Shown here in pieces: positions 1 through 64,000 of a DNA stretch of 64,000 bases. The DNA comes from Hoylesella buccalis ATCC 35310 (GTDB taxonomy: Bacteria; Bacteroidota; Bacteroidia; Bacteroidales; Bacteroidaceae). The notes below the pieces were generated by a model that searched no databases, was not told the DNA's origin, and saw only the letters and a list, made by a program, of their open reading frames with translations. Within the stretch, counting starts at the first letter, position 1. Each line of letters opens with the position of its first letter. The translations under genes were made by a program, and so were the position numbers. Location: NCBI RefSeq assembly GCF_000177075.1, contig NZ_ADEG01000016.1, positions 1-64,000 on the forward strand, given 5' to 3'.

Positions 1-30
1 ACTGAAAGTTGGGTGCATATATGGGCATAA

Positions 31-71
31 ACGAAAAAATCACAATCTCTTCGAGCGTGAAAAGATTGTGA
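31..71 (-). terminator. Rho-independent terminator of tRNA-Cys
   Basis: Arms CACAATCT and AGATTGTG form an 8-bp stem. On the minus strand the stem is followed by a T-rich run (ATTTTTTCG). It lies directly 3' of the tRNA-Cys gene, as expected for its terminator. Confidence 0.7.
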
Positions 72-85
72 TTCGTTGATTTGTG

Positions 86-156
86 AGGTACCTGGCAGAG
101 TCGAACTGCCCTACACGGTTTTGCAGACCGTTACCTAACCGATCGGCCAAGGTACC
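86..156 (-). tRNA. tRNA-Cys (GCA)
   Basis: Read on the minus strand, a 71-nt cloverleaf is visible. The acceptor arms GGTACCT and AGGTACC pair fully, the discriminator base is U, the anticodon loop holds GCA, and the T arm carries GTTCGACTC. No CCA is encoded. A hairpin terminator follows immediately. Confidence 0.95.
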
Positions 157-216
157 CTGATTGATTTTTGCGAGTGCAAAGATAAGGTAAATAATTTGTT
201 CTTCCAAACATTTGTC

Positions 217-414
217 TCACTTTTTCTCATAACACGCGGGCTTTCGATGGGCTGACGCTTGTTTTTTCAGTATTTGGTCATGCAATGCACATCCTTTGCA
301 TCCGTAGCATTTGTCGTTGCTGTGTCGCCATGTCAGGTATATTCTTCGTCCTGCATAAGCTACAGCCGCGATGAGGATGACAATGAGAATAGTGTATTGA
401 ACAACGTGTGTCAT
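217..414 (-). CDS. FeoB-associated Cys-rich membrane protein
   Basis: A 65-residue protein. A single hydrophobic segment lies at about residues 6-27 (ILIVILIAAVAYA), followed by a basic stretch and a cysteine cluster CYGCKGC at about 36-42. That arrangement matches the small FeoB-associated Cys-rich membrane family often encoded beside ferrous-iron transporters. The N terminus probably spans the inner membrane, with the Cys cluster at the cytoplasmic side. No feoB gene is present within the window; the next gene is glyA on the same strand about 160 bases upstream. Role in iron handling is inferred from the family only. Confidence 0.7.
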   Translation of the reverse strand: MTHVVQYTILIVILIAAVAYAGRRIYLTWRHSNDKCYGCKGCALHDQILKKQASAHRKPACYEKK

Positions 415-492
415 ATTGAGTTTTTATGGTTTTATTGATGAACCAGCTATCAACATTCTATGCTGATTGGATGAGCAAGATACTGAATCAAC

Positions 493-548
493 CCGAACCC
501 TTTCCATGCTTCGGAAGCTTTCTTCTTTCAGACATGGAAAGGATTCGG
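493..548. repeat. Inverted repeat downstream of glyA
   Basis: Arms at 493-508 and 533-548 pair over 16 positions with one mismatch around a loop of about 24 nt. It sits between the glyA stop and the FeoB-associated gene. There is no clear T run on the minus strand, so it may be an mRNA-end structure rather than a classical terminator. Confidence 0.45.
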
Positions 549-575
549 TGGCTGTTAATAGCCTAGTGACGCCTC

Positions 576-1856
576 TTAATAAGCAAAGAGGGGATAGTTC
601 TTCATCGTTTCGTTGACTTTCTGTCTCACGTTTGCTATGACCTTTTCATCATCAGGTGCGTTCAATACCTCTTCGATGAGTCCGGCAACGAGAAGCATGA
701 TGTCTTCTTTCGCACCTCGTGTCGTCATAGCTGCGGTGCCAAGACGGATGCCACTGGTTTGGAATGCCGAACGTGTGTCGTAGGGTACCATGTTCTTGTT
801 GACGGTGATGTCGGCAGCAACGAGTGCGTTTTCGGCCACTTTACCCGTCAGTTCGGGATATTTTGAGCGAAGGTCAACTAACATCGAGTGGTTGTCTGTT
901 CCGCCACTTACGATGCTGAAACCACGTTGTGTGAGTGCGTCGGCCAATACAGCCGCATTCTTTTTAACCTGCAGTGCATACTCTTTCCATGACGGTTTCA
1001 GGTTTTCGCCGAAGCCAACAGCCTTGGCTGCAATGACATGTTCAAGAGGACCGCCCTGCGTTCCAGGGAATACAGCACTGTTGAGCAGCTGCGACATCAT
1101 CTTGACATCACCTTTCTTAGTGGTCAGACCCCATGGGTTTTCAAAGTCTTTACCCATCAAAATGATGCCACCGCGTGGACCACGGAGCGTTTTGTGCGTG
1201 GTGCTGGTGACGATGTGTGCATATTTGACGGGATTGTTCAGCAATCCGGCGGCAATCAATCCTGCTGGGTGAGCCATATCAACCATGAGTAAAGCTCCTA
1301 CTTCGTCAGCAATCTTGCGCATACGCTGATAGTCCCACTCGCGGCTGTAAGCTGAGCCACCTCCAATAATCAGTTTCGGATGGTGTTGGTGAGCCAGCTG
1401 TTCCATCTCATCATAGTCTATGCGGCCCGTTTCCTTATTCAGGTTATAGCCAATGGGATGATAGAGGATGCCGGATGTGTTAACACTGCTTCCGTGTGAC
1501 AAATGGCCGCCATGATCGAGGTTAAGTCCCATGAATGTATCGCCAGGCTTCAATACGGCCAGCAAAACTGCGGCATTTGCTTGTGCGCCGGAGTGTGGTT
1601 GTACGTTAGCAAACTCGGCTCCGAAGAGTTTTTTGACACGTGCCATCGCCAGATTCTCTACCTGGTCAACGATTTGGCAACCGCCATAATAACGCTTTCC
1701 GGGAAGGCCTTCGGCGTATTTGTTTGTTAGATACGATCCCATGGCCTGCATCACTTCGTCGCTGACAAAGTTCTCTGAGGCGATAAGTTCCATTCCTTTG
1801 AGCTGGCGTTGATGCTCTTGCTCAATGAGATTAAAAAGTTCTTGATCTTTTTCCAT
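576..1856 (-). CDS. glyA: Serine hydroxymethyltransferase
   Basis: A 426-residue PLP enzyme that interconverts serine and glycine with tetrahydrofolate, feeding one-carbon units to purine and thymidylate synthesis. The N-terminal LIASENF motif (about 24-30), KRYYGG (54-59), the MVDMAHPAG segment (191-199) and the PLP-lysine motif [12 protein letters not shown] (Lys222) are all present. Length is normal for the family. Cytoplasmic. It lies downstream of pyrBI on the same strand but is separated by about 120 bases, so it is likely its own unit. Start is the only reasonable Met before the conserved N terminus. Confidence 0.97.
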
Positions 1857-1975
1857 GATTTTTTAATTTGGTTTAAGTAAAGATGTTTCATTTAGAATAA
1901 TCTGCAATTCACAGCATTCTGTTTGTTTTTTTTGGTCTATTATTGATTGTTTTAGTGAGTTTGACAGGACAGGAT

Positions 1976-2431
1976 TCAGCAGAGTTCTACTTTATTAATG
2001 TCTTGTTCTTTATCACAATAGTGACATTTCAGTAGACCATGTGTCTTGTCTACCACATGGAATACGGTTTGCATGGGCTCGTTGTTGGTGATGCACATGG
2101 GGTTGTTGCATTTCACGATACCGCGCAATTCGTTCGGTGTCTCAACGGTTTTCTTCTCCACTACTTCGTAATCTTTGATGATGTTGAGAACTATTTTCGG
2201 GGCTACCACGGAGAGTCGGCTGATCTCTTCGTCAGAGAAGAACTTGTCGGAGACCTTGATGATTCCTTTCTTTCCAATCTTTTTGGAGACAAAATTGTTG
2301 CCAATGGTAACTGGTGTGCCTAATGATTGGAGTTTCAGCAGATTGACAACTTGGTATGTTTTGCCCGCAGGAATATGATCAATAACGGTACCATTCTCTA
2401 TTGCTGCAACTAAACGCTCTTTCTTATTCAT
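1976..2431 (-). CDS. pyrI: Aspartate carbamoyltransferase regulatory chain
   Basis: A 151-residue regulatory subunit of aspartate transcarbamoylase. The N-terminal nucleotide-binding domain ([18 protein letters not shown]) is followed by a C-terminal zinc domain with cysteines at 108, 113, 136 and 139 (CNNPMC and CHYC). Together with the catalytic chain encoded 28 bases upstream it forms the allosteric ATP/CTP-sensitive holoenzyme of pyrimidine synthesis. pyrB and pyrI read in one direction with a short gap, so one operon is likely. Confidence 0.95.
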
Positions 2432-2459
2432 AATCAGAATATTATTGTTGTATTACAAC

Positions 2460-3407
2460 TTATTTGATAATTGTTTTATCTTGCTTGATGTCTTCAAGTG
2501 TGATGCCTAAACAATGACTGAAAATGGCTTGTCTGGCATAGAGTCCGTTCTGTGCTTGTTGAATGTAATAGGCATGCGGATTGTCATCCACGTCGTAAGC
2601 AATTTCGTTGACACGTGGTAGTGGATGAAGTATCTTGAGGTTGTCCTTAACGTTTTTGAGCATGTCGTTGCGCAGGATGTACACGTTTTTCACATGTTCG
2701 TATTCCATCAAGTCAGAGAAACGTTCTTTCTGTACACGTGTCATATATAGTATGTCGGCGTCTGCCAGCACCCTGTTGTTAAAGGCGGTGTGCTCTTGAT
2801 ACTTGATGCCGTTCTCTTGACAATAGAGTTTGTACTCCATAGGCATGGACAGTTCGTTAGGAGCAATGAAATGGAAGGTGGGGTTGAAGTGTCGCATCGC
2901 CATGATGAGTGAATGCACCGTGCGGCCATACTTCAGATCACCCACCAGATATATGTTCAAGTTCTCGAGCGTCCCTTGTGTCTTGTAGATGGAGTAGAGA
3001 TCCAACAAACACTGTGAAGGGTGCATGTGAGCGCCGTCACCGGCATTGATGATAGGAACGGGAGCCACTTCACTGGCATATTGAGCAGCACCTTCGATGT
3101 AATGGCGCATCACGATGAGGTCGGCATAGTTGGAAACCATGAGTATGGTGTCCTTGAGAGTTTCGCCTTTGGATACACTGGAAGCCTTTGCGTCTGAAAA
3201 GCCTATGACACGTGCTCCAAGTCTGTTGGCAGCCGTTTCAAAGCTAAGGCGGGTCCTGGTTGATGGTTCATAGAAAAGTGTGGCTACGACCTTACCTTTT
3301 AATAGTTCGCGGTTGGGATGCATTTCAAATTGCTCGGCCATGGCTAACAGATACATCAGCTCATCTTTAGTGAGGTCGGCAATGGTGATAAAATGACGTT
3401 TTTCCAT
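2460..3407 (-). CDS. pyrB: Aspartate carbamoyltransferase catalytic chain
   Basis: A 315-residue enzyme that joins carbamoyl phosphate and aspartate to carbamoyl-aspartate, the first committed step of pyrimidine biosynthesis. The carbamoyl-phosphate loop [13 protein letters not shown] (STRTR at 49-53), the lysine loop around [11 protein letters not shown] and the aspartate-binding HPLPRVNE motif are present. It is the first gene of the pyrB-pyrI unit. The start follows a short leader without a Shine-Dalgarno site, normal for this phylum. Confidence 0.97.
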
Positions 3408-3490
3408 TTTGTATACTTGATATGTTTTGGAATTGACGGCTAAGTTAGCTATTAATTTTTATTTACGAGAGATAATTAAAAGAAAAGTTG

Positions 3491-3498
3491 TATTTTTG
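3491..3498 (+). promoter_or_regulatory. -7 box upstream of the penicillin-binding protein gene
   Basis: TATTTTTG matches the Bacteroidetes -7 consensus TAnnTTTG. Its position would place transcription start a few bases downstream, leaving a leader of about 25 nt before the ATG at 3529. No clear -33 TTTG is visible. Confidence 0.5.
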
Positions 3499-3528
3499 CA
3501 TCAATAATATATATATGTATTGCGGAGA

Positions 3529-5841
3529 ATGAGAAAGGCATTTGTTCATTTCCTTTGGAAAACTTTGATCGCAGTATTTTGCGTCATTCTGATTGCGTTT
3601 ATCGCGATATGGAATGGGTGGATAGGCTATATGCCTGAAGTAGAAGACCTTCAAAACCCTATCAGTCGTTTTGCAACCCAGGTTTATTCGGCAGATGGCA
3701 AAGTGCTGGGTACCTGGAACTTTAACAAGGAAAACCGCATAGTCATACCTTATTCTAAGATTTCTCCACATCTGGTTCATGCCTTGGTTGCAACAGAGGA
3801 TGAGCGATTCTATGAACATTCGGGAATTGACTTTTTTGCATTGGGGCGCGCTATCATCAAACGTGGGATATTAGGACAAGAGAATGCTGGAGGCGGCTCA
3901 ACTATAACCCAACAATTGGCTAAACAGCTATATTCGGAAACGGCACGAAGTACATTGGAACGAATGTTGCAAAAGCCCATTGAATGGGTCATCGCGGTGA
4001 AGTTGGAGCGAAATTACACCAAGGAAGAAATCATCACTTTATACCTTAATTATTTTGATTTTCTTCACAATGCAGTAGGAATTAAAACTGCTGCAAATAC
4101 ATATTTCAACAAAGAACCCAAGGACTTGACAGTCACAGAGTCGGCCATGCTCATCGGCCTTTGTAAGAATCCGTCTCTTTATAATCCCGTTCGTTATCCT
4201 GAACGTTGTACCGAACGTCGTAATGTCGTGCTCGGGCAAATGCAGAAGGCCGGCTATCTTTCGAAAGCAGAATATCACCAGTACGCAGATGAAAAGTTGA
4301 AGCTGAACTTTCACCGTACAGATCACAAGAATGGATTGGCTACCTACTTCCGTGAATTCCTGCGCCAATATATGATGGCCTCGCGTCCAGATCGTTCTGA
4401 TTATCCATCCTGGAACCAGAATCAATTTGTCTTCGATTCCATCGCATGGGATACAGATCCCCTTTATGGATGGTGCAATAAGAATTTTAAGAGAAACGGC
4501 AAACCTTATAATGTCTACACGGATGGTCTGAAAGTGTTTACCACCATAGATTCACGTATGCAGCTATATGCTGAACAGGCTGTTTATAACCATGTGGCTA
4601 AGTTCTTGCAACCAGCTTTTAACAAAGAAAAAGCCAAACGCCCCAACGCACCTTTTACCAAAGCACTGACACCGAAAGAAATCAGATCTATCTTGAATAG
4701 GTCTATGATGGGAAGTGAACGCTATAGGGTGTTGAAAGCCTCGGGAGCCTCTGACGAAGAAATCAAGAAGTCATTCAACACACCTGTCGACATGGCGGTG
4801 TTTACCTATCATGGCGATGTGGATACGACAATGACGCCAATGGATTCTATCCGTTATTACAAGTCTTTCCTGCGGGCGGGCTTCATGAGCATGGATCCGC
4901 AAACGGGTCATGTGAAGGCATACGTGGGTGGACTTGACTACAATCACTTCATGTATGACATGGTGATGAACGGACGCCGGCAAGTAGGGTCAACCATCAA
5001 GCCTTTTCTGTATTCCTTGGCCATGGAAAACGGTTTTTCTCCTTGCGACCAAGCCCCTAACGTGCAGAGAACCTACATGGTGGCGGGCAAGCCTTGGACA
5101 CCAAGAAACACCAGCAGGAGGCGATATGGCTCGATGGTGACGTTGAAATGGGGCCTGGCCAACTCAAACAACTGGATATCGGCATACTTAATGAGCCGTT
5201 TGAACCCACAGCTGTTTGTGAGTATGCTCCACGACTTTGGCATTCAAAATCCAGACATTCATCCCTCCATGGCACTTTGTTTAGGATCTTGTGAAGTTTC
5301 TGTTGGAGAAATGGTCAGCGCATACACCACATTTGCCAACCACGGCATCCGTACTGCTCCGATGTTTGTTTCTAAAATAGAAGACAATGAAGGGAATGTG
5401 CTGGCTACTTTTCAGCCTCGTATGAGCGAAGTAATCAGTGCGGAGAGTGCCAACAAAATGTTGGTTCTTCTGCAAGAAGTTGTCGACAGAGGAACAGCAG
5501 GTCGATTGCGTTTCAAGTACAACATCGATGGAGAGATAGGAGCGAAAACGGGTACTACAAACCGTAATTCTGATGCCTGGTTCATGGGCTTCACGCCACA
5601 ATTAGTGAGTGGATGTTGGGTAGGCGGTGAAGACCGCGACATTCATTTTGACTCAATGAGGATGGGGCAGGGGGCAACCATGGCTTTGCCAATATGGGCT
5701 AACTTCATGAAAAGAGTTTATAAAGATGCTTCGTTAGGATATAAACCAGATGCTTCATTTGGGCTTCCTGAAGGCTATAATCCGTGCGCCAGAGATGATA
5801 AGGACGTAGATGAGTTTGGTATTGACGAGGTTTACGAATAA
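3529..5841 (+). CDS. Class A penicillin-binding protein (PBP1A type)
   Basis: A bifunctional peptidoglycan glycosyltransferase and DD-transpeptidase of about 770 residues. A signal-anchor helix near the N terminus is followed by a GT51 domain with EDERFYEHSGID and GGSTITQQLAKQLY, then a transpeptidase domain with the nucleophile motif STIK, the SNN motif and KTGTT. It acts on the periplasmic face of the inner membrane, polymerising and cross-linking lipid II. ATG at 3529 is preferred to an in-frame TTG at 3520, because ATG leads directly into the basic anchor and follows the -7 box by a normal distance. It is divergent from pyrBI. Confidence 0.94.
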   Translation: MRKAFVHFLWKTLIAVFCVILIAFIAIWNGWIGYMPEVEDLQNPISRFATQVYSADGKVLGTWNFNKENRIVIPYSKISPHLVHALVATEDERFYEHSGIDFFALGRAIIKRGILGQENAGGGSTITQQLAKQLYSETARSTLERMLQKPIEWVIAVKLERNYTKEEIITLYLNYFDFLHNAVGIKTAANTYFNKEPKDLTVTESAMLIGLCKNPSLYNPVRYPERCTERRNVVLGQMQKAGYLSKAEYHQYADEKLKLNFHRTDHKNGLATYFREFLRQYMMASRPDRSDYPSWNQNQFVFDSIAWDTDPLYGWCNKNFKRNGKPYNVYTDGLKVFTTIDSRMQLYAEQAVYNHVAKFLQPAFNKEKAKRPNAPFTKALTPKEIRSILNRSMMGSERYRVLKASGASDEEIKKSFNTPVDMAVFTYHGDVDTTMTPMDSIRYYKSFLRAGFMSMDPQTGHVKAYVGGLDYNHFMYDMVMNGRRQVGSTIKPFLYSLAMENGFSPCDQAPNVQRTYMVAGKPWTPRNTSRRRYGSMVTLKWGLANSNNWISAYLMSRLNPQLFVSMLHDFGIQNPDIHPSMALCLGSCEVSVGEMVSAYTTFANHGIRTAPMFVSKIEDNEGNVLATFQPRMSEVISAESANKMLVLLQEVVDRGTAGRLRFKYNIDGEIGAKTGTTNRNSDAWFMGFTPQLVSGCWVGGEDRDIHFDSMRMGQGATMALPIWANFMKRVYKDASLGYKPDASFGLPEGYNPCARDDKDVDEFGIDEVYE

Positions 5842-5979
5842 TAGATGAGTTGAAGTCATAGATGTTGCCGTAAACATACTATCGATTCTCAAATTCAACA
5901 ACGCGCGAATAAAGTTGCAAAATTACGATAATCTAGTAAAGATAATAATCTTTTGGCTCAGTAGAAATTTACAGGGGAT

Positions 5980-6029
5980 AGGAGAGGGTGCATTATATAA
6001 ACGATTAAGATGCAACCTCCTGTTTTTTT
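5980..6029 (+). terminator. Probable terminator after the penicillin-binding protein gene
   Basis: An imperfect hairpin (outer AGGAG/CTCCT, inner TGCAT/ATGCA, one bulge) is followed by seven T residues on the plus strand. It lies between two convergent genes. The rest of the 230-base gap shows nothing clear. Confidence 0.5.
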
Positions 6030-6071
6030 CATAGTCAAACGAAGTTTTAGCAGACAGCAATGGAAAACATG

Positions 6072-7037
6072 TTAAGGCGCTGTTATTATCTCTTTGCGCA
6101 CTGTTCCATCATCCATCACGATGATGTTGATGCCCAGCTGCGGCCTGCTGATTCTGGTTCCGTCTAGTCGGTAGCGTGCCTTCTCCTTAGGCGTGCGGCT
6201 GTCTGCGAGGTGTTTGTCCACTGCGTTGGACACCTTCCGTGGCTTGATATTGAATGTCATCGACTGGTTCTGATAGGATATCTTTTTGAGATTCACAAAT
6301 CCATCTCCGTCTCCCAGTCCGTATACCACATGGAAATTGCCCTTTTCGTCGTAGCCGTCGATGACGAAGCAATGTTGCGCGTAAGGCGAACTTCCTCCGT
6401 AGATGACCGGCATGCCGTCTGAAAGTTGCTGGTACAGCGTGGTGTACCATGTGCTGTCATTTACTTCGTTGAGGAATGTTGACAGGTAGGTCACAGCTTC
6501 GTCGTAAGCAAAATGCACTTTCAGGGCCTGTGCCACATCCATGTCATAAGCGCCGCTGTAGTCTTGTCCATAATCCATTTTCACGGCAGCACCACAGTCG
6601 GCCATGAGTTTTGCCACTGCTTGTTTCTCCTCTTCCGAGCTGTTGTCACCGTATGTGTAAGCATCTTTCATCTTCTCCCAGTCGTAGGTGCTTTTACTGA
6701 AGTCGGTTTCAACGATATGTGTCAGTCCGTCGCCACCCTTGTATGCGTAGCTCACATTGCCTTGTCCGCGCGCTGGATAGCCGTAATATTTCATAACCTG
6801 TGCCATGGCAGTAGCCACGCAGCCCGTCTTGCAGTGTACGTTCTTGCCAGGAGCCAGCGGACATTGTAGATTATAGGGTGCATTCTGTCCCCAGGTTGTC
6901 TTGAGCATGGGCGCCACCGATGGCTTTATTTTGCCCTTCATGAGGCTGAAGCATTCATATTGCGACATTTCTTTCGCATGGATGCCCATGAGCAGGCAAC
7001 ATGAAATCAATGTGAGTAGGGATTTCTTTTTCATCAT
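6072..7037 (-). CDS. C10 family (streptopain-like) cysteine peptidase, secreted
   Basis: About 321 residues from the proposed Met. A signal peptide (KKKSLLTLISCCLLMGIHA) is followed soon after by the C10 core: TTWGQNAPYNLQCP, the catalytic cysteine in TGCVATAMAQVMKYYGYP, and the catalytic histidine in AQHCFVIDGYDEKG. The C terminus ends in a YRLDGTRIS...DDGTVRKE segment typical of Prevotella secreted proteins. A longer frame opens 78 bases upstream, but its extra N terminus would precede the signal peptide, so the internal Met is chosen. Only about 40 residues separate signal peptide and catalytic core, so the usual long inhibitory propeptide is absent. Probably digests proteins outside the cytoplasm. 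Confidence 0.88.
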   Translation of the reverse strand: MMKKKSLLTLISCCLLMGIHAKEMSQYECFSLMKGKIKPSVAPMLKTTWGQNAPYNLQCPLAPGKNVHCKTGCVATAMAQVMKYYGYPARGQGNVSYAYKGGDGLTHIVETDFSKSTYDWEKMKDAYTYGDNSSEEEKQAVAKLMADCGAAVKMDYGQDYSGAYDMDVAQALKVHFAYDEAVTYLSTFLNEVNDSTWYTTLYQQLSDGMPVIYGGSSPYAQHCFVIDGYDEKGNFHVVYGLGDGDGFVNLKKISYQNQSMTFNIKPRKVSNAVDKHLADSRTPKEKARYRLDGTRISRPQLGINIIVMDDGTVRKEIITAP

Positions 7038-7134
7038 GTACAGTGTATTTTTGTAGAATATGCTGTATGGTAAATAATAAAAAAACAGGGATGGACACGC
7101 TTGTGGCATGCTCATCCCCGTTGTATCAGAAAGT

Positions 7135-8709
7135 TTACTTTGTTTCTATCTCTTCCTTCATATCAATAAACTGCTTTTTTGAATTGTAGAATTCATATTG
7201 CAAGAAAGCTAATTTTTGTGAAGGGATGACGTTAACTCCAAGTCCATACTTCATCTGCCACTTACGTTTCAGGGAGAACACTCCTTGATTGATATATGCG
7301 GCTACATACGGATGAACGTGGAGAGTGAACCGTTTAATTCCTATTTTGTTGACTAGTTTGTCAATTTTTCTTTCAAGTTGATCGGTAAATAAAATACTAG
7401 ACTTAATTTTACCTGTGCCATTACACGTGGGGCATGTTTCGTCAACATTGACATCCATCACAGGTCTTACACGCTGTCTAGTGATTTGCATCAATCCAAA
7501 CTTGCTCAGTGGGAGAATGTTGTGACGTGCACGATCACTTTGCATGTTCTTACACATGCGCTCGTAGAGCATCTGTCGGTCTTCAGCAAGATGCATGTCG
7601 ATAAAATCAACAACGATAATGCCTCCCATGTCACGCAGCCTGAGCTGCCGTGCCAATTCGTCTGCTGCCCCAAGGTTTACTTCAAGCGCATTTGCTTCTT
7701 GGTCATTTTCTTTTCGTGTTCGGTTCCCACTATTTACATCCACAACATGAAGGGCCTCGGTATGCTCAATGATAAGATAGGCACCATGCTTGTAGTTGAT
7801 GGTCTTACCGAAGCTAGACTTAATTTGTTTTGTGATGTTGAAATTATCAAAGATAGGCACTTTGCCCGTGTACCGCTTCACAATGCCCGACTTGCTCGGG
7901 GCAATTAACGTGACATAGTCTTTAACCTGCCTAAATGCTTCTTCATCATTAATATAAATATTCTCGAAGCTTGGGTTAAATATATCTCTTAATAAAGCGA
8001 TTGCTCGTACCGCTTCTTCATATACTAGTTGAGGTCGTTTTTGGGTTTTCTGTACTTTGACAATCGCATCTTGCCAACGCTTTGTCAACACTTTCATTTC
8101 GCCATCCAACTCAGCAACTCTTTTTCCTTCTGCCACCGTGCGTACGATGACGCCGCAGTTTTTAGGCTTAATGCTGCGGACGAGTTGTTTCAACCTGGCG
8201 CGTTCCTCACCGTTTTTGATTTTTGAAGAAACGGAAACTTTGTCACCAAAGGGGATCAAAACTAAAAAGCGACCTGCAAAAGATAACTCAGCAGTTAGTC
8301 GTGGACCTTTGGTTGAAATAGGTTCTTTAACAATTTGCACCAATATTTCTTGCCCTAAGGTCAGTGTCGACTGAACGCTACCGTCTTTTTGGAGGTCTGG
8401 CAGATGTGAAGCTTTGGCAAATGGATAAAGTTTTTTTCTGTCACTTTGTACTTGTTTTAAGTACTTCGCATACGAATTAAATTGGCTCCCTAAGTCAAGA
8501 TAGTGAAGAAAAGCGTCTCTTTCATATCCTACATCCACAAAACAGGCATTCAAACCTGGCATAAGTTTTTTAACCTTTGCAATGTAGACATTTCCAACAG
8601 AGAAAGTTGCAGAGCGCGGTTCGTTCTGGTATTCAACCAGACGCTTATCCTCTAACAGTGCCGTGGCAATGTCTTTCTCCTGGACGTCAATAACAACTTC
8701 GCTGGTCAT
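7135..8709 (-). CDS. rng: Ribonuclease G/E family endoribonuclease
   Basis: 524 residues, RNase G length, without the long RNase E scaffold tail. An N-terminal S1-like region (YIAKVKKLMPGLNACFVDVGYE) is followed by the catalytic DNase I-like fold with the metal ligands in VVDVNSG and VVDFIDM, and the zinc-link CPTCNGTG. Expected to cleave single-stranded AU-rich RNA during rRNA maturation and mRNA decay in the cytoplasm. It is downstream of a terminator that follows the small basic peptide gene. Confidence 0.94.
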   Translation of the reverse strand: MTSEVVIDVQEKDIATALLEDKRLVEYQNEPRSATFSVGNVYIAKVKKLMPGLNACFVDVGYERDAFLHYLDLGSQFNSYAKYLKQVQSDRKKLYPFAKASHLPDLQKDGSVQSTLTLGQEILVQIVKEPISTKGPRLTAELSFAGRFLVLIPFGDKVSVSSKIKNGEERARLKQLVRSIKPKNCGVIVRTVAEGKRVAELDGEMKVLTKRWQDAIVKVQKTQKRPQLVYEEAVRAIALLRDIFNPSFENIYINDEEAFRQVKDYVTLIAPSKSGIVKRYTGKVPIFDNFNITKQIKSSFGKTINYKHGAYLIIEHTEALHVVDVNSGNRTRKENDQEANALEVNLGAADELARQLRLRDMGGIIVVDFIDMHLAEDRQMLYERMCKNMQSDRARHNILPLSKFGLMQITRQRVRPVMDVNVDETCPTCNGTGKIKSSILFTDQLERKIDKLVNKIGIKRFTLHVHPYVAAYINQGVFSLKRKWQMKYGLGVNVIPSQKLAFLQYEFYNSKKQFIDMKEEIETK

Positions 8710-8736
8710 TTCTCTTCTTACTTTGCTTAGTTACAT

Positions 8737-8790
8737 CAAAAAAGGGCGTGCCAAATATCCTTCATAGGACTTTTTGACGCGCCCCACTGT
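8737..8790 (-). terminator. Terminator after the small basic peptide gene
   Basis: GGGCGTGCCAAA pairs with TTTGACGCGCCC with one wobble and one mismatch. On the minus strand the stem is followed by TTTTTT. It separates the peptide gene at 8813 from rng. Confidence 0.75.
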
Positions 8791-8812
8791 CTATATAGAC
8801 TATCAAGCAATG

Positions 8813-8902
8813 TTATTTGCTCTTATGTCTATTCTTTCTTAATCTTTTTTTACGCTTGTGCGTAGCCATCTTGTGGCCCTTCTTTTTCTTACCGTTTGGC
8901 AT
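8813..8902 (-). CDS. AURKAIP1/COX24-domain small basic protein
   Basis: A 29-residue, extremely basic peptide (MPNGKKKKGHKMATHKRKKR then LRKNRHKSK). The KMxxHKRKKRLRKNRHK core is the COX24 / mS38-type signature found in small ribosome-associated proteins of bacteria and mitochondria. Bacteroidetes genomes carry such a peptide of nearly identical sequence, usually annotated with the AURKAIP1/COX24 domain. The role in the small ribosomal subunit is inferred from the family. It lies between HU and rng and has its own terminator. Confidence 0.85.
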   Translation of the reverse strand: MPNGKKKKGHKMATHKRKKRLRKNRHKSK

Positions 8903-8998
8903 AATTTTAAATGTTTAAAAATAATATGTTTTGTACTAAATTATCTATATTAATAGATGTAGAATACCAATTGGATAATTCTCAACTTAAAAGTTGCC

Positions 8999-9277
8999 TT
9001 ACGCTTTCATCGCATTGATGAAGCTCTTTGATGGTTTAAAGCTGGGCAAATCGTGTGCATCAATTGTAATTGTGGTATTCTTTTGAATGTTTCTGGCAGT
9101 CTTTGCCGCTCTGTGCTTGATAATAAAGCTACCAAAACCTCTCAAATAAACATTTTCTCTTTTCTCGAGAAGGCTATCCTTTACAGTACTCATGAAGCAT
9201 TCTACCACAGCTGCTACTTCTTTTTTCTGCAAGCCGGTAGACATTGAAATTTCGTTGATGATATCTGCTTTCGTCAT
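8999..9277 (-). CDS. HU family DNA-binding protein
   Basis: A 92-residue histone-like protein. An N-terminal helical dimerisation part (KADIINEISMSTGLQKKEV) is followed by GFGSFIIKHRAAKTARNIQ and the flexible DNA-binding arms ending FKPSKSFINAM. It bends and compacts DNA non-specifically in the nucleoid. A minus-strand -7 box (TATATTTG, plus-strand 9332-9339) lies 55 bases upstream, giving a normal leader. Confidence 0.94.
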   Translation of the reverse strand: MTKADIINEISMSTGLQKKEVAAVVECFMSTVKDSLLEKRENVYLRGFGSFIIKHRAAKTARNIQKNTTITIDAHDLPSFKPSKSFINAMKA

Positions 9278-9770
9278 TGTATTTATTGTTATTTGTTGTT
9301 ATTTTTTATCTTGTACCTCGATTTTGATTTGCAAATATAGTTGTTTTTTGCGTGATAGAGAAATATATTTAGTTATTTTTGCCAAAATACTTCATAAAAA
9401 TAGTTCAGAAGTAGTTCTTATCCAAGAACTTATATATCTACATTAAGAAAATATGCCCATTTCACCTTTGTGAATCTACCTTTGTGCTATGGAAAATGGG
9501 CTACTGTTTTTCCCCGTTTTATGTCACAAGCTTTATCATCATATCCATGTTCTCTGTTCATTGCATTATCCTAAGATTGTGGAGATGTGAGAATAACTTG
9601 TAATTCGAAACATGTTTTTCAAGGATATTAAATGCGATTTTGAAATCTTTTTGGTGGCTGACCTTCACCTGATGACAATAGACCACATAGGGCAGAAAAA
9701 GCACTCATGCTGTAGATGAACAGCATGAAATGCAGTGCCATGTTGAAGATATTCTGCCGAATAGGCGGAA
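9278..9770. other. Intergenic region with the HU promoter
   Basis: About 490 bases without a supported gene. The right-hand end holds a small hairpin at 9751-9771 (ATTCTGCC/GGCGGAAT), directly after the DUF4332 stop. A TACCTTTG on the plus strand at 9477 resembles a -7 box, but no -33 partner or reading frame follows. Otherwise nothing clear is seen. Confidence 0.5.
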
Positions 9771-10178
9771 TTAGTATTCCATGATTGCTGGTAATTCTTT
9801 GGCCTGATCAATCATTTTCTGAACTTCTGAAACTGAGGGTACGTGGTTTACCAAGTTTCTCTTATTATTAATTTCTTCAAGTTTTTGCTGTAAATTCTCT
9901 GCTACCCGGTGTTTCAGTTCCTTCACCGTGTCAACACCAGCGGCTTCCAAAAGTTCAGAGAACTGTGGACCTACACCGTTAATGCGCATCAAGTCAGCAT
10001 GGTTTGTCCACTTCAGAATACTTTTACCACTTATCCCTGTAGTTTCTTCTAGGGTTTTACGGCCGGCAGGATTTTTTGCCTTTTGCAGTAAATCATCCAC
10101 TGTATTGATACCTGCTTCAACAAGTTTTTTTGCATTTACGTTGCCGATTCCCTCGATGTCAATAATCTTGTAAGTCAT
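9771..10178 (-). CDS. Helix-hairpin-helix protein, DUF4332-like
   Basis: 135 residues with two helix-hairpin-helix-like units: DIEGIGNVNAKKLVEAGINT at the N terminus and MRINGVGPQFSELLEAAGVDT in the middle. This matches the DUF4332 family, whose HhH units resemble those of DNA polymerases and ligases. DNA binding is therefore plausible but not shown. Single gene with about 170 bases before the divergent dinB. Confidence 0.75.
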   Translation of the reverse strand: MTYKIIDIEGIGNVNAKKLVEAGINTVDDLLQKAKNPAGRKTLEETTGISGKSILKWTNHADLMRINGVGPQFSELLEAAGVDTVKELKHRVAENLQQKLEEINNKRNLVNHVPSVSEVQKMIDQAKELPAIMEY

Positions 10179-10347
10179 CTTTGTTTAAAATTAGTTTATG
10201 AAAGGTTTCTTTTCGTATCGCCAAAGTTAACGATAAATACCTAGATATCAAAATATTTCCAGCTGTATTTTGTTAGAATTTACGAGTCATTATTGTGAGC
10301 TTTCATGCGTTGTTCTTGTGCAATATATAATAAATGTGTAGATTTGC

Positions 10348-11439
10348 ATGATGAGAAAAATAATCCATATTGATATGGATGCTTTCTACGCTTCGGTAGA
10401 ACAGCGTGACCATCCCGAATTAAGAGGCAAACCGGTCGCGGTAGGTCACGACGGACCGCGTGGGGTAGTGAGCACGGCAAGTTACGAGGCGCGCAAGTTT
10501 GGCGTGCACTCGGCCATGGCCATGTGCAAAGCCAAGCGTCTGTGTCCGCAATTGATCATTGTGCCACACAGAGGAGAGGTGTACCACGAGGTTTCCATAC
10601 AGGTTCGTGAAATCTTTCGTGAGTACACAGACATCATCGAACCCATATCTTTAGATGAGGCATTTTTGGACGTAACAGATAATAAAAAGGATATTGTTGA
10701 TTCGCGGACCATCGCCCTTGAAATAAAAAAGAAGATACGAGAAACCACTCATTTGACTGCTTCTGCCGGCGTGTCCTTCAATAAATTTCTGGCCAAGATA
10801 GCTTCTGATTATCGAAAACCTGATGGATTGTTTGAGATTAGTCATGAAGAAGCGTACGATTTTATTGGTCAATTGAAGATAGAGAAGTTTTGGGGCATCG
10901 GACCTAAAACAGCTCAACTAATGCATAAAATGGGAGTTTTTACGGGCGAACAATTGCGCCATGTTTCTGAACAACATTTGATTGACGTGTTTGGTAAGAT
11001 GGGCAGTGTCTACTATCATGATGCCAGAGGCGATGATGAACGGCCCGTCATCAGCCATTGGATTCGCAAATCCGTTGGCTGCGAACGTACATTTCAGGAA
11101 GATCTCACCCTGCGCTCGGCTGTCTTGATTGAACTTTACCACACGGTGTTGGAACTGATTGAACGAATCAAAGAGGCGGATTTTGAAGGCAAGACACTGA
11201 CCTTGAAAATCAAGTTTGATGATTTTACGCAAATAACCAGAAGCGCAACGGTAGAACATTGTTTGCAGACCAAAGACCAAATACTGCCTCTGGCAAAGAG
11301 TTTGTTGCGTGAAGTGGATTACTCCCATCGAGCTATCAGGCTGATGGGACTGTCTGTCAACAACCCTCATGCGGACGATAAGGGTGAAAAGGAAATACTA
11401 TGGGAAGAAGGATGGATAGATGGCTTTCAAGATGCCTAA
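10348..11439 (+). CDS. dinB: DNA polymerase IV (Y family)
   Basis: 363 residues, typical length. The first acidic motif HIDMDAFYASVEQRD starts at about residue 7 and the catalytic SLDEAFLDV motif follows at about 102. The HhH thumb (WGIGPKTAQLMHKMG) and little-finger domain are complete. It performs error-prone translesion synthesis. Two adjacent Met codons could start; the first is used here. No LexA-like operator was recognised. Confidence 0.95.
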   Translation: MMRKIIHIDMDAFYASVEQRDHPELRGKPVAVGHDGPRGVVSTASYEARKFGVHSAMAMCKAKRLCPQLIIVPHRGEVYHEVSIQVREIFREYTDIIEPISLDEAFLDVTDNKKDIVDSRTIALEIKKKIRETTHLTASAGVSFNKFLAKIASDYRKPDGLFEISHEEAYDFIGQLKIEKFWGIGPKTAQLMHKMGVFTGEQLRHVSEQHLIDVFGKMGSVYYHDARGDDERPVISHWIRKSVGCERTFQEDLTLRSAVLIELYHTVLELIERIKEADFEGKTLTLKIKFDDFTQITRSATVEHCLQTKDQILPLAKSLLREVDYSHRAIRLMGLSVNNPHADDKGEKEILWEEGWIDGFQDA

Positions 11440-11536
11440 TAAAGAATCTTTCTCATAACTATGAACACCATCTCGTGTTAAATTTTATATTGTGTGCTAA
11501 ACCCGCAAGAATGGGGCTTTGAAAAACTTGAAATCA

Positions 11537-11568
11537 TTTGGATGTATCAGATATCTTTCGTAATTTTG
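11537..11568 (+). promoter_or_regulatory. Bacteroidetes promoter for pyruvate kinase
   Basis: A -33 TTTG at 11537-11540, a 20-bp spacer and a -7 TAATTTTG at 11561-11568 fit the phylum consensus TTTG-N19/21-TAnnTTTG. The leader to the pyk ATG would be about 80 nt. Confidence 0.7.
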
Positions 11569-11657
11569 CATAGAATAAAAAAGCAATATTTGCATTGATG
11601 ATTTGGCCTGAACCTTCTTTTTTGTGCAGGTCATACATCAAATGAATCATCATCATC

Positions 11658-13124
11658 ATGAAACAAACAAAGATAGTATGTTCGATCAGTGATCGAAATT
11701 GCAGTGAGGAGTTTTTGCGAAAATTGTTTTTCGCAGGTATGAATGTCGTGCGTATGAATACTGCTCACGCCACTATTGAGGGGATGAAAGGAGTCATCAA
11801 AAATGCTCGTGCAGTTTCTTCAAACCTGGCATTGTTGATTGATACCAAGGGACCGGAAGTGAGAACCACGAACGTAGCTGAACCCCTGCTGTACAAAACA
11901 GGTGAGGTTGTAAAGATTTTCGGTAGGCCGGACGTAGATAGCACACACGACATCATTAACGTTTCGTATGCTGATATTGCAAAAGATTTGAAAGTTGGCA
12001 ACGATATCTTAATCGATGATGGAGCGCTGGACATGAGAGTGATCGACATTATCGGGCCGATGGTGGTGGCACAAGTGATGAACGACGGCGTACTCGGGGC
12101 TCATAAAAGTGTGAATATACCAGGCAGACACATCGACTTACCTGCACTTACCGAGAAAGACAAACACAACATTCTCTTTGCCATCGAGCAGGATATTGAC
12201 TTCATTGCGCATTCTTTTGTTCGTAATGCGCAGGATGTAAAAGCCGTGCAAGACATCCTTGACGAACATCACAGCGACATCAAAATCATTTCAAAGATAG
12301 AAAATCAAGAAGGAGTTGATAACATCGATGAGATTATCGATGCCTCTTATGGCATCATGATTGCCCGCGGTGACCTGGGTATCGAGGTTCCCATCGAGGA
12401 AATACCTGGCATTCAGCGCCAAATCATTCGCAAATGCGTCATGAAGAAAAAGCCAGTCATCGTGGCCACGCAGATGCTTCACACCATGATTAACAATCCG
12501 CGACCAACGAGAGCCGAAGTAACCGATATTGCCAACGCCATCTATTCTCGGACAGATGCATTGATGCTCAGTGGCGAAACGGCATCTGGGCGATATCCTG
12601 TAGAGGCTGTTCAGACTATGGCACGCATAGCTGAGCAGGCCGAAGCCGACAGAACATGGGAAACAACCATCGATCCCATGGCTCATGATTATGAAACCCA
12701 ACGGGAATTCTTGGCACATTCAGCCATTGAATCTACCCGTCGACTGGGCGTGAAGGGCATCATCACGGCCAGCGAGACGGGGCAAACGGCTCGCACGTTG
12801 TCGTCTTTCCGTGGTGCCACACCTATCTTAGCCATCTGTTATAGAGAGAAAACGCAACGATTGTTGAATTTGAGTTATGGAATTATCCCTATTTACCAAA
12901 AAGAACATACCAGTTCTGAATACCTCTTTACGGCAGCCCTTAGGATGCTTCGTCAAAAGGGATATATCAAACCAGAGGATAAAATTGCCTACCTCAGCGG
13001 CAGCTTCGGGAAGAACGGTGGTACCACTTTGCTAGAAATCAATAAAGTAGGGCAGGTATTTGATAACTCCTACGAGTTCCATCTTCCACACTATGTGAAG
13101 GACGAAACAGAAGCGAAGCGATAA
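11658..13124 (+). CDS. pyk: Pyruvate kinase
   Basis: 488 residues, with barrel, B domain and C-terminal domain. It converts phosphoenolpyruvate and ADP to pyruvate and ATP. Signature sequences are IDTKGPEVRT, the catalytic ISKIENQEG, MIARGDLGIEVP, and the substrate loop RAEVTDIANAI followed by DALMLSGETASG. Cytoplasmic glycolytic enzyme. It is followed after 31 bases by the oxidoreductase gene, perhaps cotranscribed. Confidence 0.97.
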   Translation: MKQTKIVCSISDRNCSEEFLRKLFFAGMNVVRMNTAHATIEGMKGVIKNARAVSSNLALLIDTKGPEVRTTNVAEPLLYKTGEVVKIFGRPDVDSTHDIINVSYADIAKDLKVGNDILIDDGALDMRVIDIIGPMVVAQVMNDGVLGAHKSVNIPGRHIDLPALTEKDKHNILFAIEQDIDFIAHSFVRNAQDVKAVQDILDEHHSDIKIISKIENQEGVDNIDEIIDASYGIMIARGDLGIEVPIEEIPGIQRQIIRKCVMKKKPVIVATQMLHTMINNPRPTRAEVTDIANAIYSRTDALMLSGETASGRYPVEAVQTMARIAEQAEADRTWETTIDPMAHDYETQREFLAHSAIESTRRLGVKGIITASETGQTARTLSSFRGATPILAICYREKTQRLLNLSYGIIPIYQKEHTSSEYLFTAALRMLRQKGYIKPEDKIAYLSGSFGKNGGTTLLEINKVGQVFDNSYEFHLPHYVKDETEAKR

Positions 13125-13155
13125 GCAACCGTGGCAAACTTTGAACAAAAATGAA

Positions 13156-14133
13156 ATGAACATCGGAATTATTGGAACGGGTAAAATCGTCAACGAAATG
13201 ATTCCCGTTGTCCAAGAAATCAGTGGTATCACGATTCAGGCCATTTGCAGCCGACCGCAAAGTCTTTCAAAGGCAGAGCGGTTGGCTGCTTTGTTTCATA
13301 TTAAAGAGGTCTACAACGATTATGATGCCATGCTCCGCAACAGTGACATCGATTTCGTTTACGTGGCCGTAGCCAACCATGCACACGCAGACTATGCGCG
13401 ACGTGCGTTGCTGGCCAAGAAAAATGTCATCATCGAAAAACCCAGCTGTTCGTCTGTTGCTGAATTAGAAGAGTTGATGCAGTTGGCATCAGCTGACAAT
13501 TTGTATATATTCGAAGCCGTTACCCTGTTGCACATGCCCCATTATCGATTGATAAAAGACGAGTTACTGGCGCAACTGGGACGTATCAAATTGATAACGT
13601 GCAATTACAGTCAGCGCTCCAGCAGGTACGATTTGTATTTAAATCACCAGCTAACGCCTGCATTTGATACGGCATGCCATGGTGGGGCTTTGATGGACAT
13701 CAACGTCTACAACATCAATTTTGTAGTGTCATTGTTTGGCGAACCCACGGGTGTGGAATATCATCCCAATGTGGGACATAACAAGATTGACACCTCTGGA
13801 GTAGCCATTTTGGCCTATCCTGATTTCGTGGCCACCTGTATTGGTGCTAAAGATTGTGACGGATATTCGTTTGGAGCTATACAGGGTGACGAGGGTCGCA
13901 TAGTCGTCACAGGCCCCGTCAGTACGCTGTCTGAATTGGAACTGTGCAAGGACGGTAAATCGCAAACCATCAACATTCAGCCAAAAAAGCATCGGTTGGC
14001 TTTTGAATTCGAGCATTTTCGTGATATTTATCACGCCCATCAGGTTGATGAAATGAAGCATTACTTGCAAATTTCTCACCAAGTGATGAAAGTAATCGAT
14101 CAATTGCGAGACTATACCTTATTTAATAAATAG
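13156..14133 (+). CDS. Gfo/Idh/MocA family oxidoreductase
   Basis: About 325 residues. N-terminal Rossmann fold with GIIGTGKIVNEM, then the family EKP motif (VIIEKPSCSS), and a C-terminal substrate domain including GGALMDINVYNINFV. Such proteins oxidise or reduce sugar-like substrates with NAD(P); the substrate cannot be told from sequence. A TTG five codons upstream is also open; ATG at 13156 is preferred because it starts right at the first strand of the Rossmann fold. Confidence 0.88.
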   Translation: MNIGIIGTGKIVNEMIPVVQEISGITIQAICSRPQSLSKAERLAALFHIKEVYNDYDAMLRNSDIDFVYVAVANHAHADYARRALLAKKNVIIEKPSCSSVAELEELMQLASADNLYIFEAVTLLHMPHYRLIKDELLAQLGRIKLITCNYSQRSSRYDLYLNHQLTPAFDTACHGGALMDINVYNINFVVSLFGEPTGVEYHPNVGHNKIDTSGVAILAYPDFVATCIGAKDCDGYSFGAIQGDEGRIVVTGPVSTLSELELCKDGKSQTINIQPKKHRLAFEFEHFRDIYHAHQVDEMKHYLQISHQVMKVIDQLRDYTLFNK

Positions 14134-14169
14134 ATTCTATGGGCCGTCCCAGAAGAATATCTACAAATC

Positions 14170-14343
14170 ATGAAACAGAAAAATTTGACAGAGAGCGAAT
14201 ATCGCCAACGCATCAAGGAATTGGAAGAAGCACTTGAATATGAGCGACTTCGCAATTACGCTTACGAGAAACTCATCAAGATTACTGAAAAAGAAGAGGG
14301 TATCACGATTTTGAAAAAAGGCGATAAGCCGAACACGAAATAG
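14170..14343 (+). pseudogene. Remnant resembling the C-terminal end of an IS3-type OrfA
   Basis: A 57-codon frame starting MKQKNLTESEYRQRIKELEE. It forms a charged coiled coil, then an aromatic YAYEKLIKITEKEEGI segment and a basic tail. That layout resembles the C-terminal part of OrfA proteins of IS3-like elements in Bacteroidetes. The N-terminal HTH and OrfB are absent, and a different frame opens 31 bases upstream with MGRPRR. I read it as a decayed insertion-sequence fragment; a genuine small protein is the alternative. Confidence 0.4.
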
Positions 14344-14806
14344 CATTAACTATATTAATCTTTTGCCCCTTGTGTCCAAACTCATTGAGTTTGGACACCA
14401 ATCTCAATGGGTTTGCCCTTCAATCTCAATGGGTTAGGGGGATAAAGTCATAGAGATTGATTTTCAAACTTAAATCTCTACCATCACTCTATATTTTTAC
14501 ATGCTGGGTAGACCATATTTTATCGGAAATAAGTTAACTTTTCTGATTGAAATGACGGCTTTTTTAGACGCAAATCATACCCACTCATCTAAACCGTTAT
14601 ACAATGTCATGAATGCTGACAATCCATTCGTCAAAAACACGGCAGTTTTGTTCATTTCTGCTAAACAGCATTTTCTTCACACAAAATATAAGTACTTAGG
14701 TATCTTCTTTATGCGTCATTATTAATCATTTACACGCGCACCCGATGGTGAATGTCGGAAAAAACTTTTTTTATCGTAAAATCTTATCAAATTTTTATTG
14801 AAAAAC
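14344..14806. other. Intergenic region holding a repeat cluster
   Basis: About 460 bases before the AraC-type regulator promoter. The left part holds the repeat cluster listed separately (14372-14460). The remainder is AT-rich with no supported gene; a 74-codon plus-strand frame at 14501 has no family resemblance and no promoter. Confidence 0.5.
14372..14460. repeat. Interspersed 22-bp-type repeat cluster, copy 1
   Basis: Starts with a near-perfect palindrome (GTGTCCAAACT / AGTTTGGACAC around CATTG). Two close units of the form AATCTCAATGGGTT follow, then CATAGAGATTGA. The core is shared with clusters at 21786-21910 and 50202-50283. Noncoding. Confidence 0.6.
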
Positions 14807-14837
14807 TTGATGAAATGAAAAAATATGCATATATTTG
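14807..14837 (+). promoter_or_regulatory. Promoter of the AraC-type regulator
   Basis: TTG at 14807-14809, a 20-bp spacer and TATATTTG at 14830-14837. The box overlaps an upstream in-frame ATG at 14825, which shows that translation must start further down, at 14879. Confidence 0.65.
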
Positions 14838-14878
14838 CAAAACAAAGAACAGTTTCGGATTTTTTTAATTTGGGTGAT

Positions 14879-15361
14879 ATGGCAAAATACAACATTGTTA
14901 AGAAAAAGGATAAGGATGCTGCCTACCGTTCTCTAGTCAGCCCTGAATTGATGGACGAGCTGCAGGAAAAAATTTTGGATGTTATTCTCATCCAAAAGAA
15001 ATACAAAGACAAGAATTATTCGGCAAAGAAACTGGCAGAGGACTTGGGTACTAACACGCGGTACATTTCGGCTGTCGTCAATGTGCGTTTTCACATGAAC
15101 TACACATCATTTGTCAACAAGTATCGTATTGAAGAGGCTATGGCAGTGCTGACGGATAAACGGTATCACGATTTGAATATGGAAGAGATATCAGATATGG
15201 TAGGCTTTTCAAATCGACAATCCTTCTATGCGTCTTTTTATAAATTGAATGGCTGTACACCTCGCGACTACAAGATGCAGCACCTGGCCATGCTTCCACC
15301 AGATGCATCGGCTCCGAAGAAGGGAAAAAAGAAATCTGGTTCGAAGAAGAAAAAGAAGTAA
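14879..15361 (+). CDS. AraC-type HTH transcriptional regulator, stand-alone DNA-binding domain
   Basis: About 160 residues. One AraC-like double helix-turn-helix unit (YSAKKLAEDLGTNTRYISAV and MEEISDMVGFSNRQSFYASF) ends with the usual TPRDYK. The C-terminal tail is very basic (KKGKKKSGSKKKKK). There is no sensor domain, so it either partners with another protein or is controlled by level. The start at 14879 is set by the position of the promoter box. The M49 peptidase gene follows 18 bases downstream, so cotranscription is possible. Confidence 0.82.
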   Translation: MAKYNIVKKKDKDAAYRSLVSPELMDELQEKILDVILIQKKYKDKNYSAKKLAEDLGTNTRYISAVVNVRFHMNYTSFVNKYRIEEAMAVLTDKRYHDLNMEEISDMVGFSNRQSFYASFYKLNGCTPRDYKMQHLAMLPPDASAPKKGKKKSGSKKKKK

Positions 15362-15379
15362 CAATCCTATTGTCGCTGA

Positions 15380-17353
15380 ATGACACATGAATTTAAATAT
15401 TCAGACGAACGATTTGCAGATTTGCAAATGCTAAGGTATCGTCTGAAAGGGTTTGAGAACTTGACGCTCAAACAAAAGATTTATATCTATTTTTTAGCAA
15501 AAGCCACATTGGCAGGAAGAGATATCACGACCGACCAGTTTGGCAAGTACAACTTGAAGATAAGAAAGGTGCTTGAGGCAGTGTATGAAGAATATTCTGG
15601 CTCGAGAGATAGTGATGACTTCAAGAATCTGGAAATCTATCTGAAGAGGATTTGGTTCTCAAACGGCATCTATCATCACTACGGCAGTGAAAAGATGATT
15701 CCAGAATTTTCAGAAGGCTTTTTTAGAAAAGTAGTGTCCGGGATAGATGCCTCATGCCTACCATTGTCATCCCGTCAAACGGTGCAAGAGCTGCTTGATG
15801 AACTTGTTCCGGTGATGTTTAATCCCGACATCTTGCCCAAGCGTGTCAACAAGACAGATGGAGAAGATTTGGTGTTGACATCGGCTTGCAATTATTATGA
15901 TGGCGTTAGTCAAGAGGAAGTTGAGCAATTTTACGCTGCCCAAAAACAGCCTTCGGATGATGAGCCTGTTTCTTATGGACTGAATACCAAGTTGGTGAAA
16001 GAGGATGGTGTCATCAAAGAGATACCATACACGACCAACTGCCTGTACCAAAAGGAGTTGAAACGAATAGTTTACTGGTTGGGCAAGGCACGAGAATTTG
16101 CCGAAAACGAACAGCAAAAGATGATAATCTCGCTGTTGATACGATATTATGAAACGGGTGACTTGAAGTTGTTCGACGAATACTCCATAGAGTGGTTGAA
16201 GGAACAAGATGGACAAGTAGACTTCATCAATGGTTTTATAGAGGTATATGGCGATCCGTTGGGATTGAAAGGTTCCTGGGAAGGGCTTGTAGAATACAAG
16301 GATTTAGAGGCTACCAAGCGCACCCAACTCATCAGTAAAAATGCACAATGGTTTGAAGACCACTCACCGGTAGAAAAGCGTTTCAAGAAAGAAAAGGTGA
16401 AAGGTGTGACCGCTCATGTCATTTGCGCAGCCATGTTGGGTGGCGATGAATATCCATCGTCGGCCATAGGAATCAATCTGCCGAACGCAGAATGGATTCG
16501 AGCCAGGTATGGTTCCAAGAGCGTTACAATCGGAAATCTCACGGAAGCTTACAATCATGTGGCCCGAGGAAATGGTCTGCATGAGGAGTTTGTGATCGAT
16601 GACGAAACGCTGGGGTTGATTAACCGTTATGGAGATCTTTGTGATGATTTGCATACTGATCTGCATGAATGCTTAGGACATGGCAGTGGACGGTTGTTGC
16701 CGGTTGTTGCCGGTGATGCTTTGGGTGCTTATGGTGACACCATTGAGGAAGCCAGGGCCGACTTGTTTGGACTTTATTACATCGCAGACGAGAAGCTCAT
16801 TGAGTTGGGATTGATGCCAAATGCAGATGCCTACAAATCTCAATACTATACCTACATGATGAATGGCTTGTTGACACAGATGGTCAGAATCAAGGAAGGG
16901 CATCAAATAGAGGAAGCTCACATGCGTAATCGCGCCCTCATTGCGCGATGGGTGTTGGCGCACGCCGACGGTGAGGTTGCGATAATAGAAAAGCAGGGCG
17001 TTGCTGAAGATGGCGCTGTTCGTCATTTCGTTCAAATCAATGATTATCAGAAACTGAGACAGCTGTTTGCCAAGCTGTTGGCTGAGATTCAGCGAATCAA
17101 GAGTGAAGGTGACTTTGAAGCCGCGAGGGCAATCGTTGAGAGATACGCCATTGACATAGACGCAGATTTGCACAGAGAGGTGTTAAGTCGTTATCAAAAA
17201 CTAGACATTGCTCCCTACAAAGGATTTATCAATCCCTGGATGAAGCCTCAGTATGATGATCAGGGGAACATCGTTGACATACAACTTGATTATACGGAAT
17301 CGTATGCTCATCAAATGATGAGGTATTCTAAAACATCAGAATCGGATGAATGA
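15380..17353 (+). CDS. Dipeptidyl-peptidase III-like metallopeptidase (M49)
   Basis: 657 residues. The zinc motif HECLGHGSGRLLP (HExxxGH type) and the downstream EEARADLFGLYY motif that supplies the third ligand define family M49. Such enzymes release dipeptides from peptide N termini, and no signal peptide is seen, so a cytoplasmic role in peptide turnover is likely. Homologues in Bacteroides have at times been mislabelled as dihydrofolate reductase. The stop overlaps the start of the AlkD-like gene by 8 bases, indicating translational coupling. Confidence 0.88.
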   Translation: MTHEFKYSDERFADLQMLRYRLKGFENLTLKQKIYIYFLAKATLAGRDITTDQFGKYNLKIRKVLEAVYEEYSGSRDSDDFKNLEIYLKRIWFSNGIYHHYGSEKMIPEFSEGFFRKVVSGIDASCLPLSSRQTVQELLDELVPVMFNPDILPKRVNKTDGEDLVLTSACNYYDGVSQEEVEQFYAAQKQPSDDEPVSYGLNTKLVKEDGVIKEIPYTTNCLYQKELKRIVYWLGKAREFAENEQQKMIISLLIRYYETGDLKLFDEYSIEWLKEQDGQVDFINGFIEVYGDPLGLKGSWEGLVEYKDLEATKRTQLISKNAQWFEDHSPVEKRFKKEKVKGVTAHVICAAMLGGDEYPSSAIGINLPNAEWIRARYGSKSVTIGNLTEAYNHVARGNGLHEEFVIDDETLGLINRYGDLCDDLHTDLHECLGHGSGRLLPVVAGDALGAYGDTIEEARADLFGLYYIADEKLIELGLMPNADAYKSQYYTYMMNGLLTQMVRIKEGHQIEEAHMRNRALIARWVLAHADGEVAIIEKQGVAEDGAVRHFVQINDYQKLRQLFAKLLAEIQRIKSEGDFEAARAIVERYAIDIDADLHREVLSRYQKLDIAPYKGFINPWMKPQYDDQGNIVDIQLDYTESYAHQMMRYSKTSESDE

Positions 17354-17954
17354 AGATATTAACGAAACAGTAAGGGAAATCAAACGTTCATTCAGACTCT
17401 TGATGAACGGCGTTGCATCACAGTCCATGCGTCAGAAAGGGGTGGACTATAAGATAAACTGGGGGGTGTCGCTGCCTGACTTGCAAAAAATGGCTCAACA
17501 GTATGGTAAGAATCACGATCTTGCTGTTGTATTATGGCAAGAGAATATCCGTGAATGCAAGATTCTGGCGACTCTCATCATGCCGCCCGAAGAAATGGAT
17601 GAGACACTCGCAAAGCAATGGGTAGGGGATATCAATTCGCAAGACTTGGCTGAAATCGCATGTTTTAATTTGTTCCAACACCTGCACCATGCGGCTGATT
17701 TGTCTTTCGAATGGATGAAATCCAACGGAGAAATTGTGCGGATGTGTGGCTATCTTATTCTCTCAAGACTCTTTATGAAGGGAGAAAATCCCCACGGAAA
17801 TAGGATTAACGAATTCATGGATGAAGTGGCCCTTGCGCTCAATAGTGACAACTTGGGCGTTCGACATGCCGCGTTGAATTGTGTGAATAAATTCGCAGAG
17901 CTTGGTGAAGATTTTCGTAACATGGCCGAAGAGAGGTTGAATTTACAATTGTGA
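17346..17954 (+). CDS. DNA alkylation repair protein (AlkD-like HEAT repeats)
   Basis: 202 residues, predicted all-helical with HEAT-like repeats (LPDLQKMAQQYGKNHDLAVV, RECKILATLIMPPEEM, DLAEIACFNLFQHL). The pattern is that of the AlkD family, which excises bulky or cationic alkylated bases without base flipping. Family membership does not prove glycosylase activity. Overlaps the M49 gene by 8 bases. Confidence 0.75.
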   Translation: MNEDINETVREIKRSFRLLMNGVASQSMRQKGVDYKINWGVSLPDLQKMAQQYGKNHDLAVVLWQENIRECKILATLIMPPEEMDETLAKQWVGDINSQDLAEIACFNLFQHLHHAADLSFEWMKSNGEIVRMCGYLILSRLFMKGENPHGNRINEFMDEVALALNSDNLGVRHAALNCVNKFAELGEDFRNMAEERLNLQL

Positions 17955-18027
17955 AGATTTATATAGTCATACATTACCTATATTTCAAGGAAATATTGTA
18001 ACTTTGTAGAGTTATAATGTTCGGGAA

Positions 18028-18513
18028 ATGAAAAAAGATATCAGAAATGCTGTTAAACAGCTTCTAGATGATTATCTTGTAACAAACAACCTTCGAAGAA
18101 CGCCAGAGAGGTATGCTATCCTTGATGCTGTTTATAGCATCAGGGGACATTTCTCTTTGGAGGAGTTGGATGAATATCTCATCGAGCATAACTTTAGAGT
18201 TAGTAGGGCTACCCTCTATAACAATTTAAGATTGTTTAGAAAACTGCGATTTGTGATTTGTCATCGCCTGCAAGGTGGCACGGTGTATGAGTCGTGCTAT
18301 GACAATAAGGATCATTGCCATCAGATTTGCACGGTTTGTGGCAAAGTCTCGGAGGTTAACTCCCCGGCAATTGTCGAGGCTGTGAATGAAACCAAACTGA
18401 GAAGATTCAAGAAAGATGGATTCACACTGTATATCTATGGGGTTTGTAGTACCTGTCAAGCGCTGATAACACGTAAGAAAATGAATAAAGAAAAAACTAA
18501 AAACATAAGATAA
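18028..18513 (+). CDS. Fur family metal-responsive regulator (first copy)
   Basis: 161 residues. N-terminal winged helix (RRTPERYAILDAVYSIRGHF) and a metal-binding C-terminal half with CTVCGKVSEV and CSTCQ, giving two CxxC pairs for the structural zinc, plus His residues near DHCHQIC. The regulated metal or peroxide signal cannot be decided from sequence. TAACTTTG at 17999-18006 is a likely -7 box. The stop is one base from the purA start, so the two are cotranscribed. Confidence 0.88.
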   Translation: MKKDIRNAVKQLLDDYLVTNNLRRTPERYAILDAVYSIRGHFSLEELDEYLIEHNFRVSRATLYNNLRLFRKLRFVICHRLQGGTVYESCYDNKDHCHQICTVCGKVSEVNSPAIVEAVNETKLRRFKKDGFTLYIYGVCSTCQALITRKKMNKEKTKNIR

Positions 18514-18514
18514 A

Positions 18515-19789
18515 ATGAATAAAGGTAAAGTTGATGTCCTGCTTGGTTTGCAGTGGGGTGACGAAGGAAAAGGCAAAGTAGTCGACGTGCTTACACCAAA
18601 ATATGATGTAGTTGCCAGGTTCCAAGGAGGCCCAAATGCAGGCCATACATTGGAGTTCGAGGGCCAAAAATATGTTCTTCGTAGCATTCCTTCTGGAATC
18701 TTTCAAGGGGGAAAGATCAATATCATCGGTAATGGGGTAGTGCTCGCACCTGATCTATTCATGGACGAAGCTAAAGAACTGGAGAAGAGTGGCCACGAAT
18801 TGAAAAGCCGTATTCATATCTCCAAGAAGGCTCATCTCATCATGCCTACGCATAGAGTGCTGGATAGGGCATACGAAGCCGCACGAGGAAAGGGCAAGGT
18901 TGGAACAACAGGTAAAGGCATTGGTCCGACATACACTGACAAAACGTCGAGAAATGGTTTGCGGGTAGGAGACATCCTTGACAACTTTCAGGAAAAATAT
19001 GAGGCTCATAAGGCGCGTCATTTGGACATGTTGAAGGCTCTTCACTTTACAGATTTCGATTTGGAAGAAACGGAAAAGCATTGGATGGAAGGTATAGAGT
19101 ACCTCAAACAATTTAAAATTGTTGACAGCGAACATGAGATCAATCATCTTCTTCGTGAGCAGAAAAGCATCTTGTGCGAAGGGGCGCAGGGTACCATGCT
19201 GGATATTGATTTTGGCAGTTATCCGTTTGTAACGTCTTCCAATACCATTTGTGCCGGGGCATGTATCGGTCTTGGCTTAGGTCCCAACAAGATTGGAAAC
19301 GTCTATGGCATCATGAAGGCTTATTGTACACGTGTAGGATCAGGCCCCTTTCCAACCGAATTGTTCGACGAGGATGGCAAGAAACTTCGTGACATCGGCC
19401 ATGAATATGGCGCTGTAACAGGAAGAGAGCGTCGTTGTGGATGGGTAGATTTGGTTCAATTACGTTATTCAATCATGGTCAACGGTGTGACTCACCTTAT
19501 TTTAATGAAGAGTGATGTGCTGGATCAATTCAAGGTGATTAAAGCATGCGTTGGTTATGAACTGAAGGATGGCACACAGACGAAGGAACTTCCTTATGAC
19601 CTTGAAGGAGTGAAGCCAATTTACCAAGAGCTACAAGGCTGGCACACTGACTTAACAAAAATGACCAATGAGGAAGAATTTCCACAGCAATTCAAAGATT
19701 ATATCAAGTTCTTGGAAGAGTTTTTGGAAACACCAATCAAGATTGTTTCAATCGGACCTGATCGTAATCAAACGATTGTAAGAAACTAA
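18515..19789 (+). CDS. purA: Adenylosuccinate synthetase
   Basis: 424 residues. It couples IMP, aspartate and GTP to form adenylosuccinate, the first step from IMP to AMP. The signature LGLQWGDEGKGKVVD begins at about residue 10; the GTTGKGIGPTYTDK and GSGPFPTEL motifs follow. It lies between fur and hisS with gaps of 1 and 18 bases, so a fur-purA-hisS transcript is likely. Confidence 0.97.
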   Translation: MNKGKVDVLLGLQWGDEGKGKVVDVLTPKYDVVARFQGGPNAGHTLEFEGQKYVLRSIPSGIFQGGKINIIGNGVVLAPDLFMDEAKELEKSGHELKSRIHISKKAHLIMPTHRVLDRAYEAARGKGKVGTTGKGIGPTYTDKTSRNGLRVGDILDNFQEKYEAHKARHLDMLKALHFTDFDLEETEKHWMEGIEYLKQFKIVDSEHEINHLLREQKSILCEGAQGTMLDIDFGSYPFVTSSNTICAGACIGLGLGPNKIGNVYGIMKAYCTRVGSGPFPTELFDEDGKKLRDIGHEYGAVTGRERRCGWVDLVQLRYSIMVNGVTHLILMKSDVLDQFKVIKACVGYELKDGTQTKELPYDLEGVKPIYQELQGWHTDLTKMTNEEEFPQQFKDYIKFLEEFLETPIKIVSIGPDRNQTIVRN

Positions 19790-19807
19790 TGACAAAAGAG
19801 AAATTAA

Positions 19808-21181
19808 ATGACTAACAAACCAACTATCGTCAAAGGGACTAGAGACTTCTCGCCTATGGAGATGTCTAAGCGCAATTACATATTCAAGACTATTGAAGAC
19901 GTTTATTCGCTTTATGGTTATCAACAAATAGAAACCCCAGCTATAGAAACTCTTCAAACCCTGATGGGCAAGTACGGTGAGGAAGGAGACAAGCTGCTTT
20001 TTAAGGTTCTTAATTCGGGTGACTTCCTGCGTAAGGTTGACGACAAAGAACTTGTGGAAAGAAATACGTTGAAACTTGCATCGCAACTTTGTGAGAAAGG
20101 ACTACGGTACGACTTGACTGTACCATTCGCTCGCTATGTTGTCATGCATCATGATGAACTTCAATTCCCTTTTAAGCGTTACCAAATTCAACCTGTTTGG
20201 CGTGCCGATCGACCTCAAAAGGGCCGATATCGAGAGTTTTATCAGTGCGATGCCGACGTGGTGGGATCAGATTCCTTGCTCAATGAGGTTGAATTGATGC
20301 AAATTGTTGATGAGGTGTTCCAAAGGTTTGGCGTGCGGGTAATCATCAAAATCAATAACAGAAAGATACTTTCGGGTATTGCTGAGATGATAGGTGCTGC
20401 GGATAAAATAGTAGACATCACAGTTGCCATCGACAAATTGGACAAGATAGGTCTTGAAAATGTCAACCAAGAGTTGGCAAACGCCGGTATCTCTCCAGAC
20501 GCCATCGAGAAGTTGCAACCCATCATATCCCTTCAAGGAACAAATGATGAAAAGCTCAACGTCATCAAAAACGTGCTGAAAGACAGCCAGGTAGGACTGA
20601 AGGGTGTGGAAGAAGTTGCCTATATCTTAGATGTGTTGAAACCAATGCAGCTTAATAACGAGATAGAACTTGATTTGACTTTGGCGCGAGGCCTTAATTA
20701 TTACACTGGTGCCATTTTTGAAGTAAAGGCTAAGGATGTTTCTATTGGCAGCATTACAGGTGGTGGTCGTTACGATAACTTGACGGGTATTTTTGGCAAG
20801 CCAGGATTGAGTGGAGTAGGAATCTCGTTTGGTGCCGATCGTATCTATGATGTATTAAATGCTTTAGACTTGTATCCAAAAGAAACAACCAATTCTACTC
20901 AAATTCTTTTCATCAATTTTGGCGAAAAAGAGACGGCCTATTGTTTGCCTTTGGTCAATGAGGCTCGCAGTCATGGAGTCAGCGCAGAGATGTACCCAGA
21001 TGCGGTTAAAATGAAGAAGCAGATGAGTTATGCTAATGCAAAGCAAATCGCATTCGTGGCCATGGCTGGTGAAAACGAGATGCAGGAAAATAAGATAACG
21101 ATCAAAAACATGGAAACAGGAGAACAAATATTAGTTCCTATTTCTGACTTTATGGATGTCTTTTCTGAACAAAGAAAGTAA
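19808..21181 (+). CDS. hisS: Histidine-tRNA ligase
   Basis: 457 residues, class II synthetase. Motif 1 region near KGTRDFSP, motif 2 around [20 protein letters not shown], the histidine-specific ARGLNYYTG and motif 3 [11 protein letters not shown] are visible, followed by a C-terminal anticodon-binding domain. It charges tRNA-His. A strong terminator ends the unit 13 bases after the stop. Confidence 0.96.
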
Positions 21182-21194
21182 GATTTATAACAGA

Positions 21195-21232
21195 AGAATG
21201 GTGAAGTCCGCAAGATTTCACCATTCTTTTTT
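21195..21232 (+). terminator. Rho-independent terminator after hisS
   Basis: AGAATGGTGAA pairs perfectly with TTCACCATTCT (11 bp, 11-nt loop) and is followed by a T run. Confidence 0.9.
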
Positions 21233-21263
21233 GTTCTTATGCTTGTAATTGTATTGATTTTTG

Positions 21264-21271
21264 TATCTTTG
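21264..21271 (+). promoter_or_regulatory. -7 box for the second fur gene
   Basis: TATCTTTG with a TTG 18 bases upstream (21243-21245). It overlaps the longer open frame, so translation must begin at the ATG at 21294. Confidence 0.6.
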
Positions 21272-21293
21272 CACTTTCAAAAAATGTACGAAT

Positions 21294-21734
21294 ATGACAT
21301 CAGAAAACAAAGCATATAATAAGTTAATCGAAGCTGGAGTGCATCCTTCAGCACAGCGGTTGGCCATCATGGAGTTCCTGATGGAAAATCATACCCATCC
21401 AACAGTGGAGGATGTTTATAAAGGTTTGTGTCCCAAAATTCCAACCCTAAGTAAGACTACCGTTTATAATACGCTGCGTTTATTTTCAGAACATCAAGCT
21501 GCTCAAATGATAACCATTGACGAGCATCGTGTGTGTTACGATGGTTGTGTAGAGCCCCATGTACATTTTTATTGTAAGAAATGCAAAAGGGTGATAGATA
21601 TGCCAGAAGAAGATGCACCGAAACTTGTTCAGAATAGAAATATTCACGGAAATATTGTTGATGAGATTCAGCTATACTACAAAGGCATCTGCACTGAATG
21701 TGCGCAGAAGGAGATTGCAGAACATTCTAATTAA
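21294..21734 (+). CDS. Fur family metal-responsive regulator (second copy)
   Basis: About 146 residues. Winged helix (HPSAQRLAIMEFLMENHTHP, TLSKTTVYNTLRLF) followed by the HVHFYCKKCKRV zinc site and a C-terminal CTEC pair. It differs clearly from the first Fur protein at 18028, so the two probably sense different signals (iron, zinc or peroxide). The start is fixed by the -7 box just upstream. It is convergent with the phosphohexomutase gene. Confidence 0.9.
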   Translation: MTSENKAYNKLIEAGVHPSAQRLAIMEFLMENHTHPTVEDVYKGLCPKIPTLSKTTVYNTLRLFSEHQAAQMITIDEHRVCYDGCVEPHVHFYCKKCKRVIDMPEEDAPKLVQNRNIHGNIVDEIQLYYKGICTECAQKEIAEHSN

Positions 21735-21785
21735 TAAAAAACGACATAATCTAAATTCGTAACTATCTGAATGATAGTTAAATAT

Positions 21786-21822
21786 AAACCCATAGAGATT
21801 GGATGCTAATCTCTATGGGTTT
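21786..21822. terminator. Perfect hairpin between convergent genes
   Basis: AAACCCATAGAGATT pairs with AATCTCTATGGGTTT over 15 bp with a 7-nt loop. It lies 52 bases after the second fur stop and could end transcripts from either side. Its sequence is related to the repeat cluster at 14372-14460. Confidence 0.65.
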
Positions 21823-21831
21823 GCTGTCTAA

Positions 21832-21910
21832 ACTCATTGACTTTGGCGGTCAAACTCTTTGACTTTAACCGCTAAACTCTTTGACTTTGGTTGTCGCACT
21901 CAATGACATA
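21832..21910. repeat. Interspersed 22-bp-type repeat cluster, copy 2
   Basis: Three to four consecutive imperfect units of CTCwTTGACTTTgg...CwAA with a period of about 22 bases, ending at CTCAATGACATAG. It sits in the gap between convergent genes, like copy 3. Confidence 0.65.
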
Positions 21911-21966
21911 GAATATGAAGCAACAAATTGAGCCGCCAATGAAGGAAGCTCAATTCGTTTCTTGGT

Positions 21967-23715
21967 TTACTCAAGATGCAGACTTTTCTTGATGGCATTG
22001 ATTTTTTCATTGGCCTCTGCATCGCAACGTTCATAGCATCCGGCACATTTCATCGTGCCTTTTACCTCCAGATAAAACTTGATCTTAGGCTCCGTTCCCG
22101 ATGGGCGAACGCTCACCTTGGTGCCATCATCGCAGAACCACTGTAGCACATTGCTGGTGTCAGGCATGTCAAGTTTGGAAATATTTCCATTAATATCACG
22201 CTGTTCAAGCGTCTGGTAGTCTTTCCAAATAACGACCTTTGAGCCTCCAAGCTCTGTCGGCGGATTCTTTCTGAAGTCCTCCATCATGGCCTTGATTTCG
22301 TCTGCACCAGTCTTTCCAGGACGCACTACATTGACGGTAAACTCCTTGGAGAAGCCGTATTCCAGATAGATGTCCATGAGAAGATCGTAAAGTGTCTTAC
22401 CTTGATCTTTGGCGTACGCGCAAATTTCAGCCAAGAGACACATGGCGCTCACTGCATCCTTGTCGCGAACAAAGTCGGCAGCCATGAAGCCATAGCTCTC
22501 TTCGCCGCCGCCGATGTATTTCTTGCCGGAATCAGCAATGCGTATTTCACGAGCAATCCACTTGAAACCAGTGTAGCAATCAATCATCTCAATGTTGTTC
22601 TTCTCGGCAACTTTCCGAATCACCTCTGTGGTCACGATGGTCTTAACGATGTAGTCTGTTGGCTTCAACAGGCCCATGTTCTTGCGGTTGGTGATGATGT
22701 AATAGAGGAAAATCAAGCATGTTTGGTTCCCGTTTATCAAGATCCACTCGCCCTTGTCGTTCTTGCATGCCATGCCAACGCGGTCGGCATCAGGGTCACT
22801 GGCCATCACGATGTCGGCGTCTAGTTCTTTTGCATCGCGCAAAGCCAATGTCAATGCTTCGCCATTTTCAGGGTTTGGAGAAACAACGGTAGGGAAGTTG
22901 CCATCCTTTACCATCTGTTCCTTAACGCAATGCACGTTGTCGAAGCCCCAATATTTAAGTGAGCGCGGAATCATCTTCATACCAGTGCCGTGCAAAGGCG
23001 TATAAACGATTTTCAAATCGTGTTGGCGTTTAATCAATTCCGGGTCGATGCTAACGGTCTTAACTGCGTCGAGATAAGCCTGATCGATGTCCTCTCCGAT
23101 GATTTGAAGCAGCTGTTTGTTACCTTCAAACTTAACGTCTTCTACCTTCACCTTGTTCACTTCATTGATGATTCCCATGTCGTGTGGAGCCAACACTTGT
23201 GCGCCGTCTTCCCAATAAGCCTTGTATCCATTGTACTCTTTTGGGTTGTGACTGGCTGTAATGTTCACACCAGCTTGGCAACCAAGATGCCTGATAGCGA
23301 ATGAACACTCGGGTGTAGGTCGCATGTCGTCGAACAAATATACCTTGATGCCATTGGCCGTAAAGATATCGGCGACACTTTCGGCGAATTTACGACTGTT
23401 GTTGCGGCAATCATGGCACACGACAACGGATATGTCGTTACGATCCTGGAAGTTTTTCTTCAGGTAATTGGCAAATCCTTGGGTAGCCATGCCCACCGTG
23501 TAGATGTTCATACGGTTGCTTCCGGCACCCATGATACCACGAAGTCCACCTGTTCCAAACTCTAAATCTTTGTAGAAAGAATCGATCAAGTCTGTCTTGT
23601 CTTCAGCTTCAATCTTTGCTTTCACTTCTCTCTGGGTCTCCTCATCAAATGCGGGAGTCAACCATTGTTTTGCCTTCTGTTCACACTGGGCAATCAGTTC
23701 TGCATTGTTTGCCAT
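21967..23715 (-). CDS. Phosphoglucomutase/phosphomannomutase family enzyme
   Basis: 582 residues, four-domain alpha-phosphohexomutase. The phosphoserine motif TASHNPKEYNGYK, the metal loop DPDADRVG, the sugar loop GGGEESYGF and the phosphate loop RPSGTEPKIKFYLEV are all present. It interconverts hexose 1- and 6-phosphates for glycogen and surface polysaccharide synthesis. After the phosphate loop the C-terminal domain carries an unusual cysteine group CAGCYERC. A -7 box (CAAAGATA at 23751-23758, minus strand) lies 36 bases upstream. Confidence 0.93.
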   Translation of the reverse strand: MANNAELIAQCEQKAKQWLTPAFDEETQREVKAKIEAEDKTDLIDSFYKDLEFGTGGLRGIMGAGSNRMNIYTVGMATQGFANYLKKNFQDRNDISVVVCHDCRNNSRKFAESVADIFTANGIKVYLFDDMRPTPECSFAIRHLGCQAGVNITASHNPKEYNGYKAYWEDGAQVLAPHDMGIINEVNKVKVEDVKFEGNKQLLQIIGEDIDQAYLDAVKTVSIDPELIKRQHDLKIVYTPLHGTGMKMIPRSLKYWGFDNVHCVKEQMVKDGNFPTVVSPNPENGEALTLALRDAKELDADIVMASDPDADRVGMACKNDKGEWILINGNQTCLIFLYYIITNRKNMGLLKPTDYIVKTIVTTEVIRKVAEKNNIEMIDCYTGFKWIAREIRIADSGKKYIGGGEESYGFMAADFVRDKDAVSAMCLLAEICAYAKDQGKTLYDLLMDIYLEYGFSKEFTVNVVRPGKTGADEIKAMMEDFRKNPPTELGGSKVVIWKDYQTLEQRDINGNISKLDMPDTSNVLQWFCDDGTKVSVRPSGTEPKIKFYLEVKGTMKCAGCYERCDAEANEKINAIKKSLHLE

Positions 23716-23868
23716 ATCTTTATGCTGTTTAAGTTATACGTATTGTTTGACAAAGATAGTAATTTTAAATGAGAATTTTCTGGCATTAAGCGTTTTTTTG
23801 TACATTTGCAAAGAGCTTGCAAAATAGCGATTGATTAACAACTTCAAGTTTTAAACTTATCGATAACC

Positions 23869-24186
23869 ATGTATTACAAAGGACTAATAATAGCGGTGTC
23901 AACATTTCTTATCATCGGCCTCTTTCATCCCGTGGTGATTAAGGTTGAGTACAAATGGGGCGTTCGTCCCTGGTGGATATTCCTGGTTATGGGCATTTTA
24001 TCTGTCATAGCGTCACTTTTTGTTGAAGATGTCATGTTTTCATCGCTCCTTGGCGTATTGGGTGCTTCGTGTTTGTGGACGATTGGAGAGCTGTTCTCTC
24101 AAAAGAAACGAGTTGAAAAAGGATGGTTCCCAATGAATCCGAAGCGAAAAGATCAATATGACATCATCAACCCGGATGAGAAATAA
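23869..24186 (+). CDS. DUF4491 family membrane protein
   Basis: 105 residues with three hydrophobic segments (about 5-23, 34-51, 56-76) and a charged tail ending in NPKRKDQYDIINPDEK. Matches the small DUF4491 membrane family of Bacteroidetes; function unknown. A -7 box TACATTTG at 23801-23808 lies upstream. It is followed by rlmH after about 80 bases. Confidence 0.75.
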   Translation: MYYKGLIIAVSTFLIIGLFHPVVIKVEYKWGVRPWWIFLVMGILSVIASLFVEDVMFSSLLGVLGASCLWTIGELFSQKKRVEKGWFPMNPKRKDQYDIINPDEK

Positions 24187-24265
24187 ATATCCTGTGCCGG
24201 GTAGAAATAAGCGAATTCTCCATGAATGGTGATGGAACGATTGTGGTAGGAAATCCTTTTAGCAT

Positions 24266-24736
24266 ATGAAAACAGAACTAATAGTGGTGGGTAAAACTGA
24301 TAATCCACATTTTATTGCAGGTATAGAGGACTATGTACGGAGGATTTGTCATTATGTACCATTCAACATAGCTGTGATTCCTGAGCTAAAAAACAACAAG
24401 AACAGGGGAGTGGAACAACAAAAAGTGCAGGAAGGGCAGTTGATTCTTAAGAAGATAGAGGCTGCTGATACTGTGGTTTTATTGGATGAGCATGGCAAAG
24501 AATTTCGGAGTATTGAATTGGCGGCATGGATGGAAAAGAAACAACAATCGGTTAGAAAACTTGTTTTTGTGATTGGTGGCCCATACGGTTTCTCTCCGGA
24601 AGTGTATGGGCGAGCAAATGAGAAGATTTCTTTGTCTAAATTGACATTCTCGCATCAGATGGTCCGATTGATCTTTGTTGAGCAGTTGTATCGAGCTTGT
24701 ACCATCCTGAAAGGCGAGCCTTATCATCACGAATAG
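24266..24736 (+). CDS. rlmH: 23S rRNA (pseudouridine1915-N3)-methyltransferase
   Basis: 156 residues, SPOUT superfamily. The knotted SAM-binding C-terminal part is clear: VFVIGGPYGFSPEVYGRAN, then LSKLTFSHQMVRLIFVEQLY and the terminal KGEPYHHE. It methylates pseudouridine 1915 in helix 69 of 23S rRNA. It is the last chromosomal gene before the accessory island and has a strong terminator 46 bases downstream. Confidence 0.95.
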   Translation: MKTELIVVGKTDNPHFIAGIEDYVRRICHYVPFNIAVIPELKNNKNRGVEQQKVQEGQLILKKIEAADTVVLLDEHGKEFRSIELAAWMEKKQQSVRKLVFVIGGPYGFSPEVYGRANEKISLSKLTFSHQMVRLIFVEQLYRACTILKGEPYHHE

Positions 24737-24782
24737 CCGCTAAAATCGTGTTATTGATGAGCGGACGACAGAACAAGTAGGT

Positions 24783-24826
24783 GCAAATAAAAAGTCCTGA
24801 ACATATGTTCAGGACTTTTTATTTGC
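24783..24826. terminator. 44-nt perfect palindrome, bidirectional terminator
   Basis: GCAAATAAAAAGTCCTGAAC and its complement form two perfect 22-base arms centred on CATATG. The A-rich and T-rich flanks inside the palindrome would act as a U-tract in either direction. It ends rlmH and marks the left edge of the island. Confidence 0.9.
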
Positions 24827-24830
24827 AACC

Positions 24831-24857
24831 TTTCTTCTGTGGTACCACCAGAAATCG
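24831..24857. repeat. Degenerate direct copy of the tRNA-Phe 3' end (att-like)
   Basis: TTTCTTCTGTGGTACCACCA followed by GAAATCG. The comparable stretch at 44011-44039 reads TTTCTTC, then AAA, then GTGGTGCCACCAGGAATCG. Over the 19 bases inside the tRNA, 17 match. The orientation is the same, as expected for an attachment-site duplication. Confidence 0.5.
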
Positions 24858-25080
24858 TAATTTGTTTCCAAGTGGCTGAATATCACTAATTTTCAAAAGC
24901 TACTCAACTGTAATCTCCTCCGTTTGCTCCACCAGTGACTTGCTGTGTTTTGCTTATCATTACAGCGGATGATTTCGTAACACAAAAGTAATAAACTTAA
25001 TCGAATTGGCAAATTAGTAACCGAAAAAATACAACATAGAGCCTTTTAAGAATATTTTCTTGAGTTTTTTTCTGTTTGTG
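24858..25080. other. Left-border spacer of the island
   Basis: About 220 bases between the att-like copy and the ATPase promoter. Only an 18-codon minus-strand frame (MISKTQQVTGGANGGDYS) is visible; it is too short to call. Confidence 0.4.
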
Positions 25081-25111
25081 TTGCATGGTTGCTCGAAAAT
25101 GATTATCTTTG
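25081..25111 (+). promoter_or_regulatory. Promoter of the ABC/OLD-like ATPase gene
   Basis: TTG at 25081-25083, a 20-bp spacer and TATCTTTG at 25104-25111. It places transcription start about 15 bases before the ATG at 25134 and excludes the earlier in-frame codon. Confidence 0.65.
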
Positions 25112-25133
25112 CACATATAAAAAAGTATATCTT

Positions 25134-26477
25134 ATGATTGAATCATTAACTGTCACAAACTTTTATTGCTTTAAGGAGCGTACAACAATTCTATTTACGG
25201 CGAAAAAAGAGCGTAATAGAATGTTGGATAATAATTTTTGTGGGTTTACGACTCAAAACAAGATAAATATCTTAAAACTAGTATTTTTATTAGGGAATAA
25301 TGGTGCTGGAAAGAGTAAAATTCTGAGCGCATTTGATGCATTACAGTATCTTATTGGCCAAATTCGTGAACGTAAAGATGAATCTTTGCGTTATAGGCCA
25401 TTTGCTTTTGACGAAGAATGTTTAAACAAGCCATCTGAAATAGAGATAGTATATCATATTAATGATTCACGGTATTTATATAGTATTAAATGGGATAAAT
25501 ATGCTATATATGAGGAGATTTTAGATGAATTACGAACCAAAACTAATATCAATCTATTTCATCGTTGGTATGATAAGGTTAGTGACATCGTAAAAGTTGA
25601 CTTTACAGATAAAATACAAATTAGTGATAATGAGAATTATATTATCAGCAGTTCGTTATTGAAAAATAATTCAGTATTTAGTACTATTATTAAAACGAAT
25701 ATTTCTCATGCGTTGCTAAATTCACATTTGTTATTTTTTATGGAAGGTTTTGAAATTGTTAATTTAGAAGATGTTGATTTAAATGAAGAACTTCCTGATG
25801 ATAAAACAGAAAATAGCAAACAATTAAAAAATGTCATTTGTTCGTTTTTAAAATCTGTAGATACTAATATAATGTCATATGAGAAATTGAAAATTGATGT
25901 AGAGTATCCTGCTGAGTTATTGCAAAAACTAAAGTCATTGTCAGACAAACAAGAAGCAGAGTTAAGAATGCTGTTTAGGATGGATGAGGAAAAACACATT
26001 GTGAATACGTTTCATCGTTTGGATAAAAAAACAGGAAATAGAAGAGGGCGTTTGCCGCTATCAGAACAATCTGATGGCACTAAGGAGATACTTCGATTTT
26101 TAATTGTATTAGATGAGGCTATTAGAAAAGAGAAAACGATAATTTTAGATGATTATAGTAGTGGAGTTCAAAGAAATACGTTGAATCAGCTACTGAAATT
26201 TTTTTTAGGGGCGGCACAAAATGCTCAACTAATAATATCAACTCAAGATTATAGTTTATTGGATTTTGATATTATAAGAAGAGATTCTATCCGTTTTTTG
26301 GTAAAGGATGACATTGCTTCTGCTCATGTTCAATCTATTAATTTATCATTACTGCATAAGAATTCTAGTTTACATCATTATGTAAGCAAAATGAATGTAT
26401 ATGAGCAGTTACCCAAAATGGATGAAGCATTATTTGAAGAACTGTTGAGAATGTACAAAACTATTGCTATGAGATAG
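25134..26477 (+). CDS. ABC/OLD-like AAA ATPase (ATP-binding protein of the AAA_15/AAA_21 type)
   Basis: About 447 residues. It begins MIESLTVTNFYCFKE, the usual first strand of OLD/RecF-like ATPases, followed by Walker A LLGNNGAGKSK. The C-terminal lobe has a signature-like LPLSEQSDGTKE, a Walker B TIILDDY and IISTQDY in the switch position. The middle is long, charged and AT-rich. Family members often act in phage defence (OLD, RloA, AriA types), but no TOPRIM or nuclease domain is visible here and no partner gene follows. Codon use is much more AT-rich than the chromosome, indicating transfer. The function is not assigned. Confidence 0.8.
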   Translation: MIESLTVTNFYCFKERTTILFTAKKERNRMLDNNFCGFTTQNKINILKLVFLLGNNGAGKSKILSAFDALQYLIGQIRERKDESLRYRPFAFDEECLNKPSEIEIVYHINDSRYLYSIKWDKYAIYEEILDELRTKTNINLFHRWYDKVSDIVKVDFTDKIQISDNENYIISSSLLKNNSVFSTIIKTNISHALLNSHLLFFMEGFEIVNLEDVDLNEELPDDKTENSKQLKNVICSFLKSVDTNIMSYEKLKIDVEYPAELLQKLKSLSDKQEAELRMLFRMDEEKHIVNTFHRLDKKTGNRRGRLPLSEQSDGTKEILRFLIVLDEAIRKEKTIILDDYSSGVQRNTLNQLLKFFLGAAQNAQLIISTQDYSLLDFDIIRRDSIRFLVKDDIASAHVQSINLSLLHKNSSLHHYVSKMNVYEQLPKMDEALFEELLRMYKTIAMR

Positions 26478-26628
26478 TTTGGTATCGTCATCCGGTAAAT
26501 CCATATGTTAATCAAAAAAGCGAAATCAATTTGTAATCAATAAAAACTAATAACACCTTAAAGGTCTGTTTGGAAGCAAGTTCTCGATATGTTTTTTTCT
26601 ACTTTTGTTTTCTGATTTCGAAAACTAT

Positions 26629-27665
26629 CTTTCGTACGCACTGTTCGGTATACAGCGATTTCTATTTTGAGGTAGTAGTCAATTAGTTCCACAAACTAAT
26701 CCTACGCAACTTGTCATTAGAAGCAATTGACTGTGTGTTGCATGCCAATAACCAAGGGAGTGTTTCTCTCCGATGTGCTTACCAGTCAAGAACACTGCGT
26801 TTCTTTAGAAGCGTAACTTTTGCCTTGACTTTCTTCCATGCATTTCCAAGTGCACATACATATCCAGTGCCTTAACCATTCGTTTGCATCAATACCGAGA
26901 CGTTTTATCTATGTAAGATATAATATTCAATCTATACTCTTATATAATGAGCTTCTACTTCCTAATTTCGTACCCCATTACAGACTTGGTAACTCTTTGA
27001 GTTTGGCTTTCATCTTAATTAAAGATGTATACTCGGAAGGCATTCTCTCCTCATTACATAAAAAGGATATTCCAAGAACTCTACTTTTCTTACATACGAT
27101 ATAACAATCTTTTTACGGTTCACTTTAAGGAAGAGTTTGCTTTCTATGAACCGAGTTATTGACTCCTTTACACATTGGACACTACGTTTGGATTTACTGA
27201 ATATCAGCGCAGCGTTTGCTTAATAAAGTAATAGGATGTTCACATCTTTCAGGTTCCTATCCAGTTCATTGGTATGATATTCCCCAGTAGAGGACTTAAA
27301 GAACCTCTTGGGGGACTCTCTTGGGTGCTCATTTCGAACAATTCTTCGTTTATTATGTCACTACGCAGATATTTGTGTATCAGATTTATTACACCTTTCC
27401 ATATTTTACGCCGCGACTGAGTATTTTTATTAGTTTACTATGACTTACCATGTCAAAGAAGCGTTCGAGGTCGAAGTCAACTACGTACTTATCTTCATCC
27501 ACTATCTTTTGTGTTCTCCGCAGAGCATCACGCCCCCCTTTGGGGATAACCGTAATTTGTTTTCGGAAACTGACGCTTGTATAGTGAGGACAATATTTGA
27601 TTTAAAGTTTGTTACACAAGTCGGTCTATTACAATCTAGGTGTTCTAAAGGCGTTTCTTGCTATC
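26629..27665 (-). pseudogene. Degenerate group II intron reverse transcriptase/maturase
   Basis: Translating the minus strand in pieces recovers an LtrA-like order of motifs: IVIDRLV at the start, DEDKYVVDFDLERFFDMVSH, then IHKYLRSDIINEELF and PPRGSLSPLLGNI, then KSKRSVQCVKESITRFIESK. The last is followed by a maturase-like KVEFLEYPFY and a basic C-terminal tail. Several frameshifts and stops interrupt it, and the catalytic YADD is lost (it reads Y-stop-A-N). At 26629-26660 the sequence resembles the stem of intron domain V (TGTATACCGAACAGTGCGTA). It is dead as a protein. Confidence 0.85.
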
Positions 27666-27878
27666 ATCCTTAAGGTTTTCTACTCTAAAACCGGGTAGGA
27701 ACAATAAGTACCGGGCTGCAAGGAACATATTAACTCGTTTTTATTTATCAGGAGGTCTTTTCTTATTTTGTGTTTTTTTCTGTGTTGTTTATTGTAGAGA
27801 AATTCAGTAATTAATAGGGTCGAAAGGCTGGATATATGATAATATATTGCCTGTAGTTGAGTTTTTTTCGGTAAACTG
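27666..27878. other. Probable 5' RNA part of the dead intron
   Basis: About 210 bases upstream (minus sense) of the reverse transcriptase remnant. By position it would hold the intron's 5' RNA domains, but no defined structure was recognised. No gene is supported. Confidence 0.3.
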
Positions 27879-27909
27879 TTTGTAATATTGAAAAAAAGTC
27901 ATATATTTG
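27879..27909 (+). promoter_or_regulatory. Textbook Bacteroidetes promoter of the small-ORF locus
   Basis: TTTG at 27879-27882, a 19-bp spacer and TATATTTG at 27902-27909. It directs transcription into the hairpin-rich leader. Confidence 0.75.
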
Positions 27910-27914
27910 CAAAC

Positions 27915-28047
27915 GAAAACATCTTCCAAGGGGGGAGTCTTGGAAGATGTTTATACCAAGTTCTACTTGGAGGATACTTATCCTTTAAATAAGTGGCCAA
28001 GTATGGCTGGTCAGGTGCCTACAAATATTCACTAAATCATATATAAT
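27915..28047 (+). ncRNA. Structured 5' leader of the YjzC-like small gene
   Basis: About 130 nt between the promoter and the ATG. It holds a perfect 12-bp hairpin (AACATCTTCCAA / TTGGAAGATGTT, 27918-27951, loop GGGGGGAGTC), a CCAAG/CTTGG hairpin (27957-27971) and an ACTTAT/ATAAGT hairpin (27976-27994). The amount of structure is far above that of other leaders in the window. It may be a cis-regulatory RNA or part of a longer noncoding RNA; it matched no class I recognise. Confidence 0.45.
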
Positions 28048-28197
28048 ATGACAGCAAAAACAGGAGAAAAATGTCCAGTAAGTGGTGTTTGGAAAGTTGA
28101 TGGCTTTCCTACAACGACGGCACCTATTGCGAAAGGCAACACAATGCCTCCCTACTGTGGTAAAGCGGTAACTTGGAGACTAATCCAATACGCTTAA
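28048..28197 (+). CDS. Small YjzC-like protein
   Basis: 49 residues. The layout TGEKCPVSGVWKV...IAKGNTMPPYCGKAVTWRL resembles the YjzC pattern (GxKAPxSGxY...KGDxFPP...W), with two cysteines (about residues 9 and 37). The family is small and its function is unknown. It has a strong promoter and a structured leader, and is followed by a hairpin at 28209-28247, so it is likely expressed. A zinc- or redox-linked role for the two cysteines is only a guess. Confidence 0.6.
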   Translation: MTAKTGEKCPVSGVWKVDGFPTTTAPIAKGNTMPPYCGKAVTWRLIQYA

Positions 28198-28204
28198 TTT
28201 TTAA

Positions 28205-28395
28205 TGATGAAAGTTTTGGCAGGTATGTCAAACCTGCTAGAACTTTCAAATCATCAAAACAATTAATGTTGTTATCGTTATATAGCAAAGCGATAACCAA
28301 CAAGGCGAATTATTATCCCTGAAGAACGATGGCTATAGGTAATGAGTATAACATTAATAGGCTGCAAAAGTAATAATTCGTTTAAAAGTATGCAA
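28205..28395 (-). ncRNA. Candidate minus-strand small RNA with its own promoter
   Basis: On the minus strand, TTG (plus 28393-28395), a 20-bp spacer and TACTTTTG (plus 28365-28372) form a good promoter reading left. The predicted RNA of about 150 nt contains a GTTATCG/CGATAAC hairpin (28271-28297) and ends in a 16-bp hairpin at 28209-28247 (GAAAGTTTTGGCAGGT with its partner). Arms CGAATTATTA at 28306-28315 and 28371-28380 add a long-range pairing. Its end faces the YjzC-like gene tail to tail. Confidence 0.4.
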
Positions 28396-28434
28396 GTAAT
28401 ATTGTAAAAAAAGCCGAGCCGTCACTTTATTTTA

Positions 28435-28572
28435 ATGATTATGGGCATAAAACCTGGTCCTAAAAGAATTGCCGTGTCAACAGGTAAACCAGACAGAAGG
28501 CAAAGGGATAATAAGAAGACTCCTGGCAATACGCCATCTCTTAAACCTCACAATCACAAAAAAGGTGATTAA
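28435..28572 (+). CDS. Small basic peptide of unknown function
   Basis: 45 residues, or 43 from the second Met. Low complexity and basic: KPGPKRIAVSTGKPDRRQRD, then a Pro/Asn/His/Lys tail. No family recognised. It is followed 6 bases later by a perfect palindromic terminator, which supports it as a real transcription unit. It may be cotranscribed with the YjzC-like gene 240 bases upstream. Confidence 0.45.
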   Translation: MIMGIKPGPKRIAVSTGKPDRRQRDNKKTPGNTPSLKPHNHKKGD

Positions 28573-28578
28573 AAAATG

Positions 28579-28600
28579 GCGTTCACTTTAAAGTGAACGC
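28579..28600 (+). terminator. Palindromic terminator after the basic peptide gene
   Basis: GCGTTCACTTT and AAAGTGAACGC are perfect 11-base arms. The plus-strand tail is only weakly T-rich (TAAAATTATA); upstream AAAAAA would serve the minus strand. Confidence 0.65.
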
Positions 28601-28771
28601 TAAAATTATACTATTGTGATTTACTATTTTTATATTTTGTAATGAATAAGAGAGAGGAGTCCTTTTTTAGGAATTTGCCTCTGCTACAGTTACCTGAGCA
28701 GGGGTAAATCTTTCTATTTAGCATTATGACATTCTCTATCATAGCTTTATTCTTGATAAAATGATATTATA

Positions 28772-29011
28772 TTATTTTGTCATTGATTCAATGAATGAAA
28801 TCTCTTCATCTGATAGTTTGTATTTAGCATAGAGTTGTGTATCTATCTCAGAAATACTTTTGCTCCAATCAATATAAGATTCATCTGTAAAGTTTTGTAA
28901 TGGGACAAAACGAAAAACGTCTTGTGACACTTGCATTGTTCCTCTTCCAAAAAACAAGAGAATTCTGAAAAAATTGGATTTAATATATTTGTTTACATTT
29001 TGCTGTTTCAC
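28772..29011 (-). pseudogene. C-terminal remnant of a restriction-modification-type protein
   Basis: 79 codons. The segment KSNFFRILLFF followed by FRFVPLQNFTDESYIDWSKS, then EIDTQLYAKYKLSDEEISFI, resembles the extreme C terminus of large Bacteroidetes DNA-methyltransferase/restriction proteins (Eco57I-like), where such a tail closes the target-recognition region. The catalytic parts are missing, so this is a leftover. Identification rests on memory of the tail motif only. Confidence 0.45.
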
Positions 29012-29215
29012 ATTTGTTGCACTAACTAATGTATGATTGATATCAATAAATTACAAGCTAATAATAGAGATATAGGTAATGGTTTAGAAACCACCTGTCT
29101 TCATCATTTTGCATGATTCCCAATCATTTCAAACAGCTCAATACGAAGATAATATTATTTTGAGAATTAACCAAATTCTGATAATCAAAATCATACAAAT
29201 TCAGCGAATTACCGG

Positions 29216-30538
29216 CTATGGTTGCTGAAATTTATACTTCAATCCATATTCTTTCAGTTTGTTGTACAGTGTCGTACGTCCTATCCCGAGCAGTTCGGCG
29301 GCAACCTTGCGGTTACCGTTCGCCTGCTTCAACGCGCGTAAGACACGCTCCTTGTCTTCCGCATCGCTGCGCAGGGCGAAGCTGACAGGTGAGGTCGCCC
29401 TCGTCACGGCAAGTTCCAGATGCTCTTTCGTGACAAGACCCGTCTGTGCCTGCAACACCGCGCCCATGATTTTCTGACGAAGCTCGCGTACATTGCCCGG
29501 CCACGCATGGGTCAGCAATGTCTTGCGGGCTTCTCCGTCAAATCCGATGACATCACACTCCAGTTCCCGGTTCGCAATTTCACGGAAGAACTCTGCCAGC
29601 GGCATGACGTCCTCCTGACAGTCGCGCAACGGCGGGACGGTTATCTTGAAGTCATGCAAACGGTACAACAAGTCCTGCCGGAAACGCTTTTCATGGACCG
29701 CCTTCTCCAGATCCTCGTTGGTGGCGGCGATGATGCGGACATTGAAACTACGGTCAGATTTGTCACCTACCGGACGGTATCTCCGTTCCTGTATGGCTCG
29801 CAGAAGCATCTGCTGGGTTTCCGGTGCGAGGTTGCCTACCTCGTCCAAGAACAGCGTACCGCCTTCCGCCTCGTGGAAATAACCTTTCTTGGTGCTGTCC
29901 GCACCCGTGAACGCCCCTCTGACGTGTCCGAAGAAAGCCGACGGCGCAAGTTCTTTGGTGAGCGAACCGCAGTCCACAGCCACAAACGGCTTTCCTGCCC
30001 GCTTGCCCTTGTCGTGCAGCAAGTGGGCGATATGCTCCTTGCCCGTGCCGTTCTCCCCGAATATCAGCACGCTCATGTCGGTGGGGGCTACCAGCCTTAT
30101 CCGCTTCATGATGGCTTGGAACGCCGAGCCGTCACGCGAGAACAGGGGCATACGGCTTCGCCCGATATTCCGCTCTTTCAGTATGGTACGGAGCAGAGGC
30201 ACGAGTTTGTCCTCCACGAGTTGTTTGGGTATGTAGTCCAGCGAACCGAGTTTCATGCTTTCAACCGCCGTATGCACTTCGGCATAGTCGGTCATGATGA
30301 TGAACGGCTGCATCCTGCCCTCCTTGCGCATCCAGCGCAGCAGGTCGATACCGTTGCCGTCGGGCAGGCGCAGGTCGGAAACAACGATGTCCCCGTCTGC
30401 GGCTTGTTGCAGATATTTCTTCGCGGTCGAGAGGTGAAAAGCCTGCACGGTACGGAATCCCTTGCGTGCCAGCAGGTTGCAGACAAACTCGCAATACACG
30501 ATGTTGTCCTCCACCACGATGATTTTTGTATTATCCAT
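29216..30538 (-). CDS. rteB: RteB-like sigma-54-dependent response regulator
   Basis: 440 residues: receiver domain with phospho-acceptor Asp55 (VVSDLRLPDGNG), AAA+ domain with Walker A GENGTGKE (161-168), the sigma-54 contact loop GAFTGA (208-213) and LFLDEVGNL, and a C-terminal Fis-type HTH (NGNRKVAAELLGIGRTTLYN). In CTnDOT, RteA-RteB relay the tetracycline signal that leads to rteC expression and excision. Here it ends an operon that starts with a MATE transporter gene. The start overlaps rteA by 8 bases. The gene is visibly more GC-rich than its neighbours. Confidence 0.9.
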   Translation of the reverse strand: MDNTKIIVVEDNIVYCEFVCNLLARKGFRTVQAFHLSTAKKYLQQAADGDIVVSDLRLPDGNGIDLLRWMRKEGRMQPFIIMTDYAEVHTAVESMKLGSLDYIPKQLVEDKLVPLLRTILKERNIGRSRMPLFSRDGSAFQAIMKRIRLVAPTDMSVLIFGENGTGKEHIAHLLHDKGKRAGKPFVAVDCGSLTKELAPSAFFGHVRGAFTGADSTKKGYFHEAEGGTLFLDEVGNLAPETQQMLLRAIQERRYRPVGDKSDRSFNVRIIAATNEDLEKAVHEKRFRQDLLYRLHDFKITVPPLRDCQEDVMPLAEFFREIANRELECDVIGFDGEARKTLLTHAWPGNVRELRQKIMGAVLQAQTGLVTKEHLELAVTRATSPVSFALRSDAEDKERVLRALKQANGNRKVAAELLGIGRTTLYNKLKEYGLKYKFQQP

Positions 30539-32840
30539 TTTCGTATTTTCTCCTTTCTTCTTTTGCCAGCCGGATGATTTCCGAACCCTTATCCAGCACA
30601 GCTTTTACAGCATTATGGATAGCCTCGTTATTTGATGTACCTTTGCTATGAAGCAATTTGTATAGTTCCCTTAACGGTTGGTCTGCACGGAGTATCTCCC
30701 ATGAACTTCGCAGGTGATGTGTCAGGGCGTTCAGTTCCTGAAGGTCTTTCCGTTGCTCCGCATCCCTGACCGCCTGCATTTCCTTTTCGGTTTCCGTTAT
30801 CAGTTTCTCCAGCATGACGGCTTCATTGCCGTAGGACAGCAGGGAGGTGAAATCCGGCTTTTCATTCCGGTTGCCTTTCATGGCGCATTTGTCTGAAACC
30901 TCCATCAGTTCCGATATGGAGAACGGTTTGAGCAGGCAACCGGAGAAACCACGTTCCATAAGTTCCTCCTTGCTGCAACTGCCCGAAGCGGTGGTCACGA
31001 CTACCGGGATAGTCTTTGAATTGCCCACATTGGAGGTGCGCAGCAGTTCCAACAACTCGAAGCCGTTTATATCCGGCATATTCAGGTCAGTAAGCAACAG
31101 GACGTATTCCTTTTTCCGTATCAATTCCATCAGCTCCGCTACATCGGTGCAGATGTCACAGTGTACTCCTTCTTGGGCATACATTTCTTTCAGCATAAGG
31201 AGTAATACCTCGTCATTGTCAATGGCTATCACATCGTGGAATGTATGGTTATGATGAATCCGTATTTGATTTATCTGTTCCGGCAGTTCTTCGGCTGTCT
31301 GCATGGGTATTTCCACTTTGATGTGACTTCCCTTGCCTTTTTCGCTTTTCAGCCGGATTGTACCGCCGAGCATTGTCACAATACGCTGTACGATGGAAAG
31401 TCCCAGACCGAAGCCGTCTTTTGCGGTGGCGTTTGACAGACGTTCAAACGCGCCGAACACCCGTTGCTGTTCCTCATCGGTCATGCCTGTACCCGTATCT
31501 TCGACAATGAGTTTCAGAGCACCGTTATTGTAATCCATTGTCAGAGAGACTCCGCCGTTTTCCGTGAACTTGATGGCGTTCGATAGCAGGTTGTTGCCTA
31601 TTTGCAGGATACGTTCCTTATCGGTCAAGACAACTGTATCCGTTTGATTGGTTATGGTCAGAGCCAGCCCCTTGTTCATGGCGATGGGCGTAAACTCCGT
31701 TTCAAGAATGTGCGTGATTGCCGAAATCCGGCAAGGAGAAATGTTCGGCTGCTCCTTGCCGTTGTCCAGACGGAAGAAACTCAGCAAGGTGTTGAGCATT
31801 TCGCGCATACGGTCAGAAGATTGCCGGATGTTACAAATATAACGCCCGATTCGTTCTATGTCATTCTCTTTTTCCACCAGTCCGGCATAACCCGTTATCG
31901 CTGTCAGCGGCGTGCGCAGTTCATGCGTGATAGTATGCACGGCTTTCTTGCGGGAGGCTATCAGAGCCTCGTTTTGCTCTACCGACTGTTGCAACTGTCC
32001 TATTAAATCAGTCGTTTTCTGTTTGTACCGTTTGATTCGGTTGGCATTACGGTGTATGATGATATATGATATTACCAGCAGAAGGAAGACGAATCCTGTC
32101 AGGCTACCTATCTGCATAAACGACTGTTCCCTCATGGCGGTTATCTCGGCTTCCCGTTTTTGCAGATCGGCTTGCACCTTTTTATCCATCTGGCGTATAA
32201 ATCCGTGCAGTTGCCGGTTAAGTTTCGCGTTTCGTGCCACAAGGTTGTCGGTGTGTTCCGACAGACGGCGGCTTTGCGCCCGTTGCTTGGCTATCATGTC
32301 CCGGTCGAGGGAACGGAGCATTGTTGTGGTCACGGTTGGCTTTGGCTTTTCTTTCTTGCCGAATATGCCGAGAAATCTTTTCCGCTTCGGTTTTTGCGGT
32401 TGTTCCTGCACACTTTTCTGTACGATTACGGGTACTTGACGAGTGATCTTATCATTGATGGCTTGTTGCTGTTCAAGTACCTGCACGATTTGATGCATTT
32501 GTCGTTCCTTATCTTCGAGAAGATAGCGTACACTGTCTATGCGCTCTGTCGGATAAATCGTTTTGAAACGGCATAGCATACTGTCCATTGCCATGCGTTG
32601 ATAATGGTAATGTTCCAAATCTGCATATTCCCACTCCAATACTGTCTCGCCTGATAAAGAAAGTTCAATAAGAAGAACAAATATTTCGTGCGATTCTTGG
32701 CGAAAAGTATCTATATGACGATTCTGAACTTCCAATTTCTCTAAATCGCACCATTCTTTATACCAAATATACATTATGCCGATAACCAATAATGCCATCA
32801 GCAAATAGCCGAGTGAAATTAGATTCTTAATAGATTTCAT
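30531..32840 (-). CDS. rteA: RteA-like hybrid sensor histidine kinase
   Basis: 769 residues: TM helix at about 7-26, a helical sensor region to about 240, a second TM at about 247-263, and a kinase core with phospho-His306 ([13 protein letters not shown]). ATP motifs follow ([29 protein letters not shown]). Next are a receiver domain with Asp585 ([12 protein letters not shown]) and a terminal Hpt-like domain with HHLRSSW (probably His708). This gives an internal phosphorelay that would pass the signal to RteB. It overlaps the Vat-like gene by 4 bases (ATGA), so translation is coupled to a resistance gene. Confidence 0.9.
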
Positions 32841-33463
32841 ACTGCCTGTAATTTATCCCAACGTCCATCTTTCAGATAAGGCAAAAACTCCCGTATCTTA
32901 TCTACCGACCAATCCCACCATTTCAAAGCCTGCATCTGTTCTATTATATCAGGACTGAACCGCTTTCGTATCTCTTTGGCAGGGACACCACCCACAATGG
33001 TATAGGGCGGCACATCTTTCGTCACAACCGCCCTTGTACCAACAATAGCCCCGTCACCGATATGGACACCAGCCATAATAACGGCTTCATAGCCTATCCA
33101 TACGTCATTGCCTATTACGATGTCGCCTTTGTTGTCCCAAGCGGAAGCCACATTTGCCTTATCCAATTCCCAATCTTCATAAAACAGCGGAAATGTGTAA
33201 GTGGATAAAGATTTTAGGGTATGGTTGGCACAGTTGAACAGAAATTTTACGCCGCAAGCAATAGAACAGAACTTTCCAATTATCAGCCGTTCATGGTTAA
33301 TGGGATAATGATACAATACGTTATTTTGCTCAAACAGACACGGGTCTGAAACAAAATCATTGTAAATGGTATAGTCGCCTATTTCGATAGACGGGTCTTT
33401 TACGACAGCATTCAAATAAACGGTTTGCGTGTCACCTTTACGGGGATATATCTTGTTCATCAT
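32837..33463 (-). CDS. Vat/CatB-type xenobiotic O-acetyltransferase
   Basis: 208 residues, left-handed beta-helix hexapeptide fold. [14 protein letters not shown], the catalytic His81 in [26 protein letters not shown], and [12 protein letters not shown] with the terminal WWDW motif define the XAT group. The YHYP segment and the NxANH context are closer to streptogramin A acetyltransferases (Vat) than to CatB, but chloramphenicol as substrate is not excluded. It uses acetyl-CoA in the cytoplasm. It lies between the MATE transporter gene and rteA in one operon. Confidence 0.82.
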
Positions 33464-33475
33464 AAATTTCAGTTC

Positions 33476-34765
33476 TTAGTATTGTTTATATTTAAGATAA
33501 ATGACGGATTGTGTACCAAGCAGTATCACATATAAGTATTCCACTGCCCAATATGCCGCTAACGTGACATTACAATAACCTAATCCCCATAAGCAGAACA
33601 GATAAGCAATAGTAGTTATCACCTGAAAAATGAATACCGTCCGTGTCGCTCCCGTTCCTGTTGTAGCATTCAGATAGACGTAACCGGGTAGTGCAAAGAA
33701 GTAATTCAATAGCATAACAAGAAAAGGCGGCCATGCAAGCTGTACGATAGCGGGATTTTCCGTATAAGCCCCTATAATGTGCTGGTGAAAGAACAACGCA
33801 AAAGTAATCAGTGGAATGCCTGTCGCATATCCTAAACGGATAATTTTATGGCAAAGCGGAAAAACTTGTTTCTTTTCACCTGCTCCAATCAGGTTACTCA
33901 CCAAAGAACCGGTGACACCTGCCAATGCATTGACGATAACGGAAAACAGTGCGGAAACACTTCTTACAATGTTCGATACAGCCAACTCCGTTTCTCCCAA
34001 GCGTTCGATAGCCACGAAGAACAGAAACCAAATGGCTACACTTGTAAAGAACTGGAGCATACTCCATACAGAGATAGAAAACACCTCTTTCAATACCGTT
34101 ATATCAATACGCCAGTATAAGCCATACGCTTTTTTATCAATGTGCCGAAACATATATGCAGCCAATACAGCCAGCGAACACATTTCGGCAGATGAAGAAG
34201 CGATAGCCGCTCCCGATATACCCATATCGAAGCCGAAAATCAGGAGCCAGTTCAGCGGAATGTTTACCAGTACGGCAGTGAAAGCTGCCATGTTCAGAGC
34301 TTTTGTCTGTGTAATGCCTACCAAAAACGAGCGTAAGGCAAGGAACGGGAAAGAGAACAACAATCCCCAAATACGCCAATCCAAATAGCGGATAACCGCA
34401 TTATAGACATCATCCGAAGTTATCAGATGTTTCAACAGAACGGGAGAAAATATCTTGGATAGCATACAGAGGAGTACCGCCAGTATCAGCAAGAAAAACA
34501 ATCCCTGAAAGAACGTTTTTCCCGTTTCTGCATACCACTGTTCTCCGTTTCGGCGGGCAATTATTACTTGCAACCCCAAGCTGAATCCGAAGCCGAGCAT
34601 ATAAATTGCCAAGAACCATATTCCGGCAAGGGCAGATGCGCCCAATTCCACATCACCCACATGCCCTAAAAACAAAGCATCGGTAATATTTATCAGTTGT
34701 TCGATAAGGATGCTCATCATTACAGGAAAAGCGATGAGCCAGATTTTCTTATAGGTATAATTCAT
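33476..34765 (-). CDS. MATE family multidrug efflux transporter
   Basis: About 429 residues with twelve predicted hydrophobic helices. The N-terminal YKKIWLIAFPVMMSILIEQL and LGHVGDVELGASALA segments match MATE proteins, which export cationic drugs using Na+ or H+ gradients. The frame opens 16 codons earlier, but the Met before NYTYKK fits the family start. It heads the transcript that continues into the acetyltransferase, rteA and rteB, in the place taken by tetQ in CTnDOT. The substrate is unknown. Confidence 0.85.
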   Translation of the reverse strand: MNYTYKKIWLIAFPVMMSILIEQLINITDALFLGHVGDVELGASALAGIWFLAIYMLGFGFSLGLQVIIARRNGEQWYAETGKTFFQGLFFLLILAVLLCMLSKIFSPVLLKHLITSDDVYNAVIRYLDWRIWGLLFSFPFLALRSFLVGITQTKALNMAAFTAVLVNIPLNWLLIFGFDMGISGAAIASSSAEMCSLAVLAAYMFRHIDKKAYGLYWRIDITVLKEVFSISVWSMLQFFTSVAIWFLFFVAIERLGETELAVSNIVRSVSALFSVIVNALAGVTGSLVSNLIGAGEKKQVFPLCHKIIRLGYATGIPLITFALFFHQHIIGAYTENPAIVQLAWPPFLVMLLNYFFALPGYVYLNATTGTGATRTVFIFQVITTIAYLFCLWGLGYCNVTLAAYWAVEYLYVILLGTQSVIYLKYKQY

Positions 34766-34813
34766 TTGTTCAAACCAATATGATACAATACATCCTGCCG
34801 CTTTAAGCAGCAC

Positions 34814-34998
34814 GACAATCTTATAGATTTATAATAAGGGATAATGACAAAACAATAACAGGCAAACTTAAAACATAAGCCTGTCTATTGCTGAATAGCA
34901 ATAATTGGAAGTGCTATTCGTTGAGCGTAGCTATATGCACAACTGCCATTTCATATTGTTGAACAACTATTTATTTTTCTGTTAGTTCTGCAAAGATA
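34814..34998 (-). promoter_or_regulatory. Attenuator-like leader of the MATE-vat-rteA-rteB operon
   Basis: A minus-strand -7 box TATCTTTG (plus 34991-34998) starts a leader of about 220 nt. It encodes a 7-residue peptide (MKWQLCI, 34931-34954) followed by overlapping hairpins. Hairpin A pairs GAATAGCA with TGCTATTC (34893-34919) and hairpin B pairs TATTGCT with AGCAATA (34886-34903); they share bases and exclude each other. Hairpin C (CAGGC/GCCTG, 34859-34883) follows. This layout is what is expected for drug-responsive translational attenuation, as described for tetQ in CTnDOT. Confidence 0.6.
34931..34954 (-). CDS. Leader peptide MKWQLCI
   Basis: Eight codons including TAG, lying about 37 nt after the -7 box and immediately before the mutually exclusive hairpins. 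Ribosome stalling here could choose between hairpins A and B. Inferred from layout only. Confidence 0.45.
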   Translation of the reverse strand: MKWQLCI

Positions 34999-35045
34999 GC
35001 GTTTTTCCCTGAACTTATATTATCGGATTATCAATTAAATTCTTG

Positions 35046-35894
35046 CTAACACTCCATATCATCCTCATTCATCCGCTTAACAAGATTATCTATCAGATGA
35101 TGAAGATATGCCGTCCGGTCTTTTCTCTCTTTCATGGCTATATATGAAGCGTAATAATCCCCTAAATCAATGTGGAATATTGTACTAAGGAAATTCATCA
35201 TTTCTTTAATTTCCACGTTGCCATTGTTTATGTCGCCCGAAGATACAAGAGAATATCCCAGTTCGATAAGATATGACTTTTTGCCTGTGAAACGGAACGG
35301 GTATTTGAAGCATCTTTGTAGATTATCTTCTATCTGATTATTAGTTCCCAGTTTCACCAATCGTTTATTCAGATAGATGCGCAGCATTTCATTGGCTATG
35401 ATTTTAGCCACCTTATAATCATATCCTGTTGAGAAATTTGGGTCTTTATCGAATTGTGCGCTATCGGTACATAATCGTAAATCCGCTTTTCCACGAACAA
35501 AATAATATTCATCATACACAGTGGAATGTGAACGGTAGTATTGATAAAAGTCCAAATTGCGATTGAAGAAATAGGTCAGATTATCCAGTTCCCGATTGAT
35601 ATAATTCCTAATCACTTCATCGCTACCATTAGGACATTGTGTTTCAATCTTGTATATCTTATAGAAGAATAGCAACCGACCGAGTATTTCCGGTTTCTGA
35701 GTTTTGAAAAATAAAATTTCGTCCTCTTTGGTTGGAAATATATAGGTTTGTATTTTCATCCTCAAATCATTGAGAGCTGTTTGCAGCCTATGTACTATTG
35801 AAAGAGAAACATCAATAATATTATAGCCGTAGAGGTCGATTTCCGAAATATCGACCTCTATTTGGGCTAATATATTATTAGCCAACTCTTTCAT
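35046..35894 (-). CDS. rteC: RteC-like regulator of element excision
   Basis: 282 residues. Segments such as FPTKEDEILFFKTQKPEILG, YYFVRGKADLRLC, and the FSTGYDYKVAKIIANEML region followed by IYLNKRL match RteC proteins of CTnDOT-type elements, which activate the excision operon by binding inverted repeats upstream of it. In CTnDOT rteC lies downstream of rteB as a separate unit; here it is upstream of the rteA/B operon and overlaps the GNAT gene by 4 bases (ATGA). This places it under the control of an AraC-GyrI operon. Confidence 0.85.
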   Translation of the reverse strand: MKELANNILAQIEVDISEIDLYGYNIIDVSLSIVHRLQTALNDLRMKIQTYIFPTKEDEILFFKTQKPEILGRLLFFYKIYKIETQCPNGSDEVIRNYINRELDNLTYFFNRNLDFYQYYRSHSTVYDEYYFVRGKADLRLCTDSAQFDKDPNFSTGYDYKVAKIIANEMLRIYLNKRLVKLGTNNQIEDNLQRCFKYPFRFTGKKSYLIELGYSLVSSGDINNGNVEIKEMMNFLSTIFHIDLGDYYASYIAMKERKDRTAYLHHLIDNLVKRMNEDDMEC

Positions 35895-36664
35895 TTTACT
35901 AATTTTATAAATTTAGATTCTGTACAAACGCTTAAATCCGTAGTTACAAACTTTCCATTGTAAAAAAGAGAAAAAATAGTGGCTGGTGTGGGAGAACTTT
36001 GTGCCTGTTCTCTCGTTTCCAGCTTGATTACTTTTAAAGGAATACTCTTTTCTTGTGCAAGAACACGTAACATTCCATTTACATAATAATCCGTGTATGG
36101 ACAACGACTTGAATAATAGGCAACCAGTCCTTGTTTATCGGTACATTCTTCGATTTTTGCGCAGTCATTAAAATATGGAACTACACCATTGTCACAAATA
36201 TTCATCGCCAACAATGAAAAGCCATTCGGAAGCCTTTCTATTTCTTCAAATCCGTGTTTCAATAACCATTTCGTATCGCTCATGAAATGGTTCTTTTTTG
36301 TACCCACAACAGTGACTAATCCATTCTTCTGTTGCTTTTTAGCATCTTCAATTACAGATTGAAGCAAATTATATCCATGCCCTTGCCCTTTATACTGCCC
36401 TGAAACCCAAAAACAATTAATCATTAAATAATTGGGAGCAGTAACCGGAAGCCACGCATATTCAGCAGGAACATATTCTATAAAAACTTTGGCTCGTGCA
36501 TCAAGCCGCCTGAAAACATAGCCATTGGCAAATTCTTTCGTTAGCCACTCTTTTTTCAACTCATACCCCGCCAAGCATTTTTTGTCAGAGAATGCGCAAC
36601 AGATATGGTCTTTATCTATATTATTTTCTGTCAGCGTTATATATTTAGGTAAATTATTTTCCAT
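35891..36664 (-). CDS. GNAT acetyltransferase with C-terminal YoaP-like domain
   Basis: 257 residues. The acetyl-CoA motif QYKGQGHGYNLLQSVIEDAK lies in the N-terminal half; the C-terminal third (GLVAYYSSRCPYTDYYVNGM and following) matches the thioredoxin-like YoaP domain with a single SSRCPY cysteine. The substrate is unknown; related proteins accompany resistance or stress regulators. It sits between an AraC-GyrI regulator (9 bases upstream) and rteC (4-base overlap), so all three form one operon. Confidence 0.78.
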   Translation of the reverse strand: MENNLPKYITLTENNIDKDHICCAFSDKKCLAGYELKKEWLTKEFANGYVFRRLDARAKVFIEYVPAEYAWLPVTAPNYLMINCFWVSGQYKGQGHGYNLLQSVIEDAKKQQKNGLVTVVGTKKNHFMSDTKWLLKHGFEEIERLPNGFSLLAMNICDNGVVPYFNDCAKIEECTDKQGLVAYYSSRCPYTDYYVNGMLRVLAQEKSIPLKVIKLETREQAQSSPTPATIFSLFYNGKFVTTDLSVCTESKFIKLVK

Positions 36665-36672
36665 GATTCTAT

Positions 36673-37512
36673 TTATTTTATAGGTATGTAGATTTTTGTA
36701 ATGTTATCATTTCTATTTTCTTTTGAATAATTGATATATTCCTCAAAAGACATCCCATGACGAAGTGAATATTCTTGACTTACGTTAATGATGTTATACC
36801 AGTCCTGCAAATCAGTATAATATCCCTGCAACGTATAGACCGCATATTTACCCTGTGGTAGCCGGATTGTACCAAATTCGCAAGTGGGTATAATTTCTTT
36901 TTGCACTGATGCACAGGCATAGAAACGACATTGATTAGATTTTGTTACATTAGGGTCGTCAAAACTTAACCCGATAAAGCGTGTGTCGGATGTAAGTAAG
37001 TCATTTTTCTTTAAGAAATGTATCAATTTACTCCACGCTGTTTCATAAGGCTCTTCCTCTCCATACTTGCCCCATATACGGATATATACTAAATCTAATC
37101 CCTCAAAATCATAAGCATCAGAATGTAAGTCATACTGCTTTCCATCATGTACAAACTCTTTTAATCGCTTCTTTAATTTACTGATATAGGCTTTTGGAGA
37201 AACACCGAATTGTTTCTTAAATGCTTTGGAGAATGATTGTGGATTGTCGTAGCCGACTAACCCAGCCAAATTCTGTAAACTCATATCTTCAATTTGCATA
37301 TATAGTACGGCTCGTTCTACACGTTGCCTTGCCACATAAGTATATAATGGTTCTTTCAGAGCAGAACTCATCATCCGAAGTAATTGCCGTTGAGACATAT
37401 TTACTATATCGGCTATTACATTCAACTGTAATGGCTGATGCAAATTGGAATTTATGTAATCAATTACTTGATTGACCTTCTGTTTATATATATTTTCGGT
37501 GCTATTTTTCAT
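36673..37512 (-). CDS. AraC family regulator with GyrI-like effector domain
   Basis: 279 residues. The N-terminal double HTH (LQLNVIADIVNMSQRQLLRM, then LQNLAGLVGYDNPQSFSKAF) ends with FGVSPKAYI. The C-terminal half (YDFEGLDLVYIRIWGKYGEE, TCEFGTIRLPQGKYAVYTLQ) is a GyrI-like small-molecule-binding fold, as in Rob, MarA-like and BmrR-type multidrug sensors. It is first in the operon with the GNAT and rteC genes. A minus-strand -7 box (CAAAATTA, 37531-37538) precedes it. Confidence 0.88.
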   Translation of the reverse strand: MKNSTENIYKQKVNQVIDYINSNLHQPLQLNVIADIVNMSQRQLLRMMSSALKEPLYTYVARQRVERAVLYMQIEDMSLQNLAGLVGYDNPQSFSKAFKKQFGVSPKAYISKLKKRLKEFVHDGKQYDLHSDAYDFEGLDLVYIRIWGKYGEEEPYETAWSKLIHFLKKNDLLTSDTRFIGLSFDDPNVTKSNQCRFYACASVQKEIIPTCEFGTIRLPQGKYAVYTLQGYYTDLQDWYNIINVSQEYSLRHGMSFEEYINYSKENRNDNITKIYIPIK

Positions 37513-37609
37513 CTATAACAATATAATTTGCAAAATTATAGAGTTTTCATAGATATATGATTGTCCAATCTCGCCAATTTTACCTTTTATTTTCCAAAGT
37601 TGTTTTCAA

Positions 37610-38248
37610 CTATATTTTCATTTGGTTGATTTCTTTCTGAACCCCATCTAAAAAGCGGGAAGCGTGCGCCCCGTCCATTTGCGTGTGGTGGAACTGGAAA
37701 GAAACGGTGAGCGTCGTTTTCATCAGGCGACGTTTGTATTTGCCCCAAATAAGAAACGGATTATTAAAAATGCCGCTATACATCCCGACAGCCCCGTCTA
37801 TTTCATATTGTGCCAAGGCGGAAGTTCCGATAACCATGCTTTCCGTCAAGTCGTGATTGACGCAACTTTCAGCCACTTGTTTGGTTAGTTGCAGATAGTG
37901 TTGATTAAATAAAGATAAATCATCACAGAAAGGAACATCACACGAACTTACCTCGCCCTTTCTGTTGGCGACAATGGTGTTTACTGCAATGGTATCGTAC
38001 TGCATCAGTTTGTCGTTTACGGGCAGCAGATAAAATTCTTTCACGCTCCTTGCGGCTTTGCCGATGCACCAGCACATCAACATATTAAACTTCATGCCCG
38101 ATTTCCGACTGATTTTCACAAGGCGTGACACGTTGAGTGTCTTAAAGAACGTCACCATTGGCATGGGTGCGTTCATCCACATTTCAAAGGCGTATGCCCG
38201 GCTAGTTTCTTGGGGATTTACTTCTTTCATACTTAATGCTATTTTCAT
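37610..38248 (-). CDS. Chloramphenicol acetyltransferase, CatA type
   Basis: 212 residues, the length of classical trimeric CAT. The active-site motif HHTQMDG (187-193; His188 and Asp192 in the expected spacing) and the flanking FQF and ASRFLDGVQ match CatA enzymes, which acetylate the 3-hydroxyl of chloramphenicol using acetyl-CoA. A TACTTTTG box (minus, 38265-38272) lies 16 bases upstream. It is flanked by two AraC-type regulator genes on the same strand. The activity is inferred. Confidence 0.85.
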   Translation of the reverse strand: MKIALSMKEVNPQETSRAYAFEMWMNAPMPMVTFFKTLNVSRLVKISRKSGMKFNMLMCWCIGKAARSVKEFYLLPVNDKLMQYDTIAVNTIVANRKGEVSSCDVPFCDDLSLFNQHYLQLTKQVAESCVNHDLTESMVIGTSALAQYEIDGAVGMYSGIFNNPFLIWGKYKRRLMKTTLTVSFQFHHTQMDGAHASRFLDGVQKEINQMKI

Positions 38249-38310
38249 TTAATGAATCAGACGGCAAAAGTAGGAGAAGCGTTTGAACCCGGATAGAACA
38301 AACGGGACAT

Positions 38311-39132
38311 TTATACGGGATTGGTGAACAAATCGGAATATGGATTTGATATTTTCAGCAAAGACATGGGCGTATATCCGCAGAACTTCTTGAACTCTCG
38401 GATAAAGTGCGACTGGTCAGCATAACCGCTGGTGTATGCTATTTGTGCCTGGTTGATTTCTTTACCCGCTTGATGCTGCATCTGCGCCAAAGCCTTTTGG
38501 AAGCGGACGATACGGGTATATTCTTTGGGATTGATGCCTACAAATGAATGAAACAACCGCTCAAACTGTTTTTTACTTAGGCTGGCAATGGAAGATAATT
38601 CGTTTACAGAGATTTGCGGAGTGATATATATTCGCTGTATGGCGGCATCTATTCTTTTAATTCTGTGTGTGGTATCAGCTAAATTATCGGCAATTTGTGA
38701 CACCAGCCATTTTTCTACATAGCTTATGCAAATAGAATTATTCTCACAGTCGAATATTCGTGTAGCCAGTTCATTCAAACTTTTGTTTTCAAGGCTGTAA
38801 CCGGACACTTCTTGATTATAAAAAAGTGAAGTCGGTATGTTCAGAAACATACTCATAGCGTGAGGGTGGAATACAACCACTATCATTTCTGTATTGCCGT
38901 CAGCATACAAATGGGATGAAAAATTAACTTGTCCGCTGACAGTCAGTTTGTCTTGTGTAACATTCAGTTCAGGGATATATAACGGTGCTTGCTTATGGAA
39001 AATGATTTGAGGGCAACCGATAGGATAAGTAAAGGCATCCAGCGGTCGATTGCTCTTGAATACCCAATAATATCTTATATAAGGTTGCAGCAACTTACAT
39101 GGCTTGTAAAATTTGAACTTCTCTTGAATCAT
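38311..39132 (-). CDS. AraC family regulator with DUF6597-like N-terminal domain
   Basis: 273 residues. The N-terminal part (FKFYKPCKLLQPYIRYYWVF) is a cupin-like DUF6597 domain; the C-terminal double HTH (ISVNELSSIASLSKKQFERL, then QAQIAYTSGYADQSHFIREF) is typical. The -7 box TATCTTTG (plus 39137-39144) ends only 5 bases before the ATG, so the mRNA is probably leaderless. Upstream of cat on the same strand; it may regulate cat. Confidence 0.85.
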   Translation of the reverse strand: MIQEKFKFYKPCKLLQPYIRYYWVFKSNRPLDAFTYPIGCPQIIFHKQAPLYIPELNVTQDKLTVSGQVNFSSHLYADGNTEMIVVVFHPHAMSMFLNIPTSLFYNQEVSGYSLENKSLNELATRIFDCENNSICISYVEKWLVSQIADNLADTTHRIKRIDAAIQRIYITPQISVNELSSIASLSKKQFERLFHSFVGINPKEYTRIVRFQKALAQMQHQAGKEINQAQIAYTSGYADQSHFIREFKKFCGYTPMSLLKISNPYSDLFTNPV

Positions 39133-39201
39133 TTTACAAAGATAGTAATTTCATATTGATAGCTAAGTGAACAGTTGCAACCATTTATCCTCTTGAATAT
39201 A

Positions 39202-39236
39202 AAACGACTGCACCATCATAAATGATACAGTCGTTT
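39202..39236 (-). terminator. Terminator downstream of mobA
   Basis: AAACGACTG pairs with CAGTCGTTT, with an inner ATCAT/ATGAT. On the minus strand the stem is followed by TTTTATATTC. It closes the mobilisation module. Confidence 0.65.
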
Positions 39237-39399
39237 CAATTATAAGAATTTAGTTTTCAAGTTTGTCAAGTGATACTTATCTTTGTCCTAAAGTTCCGAA
39301 TGCACGATTACAACATGATTGACAATGAAATTGTCAGTAAAAATGCGTTCATTTACCGAATTACGTATCTGTAATGTGTATCTTGGGTATGTAACAGAA

Positions 39400-39822
39400 T
39401 TATTCCTTCTGTTGTTCCCACTTGGCATACATCTCCCTTGAAAGCTCCACGATCTCCCGGCTCAGTTTCACAAGGTCGATGGTATGTTTCTCCAACTTGT
39501 AGAGCAACGCCATCGCCTTCTTCTCCGAAAAGTGGATGCGCAACTCTTTAACGACCTGATTGTAGTTCGTACCGATGGCACGGAATTGGGCGTGGAAGTC
39601 CGACAGTTTGGTGTAGTAGTCCACCAGCGTCTTGTCCACTTTCAGCACCTTGAACTTCTGCCCGAAGAAGTGCGCCTTCAGAAAGACGGCTTTCGCATAC
39701 ACGTTCGATTCCTCGTACATCGTCAGGAACCTGTTCCATTCCACATCGTCGAAGCGCACCATTACGCAGTGCGTCTTCGGATTCAATTTGGGATTTCTCC
39801 CATACTTGCTCTTCTTTTTCAT
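39400..39822 (-). CDS. mobA: MobA-like mobilisation accessory protein
   Basis: 140 residues, basic. HCVMVRFDDVEWNRFLTMYE begins a ribbon-helix-helix-like DNA-binding part; the GTNYNQVVKELR motif is typical of MobC/MobA-type relaxosome helpers. In CTnDOT-like elements the relaxase gene mobB follows at once. Here no relaxase follows; 160 bases later there is a terminator and then an AraC regulator. It is a surviving part of a mobilisation operon. Confidence 0.8.
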   Translation of the reverse strand: MKKKSKYGRNPKLNPKTHCVMVRFDDVEWNRFLTMYEESNVYAKAVFLKAHFFGQKFKVLKVDKTLVDYYTKLSDFHAQFRAIGTNYNQVVKELRIHFSEKKAMALLYKLEKHTIDLVKLSREIVELSREMYAKWEQQKE

Positions 39823-39884
39823 TCTTCTTATTCTTTTAATTTTATGGCTTGTCCATTGTTTAATCTTTGATTAAGGAATCCCGA

Positions 39885-39994
39885 AATTATCCGACTGCGG
39901 AGGATAATTCTGCCCACGGCGGTGAAGGTGTTTTCAGTTACTTAGAATTATTCGGGTAACTGAAAACATATCTTGCTGTGTCTTTGAAGACACA
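39885..39994. other. Hairpin cluster, possible oriT
   Basis: Three stems lie in 110 bases between the DUF3408 gene and mobA: AATTATCC/GGATAATT (39885-39909), GTTTTCAGTTAC/GTAACTGAAAAC (39930-39967) and TGTGTCTT/AAGACACA (39977-39994). A mobA-proximal cluster of inverted repeats is where an origin of transfer is expected. No nick consensus was recognised. Confidence 0.4.
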
Positions 39995-40101
39995 AAAATC
40001 CTCCGCCTGTCGGATTTGTTTCCGAGTGTAATAACTCATCTAGGGTATCGGTTAAGCCGGTGAAGTATATCCACCGACCTAACTGACTTTCCGTAATCCC
40101 A

Positions 40102-40569
40102 TTAGAGTTTGCGCCACTGCTCAATGTCATCCCGATAGGCATCGAGATGCAAGCGGACAAGGTTCTCTATCAATCCCGATGCACTCATGCCCCTTCCTCC
40201 TAGGTAGCGGACAACCCTGTCAAGTTCGTCACGCACCGTCTCACTGACGAACACGGGCTTGCGGTTGATAATCTTTGGGACTTGGAGATAGGTGGCGCGG
40301 TAGTCCTCCAACGACAATCTGCGCTGCTTGCTGCTGACGCGCTTCTGCGGTATTGCCGCCTCCTCGACCACCACACCAGACGGTTCATCCGTCATAGCGG
40401 TCTCTGTTTCCTCCGTGACGGTATTGCCGGGCTGCCCCGGCTCATCCGGTTCCAGACCGATACGCCTGTAGAGGTCATCCATTGACTTGGGAGTGTAGGA
40501 TTCCCTGCGTCCCATTTTTTCCACGATTTCACGAGCCTGCTGCTCTGTAATGTTTGGTTCTCTCTTCAT
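40102..40569 (-). CDS. DUF3408 domain mobile-element protein
   Basis: 155 residues. A disordered acidic N-terminal half (about 30-80) is followed by the DUF3408 core RLSLEDYRATYLQVPKIINR, VFVSETVRDELDRVV and SASGLIENLVRLHLD. The C-terminal part looks like a ribbon-helix-helix DNA-binding segment. These proteins lie between parA and mobA in Bacteroides conjugative elements. Here parA is missing. Confidence 0.8.
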   Translation of the reverse strand: MKREPNITEQQAREIVEKMGRRESYTPKSMDDLYRRIGLEPDEPGQPGNTVTEETETAMTDEPSGVVVEEAAIPQKRVSSKQRRLSLEDYRATYLQVPKIINRKPVFVSETVRDELDRVVRYLGGRGMSASGLIENLVRLHLDAYRDDIEQWRKL

Positions 40570-40894
40570 TGTAAAAAAATAAATAGATTAAGTTATTGAA
40601 TGTGGTCTTGGTCAGTGCCTCGACCGATTATCGGGAGCAAAGTAAGATGCTCCAGTGCAGTCAGTCAAGCACTTGGATTCTCTTAGGCAATTTTGTGTGA
40701 TTCTGCTTTATGGCGGTTGACAAAGCGGTGTGGACTTCACCGTTTTGCCGGATGTATATGTCTGAGAGGGCAAAGGCTCAATCGCAAGCGAATTTGAATT
40801 AAGCCCTTATTTTTGCCCTTGCCAACTTCCTATTTTTTAGAAATAAGAGAATAACCACAGCCTCCAGCCCATGCCAACCGCTACCACCCTGTGC

Positions 40895-40968
40895 CACATG
40901 CTGCCAGTAATAGTAAAAGCCATTGTCAGGTAAAGGAATATGTATTTCTTTGCGGCAAAAGGAATAAC
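40895..40968. repeat. Direct repeat R1 upstream of the excisionase-like genes
   Basis: Contains CTGCCA, AAAGCCATTG, then ATGTATTTCTTTGCGGCAAA. The decamer ATTTCTTTGC (40944-40953) matches the CTnDOT-type core GTTNNTTTGC at 9 of 10 positions. Confidence 0.6.
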
Positions 40969-41062
40969 ACCCGTCCAAAATGGCATGGCAGAAATTACGG
41001 TAGGAGCCTTGTTTACGGACAATCAACAAAGCGGCAACCCGGACAAAGATTACCTATTGACG

Positions 41063-41142
41063 CAACACGCTGCCACTTTCGGAAAATCCATTGCAGGACA
41101 GTAAATTATGTATTCCTTTGCAGCAGAAGAAACAGTAATAAC
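41063..41142. repeat. Direct repeat R2 upstream of the excisionase-like genes
   Basis: Contains CTGCCA, AAATCCATTG, then ATGTATTCCTTTGCAGCAGA. The decamer ATTCCTTTGC (41112-41121) again fits the core at 9 of 10 positions. R2 ends 15 bases before the HTH start codon. Confidence 0.6.
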
Positions 41143-41157
41143 TAAAAGAAAGACAAT

Positions 41158-41469
41158 ATGGAAATCGTAGCAATCGAAAGAAAAACCTTCGAGGAACTGG
41201 TCGCCAAGTTCGACCGTTTCGTCAGCCGTATGGATGCCATCTGCCATCGGCACGGAGAAAAGAGAATGAGCGAGTGGATGGACAATCAGGATGTGTGCCA
41301 GATGCTCAACATCAGCCCACGCACGTTGCAGACCTTGCGTGACAACGGAACGCTATCATACAGCCAAATCAACCACAAGACGTACTACCGTCCCGAAGAT
41401 GTGCAGCGCATCGTCTCCATCGTGGAGGCCAGGCGAATGGAAGCGAGGTTCAAAGGCAGGACAATCTGA
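41158..41469 (+). CDS. Excisionase-like helix-turn-helix protein (first)
   Basis: 103 residues. An N-terminal coiled part is followed by an HTH_17/MerR-like winged helix (WMDNQDVCQMLNISPRTLQT, then INHKTYYRPEDVQRIV). CTn excision operons carry pairs of such small HTH (Xis2-type) genes near the integrase. The 46-base gap to the next HTH gene indicates one operon, the likely target of RteC in this element. Confidence 0.78.
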   Translation: MEIVAIERKTFEELVAKFDRFVSRMDAICHRHGEKRMSEWMDNQDVCQMLNISPRTLQTLRDNGTLSYSQINHKTYYRPEDVQRIVSIVEARRMEARFKGRTI

Positions 41470-41515
41470 TAACCGAATAGAGTAATAACAATAATTCCAC
41501 TAAATCCAGAGTAAC

Positions 41516-41821
41516 ATGAACAAACTGATTAACAAAGACAACGAGTGGATAATCCACTTCATGGGCAGCCTCGACCGCCTGCTGGACAACGTAGAGCATC
41601 TGACAGCCAACTACCGCCCGACATTGGATGGAGAGCGTTTCTTTACCGACAAGGAGGTGTCGGCACGGTTGAAGGTGAGCCGCCGGACACTTCAGGACTA
41701 CCGTAATGAGGGACGGATAGCCTATATCCAGTTGGGCGGCAAAATCCTCTACCGTGAATCCGACATCGAAAGGATGTTGACTGAAAGTTACCGCACCGCC
41801 TATCGACAGGCGGCAACTTGA
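41516..41821 (+). CDS. Excisionase-like helix-turn-helix protein (second)
   Basis: 101 residues. FFTDKEVSARLKVSRRTLQD, then IAYIQLGGKILYRESDIERM is an HTH_17 unit like the gene before it. Expected role is DNA bending and recombination directionality. A long hairpin terminator lies about 70 bases downstream. Confidence 0.78.
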   Translation: MNKLINKDNEWIIHFMGSLDRLLDNVEHLTANYRPTLDGERFFTDKEVSARLKVSRRTLQDYRNEGRIAYIQLGGKILYRESDIERMLTESYRTAYRQAAT

Positions 41822-41893
41822 TTTTCTTGAAGGAGCGCAGTTGACCGTCTGCCCCTATGTTTGCGGCAGCAATAGAACTTCGATAAAAAGAAA

Positions 41894-41948
41894 AGGAACG
41901 GCTTACGGATGAAGCATCAATGTTTATCTTCGTCTGTAAGCCGTTCCT
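41894..41948 (+). terminator. Long hairpin after the excisionase-like operon
   Basis: AGGAACGGCTTAC pairs perfectly with GTAAGCCGTTCCT, and the stem extends to about 21 bp with two G-U pairs. The downstream tail is ATATTTCTTC. The next 220 bases up to 42167 are GC-rich, with a TACCTTTG near 42123, but show no supported gene. Confidence 0.65.
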
Positions 41949-42167
41949 ATATTTCTTCTGATTTCCCGCCAGTCGCTTGTTTCCGTTGCCGGATGCCTCG
42001 AATGCGTGTGGCTGGCAGTGGCAAGGTTTTCGGGCTGAATACGCTCAAACCCGTTTGAGGAAGATTCTGCCCGAAACGGCTCTGCCGCCCGACCTTGCCA
42101 ATGCCCTCAAAGCCACATGCTACCTTTGCATCCGGGCATCGGGAACAGGTGGCTGACGGGATGAACC

Positions 42168-42548
42168 TCAATTATACCATAGGTTGCTGCCCTTGCCATA
42201 GGAAACAAACAATGTGACCGGATTCCCTTTCTTGGTGGCGCAGATTTCATTTATTACGAACCGCCTGAACAAAAGGGTCCCTTTGCTACATATTTTGAAA
42301 GCGATGGCTATAATCATTTCAAAATTATACACATCATAACTGATACCATCGGGTTGCCTGATATATCGCATTGTTTCGGCTTCATTCAGTTCCTTGTTCT
42401 TGTAGATTGCTCGTATCGCCTTGCGGATGTCGTACGAGAATACCCCGAACATGTCGGCTATCTCAAACTTTGTCATCCATATAGGGGCAGTCGGCACTAT
42501 AACTACGCCCGTTTCACTGATTGTTATTATTCCTCTGTTCATAATCAA
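42168..42548 (-). CDS. Mobile-element hypothetical protein after the integrase
   Basis: 126 residues. PIWMTKFEIADMFGVFSYDI, then RKAIRAIYKNKELNEAET suggests an HTH-like N-terminal region; no family name is recognised. It overlaps the integrase stop by 4 bases, so it is translated with it. Proteins of this kind follow integrase genes in several Bacteroides elements. Role unknown. Confidence 0.6.
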   Translation of the reverse strand: MIMNRGIITISETGVVIVPTAPIWMTKFEIADMFGVFSYDIRKAIRAIYKNKELNEAETMRYIRQPDGISYDVYNFEMIIAIAFKICSKGTLLFRRFVINEICATKKGNPVTLFVSYGKGSNLWYN

Positions 42549-43777
42549 AGATTTTTTGATAAGGCACTTTTCACATTCATCATATCTTTGAAGATGGAAG
42601 AATCCAGCACACGGGCATAGTGCTGCGTCATTTTTATGTTGGAATGACCGAGCATTTTCGCCACATTCTCAATGCTTACACCATTGGCGAGGCACACAGA
42701 GGTCGCATACGAGTGCCGGGCTGTGTGCGTGGTCAAGCACTTTGATATGCCACACAAATCGGCTATCTCTTTCAGGTAGCTGTTCATCTTCTGATTGCAG
42801 GGGACAGGGAGCAATACATTTTTCTTTTGGCAAGTAGGATGGCTTTTGTATTTCTCCAAAATCTGCATCGGAATATCGAGCAAAGGGATGTTGCACATAT
42901 TCTTCGTCTTTTGGCGAGGCTTGCGAATCCAATAATTGCCGTTGTTGTCTTGAACGATATGTTCGGCAGATAGCTGCTGTACATCAATGAACGCCAACCC
43001 AGTGAACGCAGCAAAGGTGAAGACATCACGCACAACCGTAATCCTGTCCAAAGAAAACTCCTTGTTGTAGATTGTGAGCAGCTCATCCATAGTTAGGAAC
43101 TCACGGATAACTTCCTTCTCGTGGAACTTGATACCGATAAACGGGTCTTTGGTTATCCATTCGTTGGCAAGTGCGAGATTGGTTATCTTCTTCAGGCACT
43201 TCATATAACGGATGACCGTATTTTGTTGGCACTCCTTTTCCGTCTTGAGATAAAATTCAAAAGCACGTACTAGTTCACCATTGATTTCCGACAAGGGCAA
43301 ATCCTCCTTGTCATATTTCAGTTTGATAAGTTCTGCTAGATAGCGTTTGCAGCTTTCATAACGGCGGACAGTAATCAGCGCATAGTCCTTGCCCACAAGT
43401 TCACGGCATTGGTCGTTATGCTCCTGTATGGTTTGGATGAGTGTGCGGACTTCCTTCACTTCTTCGTTAGCTCCAAAGAACTTTTCTTGCAAGATTCTGG
43501 CTGTGATGGAGTGGTTCCTCTCTTCCAGTTCATCGAACAGCTTGCGCAACTTGATTTTGGCTTGCTCGATGTAGAGATTGAGTTCACAAGCCTTGCGGCT
43601 CTTGCCTTTGGCGCACTCCTTCGCTTGATTCCACAGGGCAGGCTCAATGCTCATGCGGATGTTGTTTTCCACTCGCGCACCATTCACGGTGATGCGCATA
43701 CACACGGAGGCTTCCCCGTTTTTCAGCAGTTTGGCTTTCTTGATGAAGAAAAGCACATTGAATGAGTTTCGTTTCAT
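42545..43777 (-). CDS. Tyrosine recombinase/integrase, CTnDOT-type
   Basis: 410 residues. An arm-binding N terminus and a core-binding domain (about 110-215) precede the catalytic domain with HTARHS (His351, Arg354), LGH (His378) and the nucleophile Tyr387 in MTQHYARV. The usual first arginine is replaced: the motif reads TGLAFIDV (Ala262), a known feature of IntDOT relatives. It lies 245 bases from the 3' end of tRNA-Phe and reads away from it, the usual arrangement at an element end. Confidence 0.93.
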   Translation of the reverse strand: MKRNSFNVLFFIKKAKLLKNGEASVCMRITVNGARVENNIRMSIEPALWNQAKECAKGKSRKACELNLYIEQAKIKLRKLFDELEERNHSITARILQEKFFGANEEVKEVRTLIQTIQEHNDQCRELVGKDYALITVRRYESCKRYLAELIKLKYDKEDLPLSEINGELVRAFEFYLKTEKECQQNTVIRYMKCLKKITNLALANEWITKDPFIGIKFHEKEVIREFLTMDELLTIYNKEFSLDRITVVRDVFTFAAFTGLAFIDVQQLSAEHIVQDNNGNYWIRKPRQKTKNMCNIPLLDIPMQILEKYKSHPTCQKKNVLLPVPCNQKMNSYLKEIADLCGISKCLTTHTARHSYATSVCLANGVSIENVAKMLGHSNIKMTQHYARVLDSSIFKDMMNVKSALSKNL

Positions 43778-44010
43778 GTTCCTACAGTTTTTTCGTTGGA
43801 CAAAAGTAGGAAACCATACACGCTTTCTTGATACGCAAAATATTGCAAATCAGAGAGAAATAATCTTGTTCGGTGGAGATTCGCGTTCCACCTTTCTTGC
43901 TCCACCGATTGGAACACCGGAAACGGTAACATTCTGCCGTTTTTTGCGTCCCTGCGAAAAACAAAAAATCCCGATTTCGTTTGGAAATCAAGATTTTACT
44001 GCTTTTTGCT

Positions 44011-44039
44011 TTTCTTCAAAGTGGTGCCACCAGGAATCG
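44011..44039. repeat. Right att-like repeat (3' end of tRNA-Phe)
   Basis: TTTCTTC, AAA and GTGGTGCCACCAGGAATCG match the degenerate stretch at 24831-24857 in direct orientation. It includes the last 18 bases of the tRNA gene, so insertion here would keep the tRNA intact. Confidence 0.5.
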
Positions 44040-44094
44040 AACCGGGGACACAAGGATTTTCAGTCCTTTGCTCTACCAACTGAGCTATGGCACC
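44022..44094 (-). tRNA. tRNA-Phe (GAA)
   Basis: A 73-nt cloverleaf on the minus strand. Acceptor arms GGTGCCA/TGGCACC, D arm AGCTCAGTTGGTAGAGC, anticodon loop ACTGAAAAT with GAA, T arm GGTTCGATTCC and discriminator A are visible. Its 3' end faces the integrase gene. Confidence 0.96.
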
Positions 44095-44264
44095 ATTGCT
44101 TTTGCGGTTGCAAAGGTAAGAAATATTATCTAATCACCGAAACATTTCTTGAAAAAATGTTACTGATTAATATTTGTTAACAAAGAAAACGCACGATGAA
44201 AGTGCATATATGCGTCTGTCATCCGAAGCGTTTCCAATGGCCAGCTCACACACAAAGAGTTCAT

Positions 44265-45371
44265 TTATAGCGGATTCCACCCCTGAGCCCGTAGTGTAAA
44301 TTCTTGATTGTCACGTGTGATTAGTTGGGCACCCAATGATTCTTTGGTAATATGTCCAATCATTCGCACGCCTTCTATCTGCTGTATCTTTTCATGATCG
44401 GGGATGGGAACAGTGAAAAGCAGTTCGTAGTCTTCGCCGCCATTCAACGCACAAGTCGTGACATTCATGTTCAACTCTTCTGCCATGACGGCTGTTTGGT
44501 AGTCAATTGGCAGGTTCTTCTCATAAATTCTACATCCGCATTTGCTTTGTTTGCATATATGGAGCAGTTCACTGCTCAATCCATCGGAGATGTCAATCAT
44601 GGCAGTAGGGTGGATGTTAGCTGTCTGGAGCTTTTCAATGATGTCCCCTCTTGCTTCTGTTTGCAGTTGTCTTTGCAGCAGATACTCCTTCCCAGCAAAG
44701 TCTGGTTGGAAGTTACCAAGCTCGCTAAGTTTCTTCTTTAGGTGTTCTACAAGTTGATTGTCTTGTTCCTTTTGCGCTGCTTTAAGCTTCTTGTTGAGTT
44801 CATCTACCTGCTGGTAATATACATCTTTCTCACGTTCTAACAGCATCAGTCCCATGTAGGCTGCACCCAAATCGCCGCTGACGCAAATCAAGTCAGTGTC
44901 TTTAGCACCACTGCGATAGACGATGTCTTCCTTTTTTGCTTCCCCAATACAGGTAATGCTGATGGCAATACCCGTGCGAGAGGATGTCGTGTCACCTCCC
45001 ACAATGTCCACATGCCATTTGTTGCATGCCATTTGTAGGCCGCTATAAAAAGCCTCCATGTCTTCAACTTTAAACCTTTTGTCAATGGCAAGGCTCACCA
45101 ACAACTGCTTTGGTGTTCCATTCATGGCAAATATATCGCTGATATTCACCATGGCTGACTTGTAGCCAAGATGTTGCATGTCGATGTAGGTGAGGTCAAA
45201 ATGAACACCTTCCATCAGCATGTCGGTGGTCATCAGTACTTCCTTATCGGGATAGTGCATCACGGCGCAATCGTCACCAATACCAAGTTTTGTTGATTGG
45301 TTCTGTATTTGGATGTCTTTTGTGAGGTGATCTATGAGTTTGAATTCACCCAGTTTTGAAATGTCTGTCAT
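44265..45371 (-). CDS. thiL: Thiamine-monophosphate kinase
   Basis: 368 residues. It phosphorylates thiamine monophosphate to the diphosphate coenzyme. LGIGDDCAVM, TTDMLMEGVHF, VNISDIFAMNG, GGDTTSS and the C-terminal MIDISDGLSSEL and LNGGEDYELLFT motifs fit the family. It is longer than usual because of a charged coiled-coil insert of about 40 residues in the middle (VDELNKKLKAAQKEQDNQLV). It follows purine nucleoside phosphorylase on the same strand after about 135 bases. Confidence 0.94.
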   Translation of the reverse strand: MTDISKLGEFKLIDHLTKDIQIQNQSTKLGIGDDCAVMHYPDKEVLMTTDMLMEGVHFDLTYIDMQHLGYKSAMVNISDIFAMNGTPKQLLVSLAIDKRFKVEDMEAFYSGLQMACNKWHVDIVGGDTTSSRTGIAISITCIGEAKKEDIVYRSGAKDTDLICVSGDLGAAYMGLMLLEREKDVYYQQVDELNKKLKAAQKEQDNQLVEHLKKKLSELGNFQPDFAGKEYLLQRQLQTEARGDIIEKLQTANIHPTAMIDISDGLSSELLHICKQSKCGCRIYEKNLPIDYQTAVMAEELNMNVTTCALNGGEDYELLFTVPIPDHEKIQQIEGVRMIGHITKESLGAQLITRDNQEFTLRAQGWNPL

Positions 45372-45506
45372 TCGCTTGAGTAGTAATTTGCTGTAAAGTC
45401 TATAGATTACAAGGTGAGTTGACAGGAGTATCCAATCACTTTTATAGAAATGTGAGCGGGTGGATGTAACTTGTCAACTCACTCATCAGCTTACGGTGAG
45501 CATGTG

Positions 45507-46316
45507 TTAACTTCTCTTGATGATTTCGCTCATGATTTCAGTCATCAGCGGCTGAGCCTTGTTAGCAGCAGCCTGAACCTCTTCATGAGAAACTTCGACG
45601 GGTTGTCCCTCAATGCCTAAATCTGTTATGATGCTCATTCCAAACACCTTGATGCCACAGTGACGAGCCACGATAACTTCGGGTACGGTGCTCATTCCAA
45701 CAGCGTCACCCCCTAAACGATGATACATCCTGTATTCTGCAGGTGTTTCAAAAGTCGGTCCCTGTACGCCAACGTAGACACCATGAACCACTCTGATACC
45801 TTTTTCTTTGGCAATTTTGTCAGCCAGTGTTCTTAGTTGTCCGTCATAAGCCTCATGCATGTCAGGGAATCTTGGACCTGTTGGGAAGTTCTTACCATGA
45901 AGTGGATGCTCAGGGAAGAAGTTGATATGATCGTCGATGATCATCAAATCTCCAATTTTAAAGTCGGGATTCATTCCTCCCGAGGCATTGGAAACAAACA
46001 ATATTTCAATGCCCAGCTCGTACATGATGCGCTCTGGGAAGGTTACTTCTTTCATGTCATAACCTTCATAATAGTGGAATCGGCCTTGCATAGCCATGAT
46101 GTCCTTGCCGCCCAGCTTGCCAAAAATAAGCTTGCCAGAATGACCTTCCACCGTGGACAGGGGGAAGTTTGGAATGTCAGTATAGGCGAATTCGTAACTA
46201 TCTGTTATCTCTGAAGCTAATTGTCCTAGTCCGGTTCCCAGGATGATTGCTGTCTTTGGACTTGTTGTCATCCTTTCTTTCAACCAGGATGCTGTTTCTT
46301 GAATTTTTTCGTACAT
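45507..46316 (-). CDS. Purine nucleoside phosphorylase
   Basis: About 269 residues from MYEKIQETAS. Phosphate-binding ILGTGLGQLA, MAMQGRFHYYEGYDM, SNASGGMNPDFKIGDLM and GPTFETPAEYRM, then GGDAVGMSTVPE mark the trimeric PNP family, which cleaves inosine and guanosine with phosphate for salvage. The frame is open 11 codons further upstream. Either start lies inside the lpxK coding region; the overlap is about 119 bases with the start chosen. Confidence 0.93.
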   Translation of the reverse strand: MYEKIQETASWLKERMTTSPKTAIILGTGLGQLASEITDSYEFAYTDIPNFPLSTVEGHSGKLIFGKLGGKDIMAMQGRFHYYEGYDMKEVTFPERIMYELGIEILFVSNASGGMNPDFKIGDLMIIDDHINFFPEHPLHGKNFPTGPRFPDMHEAYDGQLRTLADKIAKEKGIRVVHGVYVGVQGPTFETPAEYRMYHRLGGDAVGMSTVPEVIVARHCGIKVFGMSIITDLGIEGQPVEVSHEEVQAAANKAQPLMTEIMSEIIKRS

Positions 46317-47376
46317 AACTAATGATTTTATGATTGAATGTTTCTTCATCGTTTTGAAGAAAACTTATTTGTATCGGTAATGAATAAATGGCATTCTTGA
46401 CTTGGTCAGAAAGGCCGTCTACAGCGATCAGTCGCGTGGCATCTTTTTCGGTTGTGATGACAATTTTAGGTGAAGAGATTGTTTCAAATTGTGCATTTAG
46501 TTTGTCTATGTCTTTCCTTGTGAACAGGTGGTGGTCAGCAAATTTTAATGGATGAATTTGCTGACAATGGTGTTTCAGGTCTTCATACATTTGCTTGGGC
46601 GAAGCGATGCCCGTCACCAAGAGCACGTTTGTCTTCTTAATGGTATGGAGAGAGCGAGTTTCGCCTCCGAATATTGGTTGCAAACTACCATATTTAATCG
46701 TCGTGAAGAACAGTGATTGAAAAGGGTAGAGGTCCAGGTTTTTGGTCAAAACCCGAAACTCCATTGGCTTTAAGTCCTTAGGACATTTAGTCACGATAAC
46801 CATATCTGCACGGTTTTTCCCACTCAATGGTTCACGTAGACGACCGGCTGGCAACAGTTGGTCGTTCATGATGAATCGATGATAGTCTACCAGCAAGATG
46901 TTGATGCCTGGCTTTACATAGCGATGTTGGAAGGCATCGTCGAGGATGATTACATCAACATCTTTCGTTTCTGCATCAGATGCCAGGTTCTCAATGCCCC
47001 TCCTTCTGTTCTCATCCACAGCAATGAAGATGTTAGGGAATTTGGATTTCATCTGGAACGGCTCATCCCCAATTGCCTGCATGGTTGAATCTTCGTGCGC
47101 CAGTACATAGCCTTTACTTTTTCGTTTATATCCCCTGGACAGCACACCCACTTTCATCCTGTCACCAAGGAGGCGTACCAGGTATTCAACATGCGGTGTT
47201 TTTCCCGTTCCACCCACAGTCATGTTTCCAACGGAGATGATGGGAATATCGTATGTCTGTTCTTTCAGGATGCCCATTTCAAACATTTGATTGCGCAACC
47301 TTACACCAATTCCATACAGCCAACTCAGTGGCAGCAGCCATTCGTTAATCTTTATATAATCTCCTTCTGTCCTCAT
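46198..47376 (-). CDS. lpxK: Tetraacyldisaccharide 4'-kinase
   Basis: 392 residues. It phosphorylates lipid A disaccharide at the 4' position on the inner membrane. The P-loop region VGNMTVGGTGKTPHVEYLVR, then LSRGYKRKSKGY, VIILDDAFQHRYVK and VTGIASPKQMYEDL fit the family. An N-terminal hydrophobic segment would anchor it. The C terminus carries about 30 extra, mostly hydrophilic residues that overlap the start of the PNP gene. The sppA-lpxK-PNP-thiL order is a familiar Bacteroidetes cluster. Confidence 0.94.
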   Translation of the reverse strand: MRTEGDYIKINEWLLPLSWLYGIGVRLRNQMFEMGILKEQTYDIPIISVGNMTVGGTGKTPHVEYLVRLLGDRMKVGVLSRGYKRKSKGYVLAHEDSTMQAIGDEPFQMKSKFPNIFIAVDENRRRGIENLASDAETKDVDVIILDDAFQHRYVKPGINILLVDYHRFIMNDQLLPAGRLREPLSGKNRADMVIVTKCPKDLKPMEFRVLTKNLDLYPFQSLFFTTIKYGSLQPIFGGETRSLHTIKKTNVLLVTGIASPKQMYEDLKHHCQQIHPLKFADHHLFTRKDIDKLNAQFETISSPKIVITTEKDATRLIAVDGLSDQVKNAIYSLPIQISFLQNDEETFNHKIISYVRKNSRNSILVERKDDNKSKDSNHPGNRTRTISFRDNR

Positions 47377-47468
47377 TCATTACATTGAGTCTTACTCATG
47401 CAAATCGGCATCATGTATGATAGCCGCTGTTTCGATGCGAGTTAAGACCGTGGTTTTGATGTTCTTGA

Positions 47469-49238
47469 TTATCTGATGTTCAGATAAAAAGGTATACGAG
47501 CTTGAATCATATTTTGCTGATTCATTGTCTTGAGCAACATGAAAGGCTCATAATATTCGTCTAATGTGGCTCGTAATTGCTCGTCAAGATAGTTGCCGCC
47601 GCTCATGGCACCCGTCAATTGATCCATCCAACTTGCCTTTGCAGGATAGTCTTGCGTGTAAAACTCATCGAGTTTAGCCAGCTTTGCAGCTTTTTCAACC
47701 GCTTTATCCAGACCACCTAATTCGTCTACCAGTTTGATTTTCAAAGCATCTCGTCCTACGAAGACGTGCCCTTGAGCGATAGCCTCAACTTGATTGACAG
47801 ACAATTTGCGTCCGTCAGCCACGCGTTGGCGGAAGAGAGCGTACCCTCTATCAATATATCTTGCGAGGTAACCGATTTCTTCTGCGTTCAGTGGTCGTGC
47901 TGACGAGCCAAACGTAGAATTCTTATTGGTCTTCACTTCATCAAATTTGATTCCCAATTTCTGTGTAAGCAACTGACTCATATCTGGTATCATGGCAAAA
48001 ATACCGATGCTGCCCGTAAGTGTGGTAGGCTGCGCTACAATCCAATTGGCATTGCAACCCATGTAATATCCGCCTGATGCAGCCATATCACCCATCGAAA
48101 CCACTACGGGTTTCTTCTTCTTCAGTTGCTCAACCTGATTCCACATCTGCTCTGAAGCGTATGCACTTCCGCCGCCTGAGTTGATTCTAAGAACAACAGC
48201 TTTCACGTCATCATCTTCCGCCAAAGCCTCCAAATCCTTGCAAACTTCCGAACCTACAATCATGTGTTCTGCACCAAACATGCTGCCAGTCACCGGATTG
48301 TCGACGATAGAGCCGTATGCATAATACACTGCAACCTGTTTTCCTTCGGTTTCTTCCTTGACACTACGCATGTCAGTGACGCCCACTTGGTTGACAGGAT
48401 CATCCTTGTCGAGTCCAAACATCTTCTTAACTTCGTCCTTCACCTGGTTGGTATAAAGCAAGCCATCTACCAATTTGGCATCTACATAGTCCTTTGGATT
48501 GCTGAAGGTTATCAAGCTGTCAGCATATTGGTTCAACTTATCCACGTTGATTTTCCTGCTGTCACTCACCGCCTTGAGCACGTCTGACCAAATACCGTCG
48601 ATGTAAGCCTGCGTTTGCTCACGACTGGGATCGCTCATCTTGTCGGCGATGTACATTTCAGTGGCACTCTTGTATTTTCCAACTTTGACGACTTGATACT
48701 GTATACCGACTTTTTTCAGCAAATCTTTCACAAACATCGGTTGAGCGCCAATGCCGTGCCAATCAATCATGCCTTGTGGATTCAGGAAAACCTTGTCAGC
48801 CACAGAGGCCAGATAGTAGTTGCCCTGAGTGTAGTTGTCACCGTAAGCAATGATTTTTTTGCCGCTTTTTTTGAAGTCTAAGAGTGCATTTCTTATCTCT
48901 TGTCTACTGGCATAATTAGCCAAAAATATACCCGACTCTATATAGATTCCTTTGATTCTGTCATTATTTTTTGCTTTTTTGATGGCAGAAAGAATATCGT
49001 CAAGCCCTGCGGAACCAAGTTCGTTTCCGGTGAGCATTCCCCAAACATTATCACTACCTTGTTCAGCCAAACTACCTGAAAGATTTAAAACAAGAATTGA
49101 GTTTTTGCTTACATTTTGAGTAGCTTGCGCAGATGATATCAAACCTACTATACTCATCGTGCCAAAAATCACCACAATCAGTCCAAAAACGATCAGTCCT
49201 ACGACTGTTGCTCCAACATATTTGAAAAAATCTTTCAT
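47469..49238 (-). CDS. sppA: Signal peptide peptidase SppA, 67K type
   Basis: About 589 residues with an N-terminal membrane anchor (FFKYVGATVVGLIVFGLIVV). Two ClpP-like halves are visible; the C-terminal half has the serine motif RINSGGGSAYASEQ and the N-terminal half supplies the lysine region in GDNYTQGNYYLASVADKV. It degrades cleaved signal peptides in the membrane. The start at 49238 is chosen because a -7 box lies at 49265-49272 (minus strand), overlapping the upstream extension of the frame. Confidence 0.93.
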   Translation of the reverse strand: MKDFFKYVGATVVGLIVFGLIVVIFGTMSIVGLISSAQATQNVSKNSILVLNLSGSLAEQGSDNVWGMLTGNELGSAGLDDILSAIKKAKNNDRIKGIYIESGIFLANYASRQEIRNALLDFKKSGKKIIAYGDNYTQGNYYLASVADKVFLNPQGMIDWHGIGAQPMFVKDLLKKVGIQYQVVKVGKYKSATEMYIADKMSDPSREQTQAYIDGIWSDVLKAVSDSRKINVDKLNQYADSLITFSNPKDYVDAKLVDGLLYTNQVKDEVKKMFGLDKDDPVNQVGVTDMRSVKEETEGKQVAVYYAYGSIVDNPVTGSMFGAEHMIVGSEVCKDLEALAEDDDVKAVVLRINSGGGSAYASEQMWNQVEQLKKKKPVVVSMGDMAASGGYYMGCNANWIVAQPTTLTGSIGIFAMIPDMSQLLTQKLGIKFDEVKTNKNSTFGSSARPLNAEEIGYLARYIDRGYALFRQRVADGRKLSVNQVEAIAQGHVFVGRDALKIKLVDELGGLDKAVEKAAKLAKLDEFYTQDYPAKASWMDQLTGAMSGGNYLDEQLRATLDEYYEPFMLLKTMNQQNMIQARIPFYLNIR

Positions 49239-49264
49239 AGAGATAAAGTTTTGATTACTGAATG

Positions 49265-49334
49265 CAAATATACTTAATTTTATCCATAATGTCATGAAAT
49301 ACTTCGTTTTTTTAAGTAATCTGTCATATATTTG
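49265..49334. promoter_or_regulatory. Divergent -7 boxes for sppA and the short-chain dehydrogenase
   Basis: CAAATATA at 49265-49272 is TATATTTG on the minus strand (sppA). TATATTTG at 49327-49334 on the plus strand ends 5 bases before the ATG at 49340, implying a leaderless or nearly leaderless mRNA. Confidence 0.6.
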
Positions 49335-49339
49335 TCATC

Positions 49340-50107
49340 ATGAACAAAGTAATTATCATGGGAGCCTCATCAGGAATGGGGAAAGAACTGGCACAACTCT
49401 TTTATGATGCCGGTTGGACTGTCGGGATAGCGGCCCGACGTATCGACTGTTTGAACAAGTGGAGAGAAGAAAATCTTATTCGGAACTTCCCCGCAAGCAA
49501 TGGCTCGCAAGCGCGCACTTCAACCATTCATACAGCCCAAATTGATGTATGTAGCGATGGTGCACCCGCCCAGTTGCTTGATTTAATTGAGCGCATGGGT
49601 GGGGTAGACTTGTATTTACACGTGTCAGGTGTTGGAAAAATCAACCAAGAGCTTCAGGAAGATATAGAGCTGAACACGGTAAACACCAATGGCATGGGGT
49701 TCGTCAGGATGGTGGGAACAGCCTACAGATATATGGCAGTGCATGGGGGAGGGCACATTGCTGTGATATCATCCATTGCTGGAACCAAAGGATTGGGGCC
49801 GGCACCGGCATACAGTGCAACCAAATCCATGCAAAACATTTACATTCAGTCACTTGAGCAATTGGCCAATTCTCGTAAACTCAACATCAAATTTACGGAT
49901 CTTAGGCCAGGTTTTGTAGACACTCCTTTGCTCAATGGCGGCTCGTATCCCATGTTGATGAATCAGAAAACAGTTGCCGCCAAGATGTTTCATGCCATCA
50001 TGCGTCATGAACATGTACGCGTCATCGATTGGCGGTGGTCTGTTTTGGTTGCCTTATGGAAGTTGGTACCCAATTGGATTTGGAGGAGAATACCACTGAA
50101 AAGATGA
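49340..50107 (+). CDS. Short-chain dehydrogenase/reductase
   Basis: 255 residues. The cofactor motif VIIMGASSGMGKELAQLF (TGxxxGxG type) starts at residue 4, the catalytic serine is in AVISSIAGTKG and the YxxxK motif is in AYSATKSMQN. It is an NAD(P)-dependent oxidoreductase of unknown substrate. The Rossmann strand begins right at the N terminus, so no later start is possible; combined with the -7 box just upstream this indicates leaderless translation. It is convergent with the transglutaminase-like gene. Confidence 0.88.
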   Translation: MNKVIIMGASSGMGKELAQLFYDAGWTVGIAARRIDCLNKWREENLIRNFPASNGSQARTSTIHTAQIDVCSDGAPAQLLDLIERMGGVDLYLHVSGVGKINQELQEDIELNTVNTNGMGFVRMVGTAYRYMAVHGGGHIAVISSIAGTKGLGPAPAYSATKSMQNIYIQSLEQLANSRKLNIKFTDLRPGFVDTPLLNGGSYPMLMNQKTVAAKMFHAIMRHEHVRVIDWRWSVLVALWKLVPNWIWRRIPLKR

Positions 50108-50201
50108 TGAAAAATGAAGTGTCTAAGGTATGTCCGAAACAGTCTGTTGGGCCATTGTTGGTTTCCTTAGAAAACTGCTTGACACACATGACGTTACAAT
50201 C

Positions 50202-50283
50202 TCATTGAGTTAATCGCGCAAAGTCAATGAGTTTGGCCTCCAAAGTCATTGACTTTGCCCTCCAATATCAATGACTTTAAAAC
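50202..50283. repeat. Interspersed 22-bp-type repeat cluster, copy 3
   Basis: Four imperfect units: CTCATTGAGTTAATCGCGCA, TCAATGAGTTTGGCCTCCAA, TCATTGACTTTGCCCTCCAA and TCAATGACTTTAAAACG. The middle two pair as a hairpin (50223-50253, 13 of 14 positions). It lies in a 300-base gap between convergent genes; no gene is seen there. Confidence 0.7.
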
Positions 50284-50410
50284 GAAATAGATAACAGATT
50301 GAATATCATTTGTTTACAACATTCGTTCAGTCGGGTTCTCATATTTGATAAAGCGGCAGTGTTAGCTCTCATCTGAAGCGTGTCTCTCACATCTTTATAT
50401 AATGCCGTGA

Positions 50411-53005
50411 TTACAATTTGTTCAGCGTGTTATACAGTTGTTCCCCAAGTCCAATAGTATATCCTTGAGATGCAAATACCACTCGGTTAAATGTGTCGGC
50501 TATGATGAAGATGGGTAACTGTCGAGCATCTTGTAGCTTCATTTGTGCCACGATTTGCTTCTTGATAGCACCATCTTTGTCTACACCATAAATAGTCTTG
50601 TTGGGTAGCTCTCCGAAGTCACTTGACTTGAACTTCTTGGCTTCCGCTTCTGACTCGAACAAAAGTACAAAAGGTCTGCCCAAACGGTCAAATTCGTCTT
50701 TCAGCTTGGCAATGTCGCGCAGGGTGTGGTTGGTGGGTTCTTGTCCCACATCGATAAGGCCCAACACAAAATATCCTCTCCCTGTTTGCGACAGGATGCT
50801 AACCTCTTGGGCATCTTTCACAAACTTCGACTCGCTGTCAAAGTTGCCAATCACGCTAATCTCTGTTTTGGAGGTGCGAAGTGTCAAGTCGAGCGTTGTC
50901 GTTTGTCCTTCTTTGATATTGAATATCTGATGGCTCTCTTTCACATTTCCGCTGGCCATGCGAGTGCCGGTGACCAGAAAATAGGTTCCTGCATCCAGGC
51001 TCGTTCCATCCTTGAAGGTATTCTTCCAGCTTGTTCCGCCGCCCATGTCAACCTGACCTTCATCAAAGTTTAGCAAAACTGGAATGCCATTTTCTATTTT
51101 ACTGATGCTGAAATGGTTATAATACTTAGGGTCATCCAGATATTTGGATGGCAAATAGCTTAAAACCAGCTTTCCTTTTGGAGCTGTTTTCTGTTTTTCT
51201 GTTTCAAAATTAACATCCATCCATTGGTCATTTAGGCGATATTGAACTTTAGAAGTAACCACGTCCTTGCGTGCTTCGATACCAATACTGCGGGCCAAGT
51301 CGACAAAGAAAATATCTCTTGAGCGAGCATCTGTAAACCTTGATTTCCACACGCCGATGGGCGTTTGTGCAATTCTTAAGGCCTCGTTATCTGGGTTGAT
51401 GCGTATGTTTTTTTGAATCCATTCAACAAGCAATGCCGGATTTTGCTGAAACTTTTTGGTTGTTGCAGGGTCAAAGGCGTTTTGTAATTGTTGTTTGAAG
51501 GGTAGGATGATCATTTCGTTCTCAACTCTCGGACTCAATTGGTTGCTCTTCGCCAAGAGATGATCTTCGAGAATGTCCATGGAGATATCACGCAAATCTT
51601 TGTCACTCAATGTCTTCAAGAGCGATAGCGCTCTTTCTTCTTTCTCTGGGTACTTGTCATAAAAGTTCTTGATGACCCGCCAGTTGCCTCGCGCTTTCAC
51701 TAACAATTGTGACAACTCACTCTCATCTACAGCCTGATAGAAATTTGATTCGTAAGCTTTTCTGATGCTGTCTTCTTGCGCAAATCTAAGTTTATTCTTT
51801 GCATTCATTTCCTCTGTCACTTGTGGTATTCGTGCTTTCTCTGGCGGAGGAACAATGTCAAGAGAGTCCAACGGGTGCATTTTTGTAGCCAGATCTGTCT
51901 TCTGCGATCGGTTGAGACGAATGGTTACTTGTTGATCTTTGCCGAACGAGGCCTTGGAAAATCCGTAATATCCATCTTTTGATGCCCAAACCAGCAGATC
52001 GCCTTTGCCGGCTGTGAGGAACGTCTTGCCCTGTTGATCCGTAAATTTCCTTACCGCGGTATAAAATTCAGCATAGTTGTATATCTTGAAATCTACCTGT
52101 GCGTGATTGACGGGTTTACCATTTTGGTCCACAACGGTAAAGTCTACCCGTGCGGTTTCGGCATAATGGTCAATCAAATTGATTTCCGTAAAATTGGAAG
52201 TGCGTAGAACAATCTCTTCAGGTCCGTCATAATGCCCGAAAACCCGTGTGTGCATGAGCATGGCTCTCGATGCTGGCGCGTTGAACCAGCCAAGGTTCAG
52301 TACCGGTTCGGGTTCGCAGGCACCCAGGAAATACCACTTGCCGTCTGCCCAAGCCTCTACCCATGCATGATTGTCGTCAGTGTGGGCCCAACGTGGGGTG
52401 TATACTTGTCGGGCCGGAATGCCCACAGCCCTGAGCGCAGCAACGGTAAAAGTACTCTCTTCTCCGCAACGTCCCTGTGCGTTCTTCATGCAGGCTAACG
52501 GAGACAACGTACGAGCATCGGATGGGGTATAGGTGACATGTTCGTGGCACCAATGGTTCACTTCCAGGATTGCTTCTTGCATACTCATGCCTTGAATGCG
52601 GTCTTTCAGCATGTCATGAAAAACCTTTCTGGCATCGTCAAGGTTTTCGTTGTTAACACGTAGCGGCACGACAAAATGGCGAAACAACAGCTGTGGCACC
52701 TTTGTTCCCCAGGGCATGGCTTGTTGCGTGGTAAAAGTACTTCGGATATTCTCTAAGTAAAAACGAGTAGGGTAGTCAGTGATATCAGCTACAGGCATGT
52801 AAGCATACAGAAAATGCAAGGCATCCAGTTCGTCATCTGTCAACTTTAACCCATTGATGTCAAAGAATTTAGGTCCTATTCGTTTCATTCTTTCATTAAA
52901 AGCTTGAAGGACCTCTTGGCGTTGTTGGTTGTCTTTGAAAATTAAAGATGCTTGGCTAAGTTGGAAACACAATAGCATCAATAGGATTAGGCTTGCTTTT
53001 TTCAT
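50411..53005 (-). CDS. Secreted transglutaminase-like protein
   Basis: 864 residues with a signal peptide (KKASLILLMLLCFQLSQA). The transglutaminase core has Cys180 in NAQGRCGEEST and His213 in DDNHAWVEAW; the third position is Glu in the sequence GACEPEP rather than the usual Asp. A peptidase-regulatory-like beta domain (about 285-365) and a C-terminal thioredoxin-like region (from about 790) follow. It is probably periplasmic and acts on proteins or cell-wall peptides, as peptidase or cross-linker. It follows cutC by 12 bases. Confidence 0.82.
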   Translation of the reverse strand: MKKASLILLMLLCFQLSQASLIFKDNQQRQEVLQAFNERMKRIGPKFFDINGLKLTDDELDALHFLYAYMPVADITDYPTRFYLENIRSTFTTQQAMPWGTKVPQLLFRHFVVPLRVNNENLDDARKVFHDMLKDRIQGMSMQEAILEVNHWCHEHVTYTPSDARTLSPLACMKNAQGRCGEESTFTVAALRAVGIPARQVYTPRWAHTDDNHAWVEAWADGKWYFLGACEPEPVLNLGWFNAPASRAMLMHTRVFGHYDGPEEIVLRTSNFTEINLIDHYAETARVDFTVVDQNGKPVNHAQVDFKIYNYAEFYTAVRKFTDQQGKTFLTAGKGDLLVWASKDGYYGFSKASFGKDQQVTIRLNRSQKTDLATKMHPLDSLDIVPPPEKARIPQVTEEMNAKNKLRFAQEDSIRKAYESNFYQAVDESELSQLLVKARGNWRVIKNFYDKYPEKEERALSLLKTLSDKDLRDISMDILEDHLLAKSNQLSPRVENEMIILPFKQQLQNAFDPATTKKFQQNPALLVEWIQKNIRINPDNEALRIAQTPIGVWKSRFTDARSRDIFFVDLARSIGIEARKDVVTSKVQYRLNDQWMDVNFETEKQKTAPKGKLVLSYLPSKYLDDPKYYNHFSISKIENGIPVLLNFDEGQVDMGGGTSWKNTFKDGTSLDAGTYFLVTGTRMASGNVKESHQIFNIKEGQTTTLDLTLRTSKTEISVIGNFDSESKFVKDAQEVSILSQTGRGYFVLGLIDVGQEPTNHTLRDIAKLKDEFDRLGRPFVLLFESEAEAKKFKSSDFGELPNKTIYGVDKDGAIKKQIVAQMKLQDARQLPIFIIADTFNRVVFASQGYTIGLGEQLYNTLNKL

Positions 53006-53017
53006 AGGTTGAATAGA

Positions 53018-53779
53018 TTATCTTGTTGAATGAAGAAGTGCTTGTATCGTGTTTCGCACACGCCTTTCTGTTGTTACCTCCGTGGTCATTTCATCTTGAC
53101 CTGCCATTCCCATGTAGACGGATGGGTTATGGTATTCCATCTGGCTGTAAACACTTTCTCTGGCAGAAAAATGGAATTCTTTGACAAGGGTACACTGGGC
53201 GATGTGTACGATGTTTGTTTCGTTGATGCCGCAACCAGCAAGGATGTTGATTCTTCCTTGTGCCCTGTGTTGCAATTGCTTTAACATTTCGATACCTTCT
53301 TCCGCAGTAGGCTGTTGTCCGGATGTAAGTATGCGGTCGAACCCAAGGTCTATCAGCTGTTCAAGAGCTTCGAAAGGATGCTTACATCGATCAAAGGCTC
53401 GGTGAAAGGTCGTAGACATGCCTTTGGCATGCGATAAAAGTAGCTGGTTGTTTTCTATGTCAATGCCACCATTTTTAGTCAGGCAACCGAACACAACGCC
53501 ATCTACTCCCAGTTGTTTACAGATGTCAATGTCTGCCAACATACACTTGATTTCAAGCGATGAGTATAGGAAATCACCTCCACGTGGCCTGATGATCACA
53601 TGCAGACGCGTTTTGTCAAGGTGTTCTCTGGCCATCTTGATGTCACCATAAGAAGGCGTTGTGCCACCTTCTGGAATGCCGGCGCACAGTTCAACACGGT
53701 TTGCACCACCAGCCTGAGCAGCCAAGCAGCTCTCAACACTGTTTGCGCATATCTCGAATTGATAATCGTTTTCGCTCAT
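53018..53779 (-). CDS. cutC: CutC family protein
   Basis: About 253 residues. Starting from MSENDYQFEICANSVESCLA, the TIM-barrel motifs AGGANRVELCAGIPEGGTTPS, HVIIRPRGGDFLYS, TFHRAFDR and DRILTSGQQPTA are conserved. Described as a copper homeostasis protein, though its biochemical role is uncertain. A longer frame begins 20 codons upstream without conserved sequence. It is in a row with rpiB and tkt. Confidence 0.9.
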   Translation of the reverse strand: MSENDYQFEICANSVESCLAAQAGGANRVELCAGIPEGGTTPSYGDIKMAREHLDKTRLHVIIRPRGGDFLYSSLEIKCMLADIDICKQLGVDGVVFGCLTKNGGIDIENNQLLLSHAKGMSTTFHRAFDRCKHPFEALEQLIDLGFDRILTSGQQPTAEEGIEMLKQLQHRAQGRINILAGCGINETNIVHIAQCTLVKEFHFSARESVYSQMEYHNPSVYMGMAGQDEMTTEVTTERRVRNTIQALLHSTR

Positions 53780-53840
53780 CAGGATGTAGATAGAAATAAA
53801 AACATCAAGAGAACCAAGGCGGGCTCTCCTGATGTTCATG

Positions 53841-54281
53841 CTATTGAATACGTATCTTTGCTATTCTGCGAGAATGTCGTCCACCTTCGAAATCGGTAGA
53901 AAAGAACTCATCAAGAATCTTTCTTGTCGTCTCCTTGTCAACAAATCTTCCCGGCAGAACCAACACATTGGCATCGTTATGGAGACGAGTCAAGTGAGCA
54001 ATCTCGGGCGACCAAGCCAGTCCGGCACGTATTCCTTGATGCTTATTGAGCGTCATGCTCATTCCTTCTCCCGAACCACACACACCGATACCGGGATAGA
54101 CGTCACCCCGCTCAATGGCATTGGCTAAGGCATGGGCGTGATCGGGATAATCACAAGAGGATGTGCTGTTGGTGCCATAGTCTTTGTACGAAATACCTTT
54201 CTCTTCAAGGTATTGCTTGATAAACTCTTTTATTTCATAGCCAGCATGATCACATGCGAGGCCAACTGTCTTGATATCCAT
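53841..54281 (-). CDS. rpiB: Ribose-5-phosphate isomerase B
   Basis: 146 residues. VGLACDHAGYEIKEFIKQYL, CDYPDHAHALANAI, GVCGSGEGMSMTLNK and NDANVLVLPGRF are the family motifs, with the catalytic cysteine in VCGSGEG. It interconverts ribose 5-phosphate and ribulose 5-phosphate. The gene starts 7 bases after the transketolase stop, so both pentose-phosphate genes are cotranscribed. Confidence 0.96.
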   Translation of the reverse strand: MDIKTVGLACDHAGYEIKEFIKQYLEEKGISYKDYGTNSTSSCDYPDHAHALANAIERGDVYPGIGVCGSGEGMSMTLNKHQGIRAGLAWSPEIAHLTRLHNDANVLVLPGRFVDKETTRKILDEFFSTDFEGGRHSRRIAKIRIQ

Positions 54282-54288
54282 GACAAAA

Positions 54289-56310
54289 TTATTCAGATAG
54301 ATATTCTTTTACCTGCTTGTATACATTCTCAGCCGTGAAGCCTAACTTTTCGTCCAACACCTTATAAGGTGCAGAATAGCCGAAGCTCTCAAGTCCAAAG
54401 ACTTTTCCATTGGCTCCAACCAGGCCTTGTAAGGTTACTGGTAATCCTGCTGTCAGACCGAAAATCTTTGCATCTTTCGGAAGAATGGACTCTTGATATT
54501 CTCTGCTTTGACGGCGGAACAACCCTTCAGACGGCACACTGACAATGCGCGTCTTGATGTTGTCGTTTCTCAATAATTTTGCACCGGCAACCAAAGTTGA
54601 CACTTCTGAGCCGCTGGCCAACAAGATAACGTCATATTGTTCGTCGCTGCCAGCAACGATGTATGCACCTTTACGTGCTTCTTGGTAGTTGTTTCCTTCT
54701 GGCAAACTCTCAATGGCCTGACGTGAAAGGATGAGTGCCGTCGGTGTATCCATGTTTTCCATGGCCATTTGCCAACACACTGTTGTCTCTTCAACGTCTG
54801 CAGGACGAAACACTCTGACGGAATCTTTTCCATGATGGTTCTTTAACTTTTCCATCAATCTGATTTGTGCTTCCTGCTCCACAGGCTCATGGGTAGGACC
54901 ATCTTCACCAACACGGAATGCGTCGTGTGACCAAATGAACTTGATGGGAACTTCCATCAATGCGGCCAAACGAACGGCCGGCTTCTGATAATCGGAGAAG
55001 ACGAAGAAGGTTCCACAGGCAGGAATGACGCCACCGTGCAGGTACATGCCAATGCACATACAGGTCATGGTAAGCTCACTGACGCCAGCTTGGAAGAAAG
55101 CACCAGTGAAATCGCCTTTCACCATGCTCTGCGTTTTTTTCAAGAAACCATCTGTTTTGTCCGAATTGGATAGGTCGGCAGACGAACAAACCATGTTAGG
55201 AACCTGTTCGGCCAGGACACTAAGGCATACTGATGAAGCAGCACGAGTGGCCTGTCCTGGTTTCTGTTCAACCTTGCTCCAATCAATTTGAGGAGCATTA
55301 CCAGAGAACCAGTCTTGCATTTGTGCCGACAACTCTGGATTTTTCTCAGCCCATGCCTTCTCTTCAGCGTGGCGTTGGGCAACAATCTCTCGCAGTTCGT
55401 CCTGGCGTTTGTCGTACATTGCTTGGACTTCTTGGAAGATTTCAAAAGGATTATCGAGGTTTCCGCCCAGATTAAGTACTGTTTTAGTGTAAGCATCACC
55501 GCCAAGTGGGGCACCGTGTGTTTTCACATTACGCTCGTAGCTGCTGCCATCAGCTTTCAAAGCCCCCTTACCCATGGTAGTCTTGCCTATGATGAGCGTG
55601 GGTCGGTGCTGTTCCGTCAGGGCTGCGTCCAATGCTTGACGAATCTCAGTAACATCATTACCGTTGATGGTCAATACGTTCCATCCCCATGATTGATATT
55701 TCATTGCTGTATCTTCTTGCGTTACAGCATCGCAATCCGTCGAGAGCTGAATGTCGTTAGAATCGTAGAACATGATGAGATTGTTCAGCCCCAACGCACC
55801 TGCCAACCGGCCTGTTCCTTGGGAAATCTCTTCTTGAATGCCACCATCCGATATATATGCATATATCTTATGTTGCATCATGGTTTTTCCAAGCTTGGCT
55901 TCCAGGAACTTTTCCGCCACAGCTGCACCGGCAGCAAAGGTGTGTCCTTGACCTAAAGGTCCAGATGTGTTTTCTATTCCTCGAGTGATGTCACGTTCGG
56001 GATGGCCCGTTGTTGGCGAGTCCCACTGTCTGAAATTCTTCAATTCATCAATCGTATATTTACCTTGCAAGGCAAGTGTGGCGTAAAGCATGGGCGACAT
56101 GTGACCTGGGTCAAGATAAAAACGGTCTCTTCCAGCCCAAGTTGCATCGTCTGGATCGTACACCAAGTATTCTGAAAATAGCACGTTAATAAAATCAGCA
56201 CCGCCCATAGCACCTCCTGGGTGGCCAGAGTTTGCCTTTTCTACCATGGAGACAGCAAGAATTCTGATGTTGTCTGCCGCACGGTTCATAGTTTTTAAGT
56301 CATTCATCAT
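54289..56310 (-). CDS. tkt: Transketolase
   Basis: 673 residues. The thiamine diphosphate domain shows KANSGHPGGAMGGADF and a cofactor motif reading SDGGIQEEISQG where many enzymes have GDG. The pyrimidine domain and transketolase signature (GEDGPTHEPVEQ) and the C-terminal domain are complete. It transfers two-carbon units between pentose and hexose phosphates. A -7 box TATCTTTG (plus 56382-56389) lies about 70 bases upstream. First gene of the tkt-rpiB-cutC group. Confidence 0.96.
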   Translation of the reverse strand: MMNDLKTMNRAADNIRILAVSMVEKANSGHPGGAMGGADFINVLFSEYLVYDPDDATWAGRDRFYLDPGHMSPMLYATLALQGKYTIDELKNFRQWDSPTTGHPERDITRGIENTSGPLGQGHTFAAGAAVAEKFLEAKLGKTMMQHKIYAYISDGGIQEEISQGTGRLAGALGLNNLIMFYDSNDIQLSTDCDAVTQEDTAMKYQSWGWNVLTINGNDVTEIRQALDAALTEQHRPTLIIGKTTMGKGALKADGSSYERNVKTHGAPLGGDAYTKTVLNLGGNLDNPFEIFQEVQAMYDKRQDELREIVAQRHAEEKAWAEKNPELSAQMQDWFSGNAPQIDWSKVEQKPGQATRAASSVCLSVLAEQVPNMVCSSADLSNSDKTDGFLKKTQSMVKGDFTGAFFQAGVSELTMTCMCIGMYLHGGVIPACGTFFVFSDYQKPAVRLAALMEVPIKFIWSHDAFRVGEDGPTHEPVEQEAQIRLMEKLKNHHGKDSVRVFRPADVEETTVCWQMAMENMDTPTALILSRQAIESLPEGNNYQEARKGAYIVAGSDEQYDVILLASGSEVSTLVAGAKLLRNDNIKTRIVSVPSEGLFRRQSREYQESILPKDAKIFGLTAGLPVTLQGLVGANGKVFGLESFGYSAPYKVLDEKLGFTAENVYKQVKEYLSE

Positions 56311-56439
56311 GTTATGGTTATAATATTAGTTTTTTCGATGTAAGTATAATTTAAGGTATACAGATATAATGTATACACTTGCAAAGATAGCATATTGATT
56401 TGAGAATAGCGATTGAATGTCCACGTTTTTACATCATTT

Positions 56440-56472
56440 TTTGTCGTTTGTGATTTATTATCACTATATTTG
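56440..56472 (+). promoter_or_regulatory. Promoter of mannose-1-phosphate guanylyltransferase
   Basis: TTTG at 56440-56443, a 21-bp spacer and TATATTTG at 56465-56472, giving a leader of about 20 nt. Confidence 0.65.
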
Positions 56473-56498
56473 CATGAGAAAACAATATTTGGTTATAT

Positions 56499-57566
56499 AT
56501 GGAAAAGACGCACAACCATTTGGTTATTATGGCAGGTGGAGTAGGGAGTCGCTTTTGGCCCATGAGCACAAGCGATAAACCTAAGCAGTTTATTGATGTA
56601 TTAGGAGTTGGTAAATCCCTTTTGCAACTCACTTTGGATAGATTCAGTGGACTATGTTCTCCCGATCACGTTTGGATTTTGACCAATAAGAAATATTTTC
56701 ATCTGGTGCGTCAACAACTTCCTGATGTCCCCGTTGAAAACATCCTTCAGGAGCCCATGCGCCGTAACACAGCACCCTGCATAGCATACGTTAGCTGGCG
56801 TATCAAGTCGTGTGACCCACAAGCTAACATCGTAGTGACGCCCAGTGACCATGTTGTCACCAATGGAGTTGAATTCCAAAGAGTTATCAAATCTTGTTTA
56901 ACTTTTGCCAACGAAACAGATGCAATCATCACGTTGGGAATGAGACCCAACAGACCAGAAACAGGATACGGATACATCCAAGCAGATTTAACTTCCAGTT
57001 CGTTGCGCAATAAAGAACTTTTCAGGGTAGACAGATTTAGGGAAAAACCAGATTTACAGACAGCACAAGAATATATCGAGCAGAGCAATTTCTTCTGGAA
57101 TGCCGGCATCTTTATTTGGAACGTCAAAACAATCGTCAACGCCTTCAGGGTATATGTGCCAGCAATGGCCAAGATTTTTGAGAGCATGATGGATATCTAT
57201 GGCACCAAAGAAGAACAAAACGTCATCGACGAACGATATGGTGCGTGTGAGAACATCTCTGTAGACTATGCGATTTTAGAGAAATCTGAAGAAATCTTTG
57301 TGTGTCCGGCAGAGTTTGGATGGAGTGACTTAGGTACCTGGAGTTCGCTACTTCAGCAAACCAAGCGCGATTTATACGGCAATGGTATCATCGGAGAGAA
57401 TATTTCTTTGTATGACACTCATAATTGCATCGTACATGCTACACAGGCCAAACAAGTTGTCATCCAAGGACTTGATGATTGCATTGTCGCAGAAAAAGAT
57501 GGTGTCTTATTGATTTGTAAGTTGGCAGAAGAGCAACGCATCAAACAATTTTCTGGAGAAAATTAA
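56499..57566 (+). CDS. manC: Mannose-1-phosphate guanylyltransferase
   Basis: 355 residues, nucleotidyltransferase domain only, without the C-terminal isomerase found in bifunctional ManC/AlgA. The N-terminal MAGGVGSRFWPMSTSDKPKQ motif, TPSDHVVTNG, RFREKPD and FFWNAGIFIWN identify it. It makes GDP-mannose for fucose and mannose glycans. It is convergent with the glycosyltransferase gene; an imperfect hairpin at 57576-57604 may terminate it. Confidence 0.94.
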   Translation: MEKTHNHLVIMAGGVGSRFWPMSTSDKPKQFIDVLGVGKSLLQLTLDRFSGLCSPDHVWILTNKKYFHLVRQQLPDVPVENILQEPMRRNTAPCIAYVSWRIKSCDPQANIVVTPSDHVVTNGVEFQRVIKSCLTFANETDAIITLGMRPNRPETGYGYIQADLTSSSLRNKELFRVDRFREKPDLQTAQEYIEQSNFFWNAGIFIWNVKTIVNAFRVYVPAMAKIFESMMDIYGTKEEQNVIDERYGACENISVDYAILEKSEEIFVCPAEFGWSDLGTWSSLLQQTKRDLYGNGIIGENISLYDTHNCIVHATQAKQVVIQGLDDCIVAEKDGVLLICKLAEEQRIKQFSGEN

Positions 57567-57649
57567 ATAAATAGGGGAGTCATGTTGATACATGCCATGA
57601 TTCCTCCATTCACTTTGATGAACACCTATTATATATAGTGGTGGATTTA

Positions 57650-58828
57650 TCAGTAATTTTTGAAGGTAAAATTGTGCAAAAGGCTCTTCACTAACGATTT
57701 TCTTCCAAAGCTCGTTAGACTGTAGCCTTTGTTGGTTGCAGTGTTGTTGTATTGCTCCACGGCTGCCTCCAACCGCGCAACAATCATCATTTTGGCGCCA
57801 TTTTCCCAGGTACGAAATTCCGTTTTTTCCATATATTGCTGACTAAATGCAATAAGTTGGTCCATGTTGAAGCTATCTGACTTGATTCCAGCCCCTTCCA
57901 ACGTGGCCTCATGCGCATTGCACTCTTGTTCGACATGGACAGGTACCATCATCGCGGGCTTACCCATATACATGGCTTCGCATACCGACTCAAAACCACC
58001 AGTTGTTGCATAAGCCTTACAATTGGCCAGATAATATAAAAATTTCTGATCGTCAATGCGATGAAAAGTCAGTGTGTCGTCAATCTGTGTGGTTTCTTCC
58101 GCATCCTTTTTGTCCCAGAAAAAGTGCAGCGAGATATCTCGATGATTGGCATGCCACTGCATCACCGAGTCACTGAACCCAGCATTGATGATATAGCCCG
58201 TCATGTAATCACCCTTACCTCTTTGTATCTTTAGTGCCTCATCACGTAATAATGGTGGTACAACAGATAGGTTTTCTTCATCGTAATCGCCAGTTTTCCT
58301 AAACGACAAGCCTAACTTACGCGTGGCGCCCAGGCATGTTGCTCGCGTGAACGCCAACATGAGGCGTTGGCTCGCTTTATGTTTTTTCGGGAAAGGGTAG
58401 GATGGATGCAAAAACATGTACTGATGACCGATGCACACTTCTGGTACGCCGGGCCGAAAAAGAAAATAGGTTAATCCTGTGAGGACTTCATAAAAATTGA
58501 CGACCAGGTCGGCACCACTCGCTTGGATATGCTCATGAAGATATCGAATGCTCGACAGGTATTTAGGCGATTTAAAAATGTTGTAGATGATAGATCGAGT
58601 AAGTCCTACCTTCTGGTTTGCTTTTGACGGTAGAAAGTTAGGGCTGAGGAAGCCAAAGACAGGGGCTTGTGTTCGATGAAGAAAAAAGGAGGGTACTTCC
58701 CTAGACCGACTTCTACCGACAAGTATCTCGGTTACTTCGTGGCCACAATCACGAAGTGCTTTCTCTAAAGTCAAGGCTTGTGTCAGATGTCCTCTGCCTT
58801 CACCTTGTACAATGAATATGACTTTCAT
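57650..58828 (-). CDS. GT-B glycosyltransferase, MurG/UGT-like
   Basis: 392 residues. The N terminus MKVIFIVQGEGRGHLTQALT is the acceptor-side Rossmann fold with the GxGHxxQ motif. The donor-binding half has YATTGGFESVCEAMYMGKPA and PVHVEQECNAHEAT, as in glycosyltransferase families related to GT1/GT28. The sugar and acceptor are unknown. It is a single gene near manC; a link to surface glycan or glycolipid synthesis is plausible only by position. Confidence 0.82.
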   Translation of the reverse strand: MKVIFIVQGEGRGHLTQALTLEKALRDCGHEVTEILVGRSRSREVPSFFLHRTQAPVFGFLSPNFLPSKANQKVGLTRSIIYNIFKSPKYLSSIRYLHEHIQASGADLVVNFYEVLTGLTYFLFRPGVPEVCIGHQYMFLHPSYPFPKKHKASQRLMLAFTRATCLGATRKLGLSFRKTGDYDEENLSVVPPLLRDEALKIQRGKGDYMTGYIINAGFSDSVMQWHANHRDISLHFFWDKKDAEETTQIDDTLTFHRIDDQKFLYYLANCKAYATTGGFESVCEAMYMGKPAMMVPVHVEQECNAHEATLEGAGIKSDSFNMDQLIAFSQQYMEKTEFRTWENGAKMMIVARLEAAVEQYNNTATNKGYSLTSFGRKSLVKSLLHNFTFKNY

Positions 58829-58972
58829 TTTTTTTCTGTGTTATCTTATTTTGCTTACAAAAATAAAGGAGTGTTGTTACAAAACCGTGTAAAAAAGATA
58901 ACATTTCATAGAAAAAAGAACGTTTTTAATTCTACTGTGATTATTAATTGATACTTAAATATGGTGTACGTC

Positions 58973-60640
58973 CTACATCGTTATATTCTTAACGCGCTTC
59001 TCAAATTCACTGCGGTCGCAAAGGGCTTTTTTCTTAATGCGGGCACGATAATTATAGATAGAATTAGGTGAATAATTGAGGAATTCGGCAATGCGGGAAC
59101 TCTCCTCAATGCCCAGTCGTATGAGCGCAAAGATGCGCAGGTCGGTAGTCAGCTGTCCGCCGTGGGGAATGTGGATACGATGTTCGGGTTGGAGCAACGC
59201 GTTGAAATCATTGACAAAATTGGGAAAAAGATGAAGAAAGACGGTATCAAAATTGTAGAATAACTCGTTCAGCTCATTGGATTTGAGCTCGTCGGTTTCC
59301 GTCATTTTCAACAAGTCGTTATATTGTCTGGCCTTGAGCTTTCTATTGACTTTGATGCGGTAGTTATCGAGTTTATCGATATATTCGGAACACGTGGAAA
59401 GGAATTTACCGATGTACTCGTCTTTCATCTTGTTGGCATCGGAAAGCTGATGATTGGTAGATGAAAGGAGCGTATTAGCATTGGAAAGTTGCTCGTTGAG
59501 GATTTCCAATCTACTGTTGATGCTTTTCAATTCGTTTCTGGCCTTGGCAAGCTGTGTCCGTTTGTGTTGAACATAGAAGATGATACCGAGCAGAATAATG
59601 GAAAGAAGACTGACAACAACGATGAGTAACATGAGATGGTGGTTGGCACTTTGCAGACTGTCGCGGTAGTTGTTGTTGATGAGTGTCAGGATGGGCGAAA
59701 CGAGCCAGCCACGCATGTGCGTGCTGAAATGGGAAACGCAAGTCCACGAGAAATCCATATACTGATAGGCTCTGTCGTTATCGCCATCCTCACTGAGCAG
59801 ATTGGCGAGATTCCACAGAGAACTCTGGTCCATGACAGCACTGTTAATGTCGCACAGGGCCGATATGGCCAGCCAACGTTTCTGCTCATCACGGTTTTTC
59901 ATCTTGCGGTAGATCTCCGCGCGGAAGAAAGCCATGATAGCATAGTCGTGGGTTCCGTAGCTGACCTGTTTCTCCCATTGAGTGGATGTTTTCAGTGCCT
60001 CTTGATATTGATCGCTGTTGTTGAGTCTTTCGGTCTTTCTCCATAAGTATGGAATAGAATTGTGGGGGGCGATGGCATTGAGAGAATCACTATATTGGTC
60101 TGCTATATGATAATACTGTTGCGCTATCTGTGAATCTTTCGAAAAGAAAGCTAAATCGCCATAGAAATGACTGCCTACGAAATAATAGTTTATGCGATCT
60201 TCCATGCTAAGCCTTTCAAGAGGAATCTGCTGAAAATGGAATATGGCCTCGTTGTAAAATCCAGAGAGTCCATACTGATTGGCCAACAGCAGCCGACGAT
60301 TGTTAAGAAGGTCTTTGCGCTTCAATGCTTTGGCTAGTTCCAGTCCGCGACCAAGCCATACGAGCGCAGAGTCGTTGCTGTAGGAATAATATTCACGATA
60401 CAATCCGTCCGCCAACTCATAGCGTGCTTGAAGATTGCTCATGCCCTCATACTGCCGGCGTAAAACAGAAAGGCGATGTTCTTTGGTCTTGATATGTTGT
60501 TGAGAATTTTTGATGGAGCGGTCTAAAAGTGAATAGAGCTCGTTAAGAGAAAGCTGTGTCTCGGAACGATTGGAATGCGCCATAGACGATTCCTGGGACA
60601 AAGCGAAGATAAAAAATAAGAGTAAAAGTCTTATTTTCAT
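58973..60640 (-). CDS. DUF6377 family regulator with TPR-like sensor and membrane helix
   Basis: 555 residues. Signal peptide (KIRLLLLFFIFALSQESSMA), a periplasmic helical TPR-like part, one TM helix at about 335-360 (LLIVVVSLLSIILLGIIFYV), a long coiled coil (KARNELKSINSRLEILNEQL), and a C-terminal LuxR-like HTH (IAEFLNYSPNSIYNYRARIK). This is the DUF6377 arrangement found beside SusC/SusD pairs and thought to control them. It is divergent from susC, so both genes share a 283-base control region. Confidence 0.85.
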   Translation of the reverse strand: MKIRLLLLFFIFALSQESSMAHSNRSETQLSLNELYSLLDRSIKNSQQHIKTKEHRLSVLRRQYEGMSNLQARYELADGLYREYYSYSNDSALVWLGRGLELAKALKRKDLLNNRRLLLANQYGLSGFYNEAIFHFQQIPLERLSMEDRINYYFVGSHFYGDLAFFSKDSQIAQQYYHIADQYSDSLNAIAPHNSIPYLWRKTERLNNSDQYQEALKTSTQWEKQVSYGTHDYAIMAFFRAEIYRKMKNRDEQKRWLAISALCDINSAVMDQSSLWNLANLLSEDGDNDRAYQYMDFSWTCVSHFSTHMRGWLVSPILTLINNNYRDSLQSANHHLMLLIVVVSLLSIILLGIIFYVQHKRTQLAKARNELKSINSRLEILNEQLSNANTLLSSTNHQLSDANKMKDEYIGKFLSTCSEYIDKLDNYRIKVNRKLKARQYNDLLKMTETDELKSNELNELFYNFDTVFLHLFPNFVNDFNALLQPEHRIHIPHGGQLTTDLRIFALIRLGIEESSRIAEFLNYSPNSIYNYRARIKKKALCDRSEFEKRVKNITM

Positions 60641-60667
60641 GACGGTTAAATATAATTAATAGGCACA

Positions 60668-60698
60668 CAAATATACCATATTTTTCAGTTTCAACAAA
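60668..60698 (-). promoter_or_regulatory. Promoter of the DUF6377 gene
   Basis: On the minus strand TTTG (plus 60695-60698), a 19-bp spacer and TATATTTG (plus 60668-60675). On the plus strand TACCTTTG at 60856-60863 is a candidate -7 box for susC, about 60 bases before its ATG. Confidence 0.65.
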
Positions 60699-60923
60699 CA
60701 TTTTACATTGTTTTATGATGCCTTTAAGCTGTAAAGAACAAAATCATTTCTATATTAAAACACCTGAACATAAAACACAACATCATGTATATCAATAATA
60801 TATCATTTTCCACCATACAGAATTATCCACATTGATACCTTTGTATGTAAACAAAGCTTGATTCTATTAATTAAATTTGCAAAACAAAACTTAAACATCT
60901 GTCAATAACTAAAAACATTTAGA

Positions 60924-63910
60924 ATGAGAAACAATCAGAAATTGTGGCCAAAAGCCATCATGCTCTCTGTGGCGTTCCTGTGTTTTACCATGACAGCCGT
61001 CGCACAAATAATAAAAGTGAGCGGTGTAGTCCTGGATACCCATCAAGAACCCATTATAGGAGCTACCGTGAAGGTAATAGGAACCGGCAGCGGGACCGTA
61101 ACCGATATAGACGGTAAATTTAGCCTTGAGGCTAACCGCTCTGCGCGTGTGAGCATTTCTTATGTAGGCTACAAAACTTTGGAACAACGTGTACAACCCA
61201 ATATGCATGTTGTTATGGAGGAGGAAGCCAACATCCTCTCGGAGGTCGTGGCCATAGGTTACGGTTCGGTGAAACGAAAAGATGTGACCACAGCTGTATC
61301 GAGTGTGAACACCGAAGACCTGGAAACACGTCCTATTGTGAGCGCCGTGCAGGGTATGCAGGGAAAAGCAGCCGGACTGCAAATTAGTCAGGCCAACGGC
61401 CAACCCGGTTCTGCGCCGACGATACGTGTGCGGGGTACCACTTCGCTCAACGGAAGCAATAACCCGCTGTATGTGGTAGATGGTGTGCCTGTAGACAACA
61501 TTGACTATCTATCAGCCAACGACATTGACAACATCCAAATTCTTAAGGATGCTTCGTCGGCAGCCATCTACGGATCGAGAGCTGCCAACGGTGTGGTTAT
61601 CATCGGAACCAAACAAGGAAAATCTGGTGTAGCTAAGGTAAGCCTTAGTGCACATTATGCCTTCAATACCGTTCGTGACAACCAAGATCCACTCAACGCA
61701 GAAGAATACAAGGATCTCATCAATGATATGAACGAGAAGGGCGTTTTGAGTCTGAAACTCCCCGCAGAACTTAGAGACCGAACCGACTGGAAGAAGGAAG
61801 TGTACCGAACAGGCAACGTGCAGAACTACCAACTGGCCATTACCAACGGAAACGATAAGCTACGCTATTACCTTTCAGGAGGATATACGGGAGAGAACGG
61901 TGTGATTGTGAGCTCCAGCTACAAACGCTACAATATGCGGGGATCGCTTGAGAACGAAATCAGCAAATGGCTCACGTTCAACGGCAGTGTGGCTTATTCT
62001 GACTATACTTTTAAAGGAACAGGCATTATCTCGGGAACGAGTAGCGACCGGGGTGGAGTGGTTCCCGCCATTCTGGGCACGCCGACGTATGCTCCGATAT
62101 GGGATCCAGCTCGCCCGGGTCAGTATTACACAGACTTTTATGGTGTAAATGTGGACGGACCACTGGAGAATATAGCCCGTACCAAAGACAACAAGAGCCA
62201 ATACAACAAACTGTTGGCAACTGGAAAGTTTATCGTTACTTTCATACCAGAACTTACATTGACAAGCACCGTTTCGTTTGATCGGTCATCGTCAATCGTC
62301 ACCAATTTTCTTGACCCAAAACTTACACGCGAGGGTCGCAACCAGAACGGTACGGGCTATGACGGGCGTTCGACAGGAACGGTATGGACCATCGATAATG
62401 TGCTGAATTGGAAAAAGAATTTCGACAAACACGGACTAGACGCCATGGCCGGATCTTCATGGACGCAGAGCGACTGGAGCCAAAACTATATCAATGGATC
62501 CGACTATGCTGACGACCTCTTTCGCACACTCAACGCTGCCAATAAAATCAGTTGGAGTGGCACCGGTTCATCTGCTTCCGACTGGAAGATTTTTTCATTC
62601 TTCGGTCGTTTGCAATACAACTGGAACAGCACTTATATGCTGACCGCCAACCTACGTGCCGATGGTAGCTCAAGACTTGCTCCCGGACATCGATGGGTGT
62701 TTTCCCCTCTTTCTCAGGCGCATGGCGTATCTCCAACGAGAACTTCATGAAAGACATAGAATGGATTGACGACATGAAGATTCGTGGCGGATGGGGCCAA
62801 ACTGGTAACCAAAGCGGACTGGGAGACTACGGCTATCTGGCTCTCTATAACTTCGGACGCATACAATGGTGGGAAACGGGCAACGAACATGCTGTTCCAA
62901 CCCGCACACAAGGTTCACTGAGCAATCCAGAACTTACCTGGGAGACTACCTCTCAAATGGATATTGGGTTTGACTTGACCATGTTGCGCAACCGATTGAC
63001 TTTCTATTTTGACTGGTACTACAAGAAGACCAGTGATATGCTGATGCACATTACGTTGCCGGCTGGAAGTGCTGCTGCCAGAAATCTGACCTATAACGGA
63101 GGAGAAATTGAAAACAAGGGAATGGAATTCTCCATAGACTCCAAAAACCTGACGGGTAACTTCAAATGGAATACCAATTTCAACATTTCGTTTAACCGTA
63201 ACAAGCTGACCCGTCTCGAGCTGGTGCCAGTGTACTGGGGTGCAGTCACCAACGACAATGTGGGACAAAGCGTGGTGCGAAACGCTGTGGGCCATCCGTT
63301 GGGAGCCTTTTGGGGTTACGTGGCCGATGGCGTGGATAAAGAAACGGGCGACATGATTTATCGTGACGTAAATGAAGACGGTGTTGTTTCGGCTAGTGAC
63401 CGTACCTATATCGGCGACCCTAATCCAGACTTTACTTATGGTCTGACCAACACCTTCTCATGGAAGGGTCTCAATCTGAGCATCCTCGTGCAAGGTAGCG
63501 TAGGCAACGACATCTATAATGTGTCGCGTATGGAAAGTGAAGGTATGTTTAACGGAAGAAACCAAAGCAAAGGAGTTCTGGACCGTTGGAAAGTACCAGG
63601 CCAAAACAAGTCTGTTCCAAGAGTAGGCTTTAATCAGCAAAACTCCACCTATTATCTTGAAGACGGCAGTTATCTGCGAGTTAAGGATATATCCTTATCC
63701 TACGATGTTCCTAAGAACGCTATCGACAAACTTCACCTTACCCGCCTCATGCCATACATATCTTTTTCAAATCTCCTGACATGGACCAATTATAGCGGTC
63801 GCGACCCGGAGGTAAACCAGTATGGGAACAGCGGTGGTGTGCAAGGAATCGACTGGGGAACTTACCCCCTGAACCGCTCGTTTGTCATGGGACTTAAAGT
63901 AGAATTCTAA
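60924..63910 (+). pseudogene. SusC/RagA TonB-linked outer membrane transporter, frameshifted
   Basis: The first frame (60924-62750) encodes a signal peptide, a carboxypeptidase-regulatory-like domain (VSGVVLDTHQEPIIGATVKV), the plug domain (ILSEVVAIGYGSVKRKDVTT, then VDGVPVDNIDYLSANDIDNI) and part of the barrel. A second frame (from about 62698 to 63910) carries the rest of the barrel. The two join as APGHRW then [10 protein letters not shown] if one G is added to the GGG at 62695-62697. Combined length is about 995 residues, normal for SusC. Either a real single-base deletion or a sequencing error. Works with SusD to import glycans or peptides. Confidence 0.88.
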
Positions 63911-63930
63911 TCATTAACACCACTATCATC

Positions 63931-64000
63931 ATGACAACAAAACAATATATCAAAACAATACTAATGGGATGTGCGCTATCAGCCACAACAGCCTGTTCAT
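63931..64000 (+). CDS. SusD/RagB family lipoprotein, N-terminal part only
   Basis: The first 23 codons (MTTKQYIKTILMGCALSATT followed by ACS) give a lipoprotein signal peptide with a plausible lipobox before the cysteine. It starts 20 bases after the susC stop, the normal place of susD. The gene runs off the window, so the identity rests on position and signal peptide. Confidence 0.75.
   Translation, partial: MTTKQYIKTILMGCALSATTACS

Follow-up and report, generated by a model that had tools for sequence, protein, structure and literature searches.

The window, the 64,000-nucleotide stretch of DNA analysed here, carries a run of minus-strand genes in the order catA-like, AraC-GyrI, GNAT-YoaP, rteC, leader, MATE, Vat-like, rteA and rteB. 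The leader and its flanking genes comprise the following features:

37610-38248, minus strand: catA-like gene, first in the gene run
35046-35894, minus strand: RteC (PF09357, 1.3e-76), upstream of the leader promoter
34991-34998, minus strand: Bacteroides-type -7 promoter box TATCTTTG, recognised by sequence; TAnnTTTG in relatives
34951-34966, minus strand: 5' arm of stem P1 (Hp1-like), UUGUUCAACAAUAUGA, overlapping the leader start codon; from duplex and permutation tests
34931-34954, minus strand: leader ORF MKWQLCI-stop (ATG AAA TGG CAG TTG TGC ATA TAG)
34943-34950, minus strand: 5' arm of stem P2, AAUGGCAG, on leader codons 2-4; from the consensus fold of 11 near leaders
34893-34919, minus strand: hairpin A, GAAUAGC...GCUAUUC, where 48/49 leaders have a stem of 6 bp or more
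34853-34890, minus strand: hairpin B, around ACAGGC...GCCUGU, with compensatory changes; from the near-group consensus fold
34843-34850, minus strand: 3' arm of P2, UUGUCAUU, conserved between variable flanks; from the consensus fold
34766-34783, minus strand: 3' arm of P1 (Hp8-like), UCAUAUUGGUUUGAACAA, 18 nt ending at the MATE ATG and pairing with 34966-34951
33476-34765, minus strand: MATE family efflux transporter (Pfam/NCBIfam; PF01554, 1.8e-42)
32837-33463, minus strand: Vat/CatB-like xenobiotic acetyltransferase, from profile matches and alignment to Vat(D)
30531-32840, minus strand: RteA-like hybrid histidine kinase, from domain search
29216-30538, minus strand: RteB-like sigma-54 response regulator, from domain search

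Gene order, spacing and domain matches agree with a preliminary description of this DNA in placing a MATE transporter and a Vat-type gene at the head of an rteA-rteB operon; the span it gave, 33476-34998, covers the leader and MATE, with Vat, rteA and rteB falling outside. MATE and Vat are separated by 12 nt, Vat runs 4 nt into rteA and rteA runs 8 nt into rteB, so that MATE, Vat, rteA and rteB likely form a single transcript. The transporter has MatE domains and passes the family cut-off. Its start is the ATG at 34765 (MNYTYKK), which relatives keep, and this conservation rules out the GTG at 34813 as an alternative. The Vat-like protein is a hexapeptide acetyltransferase of the Vat/CatB type whose nearest solved structure is Vat(D) (1.2e-49). 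When aligned with Vat(D) and Vat(A), the protein retains the active-site NxANH, whose histidine is catalytic in Vat enzymes; hexapeptide repeats are present (PF00132), and the score of 230 bits lies under the NCBI cut-off of 300 for any named Vat. RteA is 69-80% identical to its counterparts in operons headed by tetQ or by other genes, and RteB is 85-96% identical to the RteB of other loci whose RteA is at least 69% identical. An Rfam scan of the window returned two tRNAs only. The catA-like gene at 37610-38248 encodes a family 2 acetyltransferase resembling CatA, which scores 364 bits in NCBIfam and passes the cut-off; the AraC-GNAT-rteC genes separate it from the leader in the window, and at L008, L011-L013, L015, L034, L037, L078, L097 and L098 a CatA-like gene lies directly before the leader, its stop about 60 nt from the leader ATG.

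These genes belong to an element with an integrase (42545-43777), two HTH_17 excisionase-like genes, DUF3408, MobA and rteC. No Tra genes were recognised among the window proteins scanned, and the TraG genes of this genome lie on other contigs; because no tra genes accompany the regulators in the window, we do not class the element as a complete CTnDOT-type ICE. A search for a tRNA-Phe att duplication found no repeat. Apart from the window operon, the same genome holds a tetQ-rteA-rteB operon close to a full-length traG (G000:C79:95127-97415 and 80848-83337), so that two differently headed rteA-rteB operons coexist in it. Rather than driving excision or transfer of their own element, the window RteA and RteB might act on this tetQ element. 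Beside the element lies an AAA_21 ATPase (25089-26477, plus strand) resembling AbiLi of PADLOC (2e-41), and a gene-poor stretch holds a small Cys-containing ORF (MTAKTGEKCPVSGVWKVDGFPTTTAPIAKGNTMPPYCGKAVTWRLIQYA; 28050-28198, plus strand).

Seven loci with tetQ-rteA (L059-L065), including G000:C79 in the window's own genome, have tetQ where the window has MATE-Vat, which bears out the earlier reading that these genes occupy the tetQ position. In the RteA tree the window groups with L011 and L012 (both MATE-Vat), beside L044 (a hydrolase head), and tetQ heads lie on both sides. This nesting of the MATE head among tetQ heads indicates that the operon head has been exchanged on rteA-rteB. The leader itself goes with MATE and not with rteAB: a leader-MATE(-Vat) block stands 2-20 nt before rteC in L006, L009, L014 and L032, skipping RteA/B, 41-88 nt before a sigma-54 regulator in L027 and L028, and elsewhere with no rteA, rteC or sigma-54 regulator behind it. 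Since rteC of CTnDOT, when expressed in the absence of RteA/B, can drive excision genes (PMC1976400), the leader-MATE-rteC form could, by analogy, be a shortened circuit. Excerpts of PMC6907783 describe the tetQ site of CTnDOT-like ICEs as a hotspot of resistance-gene insertion and substitution, and among the tetQ-operon substitutions in those excerpts no MATE-Vat head or leader is named. A third head type, comprising a META-domain lipoprotein and an alpha/beta hydrolase, occurs at L058 (G206:C40), where RteA and RteB are 80% and 96% identical to the window's and another MATE lies further upstream.

The promoter and seven-codon peptide of the preliminary description are both present and conserved in relatives. 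In 47/49 unique leaders a TAnnTTTG box stands 36-46 nt before the leader ATG; in the window, the leader ORF begins 36 nt after TATCTTTG. All 30 loci fetched by MATE protein similarity alone have the leader peptide upstream of MATE. When 393 whole genomes sampled from the order were searched with the MATE protein only, MK[xQ][L/V]CI-stop was seen to precede 8/8 MATE genes that share at least 50% identity and keep their 5' end intact, and 0/21 genes of 46% identity or less; the forms found there are MKWQLCI, MKWQVCI, MKHQLCI and MKLCI. Changes among leader peptides are synonymous, plus a Leu/Val exchange, and the Ile codon is always AUA. Variant peptides at L033 (MKCQLCI, Trp to Cys), L108 (MKHQLCI, Trp to His) and L105 (MKLCI, Trp-Gln missing) show that the peptide can do without Trp-Gln and that its fixed core is [L/V]-C-I-stop. 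Peptide-pattern searches matched 7 places in 393 genomes and 33 in 399 genomes, and a reversed control pattern matched nowhere in either set. Every intact match precedes the same MATE family except at a contig end (L097) or at broken loci, where MATE is deleted to a scar before Vat (L098), lost (L101) or internally deleted (L078). We considered non-MATE targets and rejected them, as these exceptions are decay or a contig end. Leader, MATE and Vat also occur together on a Phocaeicola plasmid record; viral contigs yielded no leader peptide. Across this sample the peptide is a real, conserved element.

The window leader folds better than 200/200 shuffles (z -4.3), and its core is a long-range stem, P1, that covers the MATE start. 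Cognate P1 arms pair more strongly than swapped arms in 18 representative leaders (0/20,000 permutations) and in the 8 most divergent leaders only (7/40,320), counts that are not clean probabilities, since the leaders share descent; one arm of the stem is also under coding constraint. Divergent leaders (L036, L042, L082 and L108) rebuild P1 from different bases, as in the L036 replacement pair UUAUUCAACUU:AAGUUGAAUAA. This pattern identifies P1 as the putative sequestering structure, coevolving across divergent leaders. In a second pairing, P2, leader codons 2-4 of the near group pair with UUGYCAUU about 95 nt downstream, and the far group pairs ACUCUGU with ACAGAGU; P2 is conserved and shows little covariation. 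Both P1 (34966-34951 with 34783-34766) and P2 (34950-34943 with 34850-34843) were overlooked in the preliminary description, which drew a switch between two mutually exclusive hairpins. One of these, 34893-34919, is retained in 48/49 leaders; its supposed competitor at 34886-34903 (CUAUUCAGCAAUAG) is exact in just 19/44 near relatives and missing from the divergent group. The two-hairpin switch as drawn is thus not supported, and the coevolving core is P1 on the MATE start. The broader idea of an attenuator-like leader is upheld, as the leader is conserved with its own peptide and a coevolving stem over that start.

We simulated a ribosome on 16 leaders. Predicted mean access to the MATE start rises from 0.28 in the free leader to 0.50 with codon 3 blocked and 0.46 with codon 5 blocked, and a ribosome parked at codon 3 is predicted to open the start in 16/16 leaders. 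A block at codon 7 gives a modest predicted access of 0.38, though the last three residues are the most conserved, and blocking hairpin A or B gives 0.27, with no opening.

The conserved peptide, the coevolving stem, the operon layout and the exchangeable head are all read from the sequence; ribosome stalling, the inducing drug, a link to RteA/B and any excision are inferred. We think it likely that the leader, about 200 nt long, acts as a translational attenuator on the same plan as the CTnDOT tetQ leader, in which a drug-stalled ribosome opens the MATE start. Without drug, ribosomes would complete MKWQLCI and depart; the freed leader ORF region would then pair with the stretch before the MATE start, and MATE would be poorly translated, as would Vat, RteA and RteB. 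With a drug that targets the ribosome, translation would stall on the leader ORF. That ORF itself forms the 5' side of the sequestering stem, so a ribosome halted there would keep the stem open, allowing MATE to be translated and raising Vat and RteA/RteB too. The leader peptide probably causes drug-dependent ribosome stalling and controls an efflux-pump gene in gut Bacteroidales.

The single Trp and single Cys of the peptide and its invariant AUA Ile codon, giving an AUA-UAG end, could instead point to a leader that senses amino-acid shortage or slow decoding, with an uncharged-tRNA stall opening the MATE start. We consider this improbable, because Trp gives way to Cys in L033 and to His in L108, Trp-Gln is gone from L105, and what the leader controls is an efflux pump accompanied by acetyltransferases, not biosynthesis. 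Transcription attenuation through alternative terminator and antiterminator structures, which the two-hairpin switch implied, would fit the strong stem of hairpin B and the U-rich stretch that follows it in the window. However, a terminator scan did not call hairpin B, the competing hairpin 34886-34903 is unconserved, and the coevolving element sits on the MATE start, which leaves this reading about as doubtful as starvation sensing. Reinitiation has been proposed as a general role of leader peptides (excerpts of PMC4833913), and the leader might by this route simply boost constitutive MATE expression with no sensing. With some 140-180 nt of structured RNA between the leader stop and MATE, and the MATE start hidden by a coevolving stem, we regard this as very unlikely.

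If the leader is a drug-sensing translational attenuator, its inducer is probably not tetracycline, because the peptide differs from the MRQ of tetQ; the earlier suggestion of another drug is a natural inference from this unrelated peptide. Most likely the inducer is a ribosome drug handled by the window-type MATE. Given the Vat and CatA-like genes that accompany leader-MATE, our best single guess is a peptidyl-transferase-centre drug of the streptogramin A or phenicol type. Several loci keep leader-MATE without an adjoining Vat, so Vat is not necessarily a pointer to the drug; a drug class named from the Vat/CatA cargo is a guess, and MATE is the constant partner. Our more tentative proposal, which we would not favour over its negation, is that MK[xQ][L/V]CI-stop is a new arrest peptide for one ribosome drug met in the gut, a portable sensor placed before rteA-rteB, rteC or a sigma-54 regulator, and that this drug, not tetracycline, triggers transfer programmes.

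In the textbook example of a drug spreading its own resistance, tetracycline induces the transfer of CTnDOT. A MATE leader at the usual place of tetQ suggests that other drugs could switch on the control genes of a mobile element. A portable, peptide-coded sensor in place of tetQ would, if true, allow other drugs likewise to spread resistance in gut Bacteroidales, in some elements directly through RteC. With peptide and stem now defined, the inducing drug can be sought by one reporter panel or by toeprinting.

A literature search for MATE with rteA, or for a Bacteroides MATE leader, found nothing specific. A close regulatory relative is the CTnDOT cascade tetQ-rteA-rteB-rteC (PMC1976400), which shares RteA, RteB and RteC homologues and a resistance gene heading rteA-rteB; it differs in that the window has a MATE-Vat head, rteC just upstream of the head promoter and no recognised tra. 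Excerpts of PMC5418344 cover ribosome-drug-sensing leaders on transporter or ABC genes, namely the vmlR, lmo0919 and fexA attenuators, of which vmlR and lmo0919 differ in acting on transcription and in Firmicutes; the same excerpts class the CTnDOT tetQ leader as a translational attenuator. The tetQ leaders that we fetched contain ATGCGGCAGTAA (MRQ-stop), and GCAGUAAUAAUAUAC pairs with GUAUAUUAUUGC before tetQ; the upstream region of L062 is rearranged. A 2005 study of the CTnDOT tetQ leader (Wang, Rotman, Shoemaker and Salyers; J Bacteriol 187:2673) reportedly describes a three-residue peptide and elements Hp1-Hp8. Both leaders lie ahead of rteA-rteB, with a short ORF between promoter and resistance gene; in both, a long-range stem has its 5' arm overlapped by this ORF and its 3' arm just before the resistance-gene start. 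The likeness between the two is one of layout and does not extend to sequence: the peptides are MK[xQ][L/V]CI and MRQ, with no common sequence seen, the distance from start codon to start codon is 189 nt in the MATE leader and 126 nt in the tetQ leader, and the targets are MATE-Vat and a ribosomal protection protein. On this comparison, the MATE leader probably operates as the tetQ attenuator does but is no copy of it.
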